In this document: positions 1-64,000 of the stretch, in pieces
Layout of the letters: every line of letters begins with the position of its first letter
Position numbering within the stretch: position 1 is the first letter of the stretch
Assembly (NCBI RefSeq): GCF_023167545.1
Contig: NZ_AP014647.1
Location: 930,001-994,000 of the forward strand
DNA: 64,000 bases
DNA from: Streptococcus constellatus subsp. constellatus
Lineage (GTDB): Bacteria; Bacillota; Bacilli; Lactobacillales; Streptococcaceae
Direction: 5' to 3'
Translations under genes and position numbers: made by a program
Notes under the pieces: model-generated
Told to the model about the DNA's origin: nothing
Seen by the model: only the letters and a program-made list of their open reading frames with translations
The model's database searches: none

Positions 1-159
1 TGCATGAAAAATACTCTCTAACAGACCAATTTGCAGTAAAGACATCCTGTTTTGGCTGAGAAATAAAATCCAAAAACTTGTAATACCTAAAAATCCTAGA
101 AACTCCACTCCAGCCATGAGAGGAATATTTCTTTTGTAACTTCTCCTAAACATAAACAT
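1..159 (-). CDS. MFS-type transporter, N-terminal fragment (runs off left edge)
   Basis: An open frame on the minus strand reads from an ATG at 159 to the first base of the window (53 codons). The start has an AAGGA ribosome site about 7 bases upstream. A second in-frame ATG lies at 201 but has only a weak site. The peptide starts with a short basic stretch (FRRSYKRN), then a hydrophobic helix (about residues 15-32), a loop with SQNRMS, and the start of a helix that resembles TM2 of major facilitator transporters (SLLQIGLLESIF). The family is an inference from this pattern; the substrate is unknown. It lies beyond the asnS terminator, so it is probably a separate transcription unit. Confidence 0.55.
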   Translation of the reverse strand, partial: MFMFRRSYKRNIPLMAGVEFLGFLGITSFWILFLSQNRMSLLQIGLLESIFHA

Positions 160-239
160 ATTTTTTCCTTGAATAAGAACAAACTGAACATTTCGTCTCA
201 TTTTCTTACTTAGTCGTTTTCCATATATTTTATTTCTAA

Positions 240-261
240 AAAAACGCCAACAGGCGTTTTT
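240..261 (-). terminator. Bidirectional Rho-independent terminator after asnS
   Basis: A perfect 9-bp stem (AAAAACGCC / GGCGTTTTT) with a 4-base loop lies 8 bases past the asnS stop. It has T runs on both strands, so it can end asnS transcription from the minus strand. Confidence 0.85.
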
Positions 262-268
262 ACATTTC

Positions 269-1615
269 TTAAGGTTCAATTCTGTGAAGCATGCGTGGAA
301 ACGGAATGGCTTCACGAATGTGTTTCGTTCCTGCAACAAATGTCACCATTCTCTCCAAACCAAGTCCAAATCCAGCATGAGGAACCGAACCATATTTACG
401 CAAATCAAGGTAAAAGGCATAATCATCAGGATTGAGACCGTTTTCCTTAATCTTCATTAGTAGTTTTTCATAATTTTCTTCACGGGCTGAACCACCAATA
501 ATTTCACCATAACCTTCTGGCGCCAAAAGGTCTGCACAAAGCACGCGGTCCTCATTTTCAGGCACAGGCTTCATGTAGAAAGCCTTAAAACTAGCAGGGT
601 AGTTCACAACGAAAGTTGGAAGACCGAAATAGTTTGAAATCCACGTTTCATGTGGTGACCCAAAATCATCTCCACGTTCGATGTGTTCATACTCTGCATC
701 TTCATCATTTTCATGTTCTTGCAAAAGGTCAATTACTTCATCGTAAGAAATGCGTTTGAATGGTTCAGTTGCATATTTTTTAAGCAAATCTGTATCGCGT
801 TCCAACATTTCAAGTGCATGTGGTGCACGATCCAAAACCCCTTGAATCAGAGCCTTCACATAAGCCTCTTGAAGATCAAGCGATTCTTCATGTGTAACAA
901 ATGGATATTCTGCATCCATCATCCAGAATTCTGTCAAATGGCGACGTGTTTTGGATTTTTCAGCACGGAAAACCGGACCAAAGTCAAATACACGACCAAG
1001 TGCCATAGCACCAGCTTCTAAGTAAAGCTGTCCAGATTGACTTAAAAAGGCAGGAGTTCCAAAATAATCTGTTTCAAAAAGCTCTGTTGAATCTTCCGCT
1101 GCATTCCCTGATAAAATCGGACTATCAAATTTGATAAAGCCGTTCCGGTCAAAGAACTCATAGGAAGCATAGATAATCGCGTTGCGAATCTGCATAATTG
1201 CCATTTGCTTGCGCGACCGAAGCCATAAATGACGGTGATCCATCAAAAAGTCTGTTCCGTGTTCTTTCGGTGTAATTGGGTAATCAACCGATGTAGCAAT
1301 AATTTCAAGGTCAGTAACATCAAGTTCATAACCAAATTTTGAACGTTCATCTTCTTTGACAATACCAGTCACATAGACTGAAGTCTCTTGACTGATATGC
1401 TTAATTGTATTGAATTTTTCAAGCCCAGCTTCTTCACCAAATTTTTCAAGAAAGTTCGGTTTAAAAGCTACACCTTGGAAAAAGGCAGAGCCATCACGCA
1501 ATTGGAGAAAGGCAATCTTTCCTTTTCCTGATTTGTTGGCAACCCAAGCACCGATAGTGACTTCTTCACCAATATGCTTTGGGACGTCAATAATGCTTAC
1601 TAATTCTCTAGACAT
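269..1615 (-). CDS. asnS: Asparagine--tRNA ligase (AsnRS)
   Basis: Cytoplasmic class IIb aminoacyl-tRNA synthetase that charges tRNA-Asn with asparagine using ATP. The 448 residues are full length for the family. An OB-fold anticodon-binding domain covers about residues 15-105 ([21 protein letters not shown]). The class II core follows, with motif 2 around [15 protein letters not shown] and motif 3 near the C-terminus ([12 protein letters not shown]). It is the last gene of a leftward tseB-aspB-(VOC remnant)-asnS string, the same order as ypmB-aspB-asnS in Bacillus subtilis. AspB could supply aspartate for asparagine synthesis, which gives the cluster a metabolic logic. I looked for a T-box leader and saw none. 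Confidence 0.97.
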
Positions 1616-2010
1616 TCATTCATTTCTCTTTTCTTTTATTTTTTTATGATAAACAGTCTCAATATTGTTTCCATCTGGATTAATGATATAAGCTTAAGCT
1701 GCATAATAGCCAGGATGATAGTGGCTACGTTCACCAGGAGCACCATTATCCTTGCCACCAGCCGCCAAGGCTGCTTGATAGAAGTTATCAATTTCCTGAG
1801 GATTTTGAGCACTGAAGACAAAATGCTCAAGCTCTTGCTGACCAATATTCAACCAAAAATCACCTCTAGGACCGTGTTCCTAGGCTCAGCAAAACTTACT
1901 ACTTGAGGAATGTCAAAGGTAAGCTTGTAGCCCAAAGGCGCTAGGGCTTCCTGATAAAAGAGTTTGCTAGCTTCTACATCCTTTCCTTTGATACCAAAAT
2001 GAGCAATCAT
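1616..2010 (-). pseudogene. VOC-family (glyoxalase/bleomycin-resistance-like) protein, disrupted
   Basis: Starting at an ATG at 2010 on the minus strand, the frame reads like a VOC protein (MIAHFGIKGKDVEASKLFYQ...) but runs into TGA after about 53 codons. Shifting frame near 1879-1884 restores family-like sequence (GDFWLNIGQQELEHFVFSAQ, then GERSHYHPGYYAA and INPDGNNIE). A second lesion, a TAA at 1694-1696, interrupts the HPGYYAA segment. It sits in a repeated AAGCTT, as though six bases had been inserted. One frameshift plus one in-frame stop make this a decayed gene. It lies inside the aspB-asnS operon, and its reading frame ends right at the asnS ATG. Confidence 0.85.
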
Positions 2011-2012
2011 TT

Positions 2013-3191
2013 TTATTTCTCCATGAAAGTTTTAATGCGATGAACGGCCTCTTTCAAGGTATCCATATCCGTCGCATAGCTGAGACGAACATTTTCTGGT
2101 GCTCCAAATCCAGCTCCTGTGACCAATGCAACACCTACTTCTTCTAGGATAGCTGTTGTAAACTCTGTTACATCTGTATAGCCTTTCATTTCCATTGCTT
2201 TTTTAACATTTGGAAAAAGGTAAAAAGCTCCCTGAGGTTTTACAACATCAAATCCTGGTACTTCGGAAAGCAAAGGGTAAATGGTATTAAGACGTTCTTC
2301 AAAGGCTTGTCGCATGATTTCAACAGTATCTTGAGGACCAGTTAAAGCTTCAATAGCAGCATACTGTGTTGCAGTCGTAGGATTTGAAGTTGTTTGTCCA
2401 GCAATCTTGCTCATGGCTGCAATAATCTCAGGATCTCCAACAGCATAACCAAGCCGCCAGCCTGTCATTGAATACGACTTAGACACACCATTGATCACAA
2501 TTGTTTGCCTGCGGATCGCTTCAGATAGACTCGAAATTGGTGTGAATTCATTTCCATTGTAAACCAAACGACCATAAATATCATCTGCCAAAATGAGAAT
2601 GTCGTGCTCTACAGCCCAATTACCTATCGCCAACAACTCCTTAGCTGTATAAATCATTCCCGTTGGATTGGAAGGAGAATTGAGCACCAAAACTTTCGTT
2701 TTCTCTGTCCGTGCAGCCTCTAATTGCTCAACAGTCACTTTGAAATGATTTGCTTCTGTCGCTTGAACAAAAACTGGTATCCCTTCTGCCATCTTAATCT
2801 GATCACCATAACTAACCCAACACGGTGTCGGAATAATTGCCTCGTCGCCCGGATTGATGACACTCATAAAAAAAGTATAAAGGGAGAACTTTGCCCCCGT
2901 CGCAACAGTCACTTGATTTGATTTAATCGTATAACCATAGTATTTTGCAAAATACGCTACAATTGCTTCCTTTAATTCAGGCAGACCACTAGTAACTGTA
3001 TAAAAGCTAGCTTTACCGTCTTTTATTGCAGAGACAGCTGCATTTTGGATATTCTTCGGAGTTGGAAAATCTGGCTCTCCCAAAGTCAGCGAAAGGATAT
3101 TGCGCCCTTGTGTTTTTAAAGCTTTTGCACGCGCTGCTGCTGCTAGTGTCACGCTCTCTTCCATATTTAAAACGCGATTTGATAATATCAT
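2013..3191 (-). CDS. aspB: Pyridoxal-phosphate aminotransferase, aspartate aminotransferase type
   Basis: Fold-type I PLP aminotransferase of 392 residues, subgroup I-gamma, expected to interconvert aspartate/2-oxoglutarate and oxaloacetate/glutamate. Visible landmarks are the substrate-binding SLTLGEPDFPTP near residues 34-46, the NSPSNPTG motif near 171-178, LADDIYG near 201-207, the Schiff-base lysine in GVSKSYSMTGWR (Lys238), and the C-terminal VRLSYATD arginine that binds the alpha-carboxylate. Its ATG overlaps the tseB stop by four bases (ATGA) and is served by an AAGGAGGG site, so the two genes are co-translated. Exact substrate preference cannot be read from sequence. Confidence 0.93.
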   Translation of the reverse strand: MILSNRVLNMEESVTLAAAARAKALKTQGRNILSLTLGEPDFPTPKNIQNAAVSAIKDGKASFYTVTSGLPELKEAIVAYFAKYYGYTIKSNQVTVATGAKFSLYTFFMSVINPGDEAIIPTPCWVSYGDQIKMAEGIPVFVQATEANHFKVTVEQLEAARTEKTKVLVLNSPSNPTGMIYTAKELLAIGNWAVEHDILILADDIYGRLVYNGNEFTPISSLSEAIRRQTIVINGVSKSYSMTGWRLGYAVGDPEIIAAMSKIAGQTTSNPTTATQYAAIEALTGPQDTVEIMRQAFEERLNTIYPLLSEVPGFDVVKPQGAFYLFPNVKKAMEMKGYTDVTEFTTAILEEVGVALVTGAGFGAPENVRLSYATDMDTLKEAVHRIKTFMEK

Positions 3192-3676
3192 AGTCCCTCC
3201 TTACTGAGTAACCTTCCAGTTTCAAATTCAACATTGTAATAAGTTGTTCCAGATTTGATTTCCCAAATTGGTTGCTCTTTGATATAGCCAAATGTTACTT
3301 TATCAATTTGTTTGGCCCCATTATCTTTAGCGATTTTTTCTGCTTTCTCTTGACTAATTCCTTTAGACAACTCATAAGTATAGATTTTATCACTATCAGC
3401 TTCTATCAAAACAGCAAGCTGTGTCTTTTTGCGATTCTTCCCCAAAAGACTATAATAACTCTTTTTGCCATTATAGATAGCAAAGCGATCCACTTTATCC
3501 AAATCTGCGTATTGGCGAGCGATTTTACTAGCCGTTTCCTTAGCGGATTGATAAGGAATCATCGATAGATTTAAAATGTAAAGAAAAGAAAAAGTGAGAA
3601 CAGCTAAAACTATCACGCTTCCGATAATATATTGCCATATAACGAAAATTTTATCATTTTTTCTTCTATTTTTCAC
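3188..3676 (-). CDS. tseB: TseB-like membrane protein (DUF5590/PepSY fold)
   Basis: A 162-residue bitopic protein with a basic N-terminus (KNRRKND), one membrane helix at about residues 11-33, and an extracellular domain made of PepSY-like repeats ending EFETGRLLSKEGL. The family includes B. subtilis TseB (YpmB), which works with penicillin-binding protein PBP2A during cell elongation; that role is known from Bacillus and only inferred here. Gene order tseB-aspB-asnS is conserved. It is the first gene of the leftward operon and shares a short divergent region with the MarR gene. Confidence 0.82.
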   Translation of the reverse strand: MKNRRKNDKIFVIWQYIIGSVIVLAVLTFSFLYILNLSMIPYQSAKETASKIARQYADLDKVDRFAIYNGKKSYYSLLGKNRKKTQLAVLIEADSDKIYTYELSKGISQEKAEKIAKDNGAKQIDKVTFGYIKEQPIWEIKSGTTYYNVEFETGRLLSKEGL

Positions 3677-3725
3677 TCGTCTATTATACTATAAATAAGG
3701 ATTTTTTTCTATCTTTTTCTAAAAA

Positions 3726-3760
3726 TTGATTTTATTACTACTTATTGGTAAAATACAGAT
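3726..3760 (+). promoter_or_regulatory. Promoter of the MarR gene; predicted leaderless start
   Basis: TTGATT (3726-3731), a 17-base spacer and TAAAAT (3749-3754) form a good sigma-A promoter. The expected start point, about 7 bases after the -10 box, falls on the A of the MarR ATG at 3761. No ribosome-binding site lies in the six bases between. The transcript is therefore probably leaderless. Confidence 0.6.
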
Positions 3761-4207
3761 ATGGATAAACTAACAAAACTTTTACAAGAAAATCGTCTTG
3801 ATTTAAAAACAATGATTGTTTTAAATAAAGCAATTCGTACAATTCGACATTTTGAAAACCAAGCAGCAAAACAACATAACCTTACTCCCACTCAATTTTC
3901 CGTCTTAGAAACTCTTTATAGCAAAGGAAACTTACGCATTCAAGACTTAATTGATAAAATGCTTGCTACATCTGGAAATATGACCGTTGTTATTAAAAAT
4001 ATGATACGAAATGGCTGGATTTTTCGGACCTGTGACCCATCTGATCGACGTTCATTTTTAGTCGGATTGACCCCAGAAGGGCGTAGCAAAATTGAAGCAG
4101 TGCTTCCAGATCATATTCAAAATATCCAGCAAGGACTCAGCGTTTTAACAGGGGAAGAGAAAGAAGATTTAATTCAGATTCTAAAAAAATTTAAAAATTT
4201 GAGCTAG
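3761..4207 (+). CDS. MarR-family winged-helix transcriptional regulator
   Basis: A 148-residue protein with the MarR layout: an N-terminal dimerisation helix, a winged helix-turn-helix at about residues 45-110 (LTPTQFSVLETLY, then LIDKMLATSGNMTVVIKNM), the DRRSFLVGLTPEGR wing, and a C-terminal dimer helix. Regulators of this type often sense oxidants or phenolics and control a neighbouring redox gene. The next gene, 66 bases downstream on the same strand, is an NADPH-dependent FMN reductase, so it is the probable target. The start codon appears to coincide with the transcription start. Confidence 0.9.
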   Translation: MDKLTKLLQENRLDLKTMIVLNKAIRTIRHFENQAAKQHNLTPTQFSVLETLYSKGNLRIQDLIDKMLATSGNMTVVIKNMIRNGWIFRTCDPSDRRSFLVGLTPEGRSKIEAVLPDHIQNIQQGLSVLTGEEKEDLIQILKKFKNLS

Positions 4208-4273
4208 TTTCTTGCTAACTAGTAATATTTGTTGTAACATGAACAGGTACAAAAGAAAAGGAGAGTGACTTAT

Positions 4274-4825
4274 ATGTCTAAAAAAGTACTATTTATTGTC
4301 GGGTCTTTTCGTCAAGGCTCATTCAACCATCAATTAGCTGCTCAAGCTGAAAATATCCTTACTGACAAAGCTGAAGTTTCTTATCTTGATTTCAAAGATA
4401 TTCCATTTTTCAACCAAGATATTGAAAGCCCAGCTCCTGCCGCTGTTGCCAAAGCTCGTGAAGAAATTCTTTCCGCTGACGCTATCTGGATTTTCTCCCC
4501 AACTTATAACTGGTCTATTCCAGGTGTTGTTAAGAATCTTCTGGATTGGTTATCACGTGCTCTTGATCTTTCAGATCCTACTGGACCTTCTGCTCTCAAC
4601 GAAAAGCTTGTAACAGTTTCTTCTGTAGCAAATGGAACTTCTCCAGATGAAGTTTTCAAACATTATCGTAGCCTCCTTCCATTTATTCGCATGAATGTCG
4701 TTGAACCATTTACTGGTGTTGCTGTGAATCCAGAAGCTTGGGGAACAGGTCAACTCACAGTTTCTGAAGAAAAACAAGCTGAACTCGCAGCCCAAGCTGA
4801 AGCTTTATTAGCAGCAATTAACTAA
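4274..4825 (+). CDS. NADPH-dependent FMN reductase / NAD(P)H oxidoreductase
   Basis: A 183-residue flavodoxin-like protein. The phosphate-binding loop [12 protein letters not shown] is at residues 10-21, and the [20 protein letters not shown] segment typical of NADPH:FMN reductases and azoreductase-like enzymes is in the middle. A GTG at 4265 is also in frame, but it lies in the AAGGAGAG ribosome site (4257-4264), so the ATG at 4274 is preferred. It follows a MarR regulator on the same strand, which suggests a redox- or quinone-responsive pair. Substrate unknown. Confidence 0.88.
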
Positions 4826-4834
4826 AAAGAATCC

Positions 4835-4870
4835 AAAACGGAATGATACGTTTACGTCATTCCGTTTTTT
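4835..4870. terminator. Bidirectional terminator between FMN reductase and yaaA
   Basis: A 12-bp stem (AAAACGGAATGA / TCATTCCGTTTT) with a 10-base loop, A-rich on one side and T-rich on the other. It serves both converging genes. Its right arm includes the yaaA stop codon at 4857-4859. Confidence 0.85.
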
Positions 4871-5600
4871 GCTTATTTTCCTTGACAAAAACATAAGTAT
4901 CTATAGTAGATAAATCTTCTCGAAAAGCAAAGTCTGCAAATTGTAATTGCTTGATTTCCTCTTTCGTTGTTATTTGATTTTCAATTAAAGCAGTTAAAAA
5001 TTGCCCCCGAGCCTTCTTAGAAATAGTTGAGTGAACTTTCAAACTTCCTTCTCTATCTTCTAAAAATTTAAACCGAAGCATCTTATCACGCACAGATTTG
5101 GAAAACACCGTCTCAAACTCACTTGATAACAGAGACAAAATCATTTCCTCACCTGAAATAGCTGCATCATAATCATTGCGCCAATAATTTTTCAAGCTTT
5201 TGCCAGAAATAGCACATTTCACTAAAAAATCCAATCGATGAGGTGAAATCAACGCCATAGCTGGCATAATACCATATAGACTAGAGGTAATGAGCAAATG
5301 ATTGTCTATATATCTCAACTCTTTCTCCATTAAATCACTTCTTTTGATATTTCGATACATGAGACCATCAAATAAATGCAAAGCTGGGTAAGTAAGAGCT
5401 TGCTCATTTTTTAATTGTTGCAGATGAAGATGCTCCTCTTCTGCCCGCTCCAGGTTAACATGATAAAGCTTCGCTAACTCTTCAATAGAATACTGTGACA
5501 GGCTAGCTACAATTGTTTTTGTTTGCTCTGAAAGAAAATACTTGCCATGCGGTTTAAGGCTAAGATTCATTTCCTTTGCAGTTGGAATTAAAATTTTCAT
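4857..5600 (-). CDS. yaaA: Peroxide stress protein YaaA family (DUF328)
   Basis: A 247-residue cytoplasmic protein that matches the YaaA family along its length: the N-terminal MKILIPTAKEMN, the central GLMYRNIKRSDL and LLITSSLYGIMPAM segments, and a C-terminal VHSTISKKARGQF. In E. coli, YaaA lowers intracellular free iron during hydrogen peroxide stress and binds DNA; this role is known there and inferred here. H2O2-producing oral streptococci would have use for it. It is monocistronic, facing the FMN reductase, with which it shares a terminator. Confidence 0.9.
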   Translation of the reverse strand: MKILIPTAKEMNLSLKPHGKYFLSEQTKTIVASLSQYSIEELAKLYHVNLERAEEEHLHLQQLKNEQALTYPALHLFDGLMYRNIKRSDLMEKELRYIDNHLLITSSLYGIMPAMALISPHRLDFLVKCAISGKSLKNYWRNDYDAAISGEEMILSLLSSEFETVFSKSVRDKMLRFKFLEDREGSLKVHSTISKKARGQFLTALIENQITTKEEIKQLQFADFAFREDLSTIDTYVFVKENKQKTE

Positions 5601-5647
5601 AATCTTATTGTATCAAAAGTTATTTTGCAGAACAAATGATTTTTCTC

Positions 5648-5699
5648 TTGACACAAGACATTTATCATTATATAATCTAGTTATTAAGACTAGATTATA
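5648..5699 (+). promoter_or_regulatory. Consensus promoter overlapped by an 11-bp inverted-repeat operator
   Basis: TTGACA (5648-5653), 17 bases, TATAAT (5671-5676): a perfect consensus promoter for the DUF1836-trhA operon. A perfect inverted repeat, TATAATCTAGT (5671-5681) and ACTAGATTATA (5689-5699), covers the -10 box and the expected start point. That is the layout of a repressor operator. The DUF1836 protein encoded just downstream is an obvious candidate ligand. Confidence 0.75.
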
Positions 5700-5713
5700 A
5701 AGAGGTGGATATT

Positions 5714-6172
5714 TTGAAAATCACACAATTCCCAACTTGGGAGGAATTACCTGACTTAGATCTCTATCTTGACCAAGTTCTTCTCTATGTGAATGGTGTA
5801 AACGAACAGGCATTTCGTGGTACAGATAAATCTTTAACCGCTGCTATGGTTAATAACTATGTCAAACACGCTCACATTCCAAAACCAATTAAGAAGAAAT
5901 ATAATCGTATCCAGATTGCTCGATTGATTGTATTGACAACTTTGAAGCCTGTCTTTCCTATACCAGATATTATCAAAACGATTCAGCTTCTAGTAAACGA
6001 AAAGGATTCTGCTACTCTCTACAATGAATTTGTCTACTGTATGCGAGAGGAAAAAACAGATAATACTGCACCTGCTATTGAAGCAGCCTGTCAAACTGTA
6101 AAATTATTTCATCAAACGAAAGATCTTGCTTTATCCTTAGAAAGGAGGACAAAAGATGAACCAAACCCTTAA
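5714..6172 (+). CDS. DUF1836 domain protein, putative DNA-binding regulator
   Basis: About 152 residues, matching the DUF1836 family (FPTWEELPDLDLYLDQVL at the start; IARLIVLTTLKPVFPIPDI in the middle, a likely helix-turn-helix region by family prediction). Start choice: a GTG at 5705 is in frame but lies inside the ribosome site (AGAGGTGG, 5701-5708). The TTG at 5714 is correctly spaced and is taken as the start. It overlaps trhA by 17 bases, so the two are translationally coupled. The strong promoter with a palindrome over the -10 box suggests negative autoregulation. The regulatory role is an inference. Confidence 0.75.
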   Translation: MKITQFPTWEELPDLDLYLDQVLLYVNGVNEQAFRGTDKSLTAAMVNNYVKHAHIPKPIKKKYNRIQIARLIVLTTLKPVFPIPDIIKTIQLLVNEKDSATLYNEFVYCMREEKTDNTAPAIEAACQTVKLFHQTKDLALSLERRTKDEPNP

Positions 6173-6803
6173 ACTTAGCAAGCAGCTGAGTTTTGGTGAA
6201 GAAATCGCCAATGCCGTTACTCATGCTATTGGTGCTATCATCATGCTAATTTTACTTCCGATTTCTGCTATTTACAGCTATGAAGAACATGGTATGCTTG
6301 CTGCCGTCGGAGTTTCAATTTTTGTCATCAGTTTATTTCTGATGTTTCTTTCTTCAACCATTTACCATTCTATGAGCTATGGTTCTACACACAAGTATAT
6401 CTTGCGAATCATTGATCATTCGATGATTTATATCGCTATCGCTGGAAGCTATACCCCCGTTGTATTGTCTCTTATGAATAACTGGTTAGGTTACCTTATC
6501 ATTGGCATTCAATGGGGAACCACCATTTTTGGTATTTTATATAAAATATTTGCTAAAAAAGTTAATGAAAAATTCAGTTTGGCACTGTATCTTATTATGG
6601 GATGGTTAGTGATTCTTATCGTTCCCCAAATCATTGGGCAAACAGGACCAGTCTTCTGGGGACTGATGCTGGCTGGAGGACTCTGCTATACTGTTGGTGC
6701 AGGATTTTATGCTAAGAAAAAGCCATATTTCCATATGATTTGGCATCTCTTCATCCTAGCAGCATCTGCTCTTCAGTATCTTGCAATTGTATATTTTATG
6801 TAA
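6156..6803 (+). CDS. trhA: Hemolysin III / TrhA family membrane protein (PAQR)
   Basis: A 215-residue seven-helix membrane protein of the PAQR superfamily. The metal-site motifs are visible: SSTIYHSMSY, then IDHSMIYIAIAGSYTPV, and the C-terminal HMIWHLFILAASALQY. These give the Ser/His/Asp/His set shared with adiponectin receptors. Bacterial TrhA has been linked to membrane-fluidity homeostasis; the old hemolysin name reflects heterologous expression. An AAAGGAGG site inside the DUF1836 gene precedes the ATG. Pairing with a putative regulator suggests a membrane-state responsive unit (inference). Confidence 0.9.
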   Translation: MNQTLKLSKQLSFGEEIANAVTHAIGAIIMLILLPISAIYSYEEHGMLAAVGVSIFVISLFLMFLSSTIYHSMSYGSTHKYILRIIDHSMIYIAIAGSYTPVVLSLMNNWLGYLIIGIQWGTTIFGILYKIFAKKVNEKFSLALYLIMGWLVILIVPQIIGQTGPVFWGLMLAGGLCYTVGAGFYAKKKPYFHMIWHLFILAASALQYLAIVYFM

Positions 6804-6815
6804 GTAACTTTAAAG

Positions 6816-6863
6816 ACAATTATTCTTTTAGAAAGTTTTTCCAAGCAGAATAATTGTTTTTTT
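6816..6863 (+). terminator. Terminator of the DUF1836-trhA operon
   Basis: An 11-bp stem (ACAATTATTCT 6816-6826 / AGAATAATTGT 6847-6857) followed by eight T residues, starting 13 bases after the trhA stop. Confidence 0.85.
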
Positions 6864-6865
6864 AT

Positions 6866-6905
6866 AAAAAGAGCCAGGCTACTTTGAAAAGTAACTTGGC
6901 TTTTT
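6866..6905 (-). terminator. Terminator of the nucleoside operon
   Basis: On the minus strand, AAAAAGCCAAGTTACTT pairs with a downstream arm reading AAGTAGCCTGGCT (wobble and one mismatch), followed by a T run. It lies just past the stop of the last permease gene and ends the long leftward nucleoside operon. Confidence 0.75.
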
Positions 6906-6913
6906 GCAATAAA

Positions 6914-7870
6914 TTATTTTGATTTGATATAATTAACACCATCTGCTTTTGGTGCAACAGCTTTTCCGAAGAAAGCTGCTAATACGACAATAGTTAGTAC
7001 ATACGGTGCAATTTGCAAATAAACTGCTGGTACATGTGATAGGAATGGCAATTGACTTCCGATAACAGCTAAACTTTGTGACAGTCCAAAGAAGAGACTT
7101 GAAAACATAGCTCCAATTGGGTTCCATTTACCAAAAATCATAGCAGCCAGTGAGATAAAGCCTGGTCCGATAATCGTTGTTGCAGCAAAGTTTACTGAGA
7201 TAGATTGAGCATAAATCGCACCGCCAACACCGCCAAGGAAACCTGAAATCATCACACCATAATAACGCATGAGATAAACATTGATTCCCAATGTATCAGC
7301 CGCTTGTGGGTGTTCCCCTACAGAACGTAAACGCAGCCCAAATCTCGTCTTAAACATAATGAACCAAGCTAGAAAGGCAAATGCTACTGCAATATACCCC
7401 ATTAGACTGGTATGTTTGAAGAAAATATCTCCAATGACAGGAATATCTGATAATAGCGGAAAGTTAAATTTGCCAAATGATACTTGAATATTATTAGTTT
7501 GTCCTTTGTTATAGAAAGCTTTTACCAAGAAAATTGCTAAGGCAGGTGCCATCAAATTGAGCACTGTACCACTAACAACATGATCGGCTCGGAAATTAAT
7601 CGTTGCAACAGCATGGATAAGAGAGAAAATCAATCCCACAATACCGCCAACCAAAAGTGCCAGCCACGGAGTTAAATTTCCAAAAGTATTGACAAAGGTA
7701 AGGTTAAAGACAACTCCTGAAAAAGCCCCCATTACCATAATACCTTCGAGTCCGACATTGACAATTCCTGCATGCTCAGAATAAGCTCCACCAATACTTG
7801 TAAAAATCAAAGGTGCTGCATAAATCAGCATAGAGGAAACTAATAGACTTAACATCGTTACAAAATTCAT
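6914..7870 (-). CDS. nupQ: Nucleoside ABC transporter permease (NupQ/YufQ type)
   Basis: Integral membrane permease of about 318 residues in the BPD_transp_2 family, with 8-10 hydrophobic helices. Family marks are GGAYSEHAGIVNVGLEGIMVMGA near the N-terminus and RSVGEHPQAADTLGINVYLMRY in the cytoplasmic coupling region. It should form a heterodimeric pore with the upstream permease and import nucleosides bound by the BMP lipoprotein, powered by the two-domain ATPase. The frame is open to 7924, but the ATG at 7870 has a GGGAGG site and lies just after the upstream stop, so it is preferred. Confidence 0.92.
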   Translation of the reverse strand: MNFVTMLSLLVSSMLIYAAPLIFTSIGGAYSEHAGIVNVGLEGIMVMGAFSGVVFNLTFVNTFGNLTPWLALLVGGIVGLIFSLIHAVATINFRADHVVSGTVLNLMAPALAIFLVKAFYNKGQTNNIQVSFGKFNFPLLSDIPVIGDIFFKHTSLMGYIAVAFAFLAWFIMFKTRFGLRLRSVGEHPQAADTLGINVYLMRYYGVMISGFLGGVGGAIYAQSISVNFAATTIIGPGFISLAAMIFGKWNPIGAMFSSLFFGLSQSLAVIGSQLPFLSHVPAVYLQIAPYVLTIVVLAAFFGKAVAPKADGVNYIKSK

Positions 7871-7871
7871 C

Positions 7872-8936
7872 TTATTTTCCTCCCTTGACTTTTGCTTGTT
7901 TTCTTGGTTTGATAAAGTGTTCAATGATATAATGAATACTTACGAAGAAAATAATAGACGCTGTTACAATATTTACCAACTCAGCCGGAATCGTTGCGGT
8001 ATTCATACCTGGAGCACCGACTTGGAGCACTGCAAATAAGAAGGCTGCAAATGGAATACCAATTGGTGAATTGCTAGCTAATAAACTAACGGCCATACCA
8101 TTAAATCCAACAGCAAGAGAACTTCCTTGTACATAGATGTTTTGGAATGTTCCTAGTCCTTCGACAACACCTCCGACACCAGCAAGCGCGCCTGAGATAA
8201 TCATTGAAAGAATAATCGTTCTTTTAGCAGACATCCCTGCATACTCACTCGCATTTGGGTTTAGTCCGACAGAGCGGATTTCAAAGCCAAGTGTTGTTTT
8301 TTTCAACATAAACCAGATAAGAACAACTGCAATGATTGCAAAGAAGATTCCGATGTTCATCCGTGAATTGTTTGTCAACGCTCGCAACCACTCTGTTTGA
8401 TAGGTTGCATTTGCTCCAACTTTAATACTTGAATCAATACTTTGCATGACACTCTTGGGGAAACTATGAATCATTGCATTTCCAACATAAAGAACAATGT
8501 AGTTCATCATGATCGTTACAATAACTTCACTCGTTCCTAAGTAAGCACGAAGAATACCAGGAATTGCTCCAATAATCCCACCGGCTACTGCTGCAATAAC
8601 AACTGTCGCAAGAATCATAATCGGACGTGGAAGGTTCGGAAACGAAAGTGCAAACCACCCACTTAAAATCCAACCTGCTAAGGCTTGTCCTGGTAAACCG
8701 ACATTAAAGAAACCAGCTCGGCTTGCCACTGCAAATCCAAGAGCAATTAAAATAAGTGGACCCATTGCACGGAAAATTTCTCCAATATTGCGAACGGTAC
8801 CAAAGGCTGCTTTGAACAATTCTTCGTAGCCCCAAATAGCATCATATCCAAAAATCCACATGACAATGGCACCTAGCAAAATCCCAAGAACAACGGAAAT
8901 CAAAGGCACTGCAATTTGCTGTGTTTTCTTAGTCAT
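7872..8936 (-). CDS. nupP: Nucleoside ABC transporter permease (NupP/YufP type)
   Basis: Second permease of the nucleoside importer, about 354 residues with a long N-terminal helix and 9-10 membrane segments. Family features: FFNVGLPGQALAGWILSGW, GTSEVIVTIMMNYIVLY and EIRSVGLNPNASEYAGM (coupling helix). The ATG at 8936 overlaps the end of the ATPase gene by 8 bases and has a GGGAGAT site; the longer open frame to 8963 has no such support. Translational coupling on both sides fits assembly of one complex. Confidence 0.92.
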   Translation of the reverse strand: MTKKTQQIAVPLISVVLGILLGAIVMWIFGYDAIWGYEELFKAAFGTVRNIGEIFRAMGPLILIALGFAVASRAGFFNVGLPGQALAGWILSGWFALSFPNLPRPIMILATVVIAAVAGGIIGAIPGILRAYLGTSEVIVTIMMNYIVLYVGNAMIHSFPKSVMQSIDSSIKVGANATYQTEWLRALTNNSRMNIGIFFAIIAVVLIWFMLKKTTLGFEIRSVGLNPNASEYAGMSAKRTIILSMIISGALAGVGGVVEGLGTFQNIYVQGSSLAVGFNGMAVSLLASNSPIGIPFAAFLFAVLQVGAPGMNTATIPAELVNIVTASIIFFVSIHYIIEHFIKPRKQAKVKGGK

Positions 8937-10464
8937 TTGAATCTCCCTTCTTAATTTCACCACCAGCCATCAAGATACCTAACTCTTGCTTATTGGTTTC
9001 AGCAGGGGTTACAATGCCTTGAATTTTACCATCATGGATAACAGCAATACGATCTGAAACATTCAAAATTTCATCCAATTCAAAGCTGACAACAAGTACA
9101 GCTTTCCCCTTGTCGCGTTCTTCAATCAAACGTTTGTGAATATATTCAATCGCTCCAACATCAAGTCCACGAGTTGGTTGACTAACGATTAAAAGATCTG
9201 GATTACGATCGATTTCACGAGCAATAATCGCTTTTTGCTGATTTCCTCCTGAAAGTGCAGATGCTGGAACAGTTTCACTTGCAGCACGAACATCAAATTC
9301 CTCCATTAATTTGCGTGCATAAGAAGTGATATTATTATAATTTAAGATACCATTTTTGCTTAATGGCTCCTTGTAATAAGTTTGCAAAGCCATATTTTCA
9401 GACAGCATCATCTCCAGTACTAAGCCATCACGATGCCGATCTTCAGGAACGTGGCTGACTTGCATTTCGGTAATCTTCCTTGGAGATAGACCAACGACTT
9501 CTTCGCCTTTTATAGTAATACTTCCTGATTTTACTTTCCGAAGGCCTGTGATTGCTTGAATTAGCTCACTTTGTCCATTTCCATCAATCCCAGCAATTCC
9601 GACAATTTCACCAGCTCGCACATCCAAAGACAAATTTTTAACAGCAGGCACACCACGATTTTCATTAACGATCAAATCTTTAATGGATAGAATAACTTCC
9701 TTAGGGTCTGATGCTATTTTTTCTGTCGTAAAGGATACCGAACGCCCAACCATCATTTCAGCAAGATCTTTATTCGTTGCTCCACCAATCTCAACAGTTT
9801 GAATACTTTTACCACGACGGATAACGGTGACACGATCTGAAACAGCACGAATTTCATCCAATTTGTGCGTAATCAAAATGATGGATTTTCCTTCCTTAAC
9901 TAGATTTTTCATGATATGCTCTAGTTCTTCAATTTCTGAAGGAGTTAATACTGCGGTTGGTTCGTCAAAAATCAGGATATCAGCGCCACGATACAAGGTC
10001 TTTAAGATTTCAACACGCTGTTGCGCACCAACTGAAATATCTTCGACTTTTGCTGTAGGATCTACAGCAAGACCATATTTTTCAGATAGCTCCGTGATAT
10101 CTTTAATTGCTTTCCTAATGTCTAAAACACCATTTTTCGTCGTTTCACTCCCCAAAATAATGTTTTCAGCAACCGTAAAAGCCTCTACCAACATAAAATG
10201 TTGGTGAACCATTCCGATTCCTAAAGATGCTGATTTTGATGGAGAATCGATTGTTACTGACTTTCCATTCACAGTAATCTCACCACTTGTTGGCTCAAGC
10301 AAGCCCGCCAACATATTCATCAGAGTGGACTTCCCCGCTCCATTTTCTCCTAAAAGTGCATGAATTTCACCACGTCTTAGATTAAGGTTAATTTTGTCAT
10401 TTGCGACAAATTCACCAAAAATCTTGGTTATTTCATGCATTTCAATGACATTTTCATGTGCCAT
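8929..10464 (-). CDS. nupO: Nucleoside ABC transporter ATP-binding protein (two NBDs, NupO/YufO type)
   Basis: A 511-residue tandem-NBD ATPase of the sugar/nucleoside (RbsA-like) class. NBD1 is complete: Walker A GENGAGKST near residue 39, signature ISVGAQQRVE, Walker B LIFDEPTAVL. NBD2 carries the changed motifs usual for this subfamily: a Walker A-like GIDGNGQSE without the usual Lys-Ser/Thr, LSGGNQQKAIIAREI, and LIVSQPTRGLD, where the Asp-Glu pair of Walker B is replaced. Only one site is therefore likely to hydrolyse ATP. It follows the BMP lipoprotein gene after a terminator-like hairpin, so its level may be set below that of the lipoprotein. Confidence 0.93.
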   Translation of the reverse strand: MAHENVIEMHEITKIFGEFVANDKINLNLRRGEIHALLGENGAGKSTLMNMLAGLLEPTSGEITVNGKSVTIDSPSKSASLGIGMVHQHFMLVEAFTVAENIILGSETTKNGVLDIRKAIKDITELSEKYGLAVDPTAKVEDISVGAQQRVEILKTLYRGADILIFDEPTAVLTPSEIEELEHIMKNLVKEGKSIILITHKLDEIRAVSDRVTVIRRGKSIQTVEIGGATNKDLAEMMVGRSVSFTTEKIASDPKEVILSIKDLIVNENRGVPAVKNLSLDVRAGEIVGIAGIDGNGQSELIQAITGLRKVKSGSITIKGEEVVGLSPRKITEMQVSHVPEDRHRDGLVLEMMLSENMALQTYYKEPLSKNGILNYNNITSYARKLMEEFDVRAASETVPASALSGGNQQKAIIAREIDRNPDLLIVSQPTRGLDVGAIEYIHKRLIEERDKGKAVLVVSFELDEILNVSDRIAVIHDGKIQGIVTPAETNKQELGILMAGGEIKKGDSND

Positions 10465-10552
10465 ATGATTAAATTCCTTTCAGAAATTATTTTATTTCAG
10501 TAAAACTCACTAAAAGATTAGCCAGCTTTACTGAGACAAAAGCTGTCTCAAT

Positions 10553-10587
10553 CTCAAAAAAGCGACCCACGAAGGTCGCTTCTTGAG
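10553..10587 (-). terminator. Attenuating terminator between the BMP lipoprotein and ATPase genes
   Basis: AAGCGACC (10560-10567) pairs with GGTCGCTT (10574-10581), extended by CTCAA / TTGAG outside it. T residues follow in the minus-strand direction. A second small hairpin (TGAGACA / TGTCTCA, 10532-10550) follows. Being within the operon, it may let more mRNA for the binding protein than for the transporter accumulate. Confidence 0.75.
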
Positions 10588-10594
10588 TGTCAGA

Positions 10595-11653
10595 TTACTT
10601 ATCTGTAGGAACTTTAATACTTCCATCAAGGATTTTTGCTTTTGCATCTTCTACTGCTTTTTTAGCTTCAGCAGACAAATTCTTAGTTGTTAAATCTACA
10701 CCTTTATCTTTCAAACCATAAGTTGTAGTTTTACCTCCAGGGAACTTCCCTTTTGCTGTTTTGTTAGCAATATCTTTTACAGTACCACCAACTTGTTTCA
10801 GAGTAGAAGCTAAAACAAAATTAGATTCTTTGCCATCTTTAGATTTGTATTTACCTTCTTCGTTTTGGTCACGGTCAACACCAATAACCCAAACTTTTTC
10901 AGATTCATTTCTAGTTTCATTGATGGATTTTGCTTCGTTGAATACACCTGCACCAGTACCACCGGCTACCTGGTAAACAATATCTGCACCAGCTGCATAT
11001 TGAGCAGCTGCAATGGTTTTACCTTTTGCTGCATCACTAAAGCTTTCCGCATATTTCACATCAATCTTAATAGATGGATCAACAGATTTCACACCTGCTT
11101 CAAAACCTTTTTCAAAGCGAGTCAAAACAGCACCTTTAATACCACCAACAAAGCCAATTTTCTTGGTTTTAGTTGTTTTTGCTGCAGCCACACCTGCAAG
11201 GTAAGCAGCTTCATTATCAGCAAATAAAGCAGAAGCTACGTTCTTATGACCTTTAATCTCATCATCAATGATAACATAGTTCGTATCAGAATGATCCTTT
11301 GCTGCTGCTTCTACAGCGTTACGAAGAGCAAAACCAATACCAAAGACCAACTTGTAATTACCAGAAGCTGCCTGCTCAAGGTTAGTAGCATATTCTGATT
11401 CATTAGTAGATTGAAAATAAGTGAAGCCATGGTCTTTTGTCAAACCATTTTCTTTACCCCAAGCTTGCAAACCTTCCCAAGCTGATTGGTTAAACGATTT
11501 ATCATCTACACCACCTGTATCTGTTACAATTGCAGCTTTCAAATCTGTCTTTGCATCTTTATTGCTTGATTTAGATGCACGGTTACCACATGCAGCAAGT
11601 CCGATTGCTGCGACAGCTACTAGACCAAGGCCTAGCCATTGTTTCTTGTTCAT
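10595..11653 (-). CDS. BMP-family nucleoside-binding lipoprotein
   Basis: A 352-residue secreted lipoprotein (Med/BMP, PnrA-like). The signal peptide ends in the lipobox GLAAC with Cys22 as the lipidation site. The mature domain shows the family pattern: AAIVTDTGGVDDKSFNQSAWEGL, later GIGFALRNAVEAAA and GVDRDQNEEGKY. Homologues (TmpC/PnrA, BmpA) bind purine and other nucleosides, and this one is followed by a matching ATPase and two permeases. The start is the ATG at 11653 with a GGAGG site; the open frame extends to 11692 without a ribosome site. Confidence 0.93.
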   Translation of the reverse strand: MNKKQWLGLGLVAVAAIGLAACGNRASKSSNKDAKTDLKAAIVTDTGGVDDKSFNQSAWEGLQAWGKENGLTKDHGFTYFQSTNESEYATNLEQAASGNYKLVFGIGFALRNAVEAAAKDHSDTNYVIIDDEIKGHKNVASALFADNEAAYLAGVAAAKTTKTKKIGFVGGIKGAVLTRFEKGFEAGVKSVDPSIKIDVKYAESFSDAAKGKTIAAAQYAAGADIVYQVAGGTGAGVFNEAKSINETRNESEKVWVIGVDRDQNEEGKYKSKDGKESNFVLASTLKQVGGTVKDIANKTAKGKFPGGKTTTYGLKDKGVDLTTKNLSAEAKKAVEDAKAKILDGSIKVPTDK

Positions 11654-11725
11654 CTCTGAACCTCCTAAATAAGATGTGCAACAAAGTTGCAAAATTAACT
11701 TTGGTCAAATGACCATTTTTACCAA

Positions 11726-12115
11726 CTACTCCAAGTTAGTAAAAGAATACGGAAGTAATTCCCTGACCGTCATCACGACCGTCGATTTATCTTTGGCAAC
11801 AAGTGTTACCTTTAAATTCTGCGGAAAAAATTCTGCCATTACTTGACGACAAGCTCCACACGGAGAAACGGGCTTTTGAGTTTCACCATAAACGATTAAT
11901 TCCTCAAACTCCGTAACACCTTCTGAAATAGCCTTAAATATGGCTGTCCGCTCACCGCAGTTCGTCAGACCAAAACTAGCATTTTCAATGTTTACACCTG
12001 TAAAAATCTGATCATTTTTAGCTACTAGTACAGCGCCAATCGGAAAATGAGAATAAGGAACGTAAGCTTTTTTACTTGTCTCAATCGCTAGATCAATCAA
12101 CTCAGTAGTCGCCAC
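11726..12115 (-). CDS. cdd: Cytidine deaminase
   Basis: A 129-residue homotetrameric-type cytidine deaminase converting (deoxy)cytidine to (deoxy)uridine. Zinc ligands and the catalytic Glu are visible: [11 protein letters not shown] and [13 protein letters not shown]. The substrate-binding [11 protein letters not shown] and NIENASFG segments are intact. The gene overlaps deoC by 14 bases. In this operon it supplies uridine or deoxyuridine to the downstream-acting phosphorylase. Confidence 0.96.
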
Positions 12116-12764
12116 TAGCTTTTTCTCCTTTCATAATGGCTACACCAGAAGAAGCTCCGATACGCGTTGCGCCTGCTTCAATAAATGCAACTGCATCTTC
12201 ATACGAACGAGCCCCACCTGAAGCTTTAACACCCATATCTGGACCCACTGTCTTTCTCATCAATGCTACATCATGAACAGTAGCTCCACCTGTTGAAAAT
12301 CCAGTTGAAGTTTTTACAAAGTCTGCACCAGCTTTTTGGGCTAACTGACACGCTACAACTTTTTCTTCATCAGTTAACAAACAAGTTTCGATAATTACTT
12401 TTACAAGTGTGTCACCGCTTGCTTCCACAACAGCAGCAATATCTTCTTCTACCAACACCAGATTTTGAGATTTCAAAGCACCAATATTGATAACCATGTC
12501 TACTTCGTCTGCTCCGTTCTTAATGGCATCTTTTGCCTCAAAAGCTTTTACAGCAGGTGTATTTGCACCCAAAGGGAAACCAATAACAGTACAAACCTTA
12601 ACATCTGTATCTCGTAATCCTTCTGCTGCAAAACTGACCCATGTTGGATTAACACAAACACTTGCAAAATCATATTCTCTTGCTTCTTCAATCAATTTTT
12701 CAATTTGCTCTTGGTGAGCATCTGGCTTTAAAAGCGTATGATCTATATATTTATTTAACTTCAT
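12102..12764 (-). CDS. deoC: Deoxyribose-phosphate aldolase
   Basis: A 220-residue class I aldolase splitting 2-deoxyribose 5-phosphate into glyceraldehyde 3-phosphate and acetaldehyde. The Schiff-base lysine lies in [15 protein letters not shown], and the second essential lysine in [14 protein letters not shown]. It lies 18 bases after pdp and overlaps cdd. Together the enzymes turn pyrimidine nucleosides into glycolytic intermediates. Confidence 0.97.
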
Positions 12765-12782
12765 TTTCGGTTCTCCTGTAAG

Positions 12783-14060
12783 TTAAGCGATTACTTCAAT
12801 AATCTCTTGAACTTTTTTCGGCTCATTACTCATTTTAACATTTTTTTTGAATTCTGTAACTAGTTCTTGTGAAATTTTTTCATTTGCATAAATTTTTGCG
12901 ACAATTTCATCGATTTTGACCGGTTCTCCGACTTTCTTTTCAAAAACAATTCCTGTTTCAAAGTCTAATGCATCAGATTTCACAGCTCGACCTGCGCCCA
13001 GCCGCATAGCAAATAAACCAAACTCCATTGCTGGCAATTCAGAAATATAACCCGCTTCATCTGCAGTCACTTCTACAACGTATTTTGCTGATGAAGGGCG
13101 GTACAAATCTTCTAAATCGCCACCTTGTGCAACAACCATGGCTTCAAATTTTTGCAGTGCCGATCCATCAAATAGATGTTCCCGCACTTCTTTTACAGTT
13201 TTTTCAACATTTGCTAAGCCAAGCATGATTTGGCCTAATTCACAAATAAATTCTGTTACATCTTCTCGTCCTTTTCCTTGCAGGATATCCAAAGCTTCAA
13301 GGATTTCCAAACGATTACCAATGCTAGTTCCCAGAGGTTGGCTCATATCAGTAATAACTGCTGTCGTCCTACGCCCAACTGCTTTTCCTAAATCAACCAT
13401 AGTACGAGCTAGAGCACGCGCATCTTCTAGATTTTTCATAAATGCACCCTCGCCAACTGTCACGTCTAACAAAATGCTATCCGCACCAGCTGCAATTTTC
13501 TTGCTCATAACAGAACTTGCAATCAGAGGGATCGTATCGACGGTCGCCGTCACATCACGCAAAGCATAAAGTAACTTATCAGCTTTCACCAACTGATTTG
13601 ACTGACCAATAACGGACAATCCGATATCCTGCACTTGTTTAATAAATTCTTCTTGGCTGCGCTCAATCTGAAATCCTTTAATGGATTCTAGTTTATCAAG
13701 TGTTCCTCCTGTATGACCGAGTCCACGACCACTCATTTTAGCAACAGGCACGCCAAAACTAGCCACCAATGGTACTAACACCAGTGTCACTTTGTCACCT
13801 ACACCTCCGGTCGAATGTTTATCAACCTTGATTCCAGAAATAGCTGACAAATCAATTTGCTGACCTGTGCCTACCATGGTCATCGTCAAATCAGAAATCT
13901 CGCGAGTACTCATGCCTTTAAAATATACTGCCATTGCAAAAGCCGACATCTGATAATCGGGCACGGTTCCGGCAACATATCCTTCGATTAACCACTTAAT
14001 TTCATCGCTGGTTAATTCTAAGCCATCCCGCTTTTTCTGAATAACATCAACTGTTCTCAT
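12783..14060 (-). CDS. pdp: Pyrimidine-nucleoside phosphorylase
   Basis: A 425-residue phosphorylase of the thymidine/pyrimidine family that splits uridine, thymidine or deoxyuridine with phosphate. The family signature KMSGRGLGHTGGTLDKLESI is around residue 110, preceded by the phosphate-binding KHSTGGVGDKVTL. The alpha helical domain, alpha/beta domain and small C-terminal domain are all present by length. The start overlaps the methyltransferase stop by four bases (ATGA). Streptococcal pdp enzymes usually take both uridine and thymidine; which holds here is not visible. Confidence 0.95.
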   Translation of the reverse strand: MRTVDVIQKKRDGLELTSDEIKWLIEGYVAGTVPDYQMSAFAMAVYFKGMSTREISDLTMTMVGTGQQIDLSAISGIKVDKHSTGGVGDKVTLVLVPLVASFGVPVAKMSGRGLGHTGGTLDKLESIKGFQIERSQEEFIKQVQDIGLSVIGQSNQLVKADKLLYALRDVTATVDTIPLIASSVMSKKIAAGADSILLDVTVGEGAFMKNLEDARALARTMVDLGKAVGRRTTAVITDMSQPLGTSIGNRLEILEALDILQGKGREDVTEFICELGQIMLGLANVEKTVKEVREHLFDGSALQKFEAMVVAQGGDLEDLYRPSSAKYVVEVTADEAGYISELPAMEFGLFAMRLGAGRAVKSDALDFETGIVFEKKVGEPVKIDEIVAKIYANEKISQELVTEFKKNVKMSNEPKKVQEIIEVIA

Positions 14061-14650
14061 ATTTCCTTCCTACTTCTAAGGATATAATATCCCTTATCTT
14101 TTTTTAAAATTTCGCAATTTCCAAATACTTCTTCCATCTTAGCTTTTGCACTTGGCGCTCCCTGTTTTTTTTGAATAACAATCGTCAAGTCGCCTCCGTC
14201 TAGTAAGTGCGCATGGCTTCCTGCAATCACCTCATGAACAATCTGTTTCCCAGCTCGAATCGGTGGATTGCTGATAATATGATGAAATCTCCCTTCTACA
14301 TTTTGATAAATATTAGATTGAAAAATCGTAGCTAGAACTTGATTACGATCAGCATTTTGGCGAGCTAAATCAAGAGCACGCTGATTTATATCAACAAGGG
14401 TCGCCTTGACTTCTTTAGCCTTGACTAAAGTAAGTCCTAATGTTCCATAGCCACAACCAACATCTAATACGCTTTCTTGCTTATGAAAATCAAGACACTT
14501 TAAAAGCGTTTGACTTCCATAATCAATCATTTTCTTACTAAAGACGCCGGCGTCAGTCAAGAAAGTCATATTTTGCCCCAGAAGTTGAACGTTCAGTTCG
14601 TGAATATCATGTTCTGCATCTGGATTTTCTGCGAAATACATTTTAGTCAT
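14057..14650 (-). CDS. Class I SAM-dependent methyltransferase (RsmC-like)
   Basis: A 197-residue Rossmann-fold methyltransferase. SAM motif I is VLDVGCGYGTLGLTL, and the NPPIRAGK motif marks an N-methyltransferase acting on guanine or adenine bases of RNA, as in RsmC/RlmG. It heads the nucleoside operon in streptococci although its substrate is probably rRNA. No ribosome site precedes the ATG at 14650, and the predicted transcription start coincides with it. An in-frame ATG three codons later is also possible. Confidence 0.85.
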   Translation of the reverse strand: MTKMYFAENPDAEHDIHELNVQLLGQNMTFLTDAGVFSKKMIDYGSQTLLKCLDFHKQESVLDVGCGYGTLGLTLVKAKEVKATLVDINQRALDLARQNADRNQVLATIFQSNIYQNVEGRFHHIISNPPIRAGKQIVHEVIAGSHAHLLDGGDLTIVIQKKQGAPSAKAKMEEVFGNCEILKKDKGYYILRSRKEI

Positions 14651-14656
14651 AAAACT

Positions 14657-14719
14657 ATTTTAACATAAAGACCTTTTATTTGTAAACCGTTTACAATTTG
14701 TTTAAAATTATGATATACT
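14657..14719. promoter_or_regulatory. Back-to-back promoters sharing one palindrome (nucleoside operon / coaA)
   Basis: The palindrome TGTAAACCGTTTACA (14681-14695) gives TTTACA on each strand. Rightward: TTTACA 14690-14695, 18 bases, TATACT 14714-14719, towards coaA. Leftward: TTTACA (14686-14681), 18 bases, TAAAAT (14662-14657), towards the methyltransferase gene. The two promoters are mirror images. The palindrome resembles a cre or LacI-family operator with one extra central base, so one protein could shut off both. Confidence 0.65.
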
Positions 14720-14745
14720 AATGGTCATATTAATAGGAGTCCTCT

Positions 14746-15666
14746 ATGAATAACGAATTTATCCATTTTGAAAAAATTAGTCGAAAAACTTGGCAAAACT
14801 TACATCGCAAAACAACTCCGCCTTTAACACAAAAAGAGCTAAATTCCATCAAAAGTTTCAATGATAAGATTAGCCTTCAAGATGTAACAGATGTTTATCT
14901 TCCCTTGACCAATCTCATCCAAATTTATAAGCGCTCAAAAGAAGATTTAGCATTTTCAAAAGGTATTTTTTTACAGAAAGCTATCAAACGCCAACCGTTT
15001 ATTATCGGTGTCTCTGGCAGCGTTGCTGTTGGAAAATCTACTACCAGTCGGCTCTTGCAAATCCTTTTATCTAGAACATTTTCAAATGCTACTGTTGAAT
15101 TGGTGACGACGGACGGATTTCTTTATCCAAATGCTCACTTGCAGGAGCAAAATCTTCTCAAGCGCAAAGGCTTTCCAGAAAGCTATAATATGGGGCTCTT
15201 GCTTGACTTTTTGGACAATATCAAAAATGGAAAGGATTATCAAATTCCTGTTTATTCTCATGAAATTTATGATATTGTTCCAGACGAAAAACAGTATGTT
15301 ACAGCCGCAGATTTTGTCATCGTTGAAGGTATCAATGTTTTTCAAAATCCACAAAATGAACGTCTCTACATGACGGATTTCTTTGATTTTTCGATTTACG
15401 TGGATGCAGAAGTTGAAAATATCGAAACTTGGTATCTGGATCGTTTTAAAAAATTGCTCACTTTAGCAAAAGAAGAGCCAACTAACTATTATCATCCTTT
15501 CACTTCTCAGCCAGAAAACAAAGTTATGGAATTCGCTCAAAATGTCTGGAAGTCGATTAACCTTGTGAATTTGCAAGATTATATCGAACCCACACGCAAC
15601 CGAGCCGAAATTATTCTTCATAAAACAGCAAATCATGAAATTGATGAAATTTATCTTAAAAAATAA
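14746..15666 (+). CDS. coaA: Pantothenate kinase, type I
   Basis: A 306-residue type I pantothenate kinase, the first and rate-limiting step of coenzyme A synthesis. The P-loop is [15 protein letters not shown] near residue 90; family residues occur in [32 protein letters not shown] and [10 protein letters not shown]. The ATG has an AGGAG site. The promoter is shared back to back with the nucleoside operon. Confidence 0.97.
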
Positions 15667-15672
15667 AAAGGC

Positions 15673-15701
15673 TTGTCAAATTTCAACTTTTCATATATAA
15701 T
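15673..15701 (+). promoter_or_regulatory. Promoter of rpsT
   Basis: TTGTCA (15673-15678), 17 bases, TATAAT (15696-15701), only a few bases after the coaA stop. This gives rpsT its own strong transcription start. Confidence 0.75.
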
Positions 15702-15734
15702 TAGATAGTTAGTATATCATTGGAGGTGAAAACA

Positions 15735-15971
15735 TTGGCAAATATTAAATCAGCTATCAAACGCGCTGAATTAAACGTTAAACAAAACGAAAAAAACTCA
15801 GCTCAAAAATCAGCTATGCGTTCTGCAATTAAAGCATTTGAAGCAAATCCTTCTGAAGAACTTTTCCGCGCTGCAAGCTCAGCTATCGATAAAGCAGAAA
15901 CTAAAGGTTTGATTCATAAAAACAAAGCGAGCCGCGATAAAGCACGTCTTGCTACAAAACTTGCAAAATAA
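15735..15971 (+). CDS. rpsT: 30S ribosomal protein S20
   Basis: 78 residues, strongly basic, binding 16S rRNA in the small subunit. The start is TTG at 15735 ([14 protein letters not shown]), placed 7 bases after a GGAGGTG site at 15722-15728. The in-frame GTG overlapping that site is not a plausible start. A TTG start for S20 is common in streptococci and in some bacteria is tied to autoregulation at initiation. Confidence 0.96.
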
Positions 15972-15983
15972 TCTGCATAACGT

Positions 15984-16012
15984 AAAAAAGAGCTCAGTGG
16001 AGCTTTTTTTGT
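15984..16012 (+). terminator. Terminator after rpsT
   Basis: AGCTC / GAGCT stem with a 4-base loop, extended by A-T pairs, followed by seven T residues shortly after the rpsT stop. Confidence 0.75.
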
Positions 16013-16035
16013 TGCTGAAAACAGAAAGGCTAGAT

Positions 16036-16545
16036 ATGAAAATTACAATCATTGGTTATTCTGGATCGGGAAAATCTACTTTAACGACCAAATTAGCCCA
16101 GTATTACTCTATTCCCAAATTGCATTTAGACACACTGCAGTTTCTACCCAATTGGGAAATGAGTGACCGCAGCTGGATGCAAGAGCAAGTTAAAGGATTT
16201 TTAGAAGCCAAAGAAAACTGGGTGATAGACGGAAACTACAGCTCCTGCTGCTATGAAGAGAGAATGAAACAAGCAGACCGAATTATTTTTTTAAATTTCT
16301 CACGTTGGAGTTGTCTTTTACGGGCTGCAAAGTGTTATTCCAAGAACAGAGGTAAGGTCAGAGACAGTATGGCACAAGACTGTCCTGAAAAGTTTGACTG
16401 GGAATTTATCCGCTGGATCTTACATGACGGACGAACTGCTAACATTCGGAAACGATATGAGAAACTTCAAAAAATGTATCCCTACAAATTTATAGTTCTT
16501 CATAACCAAAAAGAACTAGATAACTTTTTAGCGCAATTTTCATAA
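16036..16545 (+). CDS. P-loop nucleotide kinase-like protein (FlaR / DNA topology modulation-like)
   Basis: A 169-residue P-loop NTPase with Walker A GYSGSGKST at residues 7-15, the segment LHLDTLQFLPNW and the WVIDGNYSSCCYEERM region that define the adenylate-kinase-like family often annotated as DNA topology modulation protein. The Asp and Arg residues suggest a small-molecule phosphotransferase; the substrate is unknown. The frame is open from 15949, but the ATG at 16036 follows an AGAAAGG site and is taken as the start. Confidence 0.8.
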   Translation: MKITIIGYSGSGKSTLTTKLAQYYSIPKLHLDTLQFLPNWEMSDRSWMQEQVKGFLEAKENWVIDGNYSSCCYEERMKQADRIIFLNFSRWSCLLRAAKCYSKNRGKVRDSMAQDCPEKFDWEFIRWILHDGRTANIRKRYEKLQKMYPYKFIVLHNQKELDNFLAQFS

Positions 16546-16553
16546 ACATCAAA

Positions 16554-16592
16554 AGCTATATTCAGCTCAGTTATGAATATAGCTCTTGTTTT
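16554..16592 (+). terminator. Terminator of the P-loop kinase gene
   Basis: A perfect 11-bp stem (AGCTATATTCA 16554-16564 / TGAATATAGCT 16574-16584) followed by CTTGTTTTTT. Its loop and right arm overlap the end of the convergent peptidase gene. Confidence 0.8.
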
Positions 16593-18199
16593 TTAATACT
16601 GTCAATATGTTCTAGCAAATATAACAGAAATTGAGGAATCGTTTCCAACATATCCTTTTCATAGACGCGTTCCGTCAACTGATGTAAATCTTTTCCCCAA
16701 GGTCCTAGATTGATGCCAGGAACATTGATGTCCTGAATTTTCTCAAAATCAATCGAATATAAATGTTCAGGGACAGCCATACTATCGATAATTTTCTGAT
16801 GTTCTTCAACAGATTTTTCTAAAGCACAGTAACTAATATCGCAAATTCCCATAAAGAACTCTTCTACTGTTAGACGAGCAGCCGCCGTATCAGCTAAGTA
16901 TCTACTATAAAGTGCAATGAGTTTTTCAATATCAACCACACTATTTTTCAGATGCCGGCAATTCATAGAAGGATAATAAGGTGGTGCAATGGTCAGCACC
17001 ACAAATGCTTCCTTTTTATCATAGAAATCTAACACCTTTTGAACAGTTTCAATGGTTATTTCTTGATAGCTTAAGCCCGCTTGAAATGCTTTATGAGCAG
17101 ATCGGGTTACCTTGTGCATAAATTCTTCAAATCCAGACTTCTTTTGACATAACTGGATTAACCCATCATAAGTCAGTACACGAGGTTTTGTGACTTTTTT
17201 ATACTCTTTATAAACCACCTGCAAAGTCTGATAGCGCTCATAAAATTCATCAACAGCTTCTTGACAAAGATGTTGAATTGTCATCATCAGCTCTTTCGGA
17301 CTTTTATCTAAATAAAGAATGTTAAAATAGCCTGCTGCCCTGAGAACAGTTGATACATCATAATTTTCCTTCAAATCACGCATATAAGACCATGAGGGCA
17401 AAGGAGCCCGCTCTCCATCAATCAAATCCGACAAGAGCGGATTAAGATCAATTTTTTCTACTACTTTTGCTAGAAGCGAAACAGCATTGATACCCTTGAG
17501 AGGCTCTTTCATGTGGGAAAGAATACCCTGCGTAACCATGACAGGCATCATTTTCCCAACTGTTCCAACATGCAACACTTTTTCCTGAGCTGAATTGCTT
17601 TCAAATGGTTCTGAATCAATAGCCAAGATATAATTTAAATGAAATTTCTTCTTCAAATCAGAGAGCAAACCTACCGCAGCTCGCATTCCTTGAGAATAGG
17701 ATTCCTCATCTCCAACTGATAAATAAAGAAGATTCACTTTCCCTTCTGCTTTGCTCGCATATTCTGCGACTACTCCCAATTGCAAAGCCAATGCAGCTTT
17801 CATATCACATGATCCACGACCAAATTGCCATTCGTTAGAAATTATATCTTCTAACACATCCTGACCCAGTGCAGAACTTGCTAAAGCCTTTTTCAAAGCC
17901 ATATTATCAAAGGCAATTTCCTTTAAATTGCCAAAATCCTCAATATCAACTGTATCATGGTGATGAAACAAAATCACTGTATCTGCACAATGACGTTTTA
18001 CTAAAGCCCAATTCACACTGCGATGAAAAAAATCATTCGGAATCTGATATGTGCCAAAGTAATCCGAATGCTCCTGAAAATACGGCAGACTGCCAATATA
18101 TTGATTGAGAAAATTTTCAATATTTCTTTCCAAATCCGTATGCGTAAAACTTTCAATCACCATGCTCTTGTCAAAAATATCTTGAATCCTATTTTTCAT
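16571..18199 (-). CDS. M20/M25/M40 family metallopeptidase (RocB-like)
   Basis: A 542-residue member of the M20 metallopeptidase clan, closest in layout to RocB-type proteins linked to arginine use. Metal-site segments: VILFHHHDTVDIEDFG, GRGSCDMKAALALQLG and LYLSVGDEESYSQGMR. The family is long because of an insertion in the dimerisation domain. The frame is open to 18214, but AAGGAG lies within that stretch, so the ATG at 18199 is the better start. Substrate unknown; aminoacylase, dipeptidase or arginine-peptide activity are possible. Confidence 0.85.
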   Translation of the reverse strand: MKNRIQDIFDKSMVIESFTHTDLERNIENFLNQYIGSLPYFQEHSDYFGTYQIPNDFFHRSVNWALVKRHCADTVILFHHHDTVDIEDFGNLKEIAFDNMALKKALASSALGQDVLEDIISNEWQFGRGSCDMKAALALQLGVVAEYASKAEGKVNLLYLSVGDEESYSQGMRAAVGLLSDLKKKFHLNYILAIDSEPFESNSAQEKVLHVGTVGKMMPVMVTQGILSHMKEPLKGINAVSLLAKVVEKIDLNPLLSDLIDGERAPLPSWSYMRDLKENYDVSTVLRAAGYFNILYLDKSPKELMMTIQHLCQEAVDEFYERYQTLQVVYKEYKKVTKPRVLTYDGLIQLCQKKSGFEEFMHKVTRSAHKAFQAGLSYQEITIETVQKVLDFYDKKEAFVVLTIAPPYYPSMNCRHLKNSVVDIEKLIALYSRYLADTAAARLTVEEFFMGICDISYCALEKSVEEHQKIIDSMAVPEHLYSIDFEKIQDINVPGINLGPWGKDLHQLTERVYEKDMLETIPQFLLYLLEHIDSIKKQELYS

Positions 18200-18304
18200 C
18201 AATGGCTCCTTCAACTTTTTAATAAAAATAGCTCACTAGCTTTATTATATACCTTCAAAATAACAGTTTCAATCCATTTTATCGTTTCTGATTCTATAAA
18301 ATTT

Positions 18305-18343
18305 ACGCAAACGTTTGCGTCAAAAGAGTTATTTTGATAAAAT
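18305..18343 (+). promoter_or_regulatory. Amylase promoter with 16-bp LacI-family operator
   Basis: ACGCAAACGTTTGCGT (18305-18320) is a perfect 16-bp palindrome. Its right half supplies the -35 box TTGCGT (18315-18320); 17 bases later lies TAAAAT (18338-18343). The operator thus covers the -35 box, a repression layout. The core matches both the CcpA cre consensus and the MalR sites of pneumococcal maltose promoters. Confidence 0.8.
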
Positions 18344-18376
18344 AATAGCCATCAAGATAAGAAAGAAGTATCTCGT

Positions 18377-19825
18377 ATGGAAAATCAAACATTGATGCAA
18401 TATTTTGAATGGTATCTACCAAATGACGGACAACATTGGAATCGCTTAGCAAAAGATGCCCCACATCTAGCCTCTAAAGGGATTCGCAAGGTTTGGATGC
18501 CACCAGCTTTTAAAGCTACTAGTTCCAACGATGTTGGTTACGGTATCTATGACCTATTTGATTTAGGCGAGTTTGACCAAAAAGGAACGATTCGAACAAA
18601 GTACGGCTTAAAAGAAGAATATTTGAAAGCTATTAAGTCGCTCAAAGAAAATGGAATCGAGCCTATTGCAGATATCGTTTTAAATCACAAAGCAGCAGCA
18701 GATTACAAAGAGCGATTTACTGTTATTGAAGTTGACCCAAACGATCGTACAGTTGCACTCTCTGAACCTTTTGAAATTAAAGGTTGGACTAAATTCACGT
18801 TCCCAGGTCGCCACAAAAAATATAATGATTTTGAGTGGCATTGGTATCACTTTACTGGGACTGATTATGATGCTCAACGGAATAAATCAGGGATTTATCT
18901 CATTCAAGGAGACAACAAAGGGTGGGCAGATGATGACTTAGTTGATAACGAAAATGGCAATTTTGATTATCTCATGTATGCTGACCTTGATTTTAAGCAC
19001 CCAGAAGTCATTCAAAACCTTTATGATTGGGCAGATTGGTTTATCGAAACGACTGGCATTCATGGCTTTAGGTTAGACGCTATTAAGCATATCGACTCTT
19101 TCTTTATGAGAAATTTTATCCGTGATATTATGGCGAAGTATGGAGAAGATTTCTATGTCTTTGGAGAGTTTTGGAATGGTGATGAAACTGCAAATAACGA
19201 TTATTTAGGAAGCATTGACTATCGTTTTGATTTAGTTGATGTCAAGCTTCATCATAATCTATTTGATGCTAGTCGCGCTGGAGTGGACTATGATTTGAGA
19301 AATATTTTTGAACAAACACTCGTCAAAAATCATCCTGAATCGGCTGTTACTTTTGTCGATAATCACGACACACAACGTGGACAAGCACTGGAATCAACTG
19401 TTGAAGAATGGTTTAAGCCTGCTGCTTATGCTCTCATTTTATTGCGTAAAGCAGGTCTACCTTGCGTTTTCTATGGAGACTACTATGGTATCAACAGCGA
19501 ATTCGCTCAAGCCAGCTTCCAAACAGTTCTTGATAAATTATTAGATATTCGTCTCAACTTAGCCTATGGCGAACAGACGGATTATTTTGACGACGAGCAT
19601 TGCATTGCTTGGACCCGTTCAGGCAAAGACAATGGACAGCCAATTGCTGTTATTTTGACAAATGATCAAGCTAATTCAAAACGCATGTATATTGGTGAAA
19701 ATTGGGCTGGTAAGGAGTTTAAAGATTACTTAGGAAACAACTCTTCAGCCGTGATAATCGAGGAAGACGGCTGGGCAGATTTCCCAGTTGTAGAAAAATC
19801 AGTTAGCGTCTGGTCTGCGCAATAA
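18377..19825 (+). CDS. Cytoplasmic alpha-amylase (GH13)
   Basis: A 482-residue glycoside hydrolase family 13 enzyme with the liquefying Bacillus-type layout and no signal peptide, so it acts inside the cell, probably on imported maltodextrins or stored glycogen. The four GH13 regions are visible: IADIVLNHKAAAD (I), GFRLDAIKHIDSF (II, catalytic Asp), FVFGEFW-type YVFGEFWNGD (III, general acid Glu) and FVDNHDTQRG (IV, transition-state Asp). The promoter carries a MalR/CcpA-type operator, fitting carbohydrate control. The gene is followed by a hairpin and the 41-bp repeat array. Confidence 0.95.
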   Translation: MENQTLMQYFEWYLPNDGQHWNRLAKDAPHLASKGIRKVWMPPAFKATSSNDVGYGIYDLFDLGEFDQKGTIRTKYGLKEEYLKAIKSLKENGIEPIADIVLNHKAAADYKERFTVIEVDPNDRTVALSEPFEIKGWTKFTFPGRHKKYNDFEWHWYHFTGTDYDAQRNKSGIYLIQGDNKGWADDDLVDNENGNFDYLMYADLDFKHPEVIQNLYDWADWFIETTGIHGFRLDAIKHIDSFFMRNFIRDIMAKYGEDFYVFGEFWNGDETANNDYLGSIDYRFDLVDVKLHHNLFDASRAGVDYDLRNIFEQTLVKNHPESAVTFVDNHDTQRGQALESTVEEWFKPAAYALILLRKAGLPCVFYGDYYGINSEFAQASFQTVLDKLLDIRLNLAYGEQTDYFDDEHCIAWTRSGKDNGQPIAVILTNDQANSKRMYIGENWAGKEFKDYLGNNSSAVIIEEDGWADFPVVEKSVSVWSAQ

Positions 19826-19835
19826 AATAAGGAAC

Positions 19836-19870
19836 ACAGAGAGAGCTAAACCCAAATTCGCTCTCTCTGT
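19836..19870 (+). terminator. Hairpin after the amylase gene (no T tract)
   Basis: A perfect 11-bp stem (ACAGAGAGAGC 19836-19846 / GCTCTCTCTGT 19860-19870) with a 13-base loop, starting 10 bases after the stop. No T run follows, so it may act as an mRNA 3' stabiliser or weak terminator. It abuts the repeat array. Confidence 0.5.
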
Positions 19871-20130
19871 CGATCGGGGCGACGAAGTAAACCGAAAGTT
19901 GAGACCCCCGTCCGCCCGGCTGACAGCATAAACTAAAACTTAGGCGGCTCGTCCGCCCAGTCGACATAATAAACCGAAACTTAGACAACTCGTCCGCCCA
20001 GCTGACGGAATAAACTGAAACTTAGTCAGCTCGTCCGCCCAGCTGACAGAATAAATTAAAACTCAGGCAACTCGTCTGCCGGGCTGACGGAATAAACTGA
20101 AATTTACTTGCTTCGTCTGCCGGGCATATG
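19868..20130. repeat. Array of 41-bp tandem repeats, about six copies
   Basis: The motif CGTCYGCCSRG recurs at 19909, 19950, 19991, 20032, 20073 and 20114, exactly 41 bases apart. A degenerate copy precedes the first (19868-19908), and the last is cut short. Each unit has a GC-rich head (CGTCCGCCCAGCTGACGG) and an A-rich tail (AATAAACTGAAACTTAG). The period is not a multiple of three and the frames are broken, so it is not coding. At the junction of units, GTCAGCT and AGCTGAC (20025-20047) form a hairpin. The head is much richer in G+C than its surroundings. Confidence 0.9.
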
Positions 20131-20186
20131 AAAGCAAGAAAGAACGATGTTGACATTCTCATTCAACTATGCTTTTAAACAAGAAA

Positions 20187-20241
20187 AAAACACGACCAAA
20201 TCAAGATTAGCTAACAACTCGTCTTGACTTGGTCGCGTTTT
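20187..20241. terminator. Bidirectional terminator between the repeat array and ciaH
   Basis: A stem of about 20 bp with wobble pairs (AACACGACCAAATCAAGA on the left, TCTTGACTTGGTCGCGTT on the right), A-rich before and T-rich after. It ends the ciaRH transcript on the minus strand and catches rightward read-through from the amylase gene. Confidence 0.8.
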
Positions 20242-20295
20242 ATTATCATCTTTCGGAATAACTTTCTTTACAGGTACACCGAAAGTATCCTAAAT

Positions 20296-21642
20296 CTATT
20301 TTTTCTTTTTATTATCCGTTCGAATCGCAATCTTCACCTCAAAAATAGTTCCTTTAGGATTATTGTCTTTCACTGCAATGGTTCCTTTAAGAGCTTCTGT
20401 GATTTGCTTTGCAAGCGACAACCCTAAACCAAAACCACCTGTCTGCCGAGTCCGTGCTTTATCAACACGATAAAAACGATCAAAAATCTTTTTCTTATCT
20501 GCCGTACTAATCCCCGGACCATTATCCGAAACCTTCAAAAACAAATTTCGATCATTTGCAGAAATTGTCAATTCAATCACACCATCTTCATCTGTATATT
20601 TCAGGGCATTATCAAACAAGATAGTCATCAATTGCTTCAGTAAGGTTTTATCCGTTTTAATTACGCGGTGAATCCTATTGTCAAATCGGAAAATTTTCCC
20701 ATTCTCTGCGGCAACCATTTCATAGTTGGTGAAAGTTGTATTAAAGAAATTTGGCTCGATATCGCCAATTTCTGGTTTAATCCCGTCGTCACGCCGTGCT
20801 AGATTGAGTAAGTTTGTCGTCAACATTTTCATATTTCGCACTTCATCCAAACTAGAAGCAATGCTTTCACTGGCTTCCATAATAGTAGCTTCTGGCTTTC
20901 TAAACAAAGTCTCCAAACGATTTTGCAACACAGCTAGAGGTGTACGCAACTCATGACTAGCGTTTTCGACAAAACTTTTTTGCTTTTGAATGCTTTCTAA
21001 AAGAGGTTTAACACTGACCCGTGCAAGATAAACACTAGCAATCAAGGAAATTCCCCAGAAACTAATCATCACCACCACAATCAACTGTTCATGATTTTGA
21101 CTAGTTTGTTCCAATTGACTGATATTGATAAAAACCGCTGCGTATTTGACATTGGTCTCCAAATTAGGCAGTTTTACCTCAAATAAAATCATTCGATAGG
21201 TTTCTTCTCGACCATAATTGCTTTTTACTTGAATCTGACGAATGTGGTCTAATTGCTTCCTATTAAAGGAAAGTTTATTGAACCCTAAGAAATTATTGCT
21301 TGTAATAATCGGCTTATAATTCTTATCAAATAAAATAACTTCTGTGTTGGCACTAACATTTGGTTTATCTGTCAACTCTTTGTCAGCTGTTCCACTTTTA
21401 GGCTCTCCATTTTCTGACTTTTGATCTAGCCCTACTTTTCGAGCAAGTGCTAAATTAATCACAGAAGCCGAATCTTGACTCAAGCTTTTTAAATTGTTAT
21501 CTACCGTTGTATAAAGGCTTGAGCGCATAACTTGAATGATAATCAAGGTCATAGCTGAGAAAATGAGAGTAAAAATACCAAAATTGCGAATGAAATAAGA
21601 AAAATCATCCGCATACCATGCTTTTTTTAGTTTATTCAGCAT
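20296..21642 (-). CDS. ciaH: Sensor histidine kinase CiaH
   Basis: A 448-residue membrane histidine kinase. Two transmembrane helices (about residues 20-42 and 185-205) flank an extracellular sensor region. The H box is [15 protein letters not shown]; the N, G1, F and G2 boxes follow ([43 protein letters not shown]). The N-terminus ([16 protein letters not shown]) and C-terminus match pneumococcal CiaH. It controls CiaR phosphorylation, affecting competence, beta-lactam tolerance, lytic control and bacteriocin genes in streptococci. It overlaps ciaR by 11 bases. Confidence 0.96.
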
Positions 21643-22306
21643 CTTTTAAAATATATCCGACGCTGCGAAGTGTTTGAAGATTATTCGCAAAGGTCGTCCC
21701 TTTCAATTTTTTCCGAATTTTTGAGACATAAACTTCTACAACTGAAATGGTTGTATCACTATCAAACCCCCATAAGCGATCGAAAATCTGCGTCTTCGGT
21801 AGAATAACATTTTGATTCTGCAAAAAATATACTAATAAATCAAATTCTTTTCCGAGTAACTCTACTTCATTTCCATCTACAAGTGTAGTGTTCGTTGACA
21901 AATTAATGGTTACATCGCCATAAGAAAGAGTATTTTCATTAAACTTGCCCGATCGTTTCAAAAGAGCTTGAATCCGCATTTTTAACTCTTCCAAATAAAA
22001 TGGTTTGGTCAAATAATCGTCGGCTCCCAGCTCAAAGCCATGTCCTTTATCATTCAAACTCTCTTTAGCTGTCATAATCAATACCGGTGTTGTAACACCT
22101 TTTTCACGTAATCCCTTCAATACTTGAAAACCGTCTTTTTCCGGTAACATCAAATCAAGTAAGATAAGATCGTACACACCACTTTCGGCTTCGTACAATC
22201 CTTCCTCACCATCAAAAACTTGCATGACATCTGCAAAATCATCCAAAAAATCAAATACTGAGTTAGATAAACCAAGGTCATCTTCTACTAATAGAATCTT
22301 AATCAT
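21632..22306 (-). CDS. ciaR: Response regulator CiaR
   Basis: A 224-residue OmpR/PhoB-class regulator. Receiver domain: acidic pair EDD (residues 8-10), phospho-acceptor Asp51 in [14 protein letters not shown], switch Thr and Lys in LIMTAKES. The C-terminal winged helix includes [25 protein letters not shown] and [12 protein letters not shown]. CiaR binds TTTAAG-N5-TTTAAG repeats; a related arrangement precedes the neighbouring gene at 22570-23013. The 5' untranslated region is long (over 200 bases) if the TATAAT at 22544-22549 is the -10 box. Confidence 0.97.
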
Positions 22307-22543
22307 ACGCTTTTCCTTCTAAAAATATGAGTTTAGGGCAAATATCCCTCAATCAAAAATTCGTTATGTACTAAACGGCGCAATAGCCGAGCATTTAAGC
22401 AGCATCCTGATTCTTTCAGAATAGAATAAGAACTAAAAATTTTAAAATCCCACTTCTTTCCATTCTCTTAATTATGAACCAAGCACTATTTTCACATTTT
22501 CGTGTTAAAACTCAATCTACTGACTTTCTGCTATTCTGATTCT

Positions 22544-22573
22544 ATTATAGCATGACTTTCTCTAAAATATTAA
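22544..22573 (-). promoter_or_regulatory. Candidate ciaRH promoter with long 5' leader
   Basis: On the minus strand, TTAATA (22573-22568), 18 bases, TATAAT (22549-22544). The predicted transcript would have a leader of about 230 bases before ciaR (22307-22537), with a small hairpin around 22372-22400. The -35 box is weak and no in-register TTTAAG pair is present here. Confidence 0.45.
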
Positions 22574-23013
22574 GAATTTGTTGTATTTGAGTCATTATTT
22601 TCTGTCGTACTACTATTCTTGTCTGATTTAGTCGAACCATCAGCATTTGATGGAGCTTTTTTCTTTGAGTTATTATTATTTCCTGATCCATTTTGACTAT
22701 TACTATTATCATTTTGGTCACCGTTTTGTTGGGAAGGTCTTCCATTGGGATCACCTTGGTTATTTTCACTTTGTCCACCCGGAGGTATTCCCGGGCCACC
22801 TTGGTTTCCTTGTTGGTTTTTTTGCGCCTGAGTTGTCGTACTTGTCTGTACTTTAGTTTGCTGATTAAGTGCATTTGTCGCCAATGAGCCAATACCTAGC
22901 CCACCAAGAAGACCGACAGCAAGTGATCCGCTTGCTACAACAGTCATCCACCATTTCGTACTTTTTTCCACTATGATCATCTTCTCTTTTCTACTTGTAT
23001 TCTCTTGTTTCAT
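22570..23013 (-). CDS. Low-complexity membrane-anchored protein next to ciaRH, function unknown
   Basis: About 147 residues. The N-terminus is charged and polar, followed by one hydrophobic helix (WWMTVVASGSLAVGLLGGLG) at about residues 22-45. The rest is a disordered Gln/Asn/Ser/Gly/Pro tail (GGPGIPPGGQSENNQGD, NNNNSKKKAPSNADG) with no LPxTG sorting motif. It is most likely a single-pass protein with its tail outside the cell. I do not recognise a family. It lies directly upstream of ciaR on the same strand and has a promoter with CiaR-like half sites, so it is a candidate member of the Cia regulon. The ATG at 23013 has AAGGA 11 bases upstream. Confidence 0.7.
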   Translation of the reverse strand: MKQENTSRKEKMIIVEKSTKWWMTVVASGSLAVGLLGGLGIGSLATNALNQQTKVQTSTTTQAQKNQQGNQGGPGIPPGGQSENNQGDPNGRPSQQNGDQNDNSNSQNGSGNNNNSKKKAPSNADGSTKSDKNSSTTENNDSNTTNS

Positions 23014-23169
23014 TCTTGTCAAATTCCTTCTTTCTATTTTTAAGCATTCAGAGACTGTGTTACAAAGAACATTGCAATGATTCAGCTCCTCTTTATGATA
23101 AAGCGTATCAAATCAATATACTTAACTTTGAATTTTTATCTCCTCATACTCTTTCTTTTGAATGTACCT

Positions 23170-23213
23170 ATCATATCCATTTTTTCTTAAAAGTGACTGA
23201 ATTTTTTCTTAAA
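23170..23213 (-). promoter_or_regulatory. CiaR-type promoter of the low-complexity protein gene
   Basis: On the minus strand: TTTAAG (23213-23208), N5, ATTCAG (23202-23197), N5, TTTAAG (23191-23186), N10, TATGAT (23175-23170). Published CiaR promoters have TTTAAG-N5-TTTAAG ten bases before the -10 box. Here the spacing matches exactly, with a degenerate central hexamer and an extra perfect upstream one. The leader to the ATG at 23013 would be about 150 bases. The rest of the 23014-23340 gap shows nothing else I can support. Confidence 0.6.
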
Positions 23214-23340
23214 TAAACCTAAAACTAAAGAAAGAAAATAGTGAAACAATACAGAAATAATAGAAATAAAAAAACTAAATCCGATAAATACGAATTAGTT
23301 TAGAAACGATTTTATTGAACCCCGGTTAGAAAAGTGAAAA

Positions 23341-24099
23341 CTATGTCTCTTTTTTGTCAAAAAGCCGGTTAGTATCTATTTTATCTTTGAGTAATGCTGC
23401 TATTTCTTTTGGTTTTTCTGTATATAAGGAATGACCACAACCAGGCACTTCTAGAATGTCTATAAAATCCGGAATATTTTTCAAAGCATTCTGTTTCCAG
23501 ATAGGCGTACTTTGATTTACTCTTGGAATAAACAATATCACATTTCTATTCTGTAAAAGAGATAGTTTCCCTGTAGTTTGTCGTCTAATAGTTAACAAAC
23601 GAGTGAGAAGTATTTCAGACAAGTTCAAATGCCAATACCTTTGTACCTCATCAAATACAAAACTTTTTTTAACTGCTCTCTCTATATTTTCTGACCACAC
23701 AGTGGCATTTTGCTTTTCTGCTATAATAGCTCCTTCTAAATTTCTATAAGTATTCGTTTGAAGATAATTCAAAGCATCTTCTATTTCTACATTTAAAGGG
23801 CAAATCTTGTCCATATCAATATATCCACCATCTAGTAAGACGAGATGCATAATATTATCATAAACACTTGTTAAATAAACTGCTAAATCTGCTCCCAAAG
23901 AGTGGGCAATTAACAGAATATCATCTTCCATATTAACTTGTGCTACAAACCAGTCCTTCAAAGCCTGTAATGAAGTTAATCGTTCTTTCAACTTAGAATC
24001 ATACATATCCAGATAAACAACTGGAAAATGCAAAGAGTCGAAAAAGTCTTGAGGATAGAAACGATTGCATCCTAAACCACCAATAAAATAAGCTTTCAT
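23341..24099 (-). CDS. Alpha/beta hydrolase
   Basis: A 252-residue alpha/beta hydrolase without signal peptide. The oxyanion turn is GGLGCNRFYP near the start, the nucleophile elbow LLIAHSLGAD gives the Ser of the triad, and the C-terminal VPGCGHSLYTEKP supplies the His. Its substrate cannot be inferred; esterase, thioesterase or lipase-like activity are possible. It stands alone between the Cia cluster and the tRNA-Arg/rplS unit. Confidence 0.8.
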   Translation of the reverse strand: MKAYFIGGLGCNRFYPQDFFDSLHFPVVYLDMYDSKLKERLTSLQALKDWFVAQVNMEDDILLIAHSLGADLAVYLTSVYDNIMHLVLLDGGYIDMDKICPLNVEIEDALNYLQTNTYRNLEGAIIAEKQNATVWSENIERAVKKSFVFDEVQRYWHLNLSEILLTRLLTIRRQTTGKLSLLQNRNVILFIPRVNQSTPIWKQNALKNIPDFIDILEVPGCGHSLYTEKPKEIAALLKDKIDTNRLFDKKET

Positions 24100-24194
24100 A
24101 TTTTCCTCCTTTCTCTCACTGCTATAGAAACAAAACTTACTTTAGCTTTTATTTGTTTCGCTTTCAAAATATACAAATTTGGCCAAACATAACA

Positions 24195-24219
24195 AAAGCT
24201 CTTTAGTAACAAGAGCTTT
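24195..24219 (-). terminator. Terminator downstream of tRNA-Arg
   Basis: AAAGCTCTT (24195-24203) pairs with AAGAGCTTT (24211-24219) in a 9-bp stem followed on the minus strand by T residues. It is 13 bases past the tRNA 3' end. Confidence 0.75.
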
Positions 24220-24232
24220 CAGCATATTACGA

Positions 24233-24304
24233 TGTCCCCTGCCGGAATCGAACCAGCAACTACTCCTTAGGAGGGAGTTGTTATATCCATTGAACTAAGG
24301 GGAC
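24233..24304 (-). tRNA. tRNA-Arg (anticodon CCU)
   Basis: The 72-base minus-strand sequence folds as a cloverleaf. Acceptor stem GTCCCCT / AGGGGAC with discriminator A; anticodon stem ACTCC / GGAGT with loop CTCCTAA, anticodon CCT; T arm with GGTTCGATTCC. No CCA is encoded. It decodes the rare AGG codon. It lies between the rplS terminator and its own terminator. Confidence 0.95.
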
Positions 24305-24309
24305 TAGAG

Positions 24310-24336
24310 AAAAACTCTGCCGACAGACAGAGTTAT
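24310..24336 (-). terminator. Terminator after rplS
   Basis: AACTCTG (24313-24319) pairs with CAGAGTT (24328-24334); TTTTTC follows on the minus strand, 8 bases past the rplS stop. Confidence 0.75.
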
Positions 24337-24343
24337 TTCTACA

Positions 24344-24691
24344 TTAACGGCGAATTTCTTTAATACGCGCAGCTTTACCTTGTAATGCACGAAGGTAATA
24401 CAATTTCGCACGACGTACTTTACCGTAACGCACTACTTCAATCTTTTCAACACGTGGTGTGTGAAGTGGGAAGATACGTTCAACACCTACACCGTTAGAG
24501 ATTTTACGAACAGTATAGTTTTCTGAAATACCTGCACCCTTACGAGCGATAACCACACCCTCGAAAATTTGGATACGTTCGCGGTTTCCTTCGACAACTT
24601 TCGCATGAACACGAACAGTATCACCAGGACGGAACGCAGGAATATCAGTACGAAGTTGACCTTCAGTCAAACTTTGGATTAATGGATTCAT
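24344..24691 (-). CDS. rplS: 50S ribosomal protein L19
   Basis: 115 residues, matching bacterial L19 along its length ([20 protein letters not shown] at the start; [20 protein letters not shown] in the middle; [15 protein letters not shown] at the end). L19 sits at the interface of the ribosomal subunits. The gene has its own promoter and a structured leader, and is followed by its terminator and a tRNA gene. Confidence 0.98.
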
Positions 24692-24771
24692 TTTTCTTCT
24701 CCTATCTTACTAATCTTACGATTCAAGACCACAGCGGATTAGTCGTTTTCTAGTGCTTCCATTACGCACTA
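24692..24771 (-). ncRNA. Structured 5' leader of rplS (L19 leader-like)
   Basis: The minus-strand leader holds AGTGC / GCACT around an 8-base loop, enclosed by TTAGT / ACTAA pairing, with a further CTTACGATT / AATCTTACTAAT-type segment before the ribosome site AGGAG. Firmicutes are known to carry an L19 leader motif upstream of rplS that is thought to act in autoregulation. Assignment rests on position and fold read by eye. Confidence 0.55.
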
Positions 24772-24777
24772 ACTAAT

Positions 24778-24806
24778 ATCATAACAAATTTTATAAAAAT
24801 TGTAAA
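24778..24806 (-). promoter_or_regulatory. Promoter of rplS
   Basis: TTTACA (24806-24801), 17 bases, TATGAT (24783-24778) on the minus strand; start point near 24771. Confidence 0.7.
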
Positions 24807-24840
24807 TGCCTTGTTTGAATTATTTTTCTTTTTGGAAGGG

Positions 24841-25800
24841 TTATTGAAGAACTAAAGAAGCCGCTCCAATGACACCTGCATCATTTCCAAGCGTTGCAAG
24901 TGCCAGCTTTGTCGAAGTACGCACTTGTGGGAAAGAATTTTCTTCATAAACCTTACGAACACCGTCTAGTAAAAATTCTCCTGCAGCAGAGACACCACCA
25001 CCAATAACAATCGTTGATGGATTTAAGATTGATCCAATGTTTGCACAGGCAATACCAAGGTAACGAGAAAAATTTCGATAAACAATGAGAGCTAATTCGT
25101 CTCCAGATTTAGCTAAGTCAAAGACTATTTTTGCATTAACATCTTCGCCGTTATCAATCAGTTTTTTTAGCTCTGCATCACCAGCATATTCATCAGCATA
25201 GCGACGCGTTAAATTAACAATACCTGTTGCAGAAGCTACTGTTTCTAAACAACCTTTCTTGCCACAAGTACAAAGGATTGGTTGATCAAAATCAACTGTA
25301 ATATGGCCCAATTCTCCTCCTGCTCCAGCTACACCATGCAGTAGTTTACCTTCCGCGACAATACCACCACCGACACCTGTTCCAAGAGTCATAAACACAA
25401 CATCAGGCTGATTTTCACCAGCACCTTTCCAGCGTTCGCCAAGGGCAGCTACATTTGCGTCATTATCAATAAAGAAAGGAATACCAGTTGCTTTCTCAAT
25501 TTTTTCTTTTACAGGTTGTAAAGTTTTCCAATTGAGATTATAAGCCCCAATAACCATCCCTTTTTCACGATCCACAACACCAGGTGAACCCATGCCAATT
25601 CCAATGAAATCTTCTACCCCAAGTCCCAATAGTCGCAAGCGATGATTGATAGATTCAATCATATCATCAACAATATGACTACCTTCATCTAAAATGTTTG
25701 TCTTAATAGACCATTTTTCTTGAACTTCTCCCTCTTGGGTCAGAATCGCAAACTTCACCGACGTACCACCTAGGTCAATCCCAATAATTTTTTTAGACAT
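24841..25800 (-). CDS. glk: Glucokinase, ROK family
   Basis: A 319-residue ROK-family sugar kinase phosphorylating glucose with ATP. The ATP loop is GIDLGGTSVKFA at the N-terminus; the catalytic Asp lies in PFFIDNDANVAALGE; the ROK zinc site is CTCGKKGCLE after GELGHITVDF. The GTGVGGGIV loop and the C-terminal GGGVSAAGEFL are intact. It acts in the cytoplasm on glucose released by maltose or oligosaccharide breakdown. It appears monocistronic. Confidence 0.95.
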   Translation of the reverse strand: MSKKIIGIDLGGTSVKFAILTQEGEVQEKWSIKTNILDEGSHIVDDMIESINHRLRLLGLGVEDFIGIGMGSPGVVDREKGMVIGAYNLNWKTLQPVKEKIEKATGIPFFIDNDANVAALGERWKGAGENQPDVVFMTLGTGVGGGIVAEGKLLHGVAGAGGELGHITVDFDQPILCTCGKKGCLETVASATGIVNLTRRYADEYAGDAELKKLIDNGEDVNAKIVFDLAKSGDELALIVYRNFSRYLGIACANIGSILNPSTIVIGGGVSAAGEFLLDGVRKVYEENSFPQVRTSTKLALATLGNDAGVIGAASLVLQ

Positions 25801-25895
25801 GCTACTCTCCTCTAATAACTATTTTCATTTTCATTATAACAGATTTTTCAAGAATTGAAAAGGTTTGCATAAAACTTAATATATCTTAACCCAGT

Positions 25896-28800
25896 CTAAA
25901 TCGCTTCTGTCATGAAGCTACGGCTTTCTAAAACTTGAAGCATGGCATTGGCTGTATCAAGCGCAGTAAAAAGTGGGATTCCATGTTCAATGGCAGAATG
26001 ACGAATAGCCTGGCCATGTTCATCTGCCGTTCGCTTTGTTCCGACCGTATTGATAATTGCCTGAACCTTGCCTTTGCAAATAAAGGCTGGAATATCATTA
26101 TGATCATCTGTACCAATTTTTTCAACTAATTGCGCTTGAATACCATTTTCTTTAAAGAATTTAGCGGTACCTTTCGTGGCTAAAATACTGTAACCAATAT
26201 TTGAGAAGCGACGTGCTAACGCTAATGCTTCTTCTTTAGTATCATCAGCAATGGTAAAAATGACATTACCGAAAGCAGGAAGGTGGAAATAAGATGCTTC
26301 AAAAGCTTTATAAAGCGCTTTTTCAAGAGTTGAATCAGTCCCCATGACTTCGCCTGTAGATTTCATCTCAGGTCCTAAAAGACTGTCAACCTTAGCTAAC
26401 TTGGTGAAGGAAAAGACTGGAGCTTTAACATGAACAGTTTGACTTTCTGGATAAAGGCCATCCTTATAGCTAAGTTCAGCCAGACTGCTTCCTAAAATCA
26501 ATTTAGTAGCAATTTGTGCCATTGGTATATCTGTCACTTTAGATAAAAATGGTACTGTTCGACTGGCACGCGGATTAACTTCAATAACATAAACGGTTTC
26601 GTCTTTGATGACAAACTGAATATTCATTATCCCGATACAGTTTAGTCCGATAGCCAAGCGTTTTGTATAATCTGCAATGGTTGCCTGAACTTCTTTTGAA
26701 AGAGTTTGCGGTGGATAGACAGCCATAGAATCTCCTGAGTGGACACCGGCACGCTCAATATGTTCCATAATGCCGGGAATAAGAACGTCCTTACCGTCAG
26801 AAATGGCATCTACCTCACATTCACTGCCGACTAAATAAGAATCAACCAATACAGGATGATCCGGACTGGCCTTTACAGCTGTTCGCATGTAAGAGCGTAA
26901 ATCGTTTTCATTTTCAACAATTTCCATAGCACGTCCCCCAAGAACGTAAGATGGGCGAACAAGCACTGGAAAACCAATTTTACGAGCCGAAGCGACCGCT
27001 TCTTCTTCATTTGTTGCTGTTTGTCCCGGCGGTTGAGGAATATTTAAATCCTTTAAAACCTGCTCGAAAAGATCACGGTCTTCTGCACGGTCAAGATCAG
27101 CTACTTGCGTACCCAGAATTGTCACACCAGCATGCGATAATGGTTCTGCCAAATTGATAGCTGTTTGTCCGCCAAACTGAACAATGACACCTTTAGGTTG
27201 CTCCAACTCAATTACATTCATAACATCTTCAAAAGTTAGCGGTTCAAAATAAAGTTTATCAGAAACTGAAAAATCTGTTGAAACGGTCTCAGGATTGGAA
27301 TTCATGATAATAGCTTCATAACCTGCGTTTTGAATGGCTTTGACAGAATGAACTGTCGCATAATCAAATTCAACTCCCTGTCCGATACGAATCGGACCTG
27401 AACCCAAAACAATGACGGATTCTTTTCCTGATTTGATGGACTCATTTTCCCATTCGTAAGTCGAGTAGAAATACGGTGTTGCAGATTCAAATTCAGCCGC
27501 ACAAGTATCAACCATCTTATAAACCGGAATTATCTTGTTGTCAAGACGAAGCTTGCGAACAGCATCTGCTGTCATCTGCCAGATATCAGCAATTTTTCGA
27601 TCAGCAAAACCATTGTGCTTAGCTTCTTTGAGAATAGCAATATCACCAACCTTGGCTGCTAATTCTGTTTCAATTTCAAAGATATGCAAGAGCTTATCAA
27701 GAAAGAAAAGATCAATTTTTGTTAAATCCGACAGTTCCTCAATGGAATATCCACGACGAATGGCTTCAGAAAGATAGAAAAGACGGTCATCTTGTGCTTT
27801 GACAATTTTTGCAACCAAATCATCATCACTGACATCAGCAAGTTCAGCCATTTCATTATGATAAACACCAATTTCCAGTGAACGGCAAGCTTTGAGAAGA
27901 CTTTCTTCAATATTACGCCCAATAGCCATGACTTCACCAGTCGACTTCATCTGTGTTCCAAGACGACGTTCACCATGTTCAAATTTATCAAATGGAAAAC
28001 GTGGAATCTTAGCCACTACATAGTCCAAAGCTGGTTCAAACATGGCATAAGTTGTCCCCGTAACTGGATTAATCATCTCATCCAGAGTTAAACCAACAGC
28101 GATTTTTGCAGCTAATTTAGCGATAGGGTAGCCAGTTGCTTTAGAAGCTAGAGCTGATGAACGTGAGACACGTGGATTAACCTCAATGACATAGTATTTA
28201 AAGCTATGCGGATCCAGAGCCAGCTGTACATTACAACCACCTTCAATCTTAAGGGCACGAATAATTTTTAAACTAGCATCACGCAGCATTTGATTTTCGA
28301 TATCTGAAAGTGTCTGCGTTGGCGCAAAAACGATAGAATCCCCTGTATGAATACCAACTGGATCAAAATTTTCCATGTTACAGACAACTAGAGCATTATC
28401 TGCACTGTCTCTCATAACTTCATATTCGATTTCCTTAAAGCCAGCAATAGAACGCTCAATCAGACATTGCGTTACAGGTGACAGTTTGAGACCATTTTCA
28501 GCAATTTCACGAAGTTCTTTCTCATCTGCACACATACCGCCGCCTGTGCCGCCAAGCGTAAATGCCGGACGAACAATGACTGGATAGCCAATCTTAGCAG
28601 CAAATGCAACAGCTTCGTCAACGCTATTAACAATATCAGATTCTGGAATGGGCTGTTCTAAATCTTCCATCAATTGCTTGAAAAGATCGCGATCTTCGGC
28701 CTGATCAATAGCAGACAGCTTGGTTCCTAAAAGTTCAACTCCTAACTCATCTAGAATACCCTCTTTAGATAATTCCATCGCCATATTGAGCCCCGTCTGT

Positions 28801-29075
28801 CCACCAAGAGTTGGCAGTATGGCATCGGGACGTTCTTTTCTTAAAATTCGGGTTACAAATTCAATAGTAATCGGTTCAATATAGACCTTATCTGCAATTT
28901 CTTTATCTGTCATGATTGTTGCTGGGTTTGAATTGACCAGAACGACACTATAACCTTCTTCTTTTAAAGCAAGACAGGCTTGGGTTCCTGCATAATCAAA
29001 TTCAGCAGCCTGTCCAATGATAATGGGACCAGAGCCAATCACCATAATTTTTTTAATATCTGTACGTTTAGGCAT
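25896..29075 (-). CDS. carB: Carbamoyl-phosphate synthase large subunit
   Basis: 1059 residues, full length. The two homologous synthetase halves are both present: [20 protein letters not shown] opens the first (carboxyphosphate) half and [20 protein letters not shown] the second (carbamoyl-phosphate) half. A C-terminal MGS-like allosteric domain follows (about residues 930-1059), where UMP and ornithine act in other bacteria. With CarA it makes carbamoyl phosphate for pyrimidine and arginine synthesis. Oddly, no Shine-Dalgarno sequence lies just upstream of the ATG; the nearest good one is at 29214-29220, on the far side of a folding element. Confidence 0.97.
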
Positions 29076-29087
29076 TTATAAGATATT

Positions 29088-29213
29088 AAGGGCGTTAAGC
29101 GGATATAGCAAAAATAGGAAACTAGCCGACGACGCTCGCGTCTAGGATGTACTTATCTTTTTTGCAAAGTCCGCATCCCGTATTCGGTTAAGCAAATACG
29201 AGAACTTGCCCTT
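29088..29213 (-). repeat. 126-bp self-folding element between the carB ribosome site and start codon
   Basis: On the minus strand the element opens with AAGGGC and closes with GCCCTT (29213-29208 and 29093-29088). Inside are a 9-bp hairpin TCTCGTATT / AATACGGGA, a stem made of GCGGA / TCCGC plus GCAAAAA / TTTTTGC, and a small GACGC / GCGTC hairpin. The result is a compact three-way junction. AAAGGAG lies immediately before it (29220-29214) and AATATCTTATAA then the carB ATG immediately after. It looks like a miniature insertion or a structured RNA within the carAB transcript. Confidence 0.65.
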
Positions 29214-29254
29214 CTCCTTTCTCTATTTGTCAACTTTCAGTATAACATCGAGTG

Positions 29255-30343
29255 TCACTTACCACTTTGTTTCAATTGAAAGGCAGCAATCATGTCCATA
29301 AATTCATCAAAGAGATAGCTGGCATCATGTGGACCTGGTGCAGCATCAGGGTGAAATTGTACTGAAAAAGCAGGGAAAAAGCGATGCCGTACCCCTTCAA
29401 TAGACTTGTCATTAATCTCCTCATGCGTAACCATCAACTCGTTTGGAAAATTCTCCCTACTAACAGCATAACCATGATTTTGACTGGTAAAATCAATCCG
29501 CCCTGTCGCAATCTCTCTGACAGCATGATTAAAACCACGATGACCGAATTTCATTTTATAGGTTTGAGCGCCATTTGCTTTACTAAAAAGTTGATGTCCC
29601 ATACAGATACCAAAAAGAGGAATTTTTCCTTGAATCCCTCGAATCATTTCTAGCACTTGCGGTACATCATCTGGATTACCTGGACCGTTGGATAACATGA
29701 CACCGTCAGGGTGAAGGTGAAGAATATCTGCTGCACTTGTATCATAGGGAACAACTGTCACATTACAATTGCGTGCCGCCAATTCACGAAGAATCGAATG
29801 TTTCAATCCAAAATCAACTAACACAATACTAGGACCTGAACCCGGTGCTGGATACGATGTTTTCGTTGAAACTTGTTTGATATTATCAGTCGGCAAAACA
29901 GTAGCCTTCAACTGATCTTGAAGATGCACCATTTGGTCGCCAACATTAGCCAATGTTGCCTTCATCGTCCCATGTTGCCGAATGATTTTCGTCAATGCCC
30001 GCGTATCAATACTAGCAATTCCTGGAATTTTCTTGACCTTTAAAAACTCGTCTAGGGTCATCTGATTGCGCCAATTGCTTGCCCTTCGTGCCCACTCATA
30101 AACAACCACCCCTTTACAAGTAGGAGTGATCGATTCGTAGTCATCACGGTTAATTCCATAATTTCCGATTAACGGGTAGGTAAAGGTCAAAATTTGCCCA
30201 TTGTATGATTGATCTGTAATAGATTCTTGATAACCGGTCATACCTGTATTAAAGACGATTTCTCCGGTCACATCCATATCAGCCCCGAATGCCTCTCCTT
30301 CAAATACTGTCCCATCTTCCAGAATTAACAAGCGTTTTTCCAT
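29255..30343 (-). CDS. carA: Carbamoyl-phosphate synthase small subunit (glutamine amidotransferase)
   Basis: 362 residues. An N-terminal CPSase small-chain domain (about 1-140) is followed by a class I glutamine amidotransferase domain: nucleophile Cys in [20 protein letters not shown] oxyanion loop, and catalytic His in [12 protein letters not shown]. The residue two after the His is Asp rather than the Glu of the textbook HPE triad, a conservative change. It delivers ammonia to CarB. It lies 38 bases after pyrB. Confidence 0.96.
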
Positions 30344-30381
30344 TTTCCCCTCCGTTTGTTCTTACAGCAATACCTTAGTGT

Positions 30382-31305
30382 CTATTGCTCTTTTCGTCCA
30401 TTTAAAACAGACTCAATAATTGCCATACGGACAAATACACCATTTGTCATTTGCTCTACAATCCGCGATTTTGGAGCTTCTACCAGATGATCTGCAATTT
30501 CAACATCGCGATTGACTGGAGCTGGATGCATGATGATGGCTGTATCCTTCAGTCTGTCATATCGTTCCTGAGTTAAGCCGTGCAATCTATGATAATTTTC
30601 TTTTGAAAAGAGTGAATCGTCATCATGACGCTCGTGCTGCACGCGCAGAAGCATTAAGACATCCACTTGGTCAACGACTTCATCAAGTGTGACAAATTGC
30701 CCATAATCTGCAAATTCTTCACTTCTCCATACCTCTGGACCTGCAAAATAAAGTTCTGCACCCAGACGCTTCAAGATTTGCATATTTGACTTGGCCACGC
30801 GCGAGTGATCTAAGTCGCCTGCAATCGCAATCTTCAAGCCGTCAAAATGCCCAAACTCTTGATAAATGGTCATCAAATCTAGCAAACTTTGACTCGGATG
30901 TTGTCCAGAGCCATCACCACCATTGACAATTGCAGTTGTAATCGTTGGACTTTCAATCAATTCCTTGTAGTAATCCACTTCTGGATGCCGAATGACGCAA
31001 ACATCTACTCCCAGGGCCGACATGGTTAATATCGTATCATACAAGGTTTCACCTTTATTGATGGAGCTCGTTTTTGAATCAAAATCAAGCAAATTACATC
31101 CCAGCTTCAATTCAGCCATTTCAAAAGCTTTGTGAGTTCGTGTAGATGGTTCAAAGAAAAGATTAGAAATAGTATGTCGTTCATCAAAATGAGCTTTCGC
31201 TCCATTTTTAAATTCAATTCCGCGTTTAATCAAACTCAATACTTCCTCATTCGTAAGAGTTTCCATTGATACAACATTTTTAAGAGCGATTTGATTGGAT
31301 GACAT
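30382..31305 (-). CDS. pyrB: Aspartate carbamoyltransferase catalytic subunit
   Basis: 307 residues. Carbamoyl-phosphate binding STRTHKAFE lies at about residue 52, [13 protein letters not shown] holds the HPxQ motif, and [11 protein letters not shown] the aspartate-binding loop. It commits carbamoyl phosphate to pyrimidine synthesis. No regulatory chain pyrI is nearby, as in other Gram-positives. Part of the pyrR-pyrP-pyrB-carAB operon under PyrR control. Confidence 0.97.
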
Positions 31306-31366
31306 GATGTGATTTCTCCTTTTATTAGATACGAGATATTTCTTTTAATAAAGTTAGGTGTCTAAA

Positions 31367-32635
31367 CTAATTTTTAGGTTCCGGCAGAATAAGATAGAGC
31401 ACAGTTCCAAGAACTGTTGATAAAGCAACTCCCGAAATTTGCAGACCTGAAAGTTGAAGCGTTAAGCCGCCAATTCCTGCAACTAAAATTACACTGGCAA
31501 TTAACAGGTTTTTCTTATTATCAAAGTCTGTTTGTTTTTCAATTAAAATTTTCAAACCACTAGAAGCGATGACTCCAAAGAGCGCAATAGAAATACCGCC
31601 TAGAACTGGAGTTGGAATAGATTGTAAGAGTGCCGATACTTTTCCGACAAAACTCATCACAATCGCAAGTACTGCTGCGCCTGCAATAACATAAACGCTA
31701 TAGATTTTATTTAAAGCCATCACACCAATATTTTCACCATAACTAGTCACTGGTGGTGCACCAAAAATCCCAGCTATCACTTGTGCAAGACCGTCTCCAG
31801 CAAGAGTTTTATCCAATCCCGGGTCTTTAAAGAAATCTTTTTCGGTCAAACTATTCAGTACCATGACATGACCAAAATGCTCTGTCATAGTCACAAATGC
31901 AATTGGCGCCATTGTTAAAATTGCACTTGGATAGAATTTAACGCTATAATCTAAGAAGGGAAGATGCATAGGTGGGACATGAAACCATGAAGCTTGAGAA
32001 ACTTTTGTAAAGGAAATGATGTCTTCTCCTGTTACCGCTCCAAGAACGAGCGCAAAGACATATCCTACAATCAAGCCCAACAGCACTGGAATAATTCCTA
32101 CAATCTTTTTACCATAAATATTGAAAAGAATGACTGCAAAGAGAGTAACAATCCCAATAATGAAATAAGTTAAATTATATTTACCATCTTTTAACATGAC
32201 ATCGTTTACCGCTGTGCTGGCCAGACTTAGTCCAATAACCATAATGATTGGTCCTACAACAACTGGCGGCAAAATTTTATCAATCCAAGCGTTTCCAGCA
32301 AATTTTACAGTGAGAGCGACAATGAAATAAACCAGACCACCAGTAATAGCTCCTTGAGCGACAGCAGCGATACCGTCTGTTTTCATCAACATTTGCATGG
32401 CTGCAATATAAGCAAAGCTAGAACCCATATAAGCTGGTACTTTGTATTTAGTAACTGTTAAATGCGCTAATGTTCCAAGACCACTTGAAAACAAGGCAAC
32501 TGCTGGGTCAATTCCAACCAGAATTGGAACCAAAACCGTCGCTCCAAACATCGCAAACAAATGCTGAAATGACAATCCTACAAGTAGACCTGGCTTTGGC
32601 ATATCATGAACATCGTATTTTACATTTTGACTCAT
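31367..32635 (-). CDS. pyrP: Uracil permease (NCS2/UraA family)
   Basis: 422 residues with about 14 helices of the nucleobase-cation symporter 2 family. Family marks: GLSFQHLFAMFGATVLVP at the first helix, VTMTEHFGHVM with the substrate/proton residues, and GAPPVTSYGENIGVMALNKI. It imports uracil with protons. The ATG at 32635 has a GGAGGGG site; the frame is open to 32656 without support. It sits directly after pyrR, as in the Bacillus pyr operon. Confidence 0.95.
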   Translation of the reverse strand: MSQNVKYDVHDMPKPGLLVGLSFQHLFAMFGATVLVPILVGIDPAVALFSSGLGTLAHLTVTKYKVPAYMGSSFAYIAAMQMLMKTDGIAAVAQGAITGGLVYFIVALTVKFAGNAWIDKILPPVVVGPIIMVIGLSLASTAVNDVMLKDGKYNLTYFIIGIVTLFAVILFNIYGKKIVGIIPVLLGLIVGYVFALVLGAVTGEDIISFTKVSQASWFHVPPMHLPFLDYSVKFYPSAILTMAPIAFVTMTEHFGHVMVLNSLTEKDFFKDPGLDKTLAGDGLAQVIAGIFGAPPVTSYGENIGVMALNKIYSVYVIAGAAVLAIVMSFVGKVSALLQSIPTPVLGGISIALFGVIASSGLKILIEKQTDFDNKKNLLIASVILVAGIGGLTLQLSGLQISGVALSTVLGTVLYLILPEPKN

Positions 32636-32639
32636 TTTC

Positions 32640-33332
<693 letters not shown>

Positions 33333-33433
33333 TCACATTTTTTGAAAATATTCAAGAGAAAACTGTAAAGTTTTCACGGAAATCCCTAAATTGATTCTAC
33401 ATATAACACAAAAACCGTACTTCTTTGTATTTC

Positions 33434-34345
33434 CTACAATTCATTTGCAATTTTATTGATTTTTCTCAAACGATGATTGACACCACTTTTCGTCAGAGGC
33501 TTACTAAGGCTATCTGCCAATTGCTGAATAGAATAATCGGGGTGGTTGACACGCAGATAAGCGACTTCCTGTAAATCAACAGGCAAACTTTCTAAACCAA
33601 CTGTATCAATAATCTTGCCAATATTGTGAATGGTCTTCATACTAGCCGTCACTGTTCGAGCGATATTAGCCGTTTCTGCATTGTTTGTCCGATTCAGGTC
33701 ATTTCTAGCTTCTCGCAAAAGTTTGACCGACTCAAATTCAGTCATTGCTTTCATAGCACCAGTCACAATCAAAAAGTCCATAATATCTTCAGCTCGTTGC
33801 AGATAGGTCACCGCTCCTTTTTTACGCTCAATTATTTTTGCATCCAACAAAAATTTTCGCATTAAGGTTGCTAACCCTTCGGCATGATCAGAATAAACCG
33901 ACAAGATTTCCAACTGATATTTTCCTGACTCTGGATCGCGCATACTGCCACTTGACAGAAAAGCCCCACGCAAATAAGCTCGGCTAGCTTCATCATCTGA
34001 TAAAATAGCTTGATCAATACCTGCTTCAATTCCAAAAAAAGAGTCTGCCAAGTGCAAATCAGCTAAAATTTGTTCCACACTTTCATTTAAAAAAACAGTG
34101 TAAACACGATTTTTCCGAAGATTTGTTTTTTGATGATGGCGAATATCAGACTTAACGTGATAAAAAGCTGCCAATAATTCATAAATATGGCGAGCAATTT
34201 TTGCATTCTCTGTTGTAACGGATAATGTCAAACCTTGATTAGCAATTCCTAAGCTCCCTGACATTTTAATAATTGCAGATAATTCCGTTTTGTCTTGCCT
34301 ACCTAGACCAAGCAATTCTTCTTTCACTTTAATAGTAAAACTCAT
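33434..34345 (-). CDS. whiA: Sporulation regulator WhiA homologue
   Basis: A 303-residue DNA-binding protein with an N-terminal LAGLIDADG-homing-endonuclease-like fold ([18 protein letters not shown]) and a C-terminal helix-turn-helix ([25 protein letters not shown]). WhiA affects cell division and chromosome segregation in non-sporulating Firmicutes too. It ends the rapZ-yvcK-whiA cluster; starts and stops overlap by four bases. Confidence 0.95.
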
Positions 34346-35319
34346 TTACGCACCTGTATGATCTTCATCAGTTCATCTACCACAGACTTACCGTCATGAA
34401 AGGCTCCGCCATTTTCCAAGCGAAGAAAATTAGACGAAATGACACGAGGAACTTGTTTTTTCAGGCCTTGAAAATCATGTTCAACTTGCACTAAATATTC
34501 ATCAAATTTATTAGAATTCATATATTCTTGAGGAACTTGCTCAATGTTCACTAAAACCGTGTCAATAAATGCTTTCCCAAGATGACGATGCAAAACAGCC
34601 ACGTGGTCACTATCTGTGAAATGCTCGGTTTCACCACGCTGCGTCATAATATTACAAACATAAGCAATCTCTGCTTGGGTTTCCAAGAGCGCTTGCCCAA
34701 TTTCTTCTATCACCATATTGGGTAAGATAGAGGTAAACAATGATCCCGGTCCTAAAACTACCATATCACTTTCTAAAATTGTCTGCACCACTTTGCGACT
34801 AGCAGTTGGTTTTTGAGCATTATAGGTGTTGGTGACATAAACTCGTTCAATCATACCTTGGTGTTCTGCCAAATGACTTTCTCCAGCCACCTCACTTCCA
34901 TCAGTAAACACAGCATGAAGCGTTAAAGGTGTATCACAAGACGGATAAATCTTGCCAGTTGTGTGGAAAAACTTGGTCAACAGCTGCATAGCATTATAAG
35001 TAGAACCCTGCATTTCTGAAATTCCGGCAATAATCAAGTTTCCCAGAGGATGTCCAGCTAAAGCACCGTCTTCTTCTGCAAAGCGATATTGAAAGACTTT
35101 TTCATAAAAACGAGGCATATCCGACAAAGCCACCAAAACATTTCGTAAATCACCTGGTGGTGTTAATTGCTGAATGTTTTTCCGTAATTCACCTGAACTT
35201 CCTCCGTCATCAGCGACTGTTACAATGGCTGCAATATCTACATCTTTCTTACGCAAACTGTCTAAAATCACAGAAATTCCTGTACCACCACCGATAACAG
35301 CAATTTTAGGTTTTCTCAT
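34342..35319 (-). CDS. yvcK: YvcK/CofD-like protein (gluconeogenesis factor family)
   Basis: 325 residues with a Rossmann-like UDP-sugar binding fold: [15 protein letters not shown] at the N-terminus, [14 protein letters not shown], and [16 protein letters not shown]. YvcK proteins bind UDP-sugars and influence carbon metabolism and cell-wall synthesis localisation; despite CofD similarity they are not F420 enzymes. Four-base overlaps on both sides tie it to rapZ and whiA. Confidence 0.94.
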
Positions 35320-36206
35320 GAACGGTTTACCGTTTCCTTTCTACGGTCTTTATCTCGATGAGACGAATGAACAGTCCAATCATTAGCCAAATCATCGGCT
35401 AAACGTTGGGCAAAAGCGACACTTCTGTGTTGACCACCTGTACAACCGACAGCAATTGTCAAAACAGACTTTCCTTCTTTTTTGTAACCCGGCAAAATAG
35501 GCTTGATAAGTGCCACTAAATGTTGATAAAATTCTTCTGACTCCGTATGATTCATGACATAATCATAAACTGCTTTATCAAGCCCTGTTTGATTGCGGAG
35601 TTCTGGTTGGTAATAAGGATTTGGTAAAAAACGCACATCAAAAACAAGATCCGCGTCTAACGGGATACCGTATTTAAAGCCGAAACTTACCACTTCAACG
35701 CGAAATGATTGGAGTTTTGTTGAGTCCGAGAAATGCTCAGAAATTGTTTTACGTAATGCACGTGGTGTTAAGTCAGTCGTATCTACCACATTTTGGCTCA
35801 TGTTTTTTAATGGTGCAAGTAATTCCCGCTCTAATTTTATCCCGTCTAAAATACGCCCATCTGCCGCTAAAGGATGGCTACGTCGTGTTTCCTTGTAACG
35901 AGCGACCAATTCTGTGTCTGCTGCATCTAGAAATAAAATTTTAAAATCAAGTCCATCGTTATTTTCAATTTCATCTAAAACTTGTTGAATTTCTGAAAAG
36001 AAAGAACGACTGCGCATATCCACAACCATGGCAATTTTGTCATTGTCTTGCGTTGTTTCAACCAACTGCAAAAATTTAGGAACCAGCGTAGGAGGCATAT
36101 TATCAATCGTAAAATAGCCCAAATCTTCAAAAGACTGGATGGCTACAGTCTTTCCTGCCCCACTCATTCCTGTCACAATTACTAAATGAATTTTTTTATC
36201 TGACAT
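35316..36206 (-). CDS. rapZ: RNase adapter protein RapZ / nucleotide-binding protein YvcJ
   Basis: A 296-residue P-loop protein with Walker [10 protein letters not shown] near residue 12, [31 protein letters not shown] and the C-terminal [17 protein letters not shown] domain. In E. coli it steers RNase E/GlmZ control of glucosamine synthesis; in Bacillus YvcJ hydrolyses GTP and affects competence. The ATG at 36206 follows AAGGAGGAG; a longer frame begins with an unsupported TTG at 36227. Confidence 0.94.
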
Positions 36207-36258
36207 ATCTCCTCCTTGATACAACAATCAATTTCAATATCCTAAAGTATCGTTAATT

Positions 36259-36338
36259 CTTTTTTATTATAACATACCAGACGTGAAACTTATAATAAAA
36301 AAGAGAGAATAACAGCGATTAATGTAGTTCTTCTCTCA
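36259..36338 (-). terminator. ndk terminator overlapping a 14-bp inverted repeat
   Basis: On the minus strand GAGAGAA ... TTCTCTC followed by TTTTTT ends ndk (36297-36338). The T run is also part of a perfect 14-bp inverted repeat, CTTTTTTATTATAA (36259-36272) and TTATAATAAAAAAG (36290-36303), with a 17-base loop. The repeat overlaps the likely rapZ promoter. Confidence 0.65.
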
Positions 36339-36360
36339 ATTCACATTTATATTTATTGCT

Positions 36361-36783
36361 TCATTCTTCATCGAACCAAAGGGCAATTTCTCGTTTGGCT
36401 GATGCTTCAGAATCTGAACCATGGACAACATTTTGAATCGTTGCACCATTCTCAGCTGCTTGCGCAAAATCCCCACGAATCGTCCCTGGTAGAGCTTCTT
36501 CTGGACGAGTAGCACCCATCATGTGACGCCAACCTGAAATCACTTGATTTCCTGATAAAATACCAATAATCAAAGGCCCACTTGTCATATACTCACGAAT
36601 TGCGGGGTAAAACTCTTTTGTTAATAGAGCTTCATAATGCTGATCAATTATATGGTTTGGAACATTCGTTCTCATTTCTAATCGTTCAATTTTATAACCA
36701 CGTCGTTCCACGCGCTTCAGTACTTCTCCAACCAAGCCACGTTTTACACCGTCTGGTTTTATAATAAAAAATGTTTGTTCCAT
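36361..36783 (-). CDS. ndk: Nucleoside diphosphate kinase
   Basis: 140 residues, the normal length. It transfers the gamma phosphate from ATP to NDPs. The active-site His is in [39 protein letters not shown] and [17 protein letters not shown] are the usual conserved segments. The ATG at 36783 is preferred; an in-frame GTG at 36792 overlaps the ribosome site AGAGGAG. Confidence 0.97.
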
Positions 36784-36860
36784 GATTGACACGCTCCTCT
36801 TTTATTACCTTTATTTTATCATAAATGAAAGAAAGTTGAAAGTCCTTTCAAAACTCTCTT

Positions 36861-37811
36861 TTATAAATGCCTTATCAATGTCAACGACGTTAGACACATA
36901 AAAAATACGAAGAGCCAAAACCAGACCGAGCGGAAAGCTTGCCGATATGTTCCTGGATATGCACGATTTCTCCGTACATACCTTTTTATATCTGTTTTAT
37001 TTTTAAATAGGAAAATGACTGCGATGCTTGCACCAATTAGCAGGATAAACAAATACAAGGCACCTCCTACATCGTCTGGCAAAAAAGAATAGAGATAAGT
37101 TAATCCTTCTCCGATAACTAAATTGTTAAAAATATGAAAAATCATTGCCCAGAAAATAGAATACTCCAAGGTCACATAAGAGAAGATCATTCCAACAAAA
37201 GTTGCAAAAACGAACTGCGGGAGATTACCATGAAACAAACCAAATAAGAGTGAAGACATCAGAATTGCAAAGATTTTTCCATATTTTTCAAACGTTCTTA
37301 AACCTGCCCCACGGAAAATCAATTCTTCTGAAACAGGTCCAAAAAAGCTTGCATACAAAAACATAGAAACACTATCTGAACCTGCCGAAGCTGATTCGAC
37401 AGCTTTAAGCATAGTAAAACCAAATAAATTAAAGATTGTTTCAAAAATCTGATTAAACAGTACAAAACCTAATTGACCTAGAAGCAAGAAAGATAAGACT
37501 ATCCCAAACGTTTTTGAAGTCATGGCTCTTTTCTGTGTTTGTAAATCAGACTTAAATAATTTTCCATCCCGATACAGCCAAAAGATAAATACTCCTGCAC
37601 AAACAGCAATTAGATAATAGCTGCCATCGCGTGACATAAAACTTTCCGTTGCTTTTTGGATTCTCTCAAGATTTCCGGGATAACGAATCGCTTGAAATAA
37701 GGTTACAATCGTTTGATAAATCAGACTAATCATTGCCATTACGGCCACATATAGTAGACATAAAGCAGAGAATAAACCAATATCTTTTCTTACTTGCTGA
37801 TTTGTTTGCAT
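36861..37811 (-). CDS. CPBP-family intramembrane metalloprotease
   Basis: A 316-residue membrane protein with about eight helices and the CPBP/Abi motifs: FGPVSEELIFRGAGLRTFEKY (motif 1, EExxxR), LFGLFHGNLPQFVFA (motif 2, the His) and IFHIFNNLVIG (motif 3). Relatives act as prenyl-CAAX-type proteases, in bacteriocin self-immunity or as chaperones; which applies is not visible. It abuts the TIGR01906 gene (one-base overlap). Confidence 0.88.
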   Translation of the reverse strand: MQTNQQVRKDIGLFSALCLLYVAVMAMISLIYQTIVTLFQAIRYPGNLERIQKATESFMSRDGSYYLIAVCAGVFIFWLYRDGKLFKSDLQTQKRAMTSKTFGIVLSFLLLGQLGFVLFNQIFETIFNLFGFTMLKAVESASAGSDSVSMFLYASFFGPVSEELIFRGAGLRTFEKYGKIFAILMSSLLFGLFHGNLPQFVFATFVGMIFSYVTLEYSIFWAMIFHIFNNLVIGEGLTYLYSFLPDDVGGALYLFILLIGASIAVIFLFKNKTDIKRYVRRNRAYPGTYRQAFRSVWFWLFVFFMCLTSLTLIRHL

Positions 37812-38452
37812 CAGTTTCCTTTCTTTTTCAAATAACTTTTTTTACTCCAGCTATAGAGTAATAATGCGAATCCTTCATAAAAGGCAAAAAATAATAGAAA
37901 AGTATGGCGGAAAAATTCTTCCGGTAAAATCCAAATCACTGGATCTTTCACAGGATCAAAGAGCCAAGTATTGTCTCCGACAAATAAAATCTTATGAAAG
38001 AGAGTAAAAAACGCATCAAATCCGATCTCAAATGCGATAGCTCCAACAATAATTGGCAGGCAAACAATACTCAAAACGGCCTTTGAAAAAACAGATAAAT
38101 AACCTTTTTTAATTATATGTTTTACAAACAAATAAACTATTGGTAAGGTTGCTAGGAAAACAATCTGAACCAGATGAAAAAGATATTTCACAGTTTGGAA
38201 ATGATGCAATCCTGCTGCTGATGAGTGAAAATCGGGCATTGAGAGTTTTTGCTGGAATGGATTGGTTAGGTAATTCATCAAAATATTAAAATTGTACTGA
38301 ATCGTTGTAGATTTGAGATAAACTTTATTTTCTAAGTGTAACCAAGAAATTTCCAAAGGATAAAACAACCAAGTGAGATAAATCGTCAATAAAATCGTAG
38401 CTGCTAAAAGACAGAGCATGCTCAACCAAAAGATCAGTTTAGTGCGCATCAA
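37811..38452 (-). CDS. TIGR01906-family integral membrane protein
   Basis: 213 residues with four to five hydrophobic segments (residues about 7-30, 90-115, 122-145, 180-205) and a large outward loop, matching the TIGR01906 family of unknown function found in lactic acid bacteria. It overlaps the NagD-like phosphatase gene by 14 bases and the CPBP gene by one. The three form a small operon conserved in streptococci, together with the upstream thioesterase/NUDIX genes. Confidence 0.8.
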
Positions 38453-39212
38453 AATCCCACTCCGCTAAGCTAGAAAGTACATAATCTGGTTGGATTGGTA
38501 AGTCTGCTACCTCTTCTGGACGAGTAAAACCAGTTGTCACCAAAAGTGTAGGAATACCGTTATCAATCCCAGCTCGAATATCCGTAAGATAGTTATCCCC
38601 AACCATTATCACTTCTTTATGTGGCAATCCAAGACGTTCAACAGCTTTTTCCATAATAATAGCATTCGGCTTATCTATATAAACAGGTTTTACGCGAGTT
38701 GCTGCTTCAATTAAAGTGATAATTGAGCCCGCGCCAGGCATGAGACCACGCTCTGTCGGAATATTAAGGTCAGGGTTGGTTCCTACAAAATGGGCTCCCT
38801 TTTGGATAGCTAAAGTAGCAATCGATAATTTTTCATAATCTACTTCCCAATCCAAACCAACAACTACATAATCCGGATTGTCGGTGTCTTCGATATAACC
38901 AGCTTCTGAAATAGCATTTTTAAGTCCAGCCTCGCCGATAACATAGACTTTCTTTCCTATATTTTTATCATTTAAATAATCAATCGTTGCCAAAGTTGCT
39001 GTATAAATCGTTTCAATAGGTGTTTTAACATTGAATTGTTCCGCCAACATAGCCTGAACAGTCTCAGGTGTACGTGTTGTATTATTCGTCACAAATAAAT
39101 ATGGAATGTTGCGCCGTTGCAACTCATGTACAAAAGCTTCACCCGCAGGAATACGTTCTTTTCCTTTATAAATTGTTCCGTCTAAATCAATTAAATAGCC
39201 TTTATAAGTCAC
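38439..39212 (-). CDS. HAD-superfamily phosphatase, NagD type (TIGR01457)
   Basis: 257 residues of the class IIA HAD family. Motif I is [11 protein letters not shown] with the nucleophile Asp, motif [13 protein letters not shown], the Lys is in [14 protein letters not shown], and the acidic motif IV is [15 protein letters not shown]. It dephosphorylates small phosphometabolites; the natural substrate is not certain. Conserved next to the TIGR01906 protein. Confidence 0.92.
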
Positions 39213-39305
39213 TCATTTTCTCCTCTAATTTAAAAGCTTAAATACTCCTCTAATCTATATAAATTGAAAATAGTTTTCTATTTCAACTTTTAAATCTATA
39301 CTTTA

Positions 39306-39932
39306 TTAATCAAATCGAGTTTCCCAGTTATTGGATGCCTGCGCCTCAAAACACATTGCAATTTGTTGAGTAGTCGTTTTAGATTCAGATAATGCTGGCA
39401 ACGCATCTAAAGCAAAATAACCACAGGCTATCGTCTCAGCATTTGCTCTAAACTCCCCACCTAAGCTCGTACACAAAACAAATATTTTGATAATGTGATG
39501 TACTGAGGTAGAGTTTCCTGGATTATTTTTATGTTTATCTAAAACAGCAATCAGTTTGTCTGCCTGAACTTCTAAACCTGCCTCTTCTCTTACTTCTTTT
39601 ATTGTATTGTCCTTTACAGACTGATCCACATCACACCATCCGCCCGGCAAAGCCCATAGTCCATTTTTTTCTTGAACGAGCAAAATCGTATTGTCTTTAA
39701 AAATTGCTGCCCGTGTATCCAATTTCGGTGTTTGATAGCCCGTTTCATTACAAAACAGATCTTTTACTTTTTCAAGTGGCATACCAGAAGGAGTGACTAG
39801 CATTTCAGCTGCAATCTGACGAATCTCCTGAAATCGCTCAATATCAAATTCATCCTTGCTATAGGCTAATCCATTTTGTGCTAAAGTTTGCAGACGAGTT
39901 GCCCATTCTAACCATTTACTATCTTCTGTCAT
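39306..39932 (-). CDS. NUDIX hydrolase with N-terminal ADP-ribose-pyrophosphatase-like domain
   Basis: 208 residues. An N-terminal helical domain (about 1-65; hydrolase_like N-term) precedes the NUDIX fold. The box reads GGWCDVDQSVKDNTIKEVREEAGLEV, matching Gx5Ex7REUxEExGU except that the first Glu is replaced (GGWCDVDQS), as often seen in this subgroup. ADP-ribose or a nucleoside diphosphate-X substrate is likely but unproven. The ATG at 39932 overlaps the thioesterase gene end by 14 bases. Confidence 0.87.
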   Translation of the reverse strand: MTEDSKWLEWATRLQTLAQNGLAYSKDEFDIERFQEIRQIAAEMLVTPSGMPLEKVKDLFCNETGYQTPKLDTRAAIFKDNTILLVQEKNGLWALPGGWCDVDQSVKDNTIKEVREEAGLEVQADKLIAVLDKHKNNPGNSTSVHHIIKIFVLCTSLGGEFRANAETIACGYFALDALPALSESKTTTQQIAMCFEAQASNNWETRFD

Positions 39933-40659
39933 CACAACTTCTCCATATTATACTTGCCTGGGCATTGATATCACCATCGCTAGAAATCTGATGATTACTC
40001 TCCAAGCCCTCCAAATCATAGCTAGAGGTAATTTGTCCGCCAGGTCGTACCTCCTTGACATACTTAAGATGAATTTTTCTAGGAATATGTTTCATGAGAA
40101 AATCTGCACCCATAACCTCAAAAATCCAGTCCAAATACTTACTGTTATTAACATGGCCGTTCATATCTAAATCGTAAAAACGGACATGGTAATCTTTGCT
40201 AATTGGTTCTTTCAAATCTGGATACTTCGGTCCACGAATCAATTTTTTAGAAAACTCTGCTTCATAAGGTGCAACAATCTTTGGCTCTACTGCATGCACT
40301 TTTCTACTATCTCTATCCATAAGGACAAAAGTAGCCAACATATTAATAATAGCATTTCCCGCTTCATCATAAATAGTAAACCGACGATAACAGAATAAAC
40401 GATTATATGACAAAGCTTCTGTTTCAATCGTCATTTCTTCCCCAAATTTAGGCAGCCGTACTACATCAATATCATAATCCGTGATAATCCAGACTAGATT
40501 ATATTTTTCCAGCATAGCTTTATCACTAATCCCCAAATCAATGGACTGCAGCCCTGATACCTGTAAGGATAGCAAAATGACATCAGGTAGTTTGATATGA
40601 CCGTTCATATCTGCCATATCAAAAGGAATTTTCATTTTCATTTGATAAGTTAAACCCAT
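39919..40659 (-). CDS. Acyl-ACP thioesterase
   Basis: 246 residues with two hotdog domains, as in the bacterial acyl-ACP thioesterase (Acyl-thio_N, FatA-like) family. First domain: MADMNGHIKLPDVILLSLQVSG; second: HVRFYDLDMNGHVNNSKYLDW, with the Asn-His pair typical of the active site. It releases fatty acids from acyl carrier protein. It follows hemW by three bases. Confidence 0.9.
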   Translation of the reverse strand: MGLTYQMKMKIPFDMADMNGHIKLPDVILLSLQVSGLQSIDLGISDKAMLEKYNLVWIITDYDIDVVRLPKFGEEMTIETEALSYNRLFCYRRFTIYDEAGNAIINMLATFVLMDRDSRKVHAVEPKIVAPYEAEFSKKLIRGPKYPDLKEPISKDYHVRFYDLDMNGHVNNSKYLDWIFEVMGADFLMKHIPRKIHLKYVKEVRPGGQITSSYDLEGLESNHQISSDGDINAQASIIWRSCDDRR

Positions 40660-40662
40660 AAT

Positions 40663-41793
40663 TTACTCCAATATAAATTTCTCTGCGACTGTATCGCCCA
40701 AAAAAAGACCTTTTTTGGTCATACGGACAATGTCCCTGTCAGGTACTAAGAGCCCTTGCTCTGTCAGTTCTGTTACAACATGACCGTACTGCCGATCAAA
40801 AGAAACACCAAATTTTTCCTCAAAGCGTTGTTTAGAAATACCCGACTTCTTGCGCAATCCCAAAAACATTTCTTCTTCCATCATCTCTTGCTTGCTAAGA
40901 TGTTCCTCACTCACACGGGCATTACCTTTTTCGACCGCCTCTAAGTAATGACGGATAGGACCATGATTCTTGTAGCGAACCCCATTGACATAGCCAGAAG
41001 CCCCAGCTCCGATACCAAAATATTCCGCATTGTCCCAGTACATAAGATTATGTCGACTCTCAAAACCTGGTTTAGAAAAATTGGAAATCTCATAATGCTC
41101 AAAACCAACTTTTTCTAACTCCTCAATGATGTATTCAAACATCTCTGCTTCCAAATCTTCTTTAGGCAGAGGGAGTTTTCCACGTCGCATCCGATTCATA
41201 AAAACCGTGTGATTTTCTAAAATTAAGCTGTAAAGACTCATGTGAGGAATATCTAGCGCAATAGCTTTGGCTACATTTTCTCGTACATTATCCATAGTTT
41301 GCTTGGGCAGCGCATAGATCAGATCAATCGAGATATTGTCAAATCCAGCCAGCTTCAGATTGGCGATGTTTTCATAGATATCTTTTTCTAAATGACTGCG
41401 ACCAATTTGCTTGAGCATGCGATCGTCAAAAGTCTGAACACCTAAAGATACCCTATTCACAGGTGAAACCTTTAAAACAGCAATCTTATCCGGATCCAAA
41501 TCCCCTGGATTGGCTTCAATAGTCAGTTCTTCTAACAATGACAAATCCAGCTTTTTCGTCAGCTCTGCTAACAAAAACTCCAGCTGCTTCGCTGAAAGAG
41601 CTGTCGGTGTCCCACCGCCGATATAAAGTGTCTGTAAATGCTTTATATTATAAGAAGTATATTCTTGAAGCAAGTGCTCTAAGTAGGCGTCAACTGGCTG
41701 ATTTTTGATAAAAACCTTAGAAAAGTCACAATAATAACAAATTTGAGTACAAAATGGAATGTGTACATAGGCAGAAGTTGGTTTGGTATACAT
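40663..41793 (-). CDS. hemW: Radical SAM protein HemW (heme chaperone / former HemN-like)
   Basis: 376 residues. The radical SAM cluster motif CxxxCxxC occurs in FCTQICYYCDFSK at residues about 15-22, followed by TLYIGGGTPTAL and the HemW-type C-terminal domain. HemW proteins bind heme and are not coproporphyrinogen oxidases; streptococci lack heme synthesis, so a heme-handling role is likelier. The start appears to coincide with the transcription start: TATAAT lies 7 bases before the ATG. Confidence 0.93.
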   Translation of the reverse strand: MYTKPTSAYVHIPFCTQICYYCDFSKVFIKNQPVDAYLEHLLQEYTSYNIKHLQTLYIGGGTPTALSAKQLEFLLAELTKKLDLSLLEELTIEANPGDLDPDKIAVLKVSPVNRVSLGVQTFDDRMLKQIGRSHLEKDIYENIANLKLAGFDNISIDLIYALPKQTMDNVRENVAKAIALDIPHMSLYSLILENHTVFMNRMRRGKLPLPKEDLEAEMFEYIIEELEKVGFEHYEISNFSKPGFESRHNLMYWDNAEYFGIGAGASGYVNGVRYKNHGPIRHYLEAVEKGNARVSEEHLSKQEMMEEEMFLGLRKKSGISKQRFEEKFGVSFDRQYGHVVTELTEQGLLVPDRDIVRMTKKGLFLGDTVAEKFILE

Positions 41794-41800
41794 AGCATTT

Positions 41801-41848
41801 ATTATAGCATAATTTTAGTATATAGATGTTTTAAAGTTCATACTAAAA
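41801..41848 (-). promoter_or_regulatory. Extended -10 promoter and inverted repeat upstream of hemW
   Basis: On the minus strand TGCTATAAT (41809-41801) is an extended -10 box; no good -35 box exists. The start point falls on the hemW ATG. An inverted repeat TTTTAGTAT (41813-41821) / ATACTAAAA (41840-41848) covers the -35 region and could be an operator. The rest of the gap to 41995 shows nothing I can support. Confidence 0.55.
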
Positions 41849-41995
41849 TGCATAGGTCTCTTATCGATATATTCTTGCTCAACAACGAAAATACCATAAG
41901 TGTTAAAAACGTTCAACTTAATTCGCTACTTCAACTTGAACTTTTTCCAAATAATAAATTTGTTAGCAAAAAGAAGACCAAAATCTATCAATTAT

Positions 41996-42547
41996 TCATT
42001 TTTGAATTGTACCTACCAACTCCACTATCTTCTGGAAAGTCTTGCCGTTTCGGATGGTTAGTTGCTTGTAAAAATTGGATTTGAGCAGTTTTTTATGATA
42101 GTTGGACTTGAGATAGTTCGCTTGGTCAGCATTACTATAAAAGAAAGCCGTCTGCCCAAAATGCAGCTGCTCCTTGTCATTTGCCCAACTGCCTGCCAGC
42201 TCTTGAACACTCTCCCTGTCTGTCTCCGGCAAATAAAAGAGAACATCTCGCCGAAAGGCTGTTTCATCCTGCCACCAAGCAGGAAGATTGGCTGTTTCTT
42301 TTTGAAGCATGGCAGAGCTGACAAGGACAAAAGGCAGGGGAAAATCGTAAGACCGACTGAAATAAGCCGACAAGATCTCCCGAATCCTCTCCTCCTGCTC
42401 CTCGCTATCAAAGAAAAGATTGCCGCTGTTGATGTAGGAAACTGGATTTTCAAAGCCCAACCCAGCCAAATCTTTCTTCAAATCAGCCATAACGACCTTG
42501 TTTTTACCGCCGACATTGATGCCGCGGAGTAAAAGTGCATAACGCAT
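41996..42547 (-). CDS. DUF1697 domain protein
   Basis: 183 residues, matching the DUF1697 family from its start (YALLRGINVGGKNKVVMADLK) through NPVSYINSGNLFFDS and the C-terminal TIRNGKTFQKIVEL. Function unknown; the fold is predicted as alpha/beta. It runs on the same strand as the GNAT and uvrB genes. Local G+C is somewhat higher than its neighbours. Confidence 0.9.
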   Translation of the reverse strand: MRYALLLRGINVGGKNKVVMADLKKDLAGLGFENPVSYINSGNLFFDSEEQEERIREILSAYFSRSYDFPLPFVLVSSAMLQKETANLPAWWQDETAFRRDVLFYLPETDRESVQELAGSWANDKEQLHFGQTAFFYSNADQANYLKSNYHKKLLKSNFYKQLTIRNGKTFQKIVELVGTIQK

Positions 42548-42583
42548 GTGGTGCTCCTTACAAATATATCTATTATTTCCAAA

Positions 42584-43081
42584 CTAACTCTTAGAATTTC
42601 TCAAGTAGATCATTCGTTTTTCTTTCACGGCTTTTCCTAGGTCAACGCTCTTTTCCTCACCGTCAAAAACAAAACCCATTTTTTCATAAAAAGCGATAGC
42701 ACGTTTGTTATCTTCTAAAACCCATAATAAAATCTCTTGATAACCATCCAAGGCAGCAAAAGCAGCCTGTATGAGCTGCCGTCCTACACCCTTGCCATAA
42801 TAATCTTTTAAGACATACAAGGCGAAAATTTCACCCGCTATCGTAGCTGAATCTCGAAAATCACCGTAGCTAACAAAGCCAACCACTTTAGCATCATTCA
42901 AGGCAATCAAGGTATTTCCGGGATACTTTTGACTATAAAATCGGCACTTATCTAAAGTCATCTGCTCTTGAAATTCCGCAGGTAAAATCTCATCATAAGC
43001 TTCACGCCATGTCTGCCAATGAACTCTGGACTTCCCTTCTATCTCCTCAGCTGTTTCCATTGCTTTGATAGTGATGTCCAT
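42584..43081 (-). CDS. GNAT-family N-acetyltransferase
   Basis: 165 residues with the GNAT fold. The acetyl-CoA pyrophosphate loop is YYGKGVGRQLIQAA (motif A, Q/RxxGxG/A), followed by LLWVLEDNKRAIAFYEKMGF (motif B). Substrate unknown. It lies 22 bases downstream of uvrB on the same strand, probably by read-through. Confidence 0.9.
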   Translation of the reverse strand: MDITIKAMETAEEIEGKSRVHWQTWREAYDEILPAEFQEQMTLDKCRFYSQKYPGNTLIALNDAKVVGFVSYGDFRDSATIAGEIFALYVLKDYYGKGVGRQLIQAAFAALDGYQEILLWVLEDNKRAIAFYEKMGFVFDGEEKSVDLGKAVKEKRMIYLRNSKS

Positions 43082-43103
43082 TTGCTTTCCTCCTTGAAAT
43101 CCC

Positions 43104-45092
43104 TCAGTCCATCGCCTTTATCTCTAAAATCATATCGCGAATCTGTGCAGCCAGTTCGAAGTCGAGAAGTCCTGCAGCTTCTTGCATTTGTCCCTCTAGT
43201 TTCTTAATCATATCTTTACGTTCCTGTTTATTAAGACTTTCAATTTCAACGACTTCTTCTTTGTCTGGCAGGACAGATTTGGTTACACTGATCAGGTCAC
43301 GAATTTCTTTCTGGATTGTTTGCGGTACAATACCATGTTCTTCATTATAAGCCATCTGAATTTGACGGCGGCGAGCAGTCTCGTCCATAGCCTTCTGCAT
43401 GGAGTCAGTCACCGTGTCCGCATACATGATGACATGACCCTCACTGTTGCGGGCAGCCCGACCAATGGTTTGGATCAAACCACGCTCATTTCGTAAGAAA
43501 CCTTCTTTGTCTGCATCAAGGATAGCAACCAGACTGACCTCTGGTACATCAATTCCCTCGCGCAGCAGATTGATCCCGACCAGGACATCAAAGACACCCA
43601 GGCGCAAGTCACGGATAATCTCAGTCCGCTCCAATGTCTTGATATCCGAGTGCATGTACTTGACTTTAACTCCCATTTCTTTAAAGTAATCTGTCAAATC
43701 TTCTGCCATCTTTTTAGTCAACGTTGTGATAAACGTTCGCTCATTCTTTTCAACACGCGCATTGATTTCACCTAAAAGATCATCTATTTGTCCCATAGTC
43801 GGACGCACTTCGACTGCTGGATCCAGAAGCCCAGTTGGTCGAATAATTTGCTCAATTACTGTATCCGTTTGTTCTCGCTCATAGTCACCCGGTGTCGCAG
43901 ATACATAGACAATCTGATGAACATGACTTTCAAACTCTTCCCGACGCAGCGGACGATTGTCCAAGGCAGACGGCAGACGGAAACCATAATTGACCAGCAT
44001 TTCCTTCCGCGAGCGGTCACCATTGTACATCCCTTTAATCTGCCCCATCGTCATATGACTTTCATCAATCATGATGAGAAAATCATCTGGGAAGAAATCA
44101 AGCAAGGTATAAGGTGGCTCACCTTCGCTGCGCCCATCCATGTGACGAGAATAGTTCTCAACACCGTTGGTATAGCCCATCTCACGGAGCATCTCAATAT
44201 CATACTCCGTACGCTGTTTCAATCGTTGGGCTTCCAAGAGCTTTCCTTCCTTTTCAAAGATAGCCAGCTGTTGCTCCAGCTCGGCCTGAATCTTGGCAAT
44301 GGCAATCTCCATATTTTCGTCATTTGTCATAAAGTGAGTAGCTGGGAAAATTGCTAAATGATCCACTTCACCCAAAACTTGTCCTGTCAAGGCTTCGACC
44401 TCACGAATCCGGTCAATCTCATCTCCGAAAAACTCCACCCGAAAGGCATGCTCGTCACGAGAAGCTGGAAAAATCTCCACCACATCACCTCGGACTCGGA
44501 ATTTCCCCCGCTGAAAGTCAATATCATTACGCTCAAACTGGATATCTACCAGATCATTGAGCAGCTTATCGCGGGAAATCTCTAGTCCAGGACGCAGACT
44601 TACCACGCTGTCGGAGTATTCCTTAGGCGATCCCAGACCATAGATACAAGAGACCGAAGCCACGACAATTACGTCATTGCGCTCCAATAGGGCAGAAGTT
44701 GCTGAGTGACGGAGCTTGTCAATCTCGTCATTGACCGAGCTATCCTTTTCGATATAAGTATCGCTGGAAGGCACATAGGCTTCCGGCTGGTAGTAATCAT
44801 AGTAGGAAACGAAGTATTCCACTGCGTTATTAGGGAAGAATTCCTTGAACTCACCATAAAGCTGGCCGGCCAGCGTTTTATTATGGGCAATAACCAGAGT
44901 CGGCTTGTTGACTCGAGAAATCACCTGACTCATGGTATAGGTCTTCCCTGTTCCTGTCGCTCCCATGAGAATTTGAGCTTTTTCACCGCCTTCAATATTA
45001 TCCGCTAATTGCTCAATGGCTTGTGGTTGATCGCCTGAAGGCTCATACTTGGAGATCAATTTAAATTTATTGTCTGTAATTCTGTTTATCAT
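43104..45092 (-). CDS. uvrB: UvrABC system protein B
   Basis: 662 residues, the full length of this DNA-repair helicase. Walker A is [11 protein letters not shown] near residue 43, followed by the beta-hairpin [18 protein letters not shown]. Walker B/DEAD-like motif is MIDESH, motif VI is QTIGRAARN, and the C-terminal UvrC-binding UVR domain is [22 protein letters not shown]. It verifies damage and loads UvrC in nucleotide excision repair. Confidence 0.98.
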
Positions 45093-45228
45093 ATAACACC
45101 TCTTTCTACTATTTTAACACAAGTATCATCATTTCAAATTTCTGAGCTTATTACTTTATATTTTATCTCTTAGATATACAAATCGAAAATTTACATGTCA
45201 TAAAATCTAACATAAAAACGAAAAATAT

Positions 45229-45257
45229 TTGCCTTTTGAAGATATTTTTGATATAAT
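45229..45257 (+). promoter_or_regulatory. Promoter of the glutamine-type ABC operon
   Basis: TTGCCT (45229-45234), 17 bases, TATAAT (45252-45257); AAAGGAGAG then precedes the ATG at 45286. Confidence 0.7.
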
Positions 45258-45285
45258 TTAAAAATATTATTTAAAGGAGAGACTC

Positions 45286-47463
45286 ATGAAGAAAAAAATC
45301 ATAGCTTTTTTGTTAGCTTTACTACCACTATTTGCTACAACTAATATCCATGCGGATGCAATCAAAGTAGTATCTGATACAGCCTATGCACCTTTTGAGT
45401 TTAAAGATTCCGATCAAACTTACAAAGGTATTGACGTAGATATTATCAATAAAGTCGCTGAACTAAAAAGTTGGAACATCAATATGACTTTCCCTGGATT
45501 TGATGCAGCGGTCAATGCTGTTCAATCTGGTCAAGCAGATGCTATCATGGCTGGAATGACAAAAACCAAAGACCGTGAAAAAGCCTTCACCATGTCTGAT
45601 ACTTATTATGATACAAAAGTTGTCATCGCAACGACTAAAACAAATACAATTAGTAGTTATTCACAATTAAAAGGAAAAACTGTTGGGGTTAAAAACGGAA
45701 CTGCTTCTCAACGTTTTTTGGAAAAAATCAAAGACAAATATAAATTTAATCTTAAAACTTTTGATACGACTGATTTGACTTATAATAGTTTGAACTCTGG
45801 TTCAATTGATGCTATGATGGATGATCAGCCTGTTATTGAATATGCTATCAAGCAAGGCCAAAACTTAAAAATTTCTATGAAGGGGGAAGCTGTTGGTAGC
45901 TTTGCGTTTGGTGTCAAAAAAGGAAGCAAGTATGAATATCTAGTAACGGAATTCAATGAAGCGCTTGCTCAAATGAAAAAAGATGGTTCTCTTGATAAAA
46001 TCATCTCAAAATGGACAGGATCTACAAAGGCAACTAGTTCCACTCCAGAAACTACTACTCCTGCTGGCAAAAAAGCAACTCCTGTCAAAGCAAAATATAC
46101 CATTGCTAGCGACTCTTCCTTTGCACCATTCGTTTTCCAAGATAGTAATAACAAATATACTGGGATTGACATGGATTTGATAAATGCTATCGCCAAAGAC
46201 CAAGGTTTCACGATCGAAATCACAAATCCTGGTTTTGACGCCGCTTTAAATGCTGTACAATCTGGACAAGCCGATGGAATGATTGCAGGGATGTCTGTAA
46301 CAGATGCTCGTAAAGAGACCTTTGATTTCTCAGAACCATATTATACTGCAAACGCTATCCTTGCCGTCAAAGAATCAAGTACAATTGCTTCTTATAAAGA
46401 CTTGAAAGGTAAAACAATCGGTGTTAAAAACGGAACTGCTTCACAAACTTTCTTAACAAAAAATCAAAGTAAATATGATTACAAAATCAAAACATTCTCT
46501 GATGCTTCTTCTATGTATGACAGTCTAAACTCTGGTTCTGTGGATGCCGTTATGGATGACGAACCTGTTGTTAAATACTCCATTAGCCAAGGCCAAAAAC
46601 TGAAAACACCAATCAAAGGAACTCCTATTGGAGACACTGCTTTTGCCGTAAAAAAGGGTAGTAATCCTGAATTGATCCAAATGTTTAATAATGGCTTAGC
46701 AAATATCAAGAAAAATGGTCAGTATCAAAAAATTCTTGATAAGTATTTAAAGAAATCAAACTCAAATACTAGCTCTTCAGACAATACAGTTGATGAAACA
46801 ACCATTTGGGGGCTCCTCCAAAATAACTACAAGCAATTGTTAAGTGGTCTTGGAATTACTTTGGCACTCGCACTTCTGTCATTTGCAATCGCTATGGTCA
46901 TCGGAATCATCTTTGGGATGTTTAGTGTAAGTCCTGTTAAAGCACTCCGCATTATCTCAGAAGTCTTCGTAGATGTTATTCGTGGGATCCCACTTATGAT
47001 TCTAGCAGCCTTTATCTTCTGGGGCATCCCAAACCTTATTGAATCAATGACAGGCCATCAAAACCCAATTAATGATTTTGTAGCTGGTACGATTGCTCTT
47101 TCACTCAATGCTGGAGCTTACATTGCAGAAATCGTTCGTGGTGGGATTCAAGCTGTTCCAGCTGGACAAATGGAAGCCAGTCGCAGTCTTGGTATTTCTT
47201 ATTCCAAGACAATGAGAAAGATTATTCTGCCACAAGCAACAAAAATCATGTTACCAAATTTCGTCAATCAATTTGTGATTGCTTTGAAAGATACAACAAT
47301 TGTTTCCGCCATTGGTCTTGTCGAACTTTTCCAAACAGGTAAAATCATCATTGCTCGTAACTACCAAAGTTTCAAAATGTATGCTATCCTAGCAGTTTTT
47401 TATCTGATTATCATTACTCTTTTGACTAGACTTGCAAAACGCTTAGAAAAGAGGATTAAATAA
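45286..47463 (+). CDS. glnP: Amino-acid ABC transporter: two substrate-binding domains fused to a permease (GlnP type)
   Basis: 725 residues. A signal peptide (about 1-24, ending IHADA) precedes two tandem periplasmic-binding-type domains (about 27-245 and 265-500). Both open with KV/IASD.APF-like sequence and carry YKGID/YTGID and DA.MAGM motifs. A HisM-type permease domain (about 510-725) follows, with the coupling motif [22 protein letters not shown]. Two binding domains on one polypeptide let a dimer carry four receptors, as in Lactococcus GlnPQ. Glutamine/glutamate is the likely substrate; asparagine is possible. Confidence 0.93.
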
Positions 47464-48203
47464 TGGCTAAGTTAAAAATTGATGTCAACGATTTACATAA
47501 ATACTATGGGGAAAATGAAGTCCTAAAAGGAATCACAACCAAATTCTATGAAGGGGATGTCGTTTGTATCATTGGGCCTTCAGGTTCAGGAAAATCAACT
47601 TTTCTACGTAGCTTGAACCTATTGGAAGAAGTTACAAGTGGATCGATTACCGTAGATGGTTTCAATCTCACCGACAAAAACACAGATGTTGACCTCGTTC
47701 GTGAAAATATTGGTATGGTTTTCCAACACTTCAACCTCTTTCCTCACATGACAGTTTTGGGCAATATCACTTTTGCGCCCGTTGAGCATAAACGAATGAC
47801 ACAAGCTGAAGCAGATAAACTTGGTATGGAATTATTAGAAAAAGTCGGTCTCTCTGATAAAGCTGATGCCATGCCAGATAGCCTCTCAGGTGGACAAAAA
47901 CAACGTGTCGCAATTGCACGGGGACTTGCTATGAATCCTGATATTATGCTCTTTGACGAACCTACTTCTGCTCTTGATCCCGAAATGGTTGGAGATGTTC
48001 TCAATGTTATGAAAGAATTGGCCAAGCAAGGCATGACTATGATTATCGTAACTCATGAAATGGGGTTCGCTCGCCAAGTAGCAAACCGTGTTATCTTTAC
48101 GGCTGACGGAGAGTTTTTAGAAGACGGTAAACCCGATCAAATTTTTGATAATCCACAGCACACACGTCTAAAGGACTTCTTAGATAAAGTCTTGAATGTG
48201 TAA
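47463..48203 (+). CDS. glnQ: Amino-acid ABC transporter ATP-binding protein (GlnQ type)
   Basis: 246 residues, one NBD of the polar amino-acid family. Walker [11 protein letters not shown]-loop [14 protein letters not shown], signature [16 protein letters not shown], Walker [17 protein letters not shown] and the His switch IVTHEMGFA are intact. Its ATG overlaps the stop of the permease fusion by one base (TAATG). It powers the upstream transporter. Confidence 0.95.
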
Positions 48204-48212
48204 TAACACTCC

Positions 48213-48239
48213 ATCCCGAAAATTGTTTCGGGATTTTTT
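48213..48239 (+). terminator. Terminator of the glutamine ABC operon
   Basis: ATCCCGAAA / TTTCGGGAT, 9 bp with a 4-base loop, followed by TTTTT, 10 bases past the glnQ stop. Confidence 0.9.
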
Positions 48240-48287
48240 ATATTCCTATTAATTTATTCCCGATTGAAAACTTAACTCAGGTCTCTT

Positions 48288-48316
48288 TTGACATTAAATC
48301 ACTTTTTTGTTATATT
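48288..48316 (+). promoter_or_regulatory. Promoter of the ABC-F gene
   Basis: TTGACA (48288-48293), 17 bases, TATATT (48311-48316). The transcript would begin near 48323, 25 bases before the leader ORF and about 255 bases before the ABC-F start. Confidence 0.8.
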
Positions 48317-48347
48317 AAAATCAATGAAATTCGGAGGTAAGGAGCTT

Positions 48348-48371
48348 ATGTACAAAAAATCTATTGCTTAA
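48348..48371 (+). CDS. Leader peptide MYKKSIA of the ABC-F attenuator
   Basis: A seven-codon ORF with an unusually strong ribosome site (GGAGGTAAGGAG, 48333-48344) four bases before its ATG. It is too short for ordinary gene calls, but its position between a consensus promoter and an attenuator, and the pairing of its own codons with downstream RNA, support a regulatory role. Stalling or slow translation here, for example with a ribosome-targeting antibiotic, would open the downstream hairpin. Confidence 0.75.
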   Translation: MYKKSIA

Positions 48372-48536
48372 AGGAAACTTTATCTAGTAGATTTTTTGTT
48401 GTGCTCTTGCTCATTTTCAAAGAAGACATTTTTACTTCTCAAGGCTAAATATATCCATCGCAAACTACTTGCTTTGCAATATTTGTTAGCAACCCAAAAG
48501 CAAAAACAGCTCTACTAGGTAAATAGGGCTGTTTTT
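48352..48536 (+). promoter_or_regulatory. Ribosome-mediated transcription attenuator upstream of the ABC-F gene
   Basis: Three mutually exclusive pairings are visible. (1) Anti-antiterminator: 48352-48363, inside the leader ORF, with 48388-48399; 12 perfect pairs, capped by a TAAAG-GAAA-CTTTA hairpin (48369-48382). (2) Antiterminator: 48381-48391 (TATCTAGTAGA) with 48511-48521 (TCTACTAGGTA); 11 pairs, one wobble. (3) Terminator: 48502-48514 with 48524-48536, 13 pairs with one wobble, ending in a T run. A ribosome held on the leader ORF breaks (1), allows (2) and prevents (3), so the gene is read. Confidence 0.8.
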
Positions 48537-48577
48537 CTTAGCTCTAAAATGACAATGAACATCATAAGGAGACATAT

Positions 48578-50113
48578 ATGCTACAAATTAGACATTTAAC
48601 CATTACACATTTAAAAGACTTCAAAAACATGGTTAGTGATTTATCACTCACTGTTAATACAAGTGATAAAATTGCCATTATTGGAGAAGAAGGAAATGGA
48701 AAATCTACTCTTCTCAAACTACTCATGAATGACGCACTTGTTTCAGACTATGTTAGTTATACAGGAGAGATTCAAAAAAGCTATAATCGTTATGCTTATT
48801 TGCCGCAAACTTTACCTGAAAATGAAAGAAAATTCTCTCTCAACGACTATTTTTTTGGAGATTTGGAAGTAGACCTAGATTACAACAAACTTTATCGCTT
48901 CGCTCAAGAATTAAAGTTTGACAGTCAACGTTTTACTAGCCAGCAAACCTTAGCCTCTTTATCTGGTGGCGAACTATTAAAAATTCAACTTTTAAAAATC
49001 CTCTCTACTGATTGGGACCTTCTCTTTTTAGATGAGCCTTCTAATGATTTAGATCTAGATACTCTGATATGGCTAGAAAATTTTCTCCAAAATACACCTC
49101 GAACAGTTATCTTCGTTTCCCATGATGAAAGTCTTTTGAGCCATGTAGCGACAAAAATCATTCATTTGGAATTGATTAAGAAAAAACAGGAAGCTCGGAC
49201 AACTGTGAGGAATCTGGATTATGAGAATTATAGCCAAGAGAGACAGGAGACATTTAAAAAGCAAACAAAAGATGCAAAAAAAGAACGAGAAGAATATCAA
49301 AAAGCAATGGCAAAACACCAGCGAGTCAAACAAAGTGTGGAGCATGTCTTGCGTCATACTCATGACAGCACAGCTGGTAGATTACTAGCCAAAAAAATGA
49401 AAAATATTCTCTCACAAGAAAAACGTTTTAATCGAGAAGCCACTAAAATGACAGAGTTACCAACACAAGCAGATGCTATCATTCTGGAATTTCCTACCAT
49501 TTCCCCTCTCCCATCGACAAAAAGAGTACTTACTATCCAACAGATGTGTTTAAAGATAGAAGAGCATATCTTAGTACGAAATATTAACTTTGAACTTTTG
49601 GGACAGGAGAAGATTGGGATTATTGGTAAAAATGGTATCGGTAAATCTACTTTTCTCAAAGAACTGCGACATCTACTGAAAGAAAAGAGAAGCATTACAC
49701 TAGGATATATGCCTCAAAACTATCATGATATTTTAAACGAAGCCGATTCTCCAATAGATTTTCTAACATCTACAGGAGAGGCTATTGAGCGAGAAAAAAT
49801 CCTCACACACCTAGCCAGTCTACAATTCACACGCAATGAAGTACATCATCCCATTTCTCAACTGTCTGGTGGACAAAAGGCCAAATTGCTGCTGCTAAAA
49901 ATGGTATTAGATCAGGCAAATGTCTTGTTATTAGATGAGCCAACACGTAACTTTTCTCCTACTTCGCAGCCACAAATTCGAAAACTTTTTACAAGCTATA
50001 CCGGAGCTTTTATTACTGTTTCTCATGACCGTACTTTTCTAAAAGAAGTCTGTCAGAAAATCTACTACCTGACTGAAACTGGACTAGAGCAAGTAAGGAA
50101 AGAACAATTATAA
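48578..50113 (+). CDS. ABC-F family ATPase, probable ribosome-protection (antibiotic resistance) type
   Basis: A soluble 511-residue protein with two NBDs and no membrane segments. NBD1: Walker A GEEGNGKST (36-44), signature SLSGGE (127-132), Walker B LFLDEPSNDLD. A long basic linker (about 200-315), the likely P-site-reaching arm, follows. NBD2: Walker A GKNGIGKST (350-358), QLSGGQ (428-433), Walker B LLLDEPTRNFSPTS, which replaces the usual DEPTNHLD, and H-switch VSHDRTF. The leader-peptide attenuator is typical of inducible resistance ABC-F genes, so protection against a ribosome-binding antibiotic is inferred; the drug class is unknown. AAGGAG precedes the ATG. Confidence 0.88.
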   Translation: MLQIRHLTITHLKDFKNMVSDLSLTVNTSDKIAIIGEEGNGKSTLLKLLMNDALVSDYVSYTGEIQKSYNRYAYLPQTLPENERKFSLNDYFFGDLEVDLDYNKLYRFAQELKFDSQRFTSQQTLASLSGGELLKIQLLKILSTDWDLLFLDEPSNDLDLDTLIWLENFLQNTPRTVIFVSHDESLLSHVATKIIHLELIKKKQEARTTVRNLDYENYSQERQETFKKQTKDAKKEREEYQKAMAKHQRVKQSVEHVLRHTHDSTAGRLLAKKMKNILSQEKRFNREATKMTELPTQADAIILEFPTISPLPSTKRVLTIQQMCLKIEEHILVRNINFELLGQEKIGIIGKNGIGKSTFLKELRHLLKEKRSITLGYMPQNYHDILNEADSPIDFLTSTGEAIEREKILTHLASLQFTRNEVHHPISQLSGGQKAKLLLLKMVLDQANVLLLDEPTRNFSPTSQPQIRKLFTSYTGAFITVSHDRTFLKEVCQKIYYLTETGLEQVRKEQL

Positions 50114-50231
50114 GTTTTGAAAACTATATGACAGTTTACCTTAAAAACAAGATGTGAGAAAATGTGATAACGACCCTTTGAATTTGTCTCAAATAGTATA
50201 TCATTCTCTAAGTTTTTTCCATTTATTAATC

Positions 50232-51980
50232 TTAAATAACTAAACTTTCCTGCGCTGTCTGCATTTGATAATACATACCTTTCGCTTGCATCAACTCCTG
50301 ATGACTGCCATGTTCGACAATATCACCATCAACCAAAACCAAGATGATATCTGCATTTTGAATAGTAGACAGACGATGAGCAATGATAAAACTGGTTCTT
50401 CCTACCATTAGCTTATTAAAAGCTTTTTGAATAAGCGCTTCGGTTCGTGTATCAATGGATGAAGTTGCTTCGTCTAAAATCAGGATTTTAGGAACCGCTA
50501 GAAAAACACGCGCAATGGTCAATAGCTGGCGTTGTCCTTGTGACAAAGAATCTCCTGCATCTGCTAGATAAGTATCATAGCCATGCGGCAATTGCTGAAT
50601 AAAGAAATGAGCATTGGCAGCTTTAGCTGCTTCAATTACTTCTTCTCGGCTGGCCTCTGGTCGCCCAAAAGCAATATTATCATGGATCGTGGTCTTTTTC
50701 AGCCACGTTTCTTGTAACACCATGCCAAACTGCCGGCGGAAGGACACTCGAGTATAATTTGTAATATCTCGATCGTCTAGCTTTATCTTGCCCGCATCCA
50801 CATTATAAAAACGCATGAGGAGATTGATTAAAGTGGATTTTCCAGCACCAGTTGGTCCGACAATAGCAACTTTGCTTCCTGCTGGAACGGTCATGTTTAA
50901 ATCGTGAATCAAAGGTTTATCTTTTTCATAACCAAAACGGACGTGCTCAAAACGAATCGCACCCCGTACTGCTTCACTCGTGAGTTCTTCTTTTCCAGTT
51001 TCTACAACTTCTTTTTCATCTAAAATCATGTACAAGCGCTCTGCACAAGCAAGGGCGCTTTGTAATTCAGCCATAACAGACGAAATATCGTTGAATGGCT
51101 TGGTGTATTGGTTGACATAATTTAAGAATGTCACTAATTGTCCAACTGTGAAACTAGAGCCGTTAATGATACGAACCGCACCAAATCCAACAACAATAGC
51201 ATAAATAAGAGCATTCACGAAGCGAGTCGCTGGATTGACAGTAGAGGAATAGAAAATCGCTTTCTGAGAATAGTTCGCATAGCTTTCATTCCCCTTTGTA
51301 AAGCTCGCAATGAACTGCTCTTGGGCATTAAAACTTTGAATCAAACTTTCTTGAGAGAGACTTTCTTCAATGAGCTGTGTCTGAAGCCCTCGTGCCGTCG
51401 TTTGTTTTTGAAACAGCTTGTAGCTTTTACGGGCTATAAAACGTGCAATCAGCATAGATAAGGGAGTTAAAAGCAAGACTAACATCATCATGAAAAAGTC
51501 AATCCTTGCCATTGTCACAATCGTTACAAGAATAGTTAACACGCCTACAAAAAACTGATTGAAAACCATGAGCAGACCATTATTTAACTGCTCCACATCC
51601 GTCGTCAAGCGACTCACTAAATCACCACTCCCTTGACAATCAAGATAAGCTAAGGGAAGTCGATGAATTTTTTGAATAACTGCGTCCCGAAGTTTCTGAC
51701 TATAACTATAAATCAACTGATTATAGATTAAAGGATTGAGCCATTGAATCGCTGTATTGGCAACAATCACCATCCCCATTTTCGAGAGAATTGGCAGCAA
51801 ATGCTGACTTGCATCGGAAAGTAAAACACTATCAACTGCATTTCCAATCAAAATCGGCAAATAAATGGTCAAGGCAACCTGAACAATCGTTCCAATTGTA
51901 GCTAGTAGGAAAAGCCAGCGCTGCTGCAATAAATCACTTGCAAGGCATTTTAAACTACTTTTAGAATACCTCATTTTCAT
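50232..51980 (-). CDS. Heterodimeric multidrug ABC exporter, subunit with catalytic NBD
   Basis: 582 residues: six-helix type IV exporter domain (about 20-320) fused to an NBD. Walker A GPTGAGKST, signature DSLSQGQRQLL, Walker B LILDEATSSIDTRTE with the catalytic Glu, and IAHRLST. The partner gene upstream has Asp in place of that Glu, as in asymmetric exporters such as LmrCD or PatAB. The ATG at 51980 has AGGAGG and overlaps the partner by 20 bases; the open frame extends to 52109 without a ribosome site. Drug or peptide export is likely; the substrate is unknown. Confidence 0.92.
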   Translation of the reverse strand: MKMRYSKSSLKCLASDLLQQRWLFLLATIGTIVQVALTIYLPILIGNAVDSVLLSDASQHLLPILSKMGMVIVANTAIQWLNPLIYNQLIYSYSQKLRDAVIQKIHRLPLAYLDCQGSGDLVSRLTTDVEQLNNGLLMVFNQFFVGVLTILVTIVTMARIDFFMMMLVLLLTPLSMLIARFIARKSYKLFQKQTTARGLQTQLIEESLSQESLIQSFNAQEQFIASFTKGNESYANYSQKAIFYSSTVNPATRFVNALIYAIVVGFGAVRIINGSSFTVGQLVTFLNYVNQYTKPFNDISSVMAELQSALACAERLYMILDEKEVVETGKEELTSEAVRGAIRFEHVRFGYEKDKPLIHDLNMTVPAGSKVAIVGPTGAGKSTLINLLMRFYNVDAGKIKLDDRDITNYTRVSFRRQFGMVLQETWLKKTTIHDNIAFGRPEASREEVIEAAKAANAHFFIQQLPHGYDTYLADAGDSLSQGQRQLLTIARVFLAVPKILILDEATSSIDTRTEALIQKAFNKLMVGRTSFIIAHRLSTIQNADIILVLVDGDIVEHGSHQELMQAKGMYYQMQTAQESLVI

Positions 51981-53706
51981 GCTTTTCCTCCTTACTATGT
52001 TGTGAGAGATGAATTTCTCGATAAATAGCGCTCGTTTGAAGCAAATCTTCATGTGCACCAAGAGCGACCTGATGACCTTTATCCAAGACAAGTATCTGAT
52101 CAGCTGCACACAAGCTATTGGTTCGCTGTGAAATTAAAATCAAACTCGTGTTCTTTAACTGCTCTTTGATAGCTTGCAATAGTTTAGCTTCTGTTAAATA
52201 ATCAAGTGCCGAAGTGGAATCATCCAGCACCAGAAAAGGTGCTTTTTGTATTAGAGCTCGCGCAATCGTCAGCCGTTGACGTTGACCACCAGAAAAATTT
52301 CGACCAAATGCTTCTACTCCAGCATCTAGCTGACCTTCTTTTTCCCGTACAAAGTCACTAGCTTGCGCAATATCAAGAGCCCACCAAAGCTGTTCATCAC
52401 TCATATCACCATCCAATCCCAAAGATAAATTTGAGCGAATGGTTCCTCGAAATAATTCTGCCTTTTGTGGTACTAAACTTATCCAAGAACGCCATTCTTT
52501 CAGATTTCGAGGACTTCGATTATTTTTAAAAATAGCCAACTGGCCTGCATCTGCCTCATACAAATGTGCCAACAGCTGCACTAAAGTTGATTTCCCTGCT
52601 CCTGTTCCTCCAATCACTCCCAAAGTCTGACCAGATAGTAAATCAAACGAAATATTTTCTAATGCTGGACGAGCGGCTTGTGGATAGGTAAACGTAACAT
52701 TTTGAGCAGAAATAGATTGATCACCCACAGAGTAAACAATCGGTAACTCTGCCAGAACATCTTCTCCCTCCTGTTCGAAAACTTCTTGAATTCGTCCAGC
52801 GCTGATGTAACTTTGGTTCAAAGAAGTAATGAGCATCGCCAATTTCAATAGTTCTATCAAAATTTGCAAAAGGTAATTGACCAAAGCAACTAATTTCCCT
52901 TGCGTTAGTAAACCATGTCCAATCGCTAGATTTCCATACCAAATAACTATAACCAGAGTACTATTCACTACGAAAAAGGTCAACGGACTAATCAAGCTAG
53001 ACAATATTCCTGTTTTTATCTGCCAAGTCTTATAATTTTCATTGATATTTTGAAATTCCTGAATTTCTTTAGTTGTTTGTCCAAAAGCACGGATAACACG
53101 CACACCTTGTAATTGTTGACGTGTCATACTGACAATATTATCTGTAATCCGACGAATATTAGCATAAAGCGGGTTGACGAAACGTGACATGATGTAGATA
53201 ATAGCGGTTAAGACTACAACCATCAGCAAAAACCACAGCGTAATACTTGGGCTGATCAAAAATGCCATGATGATCGAGCCAAAAACAATAATCGGCGCAC
53301 GTAAAAACAGACGAAGAAATTGATTAATACCAGTCTGAATTTGATAAGTATCACTTGTCAAACGAGTAACCAAACTAGATGCTGTCAGGTTATCTCGCTG
53401 AGCTTTTGGCAAACGCATGATTTTTTGATATAAATCTTTGGTCAATTGACGTGTAAATCCTACCGCTGCTCTTGAGGAATAATATTGGGCAATAATTGCC
53501 ACCCCAGCACCAAACGATGCTAGGACAACCAATAAAAAGACCATGATATAAAGATGTGTACTATCTTTTTCAGGGATTATTTGGTCAACAATTGTCGCAA
53601 TCAAAATTGGCACCAGTAATTCAAAACTGGCTTCTAACAATTTAAAAAGCGGTCCTAACAGGGATTCCCTCACATAACCTTTAAAATATTTCAATAAATC
53701 TTTCAT
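51961..53706 (-). CDS. Heterodimeric multidrug ABC exporter, subunit with degenerate NBD
   Basis: 581 residues with six membrane helices (about 15-305) and a C-terminal NBD. Walker A GGTGAGKSTL, signature NFSGGQRQRLTIARAL, Walker B FLVLDDSTSALD: the residue after the Walker B Asp is Asp instead of the catalytic Glu. The switch region reads ISQRTNS, with Gln in place of the usual His. This half therefore forms the non-hydrolytic site. The frame is open to 53787, but that stretch holds promoter-like sequence, so the ATG at 53706 is preferred. Confidence 0.92.
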   Translation of the reverse strand: MKDLLKYFKGYVRESLLGPLFKLLEASFELLVPILIATIVDQIIPEKDSTHLYIMVFLLVVLASFGAGVAIIAQYYSSRAAVGFTRQLTKDLYQKIMRLPKAQRDNLTASSLVTRLTSDTYQIQTGINQFLRLFLRAPIIVFGSIIMAFLISPSITLWFLLMVVVLTAIIYIMSRFVNPLYANIRRITDNIVSMTRQQLQGVRVIRAFGQTTKEIQEFQNINENYKTWQIKTGILSSLISPLTFFVVNSTLVIVIWYGNLAIGHGLLTQGKLVALVNYLLQILIELLKLAMLITSLNQSYISAGRIQEVFEQEGEDVLAELPIVYSVGDQSISAQNVTFTYPQAARPALENISFDLLSGQTLGVIGGTGAGKSTLVQLLAHLYEADAGQLAIFKNNRSPRNLKEWRSWISLVPQKAELFRGTIRSNLSLGLDGDMSDEQLWWALDIAQASDFVREKEGQLDAGVEAFGRNFSGGQRQRLTIARALIQKAPFLVLDDSTSALDYLTEAKLLQAIKEQLKNTSLILISQRTNSLCAADQILVLDKGHQVALGAHEDLLQTSAIYREIHLSQHSKEEKHENEVF

Positions 53707-53847
53707 GAAATCTCTTTTCTCATCTAAAACTAGTTCTATTTTATCATAATCTACCTTGCTCTGCGATTTGTTGGCGGATACAGTCAAATTGCATGCCTTT
53801 TATTATGGCAACAGATTTTAATTCTTTCTTTTTTTGAAGCAAATAAA

Positions 53848-53887
53848 AAGAAGAGAAACGTTTCCATCCTCTTCTTCTACTTTTTTG
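53848..53887 (-). terminator. Terminator of the formate/nitrite transporter gene
   Basis: AAGAAGAG pairs with CTCTTCTT across a loop holding the palindrome GAAACGTTTC; A/T-rich flanks give T runs on the minus strand. The loop palindrome resembles a cre core but no promoter lies next to it. Confidence 0.6.
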
Positions 53888-53919
53888 AACACATTTTTAT
53901 ATGCACGAACGGTCTATTT

Positions 53920-54717
53920 TCAATCTACATAAGTAGTTTCGTCTTTATTTAAAAAAGCATAGGACAAACCAATCAAAAGCCCTCCACCAATCCAATTAGC
54001 TAAAAAAGTAACGCTAAAATGCCTTAAAATATTTAAAAGATTAAAAACCTCTATTTGCCCAGCAATTTTATTAAAAGCTACTAAAGAAAATGATGCAAAA
54101 TTAGCTGCCAAGTGCTCATTGGTTAAAAAAACAAACATATAAATGGCAGAAATCACAATCAGAATTTTTGCAGTTGAATTTTTCAACAACAAATAAGATA
54201 GAATTGCAATATTAACAAAAATATTGGCAACAATCCCTTCAAAAATGACGAGCTGATTAGGACGAGACAATTTATGCTCTGCTATCCCAGCTAGAAAACT
54301 CTTTGATGTGAGATGAGTAAATTCACTAGTTTGATTAAAGATAAAACCAATAAAAAGAGCGCCTGCTAAATTAAAAAATGTACAATATAGTAAAATGAGC
54401 AAAGCTTTTTTCCAATTTATCTTCTTCAAAAAGGTTCCCGCCGTTAAATACATCATATTTGAAGTAGTTAATTCAGCATTTAAAAAGAGAATGTAAACTA
54501 ATCCCCAAGCAAAAATAAACGGAAAAACAAAACGTCCAGTCCCAGAAGCAAATCCATTCATTAGGTCTGCTACAATAACTCCCGCCGCTGTACTCAATGT
54601 TAAAAATGCCCCTGCAAACATCGAACGAATTGCATACTTCGCTTTGCTCCTGTTAAATAATTCTTCCTTTTTGTGACACGCATATTCAATTTTTGAAATA
54701 AATAACGATTCTGACAT
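53920..54717 (-). CDS. Formate/nitrite transporter family channel
   Basis: 265 residues, six helices, pentameric aquaporin-like FNT fold. Family segments: AKYAIRSMFAGAFLTLSTAAG, LNAELTTSNMMYL and the weak EHLAANFASF second signature. In lactic streptococci an FNT protein most likely exports formate made by pyruvate formate-lyase; nitrite or hydrosulfide are alternatives. The promoter carries a cre-like site, fitting carbon control. The second ATG (54717) is chosen because the first (54723) lies in the AGGGGAG site. Confidence 0.88.
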   Translation of the reverse strand: MSESLFISKIEYACHKKEELFNRSKAKYAIRSMFAGAFLTLSTAAGVIVADLMNGFASGTGRFVFPFIFAWGLVYILFLNAELTTSNMMYLTAGTFLKKINWKKALLILLYCTFFNLAGALFIGFIFNQTSEFTHLTSKSFLAGIAEHKLSRPNQLVIFEGIVANIFVNIAILSYLLLKNSTAKILIVISAIYMFVFLTNEHLAANFASFSLVAFNKIAGQIEVFNLLNILRHFSVTFLANWIGGGLLIGLSYAFLNKDETTYVD

Positions 54718-54758
54718 TCTCATCTCCCCTTGTTTTTTGTCATAAAAACGATGTGTTC

Positions 54759-54796
54759 ATTATATCACAAACTTTTAGTTATGGGAAACGTTTTCT
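54759..54796 (-). promoter_or_regulatory. Promoter and cre-like site of the FNT gene
   Basis: On the minus strand TTCCCA (54787-54782), 17 bases, TATAAT (54764-54759). AGAAAACGTTTCCC (54796-54783), close to the CcpA cre consensus, overlaps the -35 box, which suggests catabolite control. Confidence 0.6.
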
Positions 54797-54846
54797 TTAT
54801 AGATCCATAAAAATAGACGAATAAACTAATTTCATCACCGAACAAA

Positions 54847-54873
54847 AAAGATTAGGATAAAAATCCCAATCTC
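54847..54873 (-). terminator. Terminator of the glucosaminidase gene
   Basis: AGATTGGGAT / ATCCTAATCT stem (one mismatch) with a short T loop, then TTTTTTG on the minus strand. Confidence 0.7.
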
Positions 54874-54892
54874 TCTCATCTAATTACAAATA

Positions 54893-55600
54893 TTATCGAC
54901 GACGATTCGCCCAAGCAACATCCAAATTTAACACTTCCTGTGTTGTATATTGTTGACGATAAGGATTGTAGACCTTGTTAGATGCTGTAGCGCTAGTTGT
55001 TTGCGTACCTGGTACATCGTATTGTGTCAAATTATACTGTTGAATCAAATTATTTAGCTTGACGTTATAGCTTGTATCCGTCGCATAAATCCCTGTCAAA
55101 GCTGCTGTCGCATTCATATAACTGGTCGTATTACTCTTCCAAGCATAGGTATAGCGACTATGCTTTAAAATTGCTACATAGTCTTGCAAAGATTCAAAAT
55201 AACTCGGATACGATCTAAACTCTGCATTGATCTTATAAGTATTTCCTTTCCCATCATCTTCTAGCGTAGGCATTGTAGCAGATTGACCAGCGTATTGACC
55301 TTTAATTCCAAATAAATTGTGATGAGGGGCAGCTGATAAAGCAGAACGTCCAGAATTGCTTTCCAAAATGGCCTGTGCAATCATAACGGAAGCATATAAA
55401 TCGTTTGCTTGACCCAATTGACGAGCAGTTTCACCAATTTGTGAAATAAACACTTCTGTTTGGGTCAAGGGACGTTGGTAAGCCTCATCATTGGCACTAG
55501 CTGGGCGAATTTGCTTGGATAAAACTGCACTAACTAATAAAGTAACAGCCACCAAAACCAGAACTGTTAAAACTCTTTTTTTCAATTTTTTCTTTCTCAT
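54893..55600 (-). CDS. Membrane-anchored glucosaminidase-domain protein (GH73)
   Basis: 235 residues. A basic N-terminus (RKKKLKKR) and one hydrophobic helix (about 10-27) form a signal peptide or anchor. The mannosyl-glycoprotein endo-beta-N-acetylglucosaminidase domain (about 45-195) contains SVMIAQAILESNSGRS with the catalytic Glu, HHNLFGIKG, and the ATDTSYNVKLNNLIQQYNL end. It cuts the N-acetylglucosamine linkage in peptidoglycan and probably serves wall remodelling or daughter-cell separation. No choline-binding or LysM repeats are present. Confidence 0.9.
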   Translation of the reverse strand: MRKKKLKKRVLTVLVLVAVTLLVSAVLSKQIRPASANDEAYQRPLTQTEVFISQIGETARQLGQANDLYASVMIAQAILESNSGRSALSAAPHHNLFGIKGQYAGQSATMPTLEDDGKGNTYKINAEFRSYPSYFESLQDYVAILKHSRYTYAWKSNTTSYMNATAALTGIYATDTSYNVKLNNLIQQYNLTQYDVPGTQTTSATASNKVYNPYRQQYTTQEVLNLDVAWANRRR

Positions 55601-55715
55601 AGTTCATTTCTCCAGTATAATATATGTTTGATTATAACATAAAATCCTCGTTACTTAGTTACAATTTGGTGACAGATTCATTATAAAGGCGATAGAACAG
55701 AACTAAAAATTTTTA

Positions 55716-55883
55716 CTTTTTCGTTCGTAGTTCCAGTTCCGCGAAAATGATTAGAAACTTTTTGAAGTCTAAAAGACAAACAAAGTTGAGACTTGCTTCG
55801 CAAGTCCTATCTGCAACCTCAAAGCAGTGCGTTGAGCAATCAGCTACCGTATCACGTGTCAAAAGATATTTCTAACGAAAAAG
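55716..55883 (-). repeat. BOX-like streptococcal intergenic element with terminal inverted repeats
   Basis: Read on the minus strand, the segment at about 55795-55855 matches pneumococcal boxA/boxB by eye (TTGCTCAACGCACTGCTTTG, then GAGGTTGCAGATAGGACTTG). A GACTTGC / GCAAGTC hairpin lies at 55790-55806. The whole is bounded by CTTTTTCGTT (55716-55725) and AACGAAAAAG (55874-55883), with an inner TTAGAAA / TTTCTAA pair. It fills the gap between the glucosaminidase and engB genes. Confidence 0.65.
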
Positions 55884-55886
55884 CAA

Positions 55887-55911
55887 GACCGGGATTTTTT
55901 GTCCCAGCCTC
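55887..55911 (-). terminator. Terminator of the clpX-engB operon
   Basis: GGCTGGGA and TCCCGGTC pair (with G-U wobbles) around an A6 loop on the minus strand, followed by TTGCTTTTT. It lies just after engB and abuts the BOX-like element. Confidence 0.65.
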
Positions 55912-55924
55912 TTTTCTTTCATTC

Positions 55925-56512
55925 CTAAATTTTTTCCAAAATCGCATCCCAAGCCGCATCTAAACCATCTTTGTTTACAGATGAAAAAATAAGAAAATCA
56001 TCATTTTTATCAAAATCTAACCTTTTTTTAATGACCGATTCATGCTTGTTCCATCTACTGCGTGGAATTTTGTCTGCTTTTGTAGCTACAACGATGACGG
56101 GTATCTCATAGTATTTTAGAAATTCATACATTTGCACATCATCTGCACTTGGCTCATGCCGAAAATCCACTAAACTTACAACTGCTCTGAGATTTTCCCT
56201 AGTCGTCAGATACTCCTCAATCATTCTACCCCACTTAGCTCGCTCTGTCTTAGAAACCTTGGAATAGCCATAGCCTGGGACATCCACAAATCGAAGTTGA
56301 TTGTCAATGTTGAAGAAATTCAGCAGCTGCGTTTTCCCTGGCTTACCAGAAGTTCGCGCTAAGTTTTTTCGATTTAATAATGTATTGATAAAAGAAGATT
56401 TTCCAACATTGGATCGCCCAGCAAGAGCAATTTCAGGAATCTCATCCTGAGGATAATGAGATTTGTTGGCTGCACTCAACAAAATTTCCGCATTGTGCGT
56501 ATTAATTTCCAT
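55925..56512 (-). CDS. engB: Ribosome biogenesis GTPase (EngB/YsxC)
   Basis: 195 residues, a TrmE-Era-EngA-EngB-Septin GTPase needed for 50S subunit assembly. G1 [12 protein letters not shown]2 region with [14 protein letters not shown]3 [11 protein letters not shown]4 [12 protein letters not shown]5 FSSVNKDG. It follows clpX by 12 bases, a conserved pairing in Firmicutes. Confidence 0.97.
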
Positions 56513-56524
56513 ACAACACCTCGC

Positions 56525-57757
56525 TTAAGCTGTTTCTAAAATCGGTTTATCTGTTCCATCAACTGCTTCCTTGGTAATCCGCACTAACTTCACATTTTCT
56601 TGACTTGGTACTTCAAACATGACATCCATCATGGTTTCTTCGATAATCGAGCGCAAGCCACGAGCGCCTGTCTTGCGTTCAATAGCTTTGTTAGCAATCT
56701 CTTGGAGAGCATCATCATCAAACTCTAATGTAACATCGTCATAAGAAAGAAGCGTTTGATATTGTTTCACTAAAGCATTCTTAGGCTCACGGAGAATTCG
56801 CACCAAATCATCAACAGTCAAAGGCTCAAGCGCTGCAAACACAGGCAAACGACCAATCAATTCAGGAATAAGCCCAAATTTTTGAATATCTTCGGAAATA
56901 ATTTCTTGCATATAAGAACTATTTTCATCAATAGCTTTGTTATTTTGACCAAAACCAATGATCTTTTCACCTAGACGTTGTTTGACGATTTCTTCGATTC
57001 CGTCAAAAGCACCGCCAACGATAAAAAGAATATTCTTGGTATCCACTTGAATCATTTCTTGCTGTGGATGTTTGCGACCGCCTTGAGGAGGTACACTAGC
57101 TACAGTCCCTTCAATGATTTTAAGCAAAGCTTGCTGAACGCCTTCACCAGACACATCACGAGTAATAGAGACGTTTTCGCTTTTCTTTGCAATTTTGTCA
57201 ATCTCATCTACATAGATAATGCCACGTTCTGCACGCTCAATATTAAAATCTGCAGCTTGCAAGAGTTTTAAGAGAATGTTTTCAACATCTTCCCCGACAT
57301 AGCCAGCTTCCGTCAAAGCTGTCGCATCTGCAATCGCAAAGGGAACATTTAGACTTTTCGCTAAAGTTTGAGCAAGAAAAGTCTTACCTGAACCGGTTGG
57401 ACCAATCATAAGAATATTGGATTTTTGTAATTCGACATCATCCTCTTCTTCACGATTATCGTGAAAATTGATACGTTTATAGTGATTGTATACAGCAACA
57501 GCCAGCGCTCGCTTTGCACGATCTTGCCCTATTACATAGTGATTTAAAATGTTAAGCAATTCTTGTGGTTTTGGTACTTCCGACAAGTCTGCCAAGACTT
57601 CTTCTGCTAATTCTTCTCTAATAATTTCTTGTGCTAATTCCACACATTCGTTACAAATAAATGCATTGTTTCCTGCAATAATTTTTTGAACTTCTTCTTG
57701 ACTTTTACCACAAAAAGAACAATAAACCATCATTTCGCTCGTACGATTTGTAGGCAT
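56525..57757 (-). CDS. clpX: ATP-dependent Clp protease ATP-binding subunit ClpX
   Basis: 410 residues. An N-terminal C4 zinc-binding domain ([11 protein letters not shown] ... FICNECVEL), Walker [13 protein letters not shown], Walker [12 protein letters not shown], sensor/arginine-finger region [15 protein letters not shown] ([14 protein letters not shown]), and [11 protein letters not shown] at the C-terminal D2 part. It unfolds substrates for ClpP. In S. pneumoniae clpX is essential. The operon is dfrA, a 57-aa gene, clpX, engB. Confidence 0.98.
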
Positions 57758-57810
57758 CTTTCACTCCAATCTATTCATTACAATTTCTTTTTCGTTCGTT
57801 TAGTTGTTTA

Positions 57811-57984
57811 TTATTTAAATAAGGTCATATAAAAAGCATGAATACTATTCACCAAATTTGTAAAAGCATTCAGCCAAAAGAGAACTGATAATCCATACCG
57901 CTTTTTACGAAAAGCCTGTGTAGCCGCCATGACACAAACGACACACAAAAGAGCCGTAAAAAATCCGAAAATACTACGTTCCAT
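57811..57984 (-). CDS. Small hydrophobic protein between dfrA and clpX (57 aa)
   Basis: A 57-codon frame with GAAAGGAG upstream. Its ATG overlaps the dfrA stop (TAATG), so the two are co-translated. It has one strong membrane helix (FGFFTALLCVVCVMAA, residues 6-21), a basic loop (FRKKRYG) and a second hydrophobic segment (LSVLFWLNAFTNLVNSIHAF). Streptococcal genomes carry a similar small ORF in this place. Function unknown. Confidence 0.85.
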   Translation of the reverse strand: MERSIFGFFTALLCVVCVMAATQAFRKKRYGLSVLFWLNAFTNLVNSIHAFYMTLFK

Positions 57985-58496
57985 TACGACTCCTTTCTCT
58001 GGAAGGTTGTTACAGTAAAATCATACTCATTCTTTTCGTCTTTGGCATAAAATTGACGAGAACACTCCTGAAATTTCGTCATATCAAACTCTTTCGGGAA
58101 ATAGGTATCTCCTTGTAAACTAGCATGAATACGTGTCATAACTAACTCATCAATGAAAGGCCCAAATGCAGAAAAAATTTGACCGCCACCAATAATATAA
58201 AGCTCTTTTTCCTGCATCTCATACCATTTTAGAACAGAAGTGACATCGTGAAAGATCAATACATGCTCATTGTCTACTTGATACGACTTATCTCTTGTCA
58301 AAATAATCGTAGTACGATTAGGCAACACTCTACGATTCATCCCGTCAAATGTCACCCGACCCATTAAAATAACCTGTCCAGTTGTTGTTTCTTTAAAATG
58401 CTTAAGGTCAGCTGGTAAATGCCAAGGCAATCTATTGTTTCGCCCAATCAAGCCATCCTCATCTTGTGCCCAAATAGCTACAATTTTCTTCGTCAT
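57984..58496 (-). CDS. folA: Dihydrofolate reductase
   Basis: 170 residues. It reduces dihydrofolate with NADPH, and is the trimethoprim target. Visible: [27 protein letters not shown] with the catalytic acidic residue in the PADLKHFK region, [12 protein letters not shown] (NADPH site) and [15 protein letters not shown]. It lies downstream of thyA in the folate/thymidylate cluster and starts the operon with the 57-aa gene, clpX and engB. Confidence 0.96.
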
Positions 58497-58781
58497 TCCC
58501 TCATCCTTTGAATTGATAGTTCTATTTTATCAAATTTCAGTAAAAAAGGCTGATTTTAACTATCAAATCACCAGACAATTTATATTTGCCTTTGGAAAAT
58601 AGTTAAATAAGCCTCTTCGTTTATTAGTTTTTGAAAAAACATAATAAGTCTGGTGAAACTCAGCTTTCTGTGAATTCTTTTTATTTACATTCTGGGAGGC
58701 GATTGGAATTGCATAGGAAGCAAAACCAATTTGTATCAAAATAATAAACTTTTTTACATTCAGAGAAATTTTGTTTCATTA
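58497..58781. other. Gap between thyA and folA
   Basis: Nothing here has a supported start. A minus-strand frame ending at 58563 stays open for nearly 70 codons from just after thyA, with no ATG or ribosome site, and may be a gene remnant or chance. TCACCAGAC (58568-58576) and GTCTGGTGA (58648-58656) form a 9-bp inverted repeat. A TAAAAT close to folA may be its -10 box, but no convincing -35 is seen. Confidence 0.4.
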
Positions 58782-59621
58782 TCAAATTGCTAAATCAAAT
58801 TTCAACTGTGGCTTAACAGGGTCATAATTAATTAATTCAAAATCGTCTGCTTTAATATCAAAAAAGTTGGTTCCATCTGGAACATTCAATATCAAGCGAG
58901 GTGCACAATCCGTTGGTTCACGCCGGAGCAATTCTTCTGCTTGCTCGAATTGATTATCATAAATATGTAAATTATTGACAAAATAAAAGAATTTGCCAAC
59001 TTTCCACCCAAAATGCTTAGCAATCATCATTTGCAATGCGACATACTGCATGGCATTGATATGGTGAGCTACCAACATATCATTTGAACGCTGTGTCAGA
59101 GTTGCATCTAGGTAGATTTCACCATCTACACGTCGGACATCAAACATGGTCTGAAAAGCACAAGGCAATAATCCTTCTGTTTCTTCAAAAGCTTCATAGT
59201 CCCAAAGTGAGATAATATTTCGACGATTCCAAGGATTCGTCTCCAGCTGTTTTAAAATTTTATTGATAATATCATGTTTTTTAACAACAGCACCATATCG
59301 CTCACCAATAGTGCGAGTAGTTCCTACTTCCCAATCATTCCAATAATGAACGTTGTATTTGTTTTCTAAAACTTCTAAGCTATTGGATTGATCTTGATAA
59401 ATCCAGAGGACTTCTTTAATCGCTGATTTGATAGCAATCGGACGAAGCGTTGTGATAGGGAATTCTCCCTTGCTCAGATCGTACTCAGCAAAAGAACCAG
59501 TGATATACTTAGAATTAGCAACTTTCCCGTTTTTATAGCGCGGACGTGCATTTTCAGAAAAAACACCTTCATGTAAAATTTTTCGAATATTTTCTTTAAA
59601 AATGGAATCTACTTTTGTCAT
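58782..59621 (-). CDS. thyA: Thymidylate synthase
   Basis: 279 residues. It methylates dUMP with methylene-tetrahydrofolate. The catalytic Cys is in [46 protein letters not shown] and [12 protein letters not shown] carry the phosphate-, folate- and nucleotide-binding residues. It runs on the same strand as folA, which regenerates the dihydrofolate made by this enzyme. Confidence 0.97.
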
Positions 59622-59706
59622 GACTTTCCTTTTCTAATCTTGCTTTTTCTAGTATAACACAAAATAAAAATCTCCTACAAGTTAAAACCTCATAGAAGAT
59701 TATTTT

Positions 59707-60924
59707 TCAATATCGAATTTTTTGGGCTCCATAAATCGAATGTTGTCGGTGAAGACTAAATGCCACGACACAGACTATGAAAAAATATGGAAAATTGCTA
59801 AAACCAAACACCTCACAACCAATCAGAATCGGTCCCAAGAAAGTAGAGGTAGCACTTCCGAAAACTGCAGCATAGCCTAGCGCCGCAACCAAGCTAACTG
59901 GAAGACCAAATAAACCTGCCAGTAGAACGCCTAGACTTGCCCCAATGGCAAAAAGCGGTGTCACTTCTCCACCTTGAAAACCTGCTGATAAAGTCAAAAC
60001 TGTTAGAAGTAATTTAAAGAACCAATCATATAAATAAATAGATTGTCCAGCAAAACTAGCCGTAATTAAATTTGTTCCAAGCCCTGAGTATCGACCTTTA
60101 TCCAACAATAAAAAGACAATACTTAAGACAATTCCCATCACCACGATTCGTTTGTAGGGATTTGGAAAAATAGTTGCCGCTTTCTTTTTACTCCACAAGA
60201 GAGCATAAGCAAATACATTGCCACAAAGTCCAAATAAAACTCCAAGGAGCACTAATTTAATAACAAGTATTGGAGATAATCCCAAATGAGCAGAAATTGG
60301 TTGCATAAATTTTTCAAGACCTAACGCATGTGATGTCCAAGTAGAAACGAGAGAGGCTATCATGGCAGGATACAAAGCAGTCAGCTGCAAGTTTCCTACA
60401 ACCAAGACTTCCATCGCAAACAAAACTGCCGCTAATGGCGTTTGAAACAATCCAGCAAAACCAGCAGCCATTCCTGTAACTAAAAATACTTTTGAAGTAT
60501 TAGGAGTAGAAAAGTTCTTGCAAAACCAGTGAGAGACTGTGGCACCTAATTGTACTGCTACTCCTTCTCGACCGGCCGATCCACCAGAAAGATGCGTCAA
60601 CCAAGTCGTCACTATAACAAGAGGGATTAAGCGCTTGGGAATGTGATTTTCTACACCATGCCCAACTTCAAAAATCAAGGTCATTCCTTTGCTACTTTTC
60701 CCACCATATTTCTGATAGAGAAATACAATCACTAATCCTGCAAAAGCTAAAAAAGGAATCAAATAAAGGGAATGCAAAGTGCGGACTTCACTTAAAAATA
60801 TAAGCGTTCGCCCAAATATCGTATCAATAGTTCCAATTACTAGTCCCATAAGAATGGACAATACCGTAATAGCTATCACTTGATTTCCGATATTGACCCA
60901 CTTTAACCTATGAATTTTTTTCAT
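59707..60924 (-). CDS. CLC-family antiporter, probable fluoride/proton type (CLC-F)
   Basis: 405 residues with the double-repeat CLC membrane fold. The anion-pathway motifs differ from chloride CLCs: the gating glutamate lies in SGGSAGREGVAVQLG (GREGV rather than GREGP), and the usual GSGIP is replaced by SSKGMTLIFEVG, with a Met where the central Ser would be. Both are marks of the CLC-F fluoride exporters. In S. mutans, CLC-F genes lie directly downstream of a chorismate mutase gene, as here (16-base gap), and confer fluoride resistance. No fluoride riboswitch was seen upstream. Confidence 0.85.
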   Translation of the reverse strand: MKKIHRLKWVNIGNQVIAITVLSILMGLVIGTIDTIFGRTLIFLSEVRTLHSLYLIPFLAFAGLVIVFLYQKYGGKSSKGMTLIFEVGHGVENHIPKRLIPLVIVTTWLTHLSGGSAGREGVAVQLGATVSHWFCKNFSTPNTSKVFLVTGMAAGFAGLFQTPLAAVLFAMEVLVVGNLQLTALYPAMIASLVSTWTSHALGLEKFMQPISAHLGLSPILVIKLVLLGVLFGLCGNVFAYALLWSKKKAATIFPNPYKRIVVMGIVLSIVFLLLDKGRYSGLGTNLITASFAGQSIYLYDWFFKLLLTVLTLSAGFQGGEVTPLFAIGASLGVLLAGLFGLPVSLVAALGYAAVFGSATSTFLGPILIGCEVFGFSNFPYFFIVCVVAFSLHRQHSIYGAQKIRY

Positions 60925-60939
60925 TTTATCATTCCTATA

Positions 60940-61203
60940 TTAGATATGCCGCTCTTGATAAGCACGTGAATGTTTTAAAATATCTGAAAAAGTCTGCACA
61001 AGGGTATCTTCATACTGTTTTTCCTGCACACTATTTGCAACTTTCTCTAAAATAATTTGCTCACGCTGAGTATCCAATACTGCTTTCCCAGTCTGACGTT
61101 TGTAGAGAGCTACTTGGCTCACTAACGCCATTCTTTTTTCTAACAAGGTAATTAAGTCTACATCTATTTGATCAATTTCTTTTCTAATTTCTGCTAAATC
61201 CAA
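60940..61203 (-). CDS. Chorismate mutase (AroQ class, stand-alone)
   Basis: 87 residues, all-helical AroQ-type mutase converting chorismate to prephenate. Active-site residues appear in the expected order: LAEIRKEIDQIDVDLITLLEKRM (Arg), QVALYKRQTGKAVLD (Lys/Arg), REQIILEKV and the C-terminal FSDILKHSRAYQ. In streptococci this gene is coupled to a CLC-F gene, although no metabolic link between the two is known. Confidence 0.9.
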   Translation of the reverse strand: MDLAEIRKEIDQIDVDLITLLEKRMALVSQVALYKRQTGKAVLDTQREQIILEKVANSVQEKQYEDTLVQTFSDILKHSRAYQERHI

Positions 61204-61241
61204 AGCTGCCTCCTAATTACTTTCTATCTTATCAAAATCTT

Positions 61242-62084
61242 TTACAATATGCTAGTGGTCGTCCTATCTCTACCATCTAGCTCAAGCACTTTTTCATATA
61301 CCTTATCATTCCATTTTACCAGTCCATCGTTTTGATAATCTAAATAATGAATCCTGTTTTTTAAATAATTTGGAATAATACCTTCAAATTCCTTTTTATT
61401 TTGACTTGCAATAATGCAGACACAAAGACTGAGATCTAACAATACCTCATCTTTCACTTTTGCTGCATGATAACCATCAAATACATAGCCCTTTTGATTC
61501 ACAATAGTTTCATACCGGAAATGAAAGCTAACACCAGGTATGAAAGCTTCTTCCAGATCGACTTCCGTGGGATTTCTTTCTAGCAATCGTTCCATTGCTA
61601 ACCTATAACCAGATGTCGTATTAGACCACCCAAACATGACATAGTCAAAATAATCCGCTGGATCACCTGCTGCATTTCGTTTATCGTTCACAAGCTGTTT
61701 GCCAATCAAACCAAAAGCCTTCGTAGCAGACAGTAATTTCCCAGTTTTTAATATCTTTTTAGCAGTTTCTACAGTACAAGTATGGCTGAGATAATCTGAC
61801 GTCACACATTCACCATATACATTAAAGGTTCCAGCTTCTTTTCTGTCACGCGGGGTAAACGGATATATTACTTTACTATTATCCAAATACTGACAGACTA
61901 GGCTTTGTAGAACAGGATTTTCACACTCTATTTGAGTCTTCCTATTGTACATTTTTTCATATGCCACGAACTTGGCAATTTTTTCCAATTCCCATTTGTT
62001 AATTTCAGGATAATCTACTAAGGCTAAATGGTAAATCCCCTGCCATTGAAGACTAAAATCATTTTTACAAATTTTTAATTTCAT
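61242..62084 (-). CDS. Protein of unknown function (280 aa)
   Basis: No signal peptide or membrane helix; mixed alpha/beta by appearance and rich in Tyr, Lys and Asp. Notable segments are KICKNDFSLQWQGIYHLALV at the start, LSHTCTVETAKKILKTGKLL in the middle, AGDPADYFDYVMFGWSNTTSGYRLAMERL, and CVCIIASQNKKEFEGIIP near the end. The His-Thr plus A..IL..GKL stretch faintly recalls the N-terminal motif of ADP-ribosyltransferase-like folds (DarT, KptA), but this is weak. The ATG at 62084 has AAAAGG upstream; a GTG at 62099 overlaps that site. Monocistronic in appearance. I do not recognise the family. Confidence 0.75.
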   Translation of the reverse strand: MKLKICKNDFSLQWQGIYHLALVDYPEINKWELEKIAKFVAYEKMYNRKTQIECENPVLQSLVCQYLDNSKVIYPFTPRDRKEAGTFNVYGECVTSDYLSHTCTVETAKKILKTGKLLSATKAFGLIGKQLVNDKRNAAGDPADYFDYVMFGWSNTTSGYRLAMERLLERNPTEVDLEEAFIPGVSFHFRYETIVNQKGYVFDGYHAAKVKDEVLLDLSLCVCIIASQNKKEFEGIIPNYLKNRIHYLDYQNDGLVKWNDKVYEKVLELDGRDRTTTSIL

Positions 62085-62391
62085 AGAATACCTTTTCACA
62101 TTTATAATTGCTATGCTTATTATACATCTATATACTAAAAAATTGATAAGATATTTGATTCAATGATTGAAAAACTCATTTTATATCGTAAAATACTAAA
62201 ATAGAATATGTGTAAATTTTTTCTCAATTGAATGCAAAAATACTTACTTAAAATGAGACAAACCTACTAAAATAGCGCCCTTTTAACCTCAATGACTCCA
62301 AACGATACTCATAACGCCCCTTTTCTTTAAAATCTTAGTTGACAAGCCCTTTCCTTGTATGGTAATTTTAAAAAACAGAGGAGAATCGTTT
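62085..62391. promoter_or_regulatory. Divergent region with the promoter of the Mga/RofA-like gene
   Basis: Rightward TTGACA (62339-62344), 18 bases, TAATTT (62363-62368), with AGAGGAG before the ATG at 62392. Two copies of a CGCCC(C)TTTT word (about 62275 and 62312) lie 5' of the promoter and could be activator sites. ACATCTATATACTAAAA (62124-62140) also occurs, on the other strand, upstream of hemW. Nothing else is apparent. Confidence 0.45.
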
Positions 62392-63906
62392 ATGTTAGAT
62401 AAATATTTGGAAGAATCAATTTTAAATAAAGCAACCATTTTACAAATCATTCTAGAATTTCAAACGATTGATATTGAGCAACTAGCACAACTCACTGAAT
62501 TTAGTGAAAAAATCATCTATCAACATCTAGCAGAATTGAAAGAGGAATTCAATGATTTATTTTATCTGAAAGTTTTTGCGAACACAGTTCACTTAGACCT
62601 GATTACAAAAATCAATCCTTCCATCTGTTTTCATCGGATTTATCAAAGTTCAACCTTTCTCCACCTTTTGCGCTACTTCTTACAAGAAGAAAAAGAGAGT
62701 TTCATTTGCTTTATCCAAAAAGAGTACATATCCCGTGCAACTGGCTATCGAATACGTGATAAGTGTTTGGACTTTTTGAAAGAAGTTGGGTTATCTTTAG
62801 ACAGATACCAAGTCATTGGACCAGAATACCGTATTCGTTTCCTTATCGCTTTGCTGGAATATAAATTTGGCATTCATCTGTATGAAATTAAAGAAAAAGA
62901 GTTAAAACTCGTTTATCAATGGATTCGTTCTTCCAATGCCCACATCTCACAAGAAGCCTTCGAAGCAGCTACAGAAGAAAGTCGATTCTTTTCTATTCTC
63001 GTGGTGCTAATGTGGAAACGAAAGAATTTTCCTATGGTTCTACCTGCCTCACAAGAGCTAGAAAAACTAAAAACGCTCCTTGTCTATCCAAAACTGATAA
63101 CCTTAACCAAGAAAATTTTGGAACCTGCCCTACAAGTGATGTTTACACCGACAGACTACGATTATCTATTTTTAGCCTATTGTACTACCCCTAATCCTTT
63201 CTCTAGAGACAAATGGTTGGAACACGATCGCGATACAGCTCTTGATATTATCATGAAACAAGGAATGTTACTGCCGCTCATTCAAAAATTTCGCTTATTA
63301 TTTGGAGATGAGCTGATCAATTCTCAACCATTTAGGATTGTCATGCTCTTCTTTATGAAGCCTTTTATCTGCAATTTACAAAGTTTGGTTCCCAATTCTT
63401 ACATTTTCCAATATGACCACCGCGGATTGTTTGACCCCCTCTATCTCCTCTTGAGCCCACTTGTCAAAGAATGGATGAAAGAGGTGGGATTGACAGGTGA
63501 AGTATACAAGTACCACATTTATCATGTGACCATTCAACTAAGGGAGTTGATTTATGCCAATATGGCACCTATTTCTTTGTATATTTTTGCAAGTAATAAT
63601 GCCGACGTAACGACTTTAAAGAATGCTTTTTCAAGAAATATTCCTCCTTCTATTACTCGGATTGTGGTAATTGACTTTTTGAATAGTTCGCTCCATTTAC
63701 AGGATCACGAAGAAACAAATATAATTGTAGCAGACCAACATATTTCAACTTATATCAAGAGCTTATTTCCAGATAAGGAACACATTCTTATCAATTTCTC
63801 GATGAATTTTTATGATATTCATTACCAGCATATCTATGAAGCTATTTATAAGTTGAGAAAAGAACGCTATCAGGAATATATCAATGGGTTGAAAAAGTTA
63901 CTTTAA
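62392..63906 (+). CDS. Mga/RofA-like (RlrA-type) stand-alone transcriptional regulator
   Basis: 504 residues with the RofA-like protein layout: two N-terminal helix-turn-helix regions (about residues 15-65, IDIEQLAQLTEFSEKIIYQHLAEL; and about 95-150, ISRATGYRIRDKCLDFLKEVG), PTS-regulation-like domains in the middle, and an EIIB-like C-terminal part (ISLYIFASNNADVTTLKNAF). RofA, Nra and RlrA regulate adhesins and pili and usually lie next to them. The right edge cuts off what follows, so a surface-protein or pilus locus may begin just outside. The start is the ATG at 62392; the longer frame from 62359 has no ribosome site. Confidence 0.85.
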   Translation: MLDKYLEESILNKATILQIILEFQTIDIEQLAQLTEFSEKIIYQHLAELKEEFNDLFYLKVFANTVHLDLITKINPSICFHRIYQSSTFLHLLRYFLQEEKESFICFIQKEYISRATGYRIRDKCLDFLKEVGLSLDRYQVIGPEYRIRFLIALLEYKFGIHLYEIKEKELKLVYQWIRSSNAHISQEAFEAATEESRFFSILVVLMWKRKNFPMVLPASQELEKLKTLLVYPKLITLTKKILEPALQVMFTPTDYDYLFLAYCTTPNPFSRDKWLEHDRDTALDIIMKQGMLLPLIQKFRLLFGDELINSQPFRIVMLFFMKPFICNLQSLVPNSYIFQYDHRGLFDPLYLLLSPLVKEWMKEVGLTGEVYKYHIYHVTIQLRELIYANMAPISLYIFASNNADVTTLKNAFSRNIPPSITRIVVIDFLNSSLHLQDHEETNIIVADQHISTYIKSLFPDKEHILINFSMNFYDIHYQHIYEAIYKLRKERYQEYINGLKKLL

Positions 63907-64000
63907 TCATCATTAGATGGAAACAGAGTAATGGTGTTTACTTTATGAACTGTCCTCAACAAAATGAAGAGCTTAATTTTTCAGCGCCAGTAGTAATTAA

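What the first reader, a model, noticed from the sequence alone, without database searches (positions are those of the whole stretch)
48288..48577. Complete ribosome-mediated attenuator with a new leader peptide (MYKKSIA) controlling an ABC-F gene
Seen directly: consensus promoter; strong ribosome site; 7-codon ORF; a 12-bp pairing between the leader codons (48352-48363) and 48388-48399; an 11-bp pairing between 48381-48391 and 48511-48521; and a 13-bp terminator (48502-48536) whose left arm is the same 48511 segment. The first and second pairings exclude each other, as do the second and third. Known: inducible ABC-F resistance genes (vmlR, msrD, lmo0919 and others) use leader peptides or attenuators. 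Inference: drug-stalled ribosomes on MYKKSIA switch the gene on.
Basis: partly seen in the sequence, partly recalled or inferred. Interest (0 to 1): 0.88.

Follow-up and report, generated by a model that had tools for sequence, protein, structure and literature searches.

The report
Tiny-ORF drug-sensing switch for ABC-F
In front of a streptococcal ABC-F gene lies a conserved RNA leader with a seven-codon mini-gene, a terminator and mutually exclusive hairpins; it likely acts as a switch by which drug-stalled ribosomes turn the gene on, and it resembles a pneumococcal RNA that has been listed as a stand-alone small RNA, F43.

Summary
The leader folds far better than shuffles (z -4.46, 0 of 200).

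The element is not unique. A mini-ORF with the same Shine-Dalgarno motif precedes the orthologous ABC-F gene in 133 of 135 streptococcal loci scanned; the other two sit at contig ends. A terminator was found in 105 of 108 distinct leaders. The arms change sequence between lineages yet keep pairing.

The peptide is not conserved: MNN, MKN, MRN, MDK, MDNNK and others; MYKKSIA was seen only in the anginosus group. So the sensor is most likely a ribosome parked on the first codons, not an arrest peptide. In folding models such a ribosome frees the antiterminator before the terminator is complete (probability 0.00 to 0.91); with the whole terminator present, the terminator wins again.

The leader matches Rfam SpF43 (pneumococcal sRNA F43, between SP1281 and SP1282) over its full length but below the curated cut-off. 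F43 is best read as the leader of an ABC-F gene. The design is that of Bacillus vmlR: a new member of a known kind. Drug induction is untested; pleuromutilins, lincosamides and streptogramin A are the predicted inducers.

The parts
48213..48234 (+). Terminator-like stem after the upstream amino-acid ABC transporter operon; the ABC-F gene is likely its own unit
   Evidence: scan, 9-bp stem plus T run; 1 found, 0.9 expected in shuffles
48288..48316 (+). Promoter TTGACA-N17-TATATT with extended -10
   Evidence: 11 of 12 matches; predicted start 48323 is where position 1 of the SpF43 model aligns
48333..48344 (+). Tandem Shine-Dalgarno motif GGAGGTAAGGAG of the mini-ORF
   Evidence: GAGGTA invariant in 13 of 13 aligned leaders
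48348..48371 (+). Leader mini-ORF MYKKSIA, stop TAA
   Evidence: a mini-ORF at this place in 133 of 135 loci, peptide variable
48352..48399 (+). Anti-antiterminator hairpin: arms 48352-48366/48385-48399, inner stem 48369-48373/48378-48382
48323..48420 (+). Region matching Rfam RF02436 (SpF43_sRNA) over model 1-99, 31.8 bits, E 7.8e-5, below gathering 70
48379..48391 (+). Antiterminator arm (5' side)
   Evidence: 13 standard pairs with 48511-48523
48511..48523 (+). Antiterminator arm (3' side), inside the terminator's left arm and loop
48502..48536 (+). Intrinsic terminator stem (13 bp, loop 9), its outer five pairs A-U, followed by CTT
   Evidence: a terminator found automatically in 105 of 108 distinct leaders
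48566..48571 (+). Shine-Dalgarno AAGGAG of the ABC-F gene
   Evidence: sequence
48578..50113 (+). ABC-F protein, 511 aa, two ABC domains; below the curated cut-offs of the named resistance ABC-F families among the 25 best NCBIfam matches shown

Best explanation
This is a leader RNA that contains a very short ORF and arms that can form mutually exclusive hairpin, terminator and antiterminator helices, and it likely works as a ribosome-mediated transcription attenuator that switches on the ABC-F gene when drugs freeze ribosomes on the first codons of the ORF. Off state (predicted): with no parked ribosome the ORF strand pairs with 48385-48399, the hairpin holds the antiterminator arm, the terminator forms, and a short RNA results. 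On state (predicted): a ribosome parked at codons 1-6 covers the ORF strand, 48379-48391 pairs with 48511-48523 as soon as that is made, the terminator cannot close, and polymerase reads into the ABC-F gene. Shown here: the elements, their conservation, the compensating changes, and the computed folds with and without a block. Inferred: translation of the ORF, the stall, read-through. Predicted inducers are drugs that stop the first peptide bonds (pleuromutilins, lincosamides, streptogramin A), because many relatives have only three codons. The pneumococcal sRNA F43 is best read as the same leader upstream of SP_1282 (inferred from position and family).
For: A mini-ORF behind the same ribosome-site motif at 133 of 135 loci, 11 peptides. 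RF02436 in 163 of 284 Streptococcus genomes and 0 of 14 controls; 162 of those 163 also have the ABC-F, the exception being G073 (from the lists); one match only in the window's own genome, which has five ABC-Fs. Of the 30 best RF02436 loci, 29 have the ABC-F start 185-385 nt after the ORF start; the other ends at a contig edge. Arms rewritten but still pairing: S. suis W153 GATTGG/CCAATC, S. massiliensis, S. moroccensis, G160, G029. Twelve lineages picked by hand: cognate antiterminator -14.0 against -10.4 kcal/mol non-cognate, 2 of 100,000 permutations as good; ORF hairpin -24.4 against -19.9, 0 of 100,000. Gap-free class, 112 of 135 loci, 11 distinct combinations: no non-standard pair at 10 positions, both-sided changes at two (the search pattern fixed or limited the letters). 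Window: nascent antiterminator 0.00 free, 0.91 with a ribosome on codon 1; of 15 slid 30-nt blocks the two lying over the ORF give 0.91 and 0.94, the other 13 at most 0.06. Nascent antiterminator pairs rise by 5 or more in 103 of 105 leaders. Precedent: vmlR, in which MIN, MDN, MDK and MRK variants are all induced by lincomycin; MDK is also an S. suis leader here.
Against: No expression, translation or drug data for this gene. With the complete terminator including its A/U extension, a ribosome on codon 1 leaves the terminator favoured at equilibrium (T 0.81, AT 0.16), and, with trimmed terminators, the terminator probability falls by 0.3 or more in only 60 of 105 leaders; the switch therefore depends on folding order. 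The cognate antiterminator partner is the best one in its row in only 5 of 12 lineages (ORF hairpin 4 of 12), and ranks 11th for G029. In a few leaders (L006, L080, L124, L131, L136) the best duplex found lay elsewhere than the expected arm. RNAalifold on a MAFFT alignment of 13 diverse leaders found no pair. The window scores below RF02436's gathering score. F43 is 99 nt and its counterpart ends at 48420, before the terminator, so it is not simply the terminated transcript. Outside close Streptococcus the automated test gave 5 of 16, with 7 more lacking a detected terminator.
Confidence: 0.84

Rival explanations
1. MYKKSIA is a drug-specific arrest peptide, as MsrDL (MYLIFM) is for macrolides; its amino-acid sequence sets the inducer.
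For: The peptide is identical in all 7 loci (5 genomes) that have it, with one silent codon difference. MsrD in streptococci is regulated by a 6-residue peptide that stalls at its stop codon. Folding still gives nascent antiterminator 0.83 and 0.61 with the ribosome on codons 6 and 7.
Against: Other streptococci have unrelated 3-5 residue peptides in the same structure before the orthologous gene. [quoted passage not shown]
Confidence: 0.08
2. The leader senses starvation for an amino acid (Asn or Lys codons), as classical operon attenuators do.
For: Asn is frequent: MNN 71 and MKN 18 of 133 loci, also MRN, MDNNK and others.
Against: No codon after AUG is shared: MDK, MDTDK and MYKKSIA have no Asn, MNN and MRN no Lys. 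The gene is an ABC-F, not a biosynthetic gene.
Confidence: 0.04
3. The RNA is a trans-acting small RNA, as F43 has been catalogued.
For: F43 was found among <200-nt RNAs and marked as confirmed by Northern, and a 2025 study lists it as putative sRNA M52, in 385 of 385 strains.
Against: It holds a strong ribosome site and a short ORF, lies just upstream of one gene in 29 of the 30 best matches, and its hairpin arm can pair with that gene's terminator. F43 has no virulence entry in the table read.
Confidence: 0.03
4. It is a plain upstream terminator with fortuitous pairings; read-through is constant.
For: At equilibrium with the complete terminator the terminator wins in the window for every ribosome position tried, and with trimmed terminators its probability falls by less than 0.3 in 45 of 105 leaders.
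Against: Cognate pairing is kept through changes of sequence and the mini-ORF and its tandem Shine-Dalgarno are kept.
Confidence: 0.01

Closest known systems
vmlR leader, Bacillus subtilis (PMC9226507; passages and section 22 read)
   Same: ORF of 3 codons inside an anti-antiterminator hairpin, antiterminator, intrinsic terminator, ABC-F gene; peptide can be MIN, MDN, MDK or MRK
   Different: Other genus; protein similar only at about E 1e-42 to the entry 6ha8, which I recall to be VmlR; no second hairpin hiding the ABC-F ribosome site was looked for here; induction not tested here
cplR leader, Clostridioides difficile, and uORF4u consensuses for LsaA (MAGN) and VmlR2 (MK[L/Q]) (PMC10201436; passages read)
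   Same: Mini-ORFs (MR[I/M]) upstream of ABC-F genes, transcription and translation attenuation
   Different: 'Streptococcus' occurs 0 times in its main text, so no streptococcal leader is described there
lmo0919/rli53, Listeria (one passage of the review PMC11550727; original paper not held, recalled)
   Same: Lincomycin-dependent antitermination upstream of lmo0919
   Different: Different RNA; sequence not compared here
msrD leader MsrDL, streptococci (PMC10314930; passages read)
   Same: Streptococcal ABC-F gene under ribosome-mediated attenuation
   Different: Specific arrest peptide MYLIFM for macrolides; here the peptide varies freely
Rfam RF02436 SpF43_sRNA / F43 (PMC3395615, passages and part 1 of section 6 read; PMC12323649, passages read)
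   Same: Same position before the orthologous ABC-F, full-length model match, same ribosome site and a short ORF in the consensus
   Different: Catalogued as an sRNA, no ORF or downstream target given in the passages seen; the window is below its cut-off

Membership tests
Mini-uORF transcription attenuators of ABC-F genes (vmlR type) | Very short ORF with strong ribosome site, promoter-proximal | tested here: met
   133 of 135 loci; translation itself not tested
Mini-uORF transcription attenuators of ABC-F genes (vmlR type) | ORF embedded in a hairpin that holds the antiterminator arm | tested here: met
   by folding
Mini-uORF transcription attenuators of ABC-F genes (vmlR type) | Intrinsic terminator before the gene, exclusive with an antiterminator | tested here: met
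   by sequence and folding; terminator found in 105 of 108 leaders; termination itself not tested
Mini-uORF transcription attenuators of ABC-F genes (vmlR type) | Ribosome stalling by a cognate drug induces the gene | not testable with these tools
   only modelled as a steric block
Rfam RF02436 SpF43_sRNA | Score at or above the gathering score of 70 bits | tested here: not met
   window 31.8 bits over 1-99; 125 of 284 Streptococcus genomes exceed it
Named resistance ABC-F families (Vga, Sal, Msr, CplR, Lsa, OptrA) | NCBIfam curated cut-off | tested here: not met
   209/725, 196/725, 196/680, 194/780, 172/750, 169/1450 bits (25 best of 182 families shown)
NF000355 ribosomal protection-like ABC-F | Curated cut-off of 380 bits | tested here: not met
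   308.7 bits, best family
ABC-F superfamily | Two ABC domains in one chain, no membrane domain | tested here: met
   PF00005 in two stretches, no membrane family among the 19 listed; the Pfam linker PF12848 is not detected in it
Arrest-peptide attenuators (MsrDL type) | Conserved leader peptide sequence | tested here: not met
   11 peptides among 133 loci

The most novel reading that the evidence does not exclude
Rfam SpF43 is not a small RNA at all: it is the sensor half of a core start-codon-occupancy switch found throughout Streptococcus and in other Lactobacillales, reporting any drug that freezes ribosomes on the first codons, whatever the peptide, and it controls an intrinsic ABC-F outside the named resistance families. 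In the anginosus group the ORF grew from three to seven codons, adding a later stall window with Ser and Ala, which would let the same switch also hear context-dependent drugs such as phenicols or oxazolidinones.
Probability: 0.3. Interest if true: 0.75.

Novelty: new member of a known kind. Interest (0 to 1): 0.6.

Why it matters
If true, most streptococci carry a chromosomal, drug-inducible ribosome-protection-like gene that is normally silent and so could escape routine tests, and a catalogued pneumococcal sRNA family should be re-filed as a cis-acting leader. The free variation of the peptide in a fixed structure is a natural experiment on what such leaders sense: ribosome position rather than peptide.

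Tried and rejected
Rfam at gathering score found nothing here; only the permissive search showed SpF43. RNAalifold on a MAFFT alignment of 13 diverse leaders gave no pairs; I put this down to insertions and register shifts and used cognate/non-cognate duplex energies instead. A second alignment of 21 closer leaders was made but not scored. Three of 108 leaders had no terminator found (L013, L105, L137); L105 and L137 show one beyond my mis-called start; L013 was not looked at again. Two 'MET' ORFs (L086, L087) were regex errors; the ORF is MNN, counted so, but these two, L054 and L116 were not in the 108 leaders. Of the 52 loci, the eight distant ones (L045-L052, 22-28% identity) were left out of all counts. 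Outside close Streptococcus, ORFs of 3-4 codons (three with GTG or TTG starts) were picked by eye in 22 of 23 loci, one has 14 codons; my terminator finder failed in 7 of 23 and the block test gave 5 of 16, so I claim no more than likeness there. srpA of S. suis (now Vga(H)) was considered and set aside: the S. suis orthologue's only families at E <= 1e-60 are NF000355 (295 of 380 bits) and CplR (230 of 780), no Vga.

Not in print, as far as searched: the listings (searches listed 15 of 35, 12 of 15 and 8 of 178 papers) and the passages read showed no paper linking F43 or SP_1282 to an attenuator. PMC10942264 and PMC11701578 do not hold the terms asked for; PMC6296669 does not hold SP_1282. 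The library holds open-licence papers only; two papers I asked for by id are not held.

Full report
What is there. The window lies in a 1.9-Mb genome close to Streptococcus intermedius (ABC-F 97% identical to L001). After a terminator-like stem behind an amino-acid ABC transporter operon comes a strong promoter, a leader of about 250 nt, and an ABC-F gene of 511 codons. The leader has a tandem Shine-Dalgarno motif, the ORF MYKKSIA, a long hairpin that contains the ORF, a spacer, and an intrinsic terminator. The antiterminator extends to 13 bp. In the predicted fold the ORF hairpin has a 15-bp stem and an inner stem with a GAAA loop, which together hold 11 of the 13 antiterminator nucleotides, and an outer part that pairs the ribosome site with 48403-48412. 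The leader folds at -58.1 kcal/mol against -40.0 +/- 4.05 for shuffles, z -4.46, none of 200 as stable.

Relatives. A protein search of genome contigs gave 52 loci, 44 of them streptococcal and close; the eight distant ones were left out. Rfam at a permissive threshold showed that 48323-48420 matches SpF43_sRNA over its whole length, 31.8 bits, E 7.8e-5, below the gathering score of 70. That family is in 163 of 284 Streptococcus genomes, over cut-off in 125, and in 0 of 14 control genomes. The ABC-F is in 247 of 284 at E <= 1e-100. Of the 163, 162 also have the ABC-F; G073 does not. I then fetched 35 ABC-F loci that SpF43 had missed, plus five others. Over all 135 loci scanned (some are the same genome twice), a mini-ORF behind the same kind of ribosome site was found in 133; L054 ends at a contig edge and shows MNN by eye, L116 has only 252 nt upstream. 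The scan asked for a short ORF after the motif; a long or missing ORF would have shown as a miss. The peptides are MNN 71, MKN 18, MDNNK 17, MYKKSIA 7, MDSNK 6, MDNKK 4, MDK 3, MRN 3, MDNNE 2, MYNNK 1, MDTDK 1; stop TAA 131, TAG 2. MYKKSIA was seen in five genomes: the window's, S. intermedius, S. anginosus and two unnamed ones with 87-90% identical ABC-F. It looks like a lengthened version of the three-codon ORF; that direction is inferred.

Pairing is kept while sequence changes. Terminators were found in 105 of 108 distinct leaders; for most of these the best duplex of the terminator's left arm is the expected antiterminator arm, but not for L006, L080, L124, L131 and L136. Some lineages have rewritten both arms. 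For 12 lineages picked by hand the cognate antiterminator duplex averages -14.0 kcal/mol against -10.4 for non-cognate pairs, 2 of 100,000 permutations as good; the ORF hairpin -24.4 against -19.9, none as good; but the cognate is the best partner in its row in only 5 and 4 of 12. In 112 of 135 loci the arms align without gaps: 11 combinations, no non-standard pair at 10 positions, both-sided changes at two (the regular expression fixed or limited the letters). RNAalifold on a simple alignment of 13 leaders found nothing.

A model of the switch. I treated a parked ribosome as 30 nt that cannot pair (-12 to +17 of the P-site codon; the vmlR toeprint is +16). In the window the free RNA has terminator 0.98, antiterminator 0.00. 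With the ribosome on codon 1 and the RNA made only as far as 48523, the antiterminator reaches 0.91; codons 2-5 give 0.91-0.94, codon 6 0.83, codon 7 0.61, and the stop codon in the P site 0.00. Of 15 slid 30-nt blocks, the two over the ORF give 0.91 and 0.94, the other 13 at most 0.06. When the whole terminator with its A/U extension is present the terminator is again favoured (0.81 to 0.16), so the order of synthesis must matter; with the terminator trimmed of that extension the balance is reversed (T 0.16). Across leaders the nascent antiterminator gains 5 or more pairs in 103 of 105, and the terminator probability falls by 0.3 or more in 60 of 105.

What it most likely does. Many relatives have only three codons, with no codon after AUG shared by all, so the common signal is a ribosome held at or next to the start codon. 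Pleuromutilins hold pneumococcal ribosomes at start codons (passages of PMC9426450), and PMC10201436 says that short ORFs of this kind are likely stalled by pleuromutilin, lincosamide, streptogramin A and nucleoside drugs. In B. subtilis vmlR the same layout was tested: deleting the ORF hairpin abolishes expression and induction, disrupting the terminator makes expression constitutive, and the peptides MIN, MDN, MDK and MRK all serve. I therefore infer the same mechanism here. That macrolides need longer peptides, and that phenicols and oxazolidinones prefer Ala, Ser or Thr before the stall, is recalled, not from a call.

The protein. It has two ABC domains, and its best match among solved structures is 6ha8, named ExpZ there and recalled by me as VmlR, E 8.7e-43. 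It is below the curated cut-off of the named resistance families among the 25 best of 182 shown, and of NF000355, as are orthologues from S. suis and S. parasanguinis for NF000355. The genome has four other ABC-Fs with the Pfam linker, and only this locus matches the leader family. What it protects against is unknown.

F43. Mann and colleagues found F43 as a 99-nt RNA in TIGR4 between SP1281 and SP1282, all on one strand, marked as confirmed by Northern, and deleted it. A 2025 survey lists it as candidate sRNA M52, present in 385 of 385 strains, with no sORF noted. SP_1282 is called an ABC transporter ATP-binding protein in PMC4243769 (one passage). Of the 30 best matches to the family here, 29 lie just before the ABC-F. 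I conclude that F43 is the leader of that gene; I did not read the TIGR4 sequence itself. The 3' end of F43 lies before the terminator, so the 99-nt species may be a processed remnant; that is not explained.

Wider spread. In 246 genomes of the order, 47 have the ABC-F at E <= 1e-105, 18 of them outside Streptococcus. I looked upstream in those 18 and in five distant streptococci: short ORFs such as MYTI, MDTI, MIKF, MRI and MKL, chosen by eye, in 22 of 23. My automatic test there was inconclusive, 5 of 16 with 7 more lacking a detected terminator.

Verdict. A real, conserved element; the mechanism is well supported by comparison and modelling but untested; new member of a known kind, with a useful re-reading of a catalogued small RNA.

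Noticed in passing
L071, L078 and some other mitis-group loci, between the ORF hairpin and the terminator: Extra structured stretches of about 100-200 nt between the hairpin and the terminator; they look like BOX-type repeats (recalled, not tested), yet the antiterminator arms still match.
   Followed up: partly
window 48333-48344 and the 13 leaders: A tandem Shine-Dalgarno motif (GGAGGTA then GGAG) before the mini-ORF is the best-conserved stretch of the aligned leaders; why two sites are kept is unexplained.
   Followed up: no
L199 (G028, distant Streptococcus): The short-ORF place holds a 14-codon frame instead of 3-7 codons.
   Followed up: no
window 33178-33313 (-) and 24233-24304 (-): A PyrR-binding element and a tRNA gene, ordinary.
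   Followed up: no
window 48578-50113: The ABC-F lacks a detectable Pfam linker domain PF12848, unlike the four other ABC-Fs of the genome.
   Followed up: partly
RF02436 matches in several genomes (e.g. G092, G126, G114, G236): Weak second matches on the opposite strand at the same place, presumably from the near-palindromic hairpin.
   Followed up: no
G073: Has an RF02436 match but no ABC-F at E <= 1e-100.
   Followed up: no
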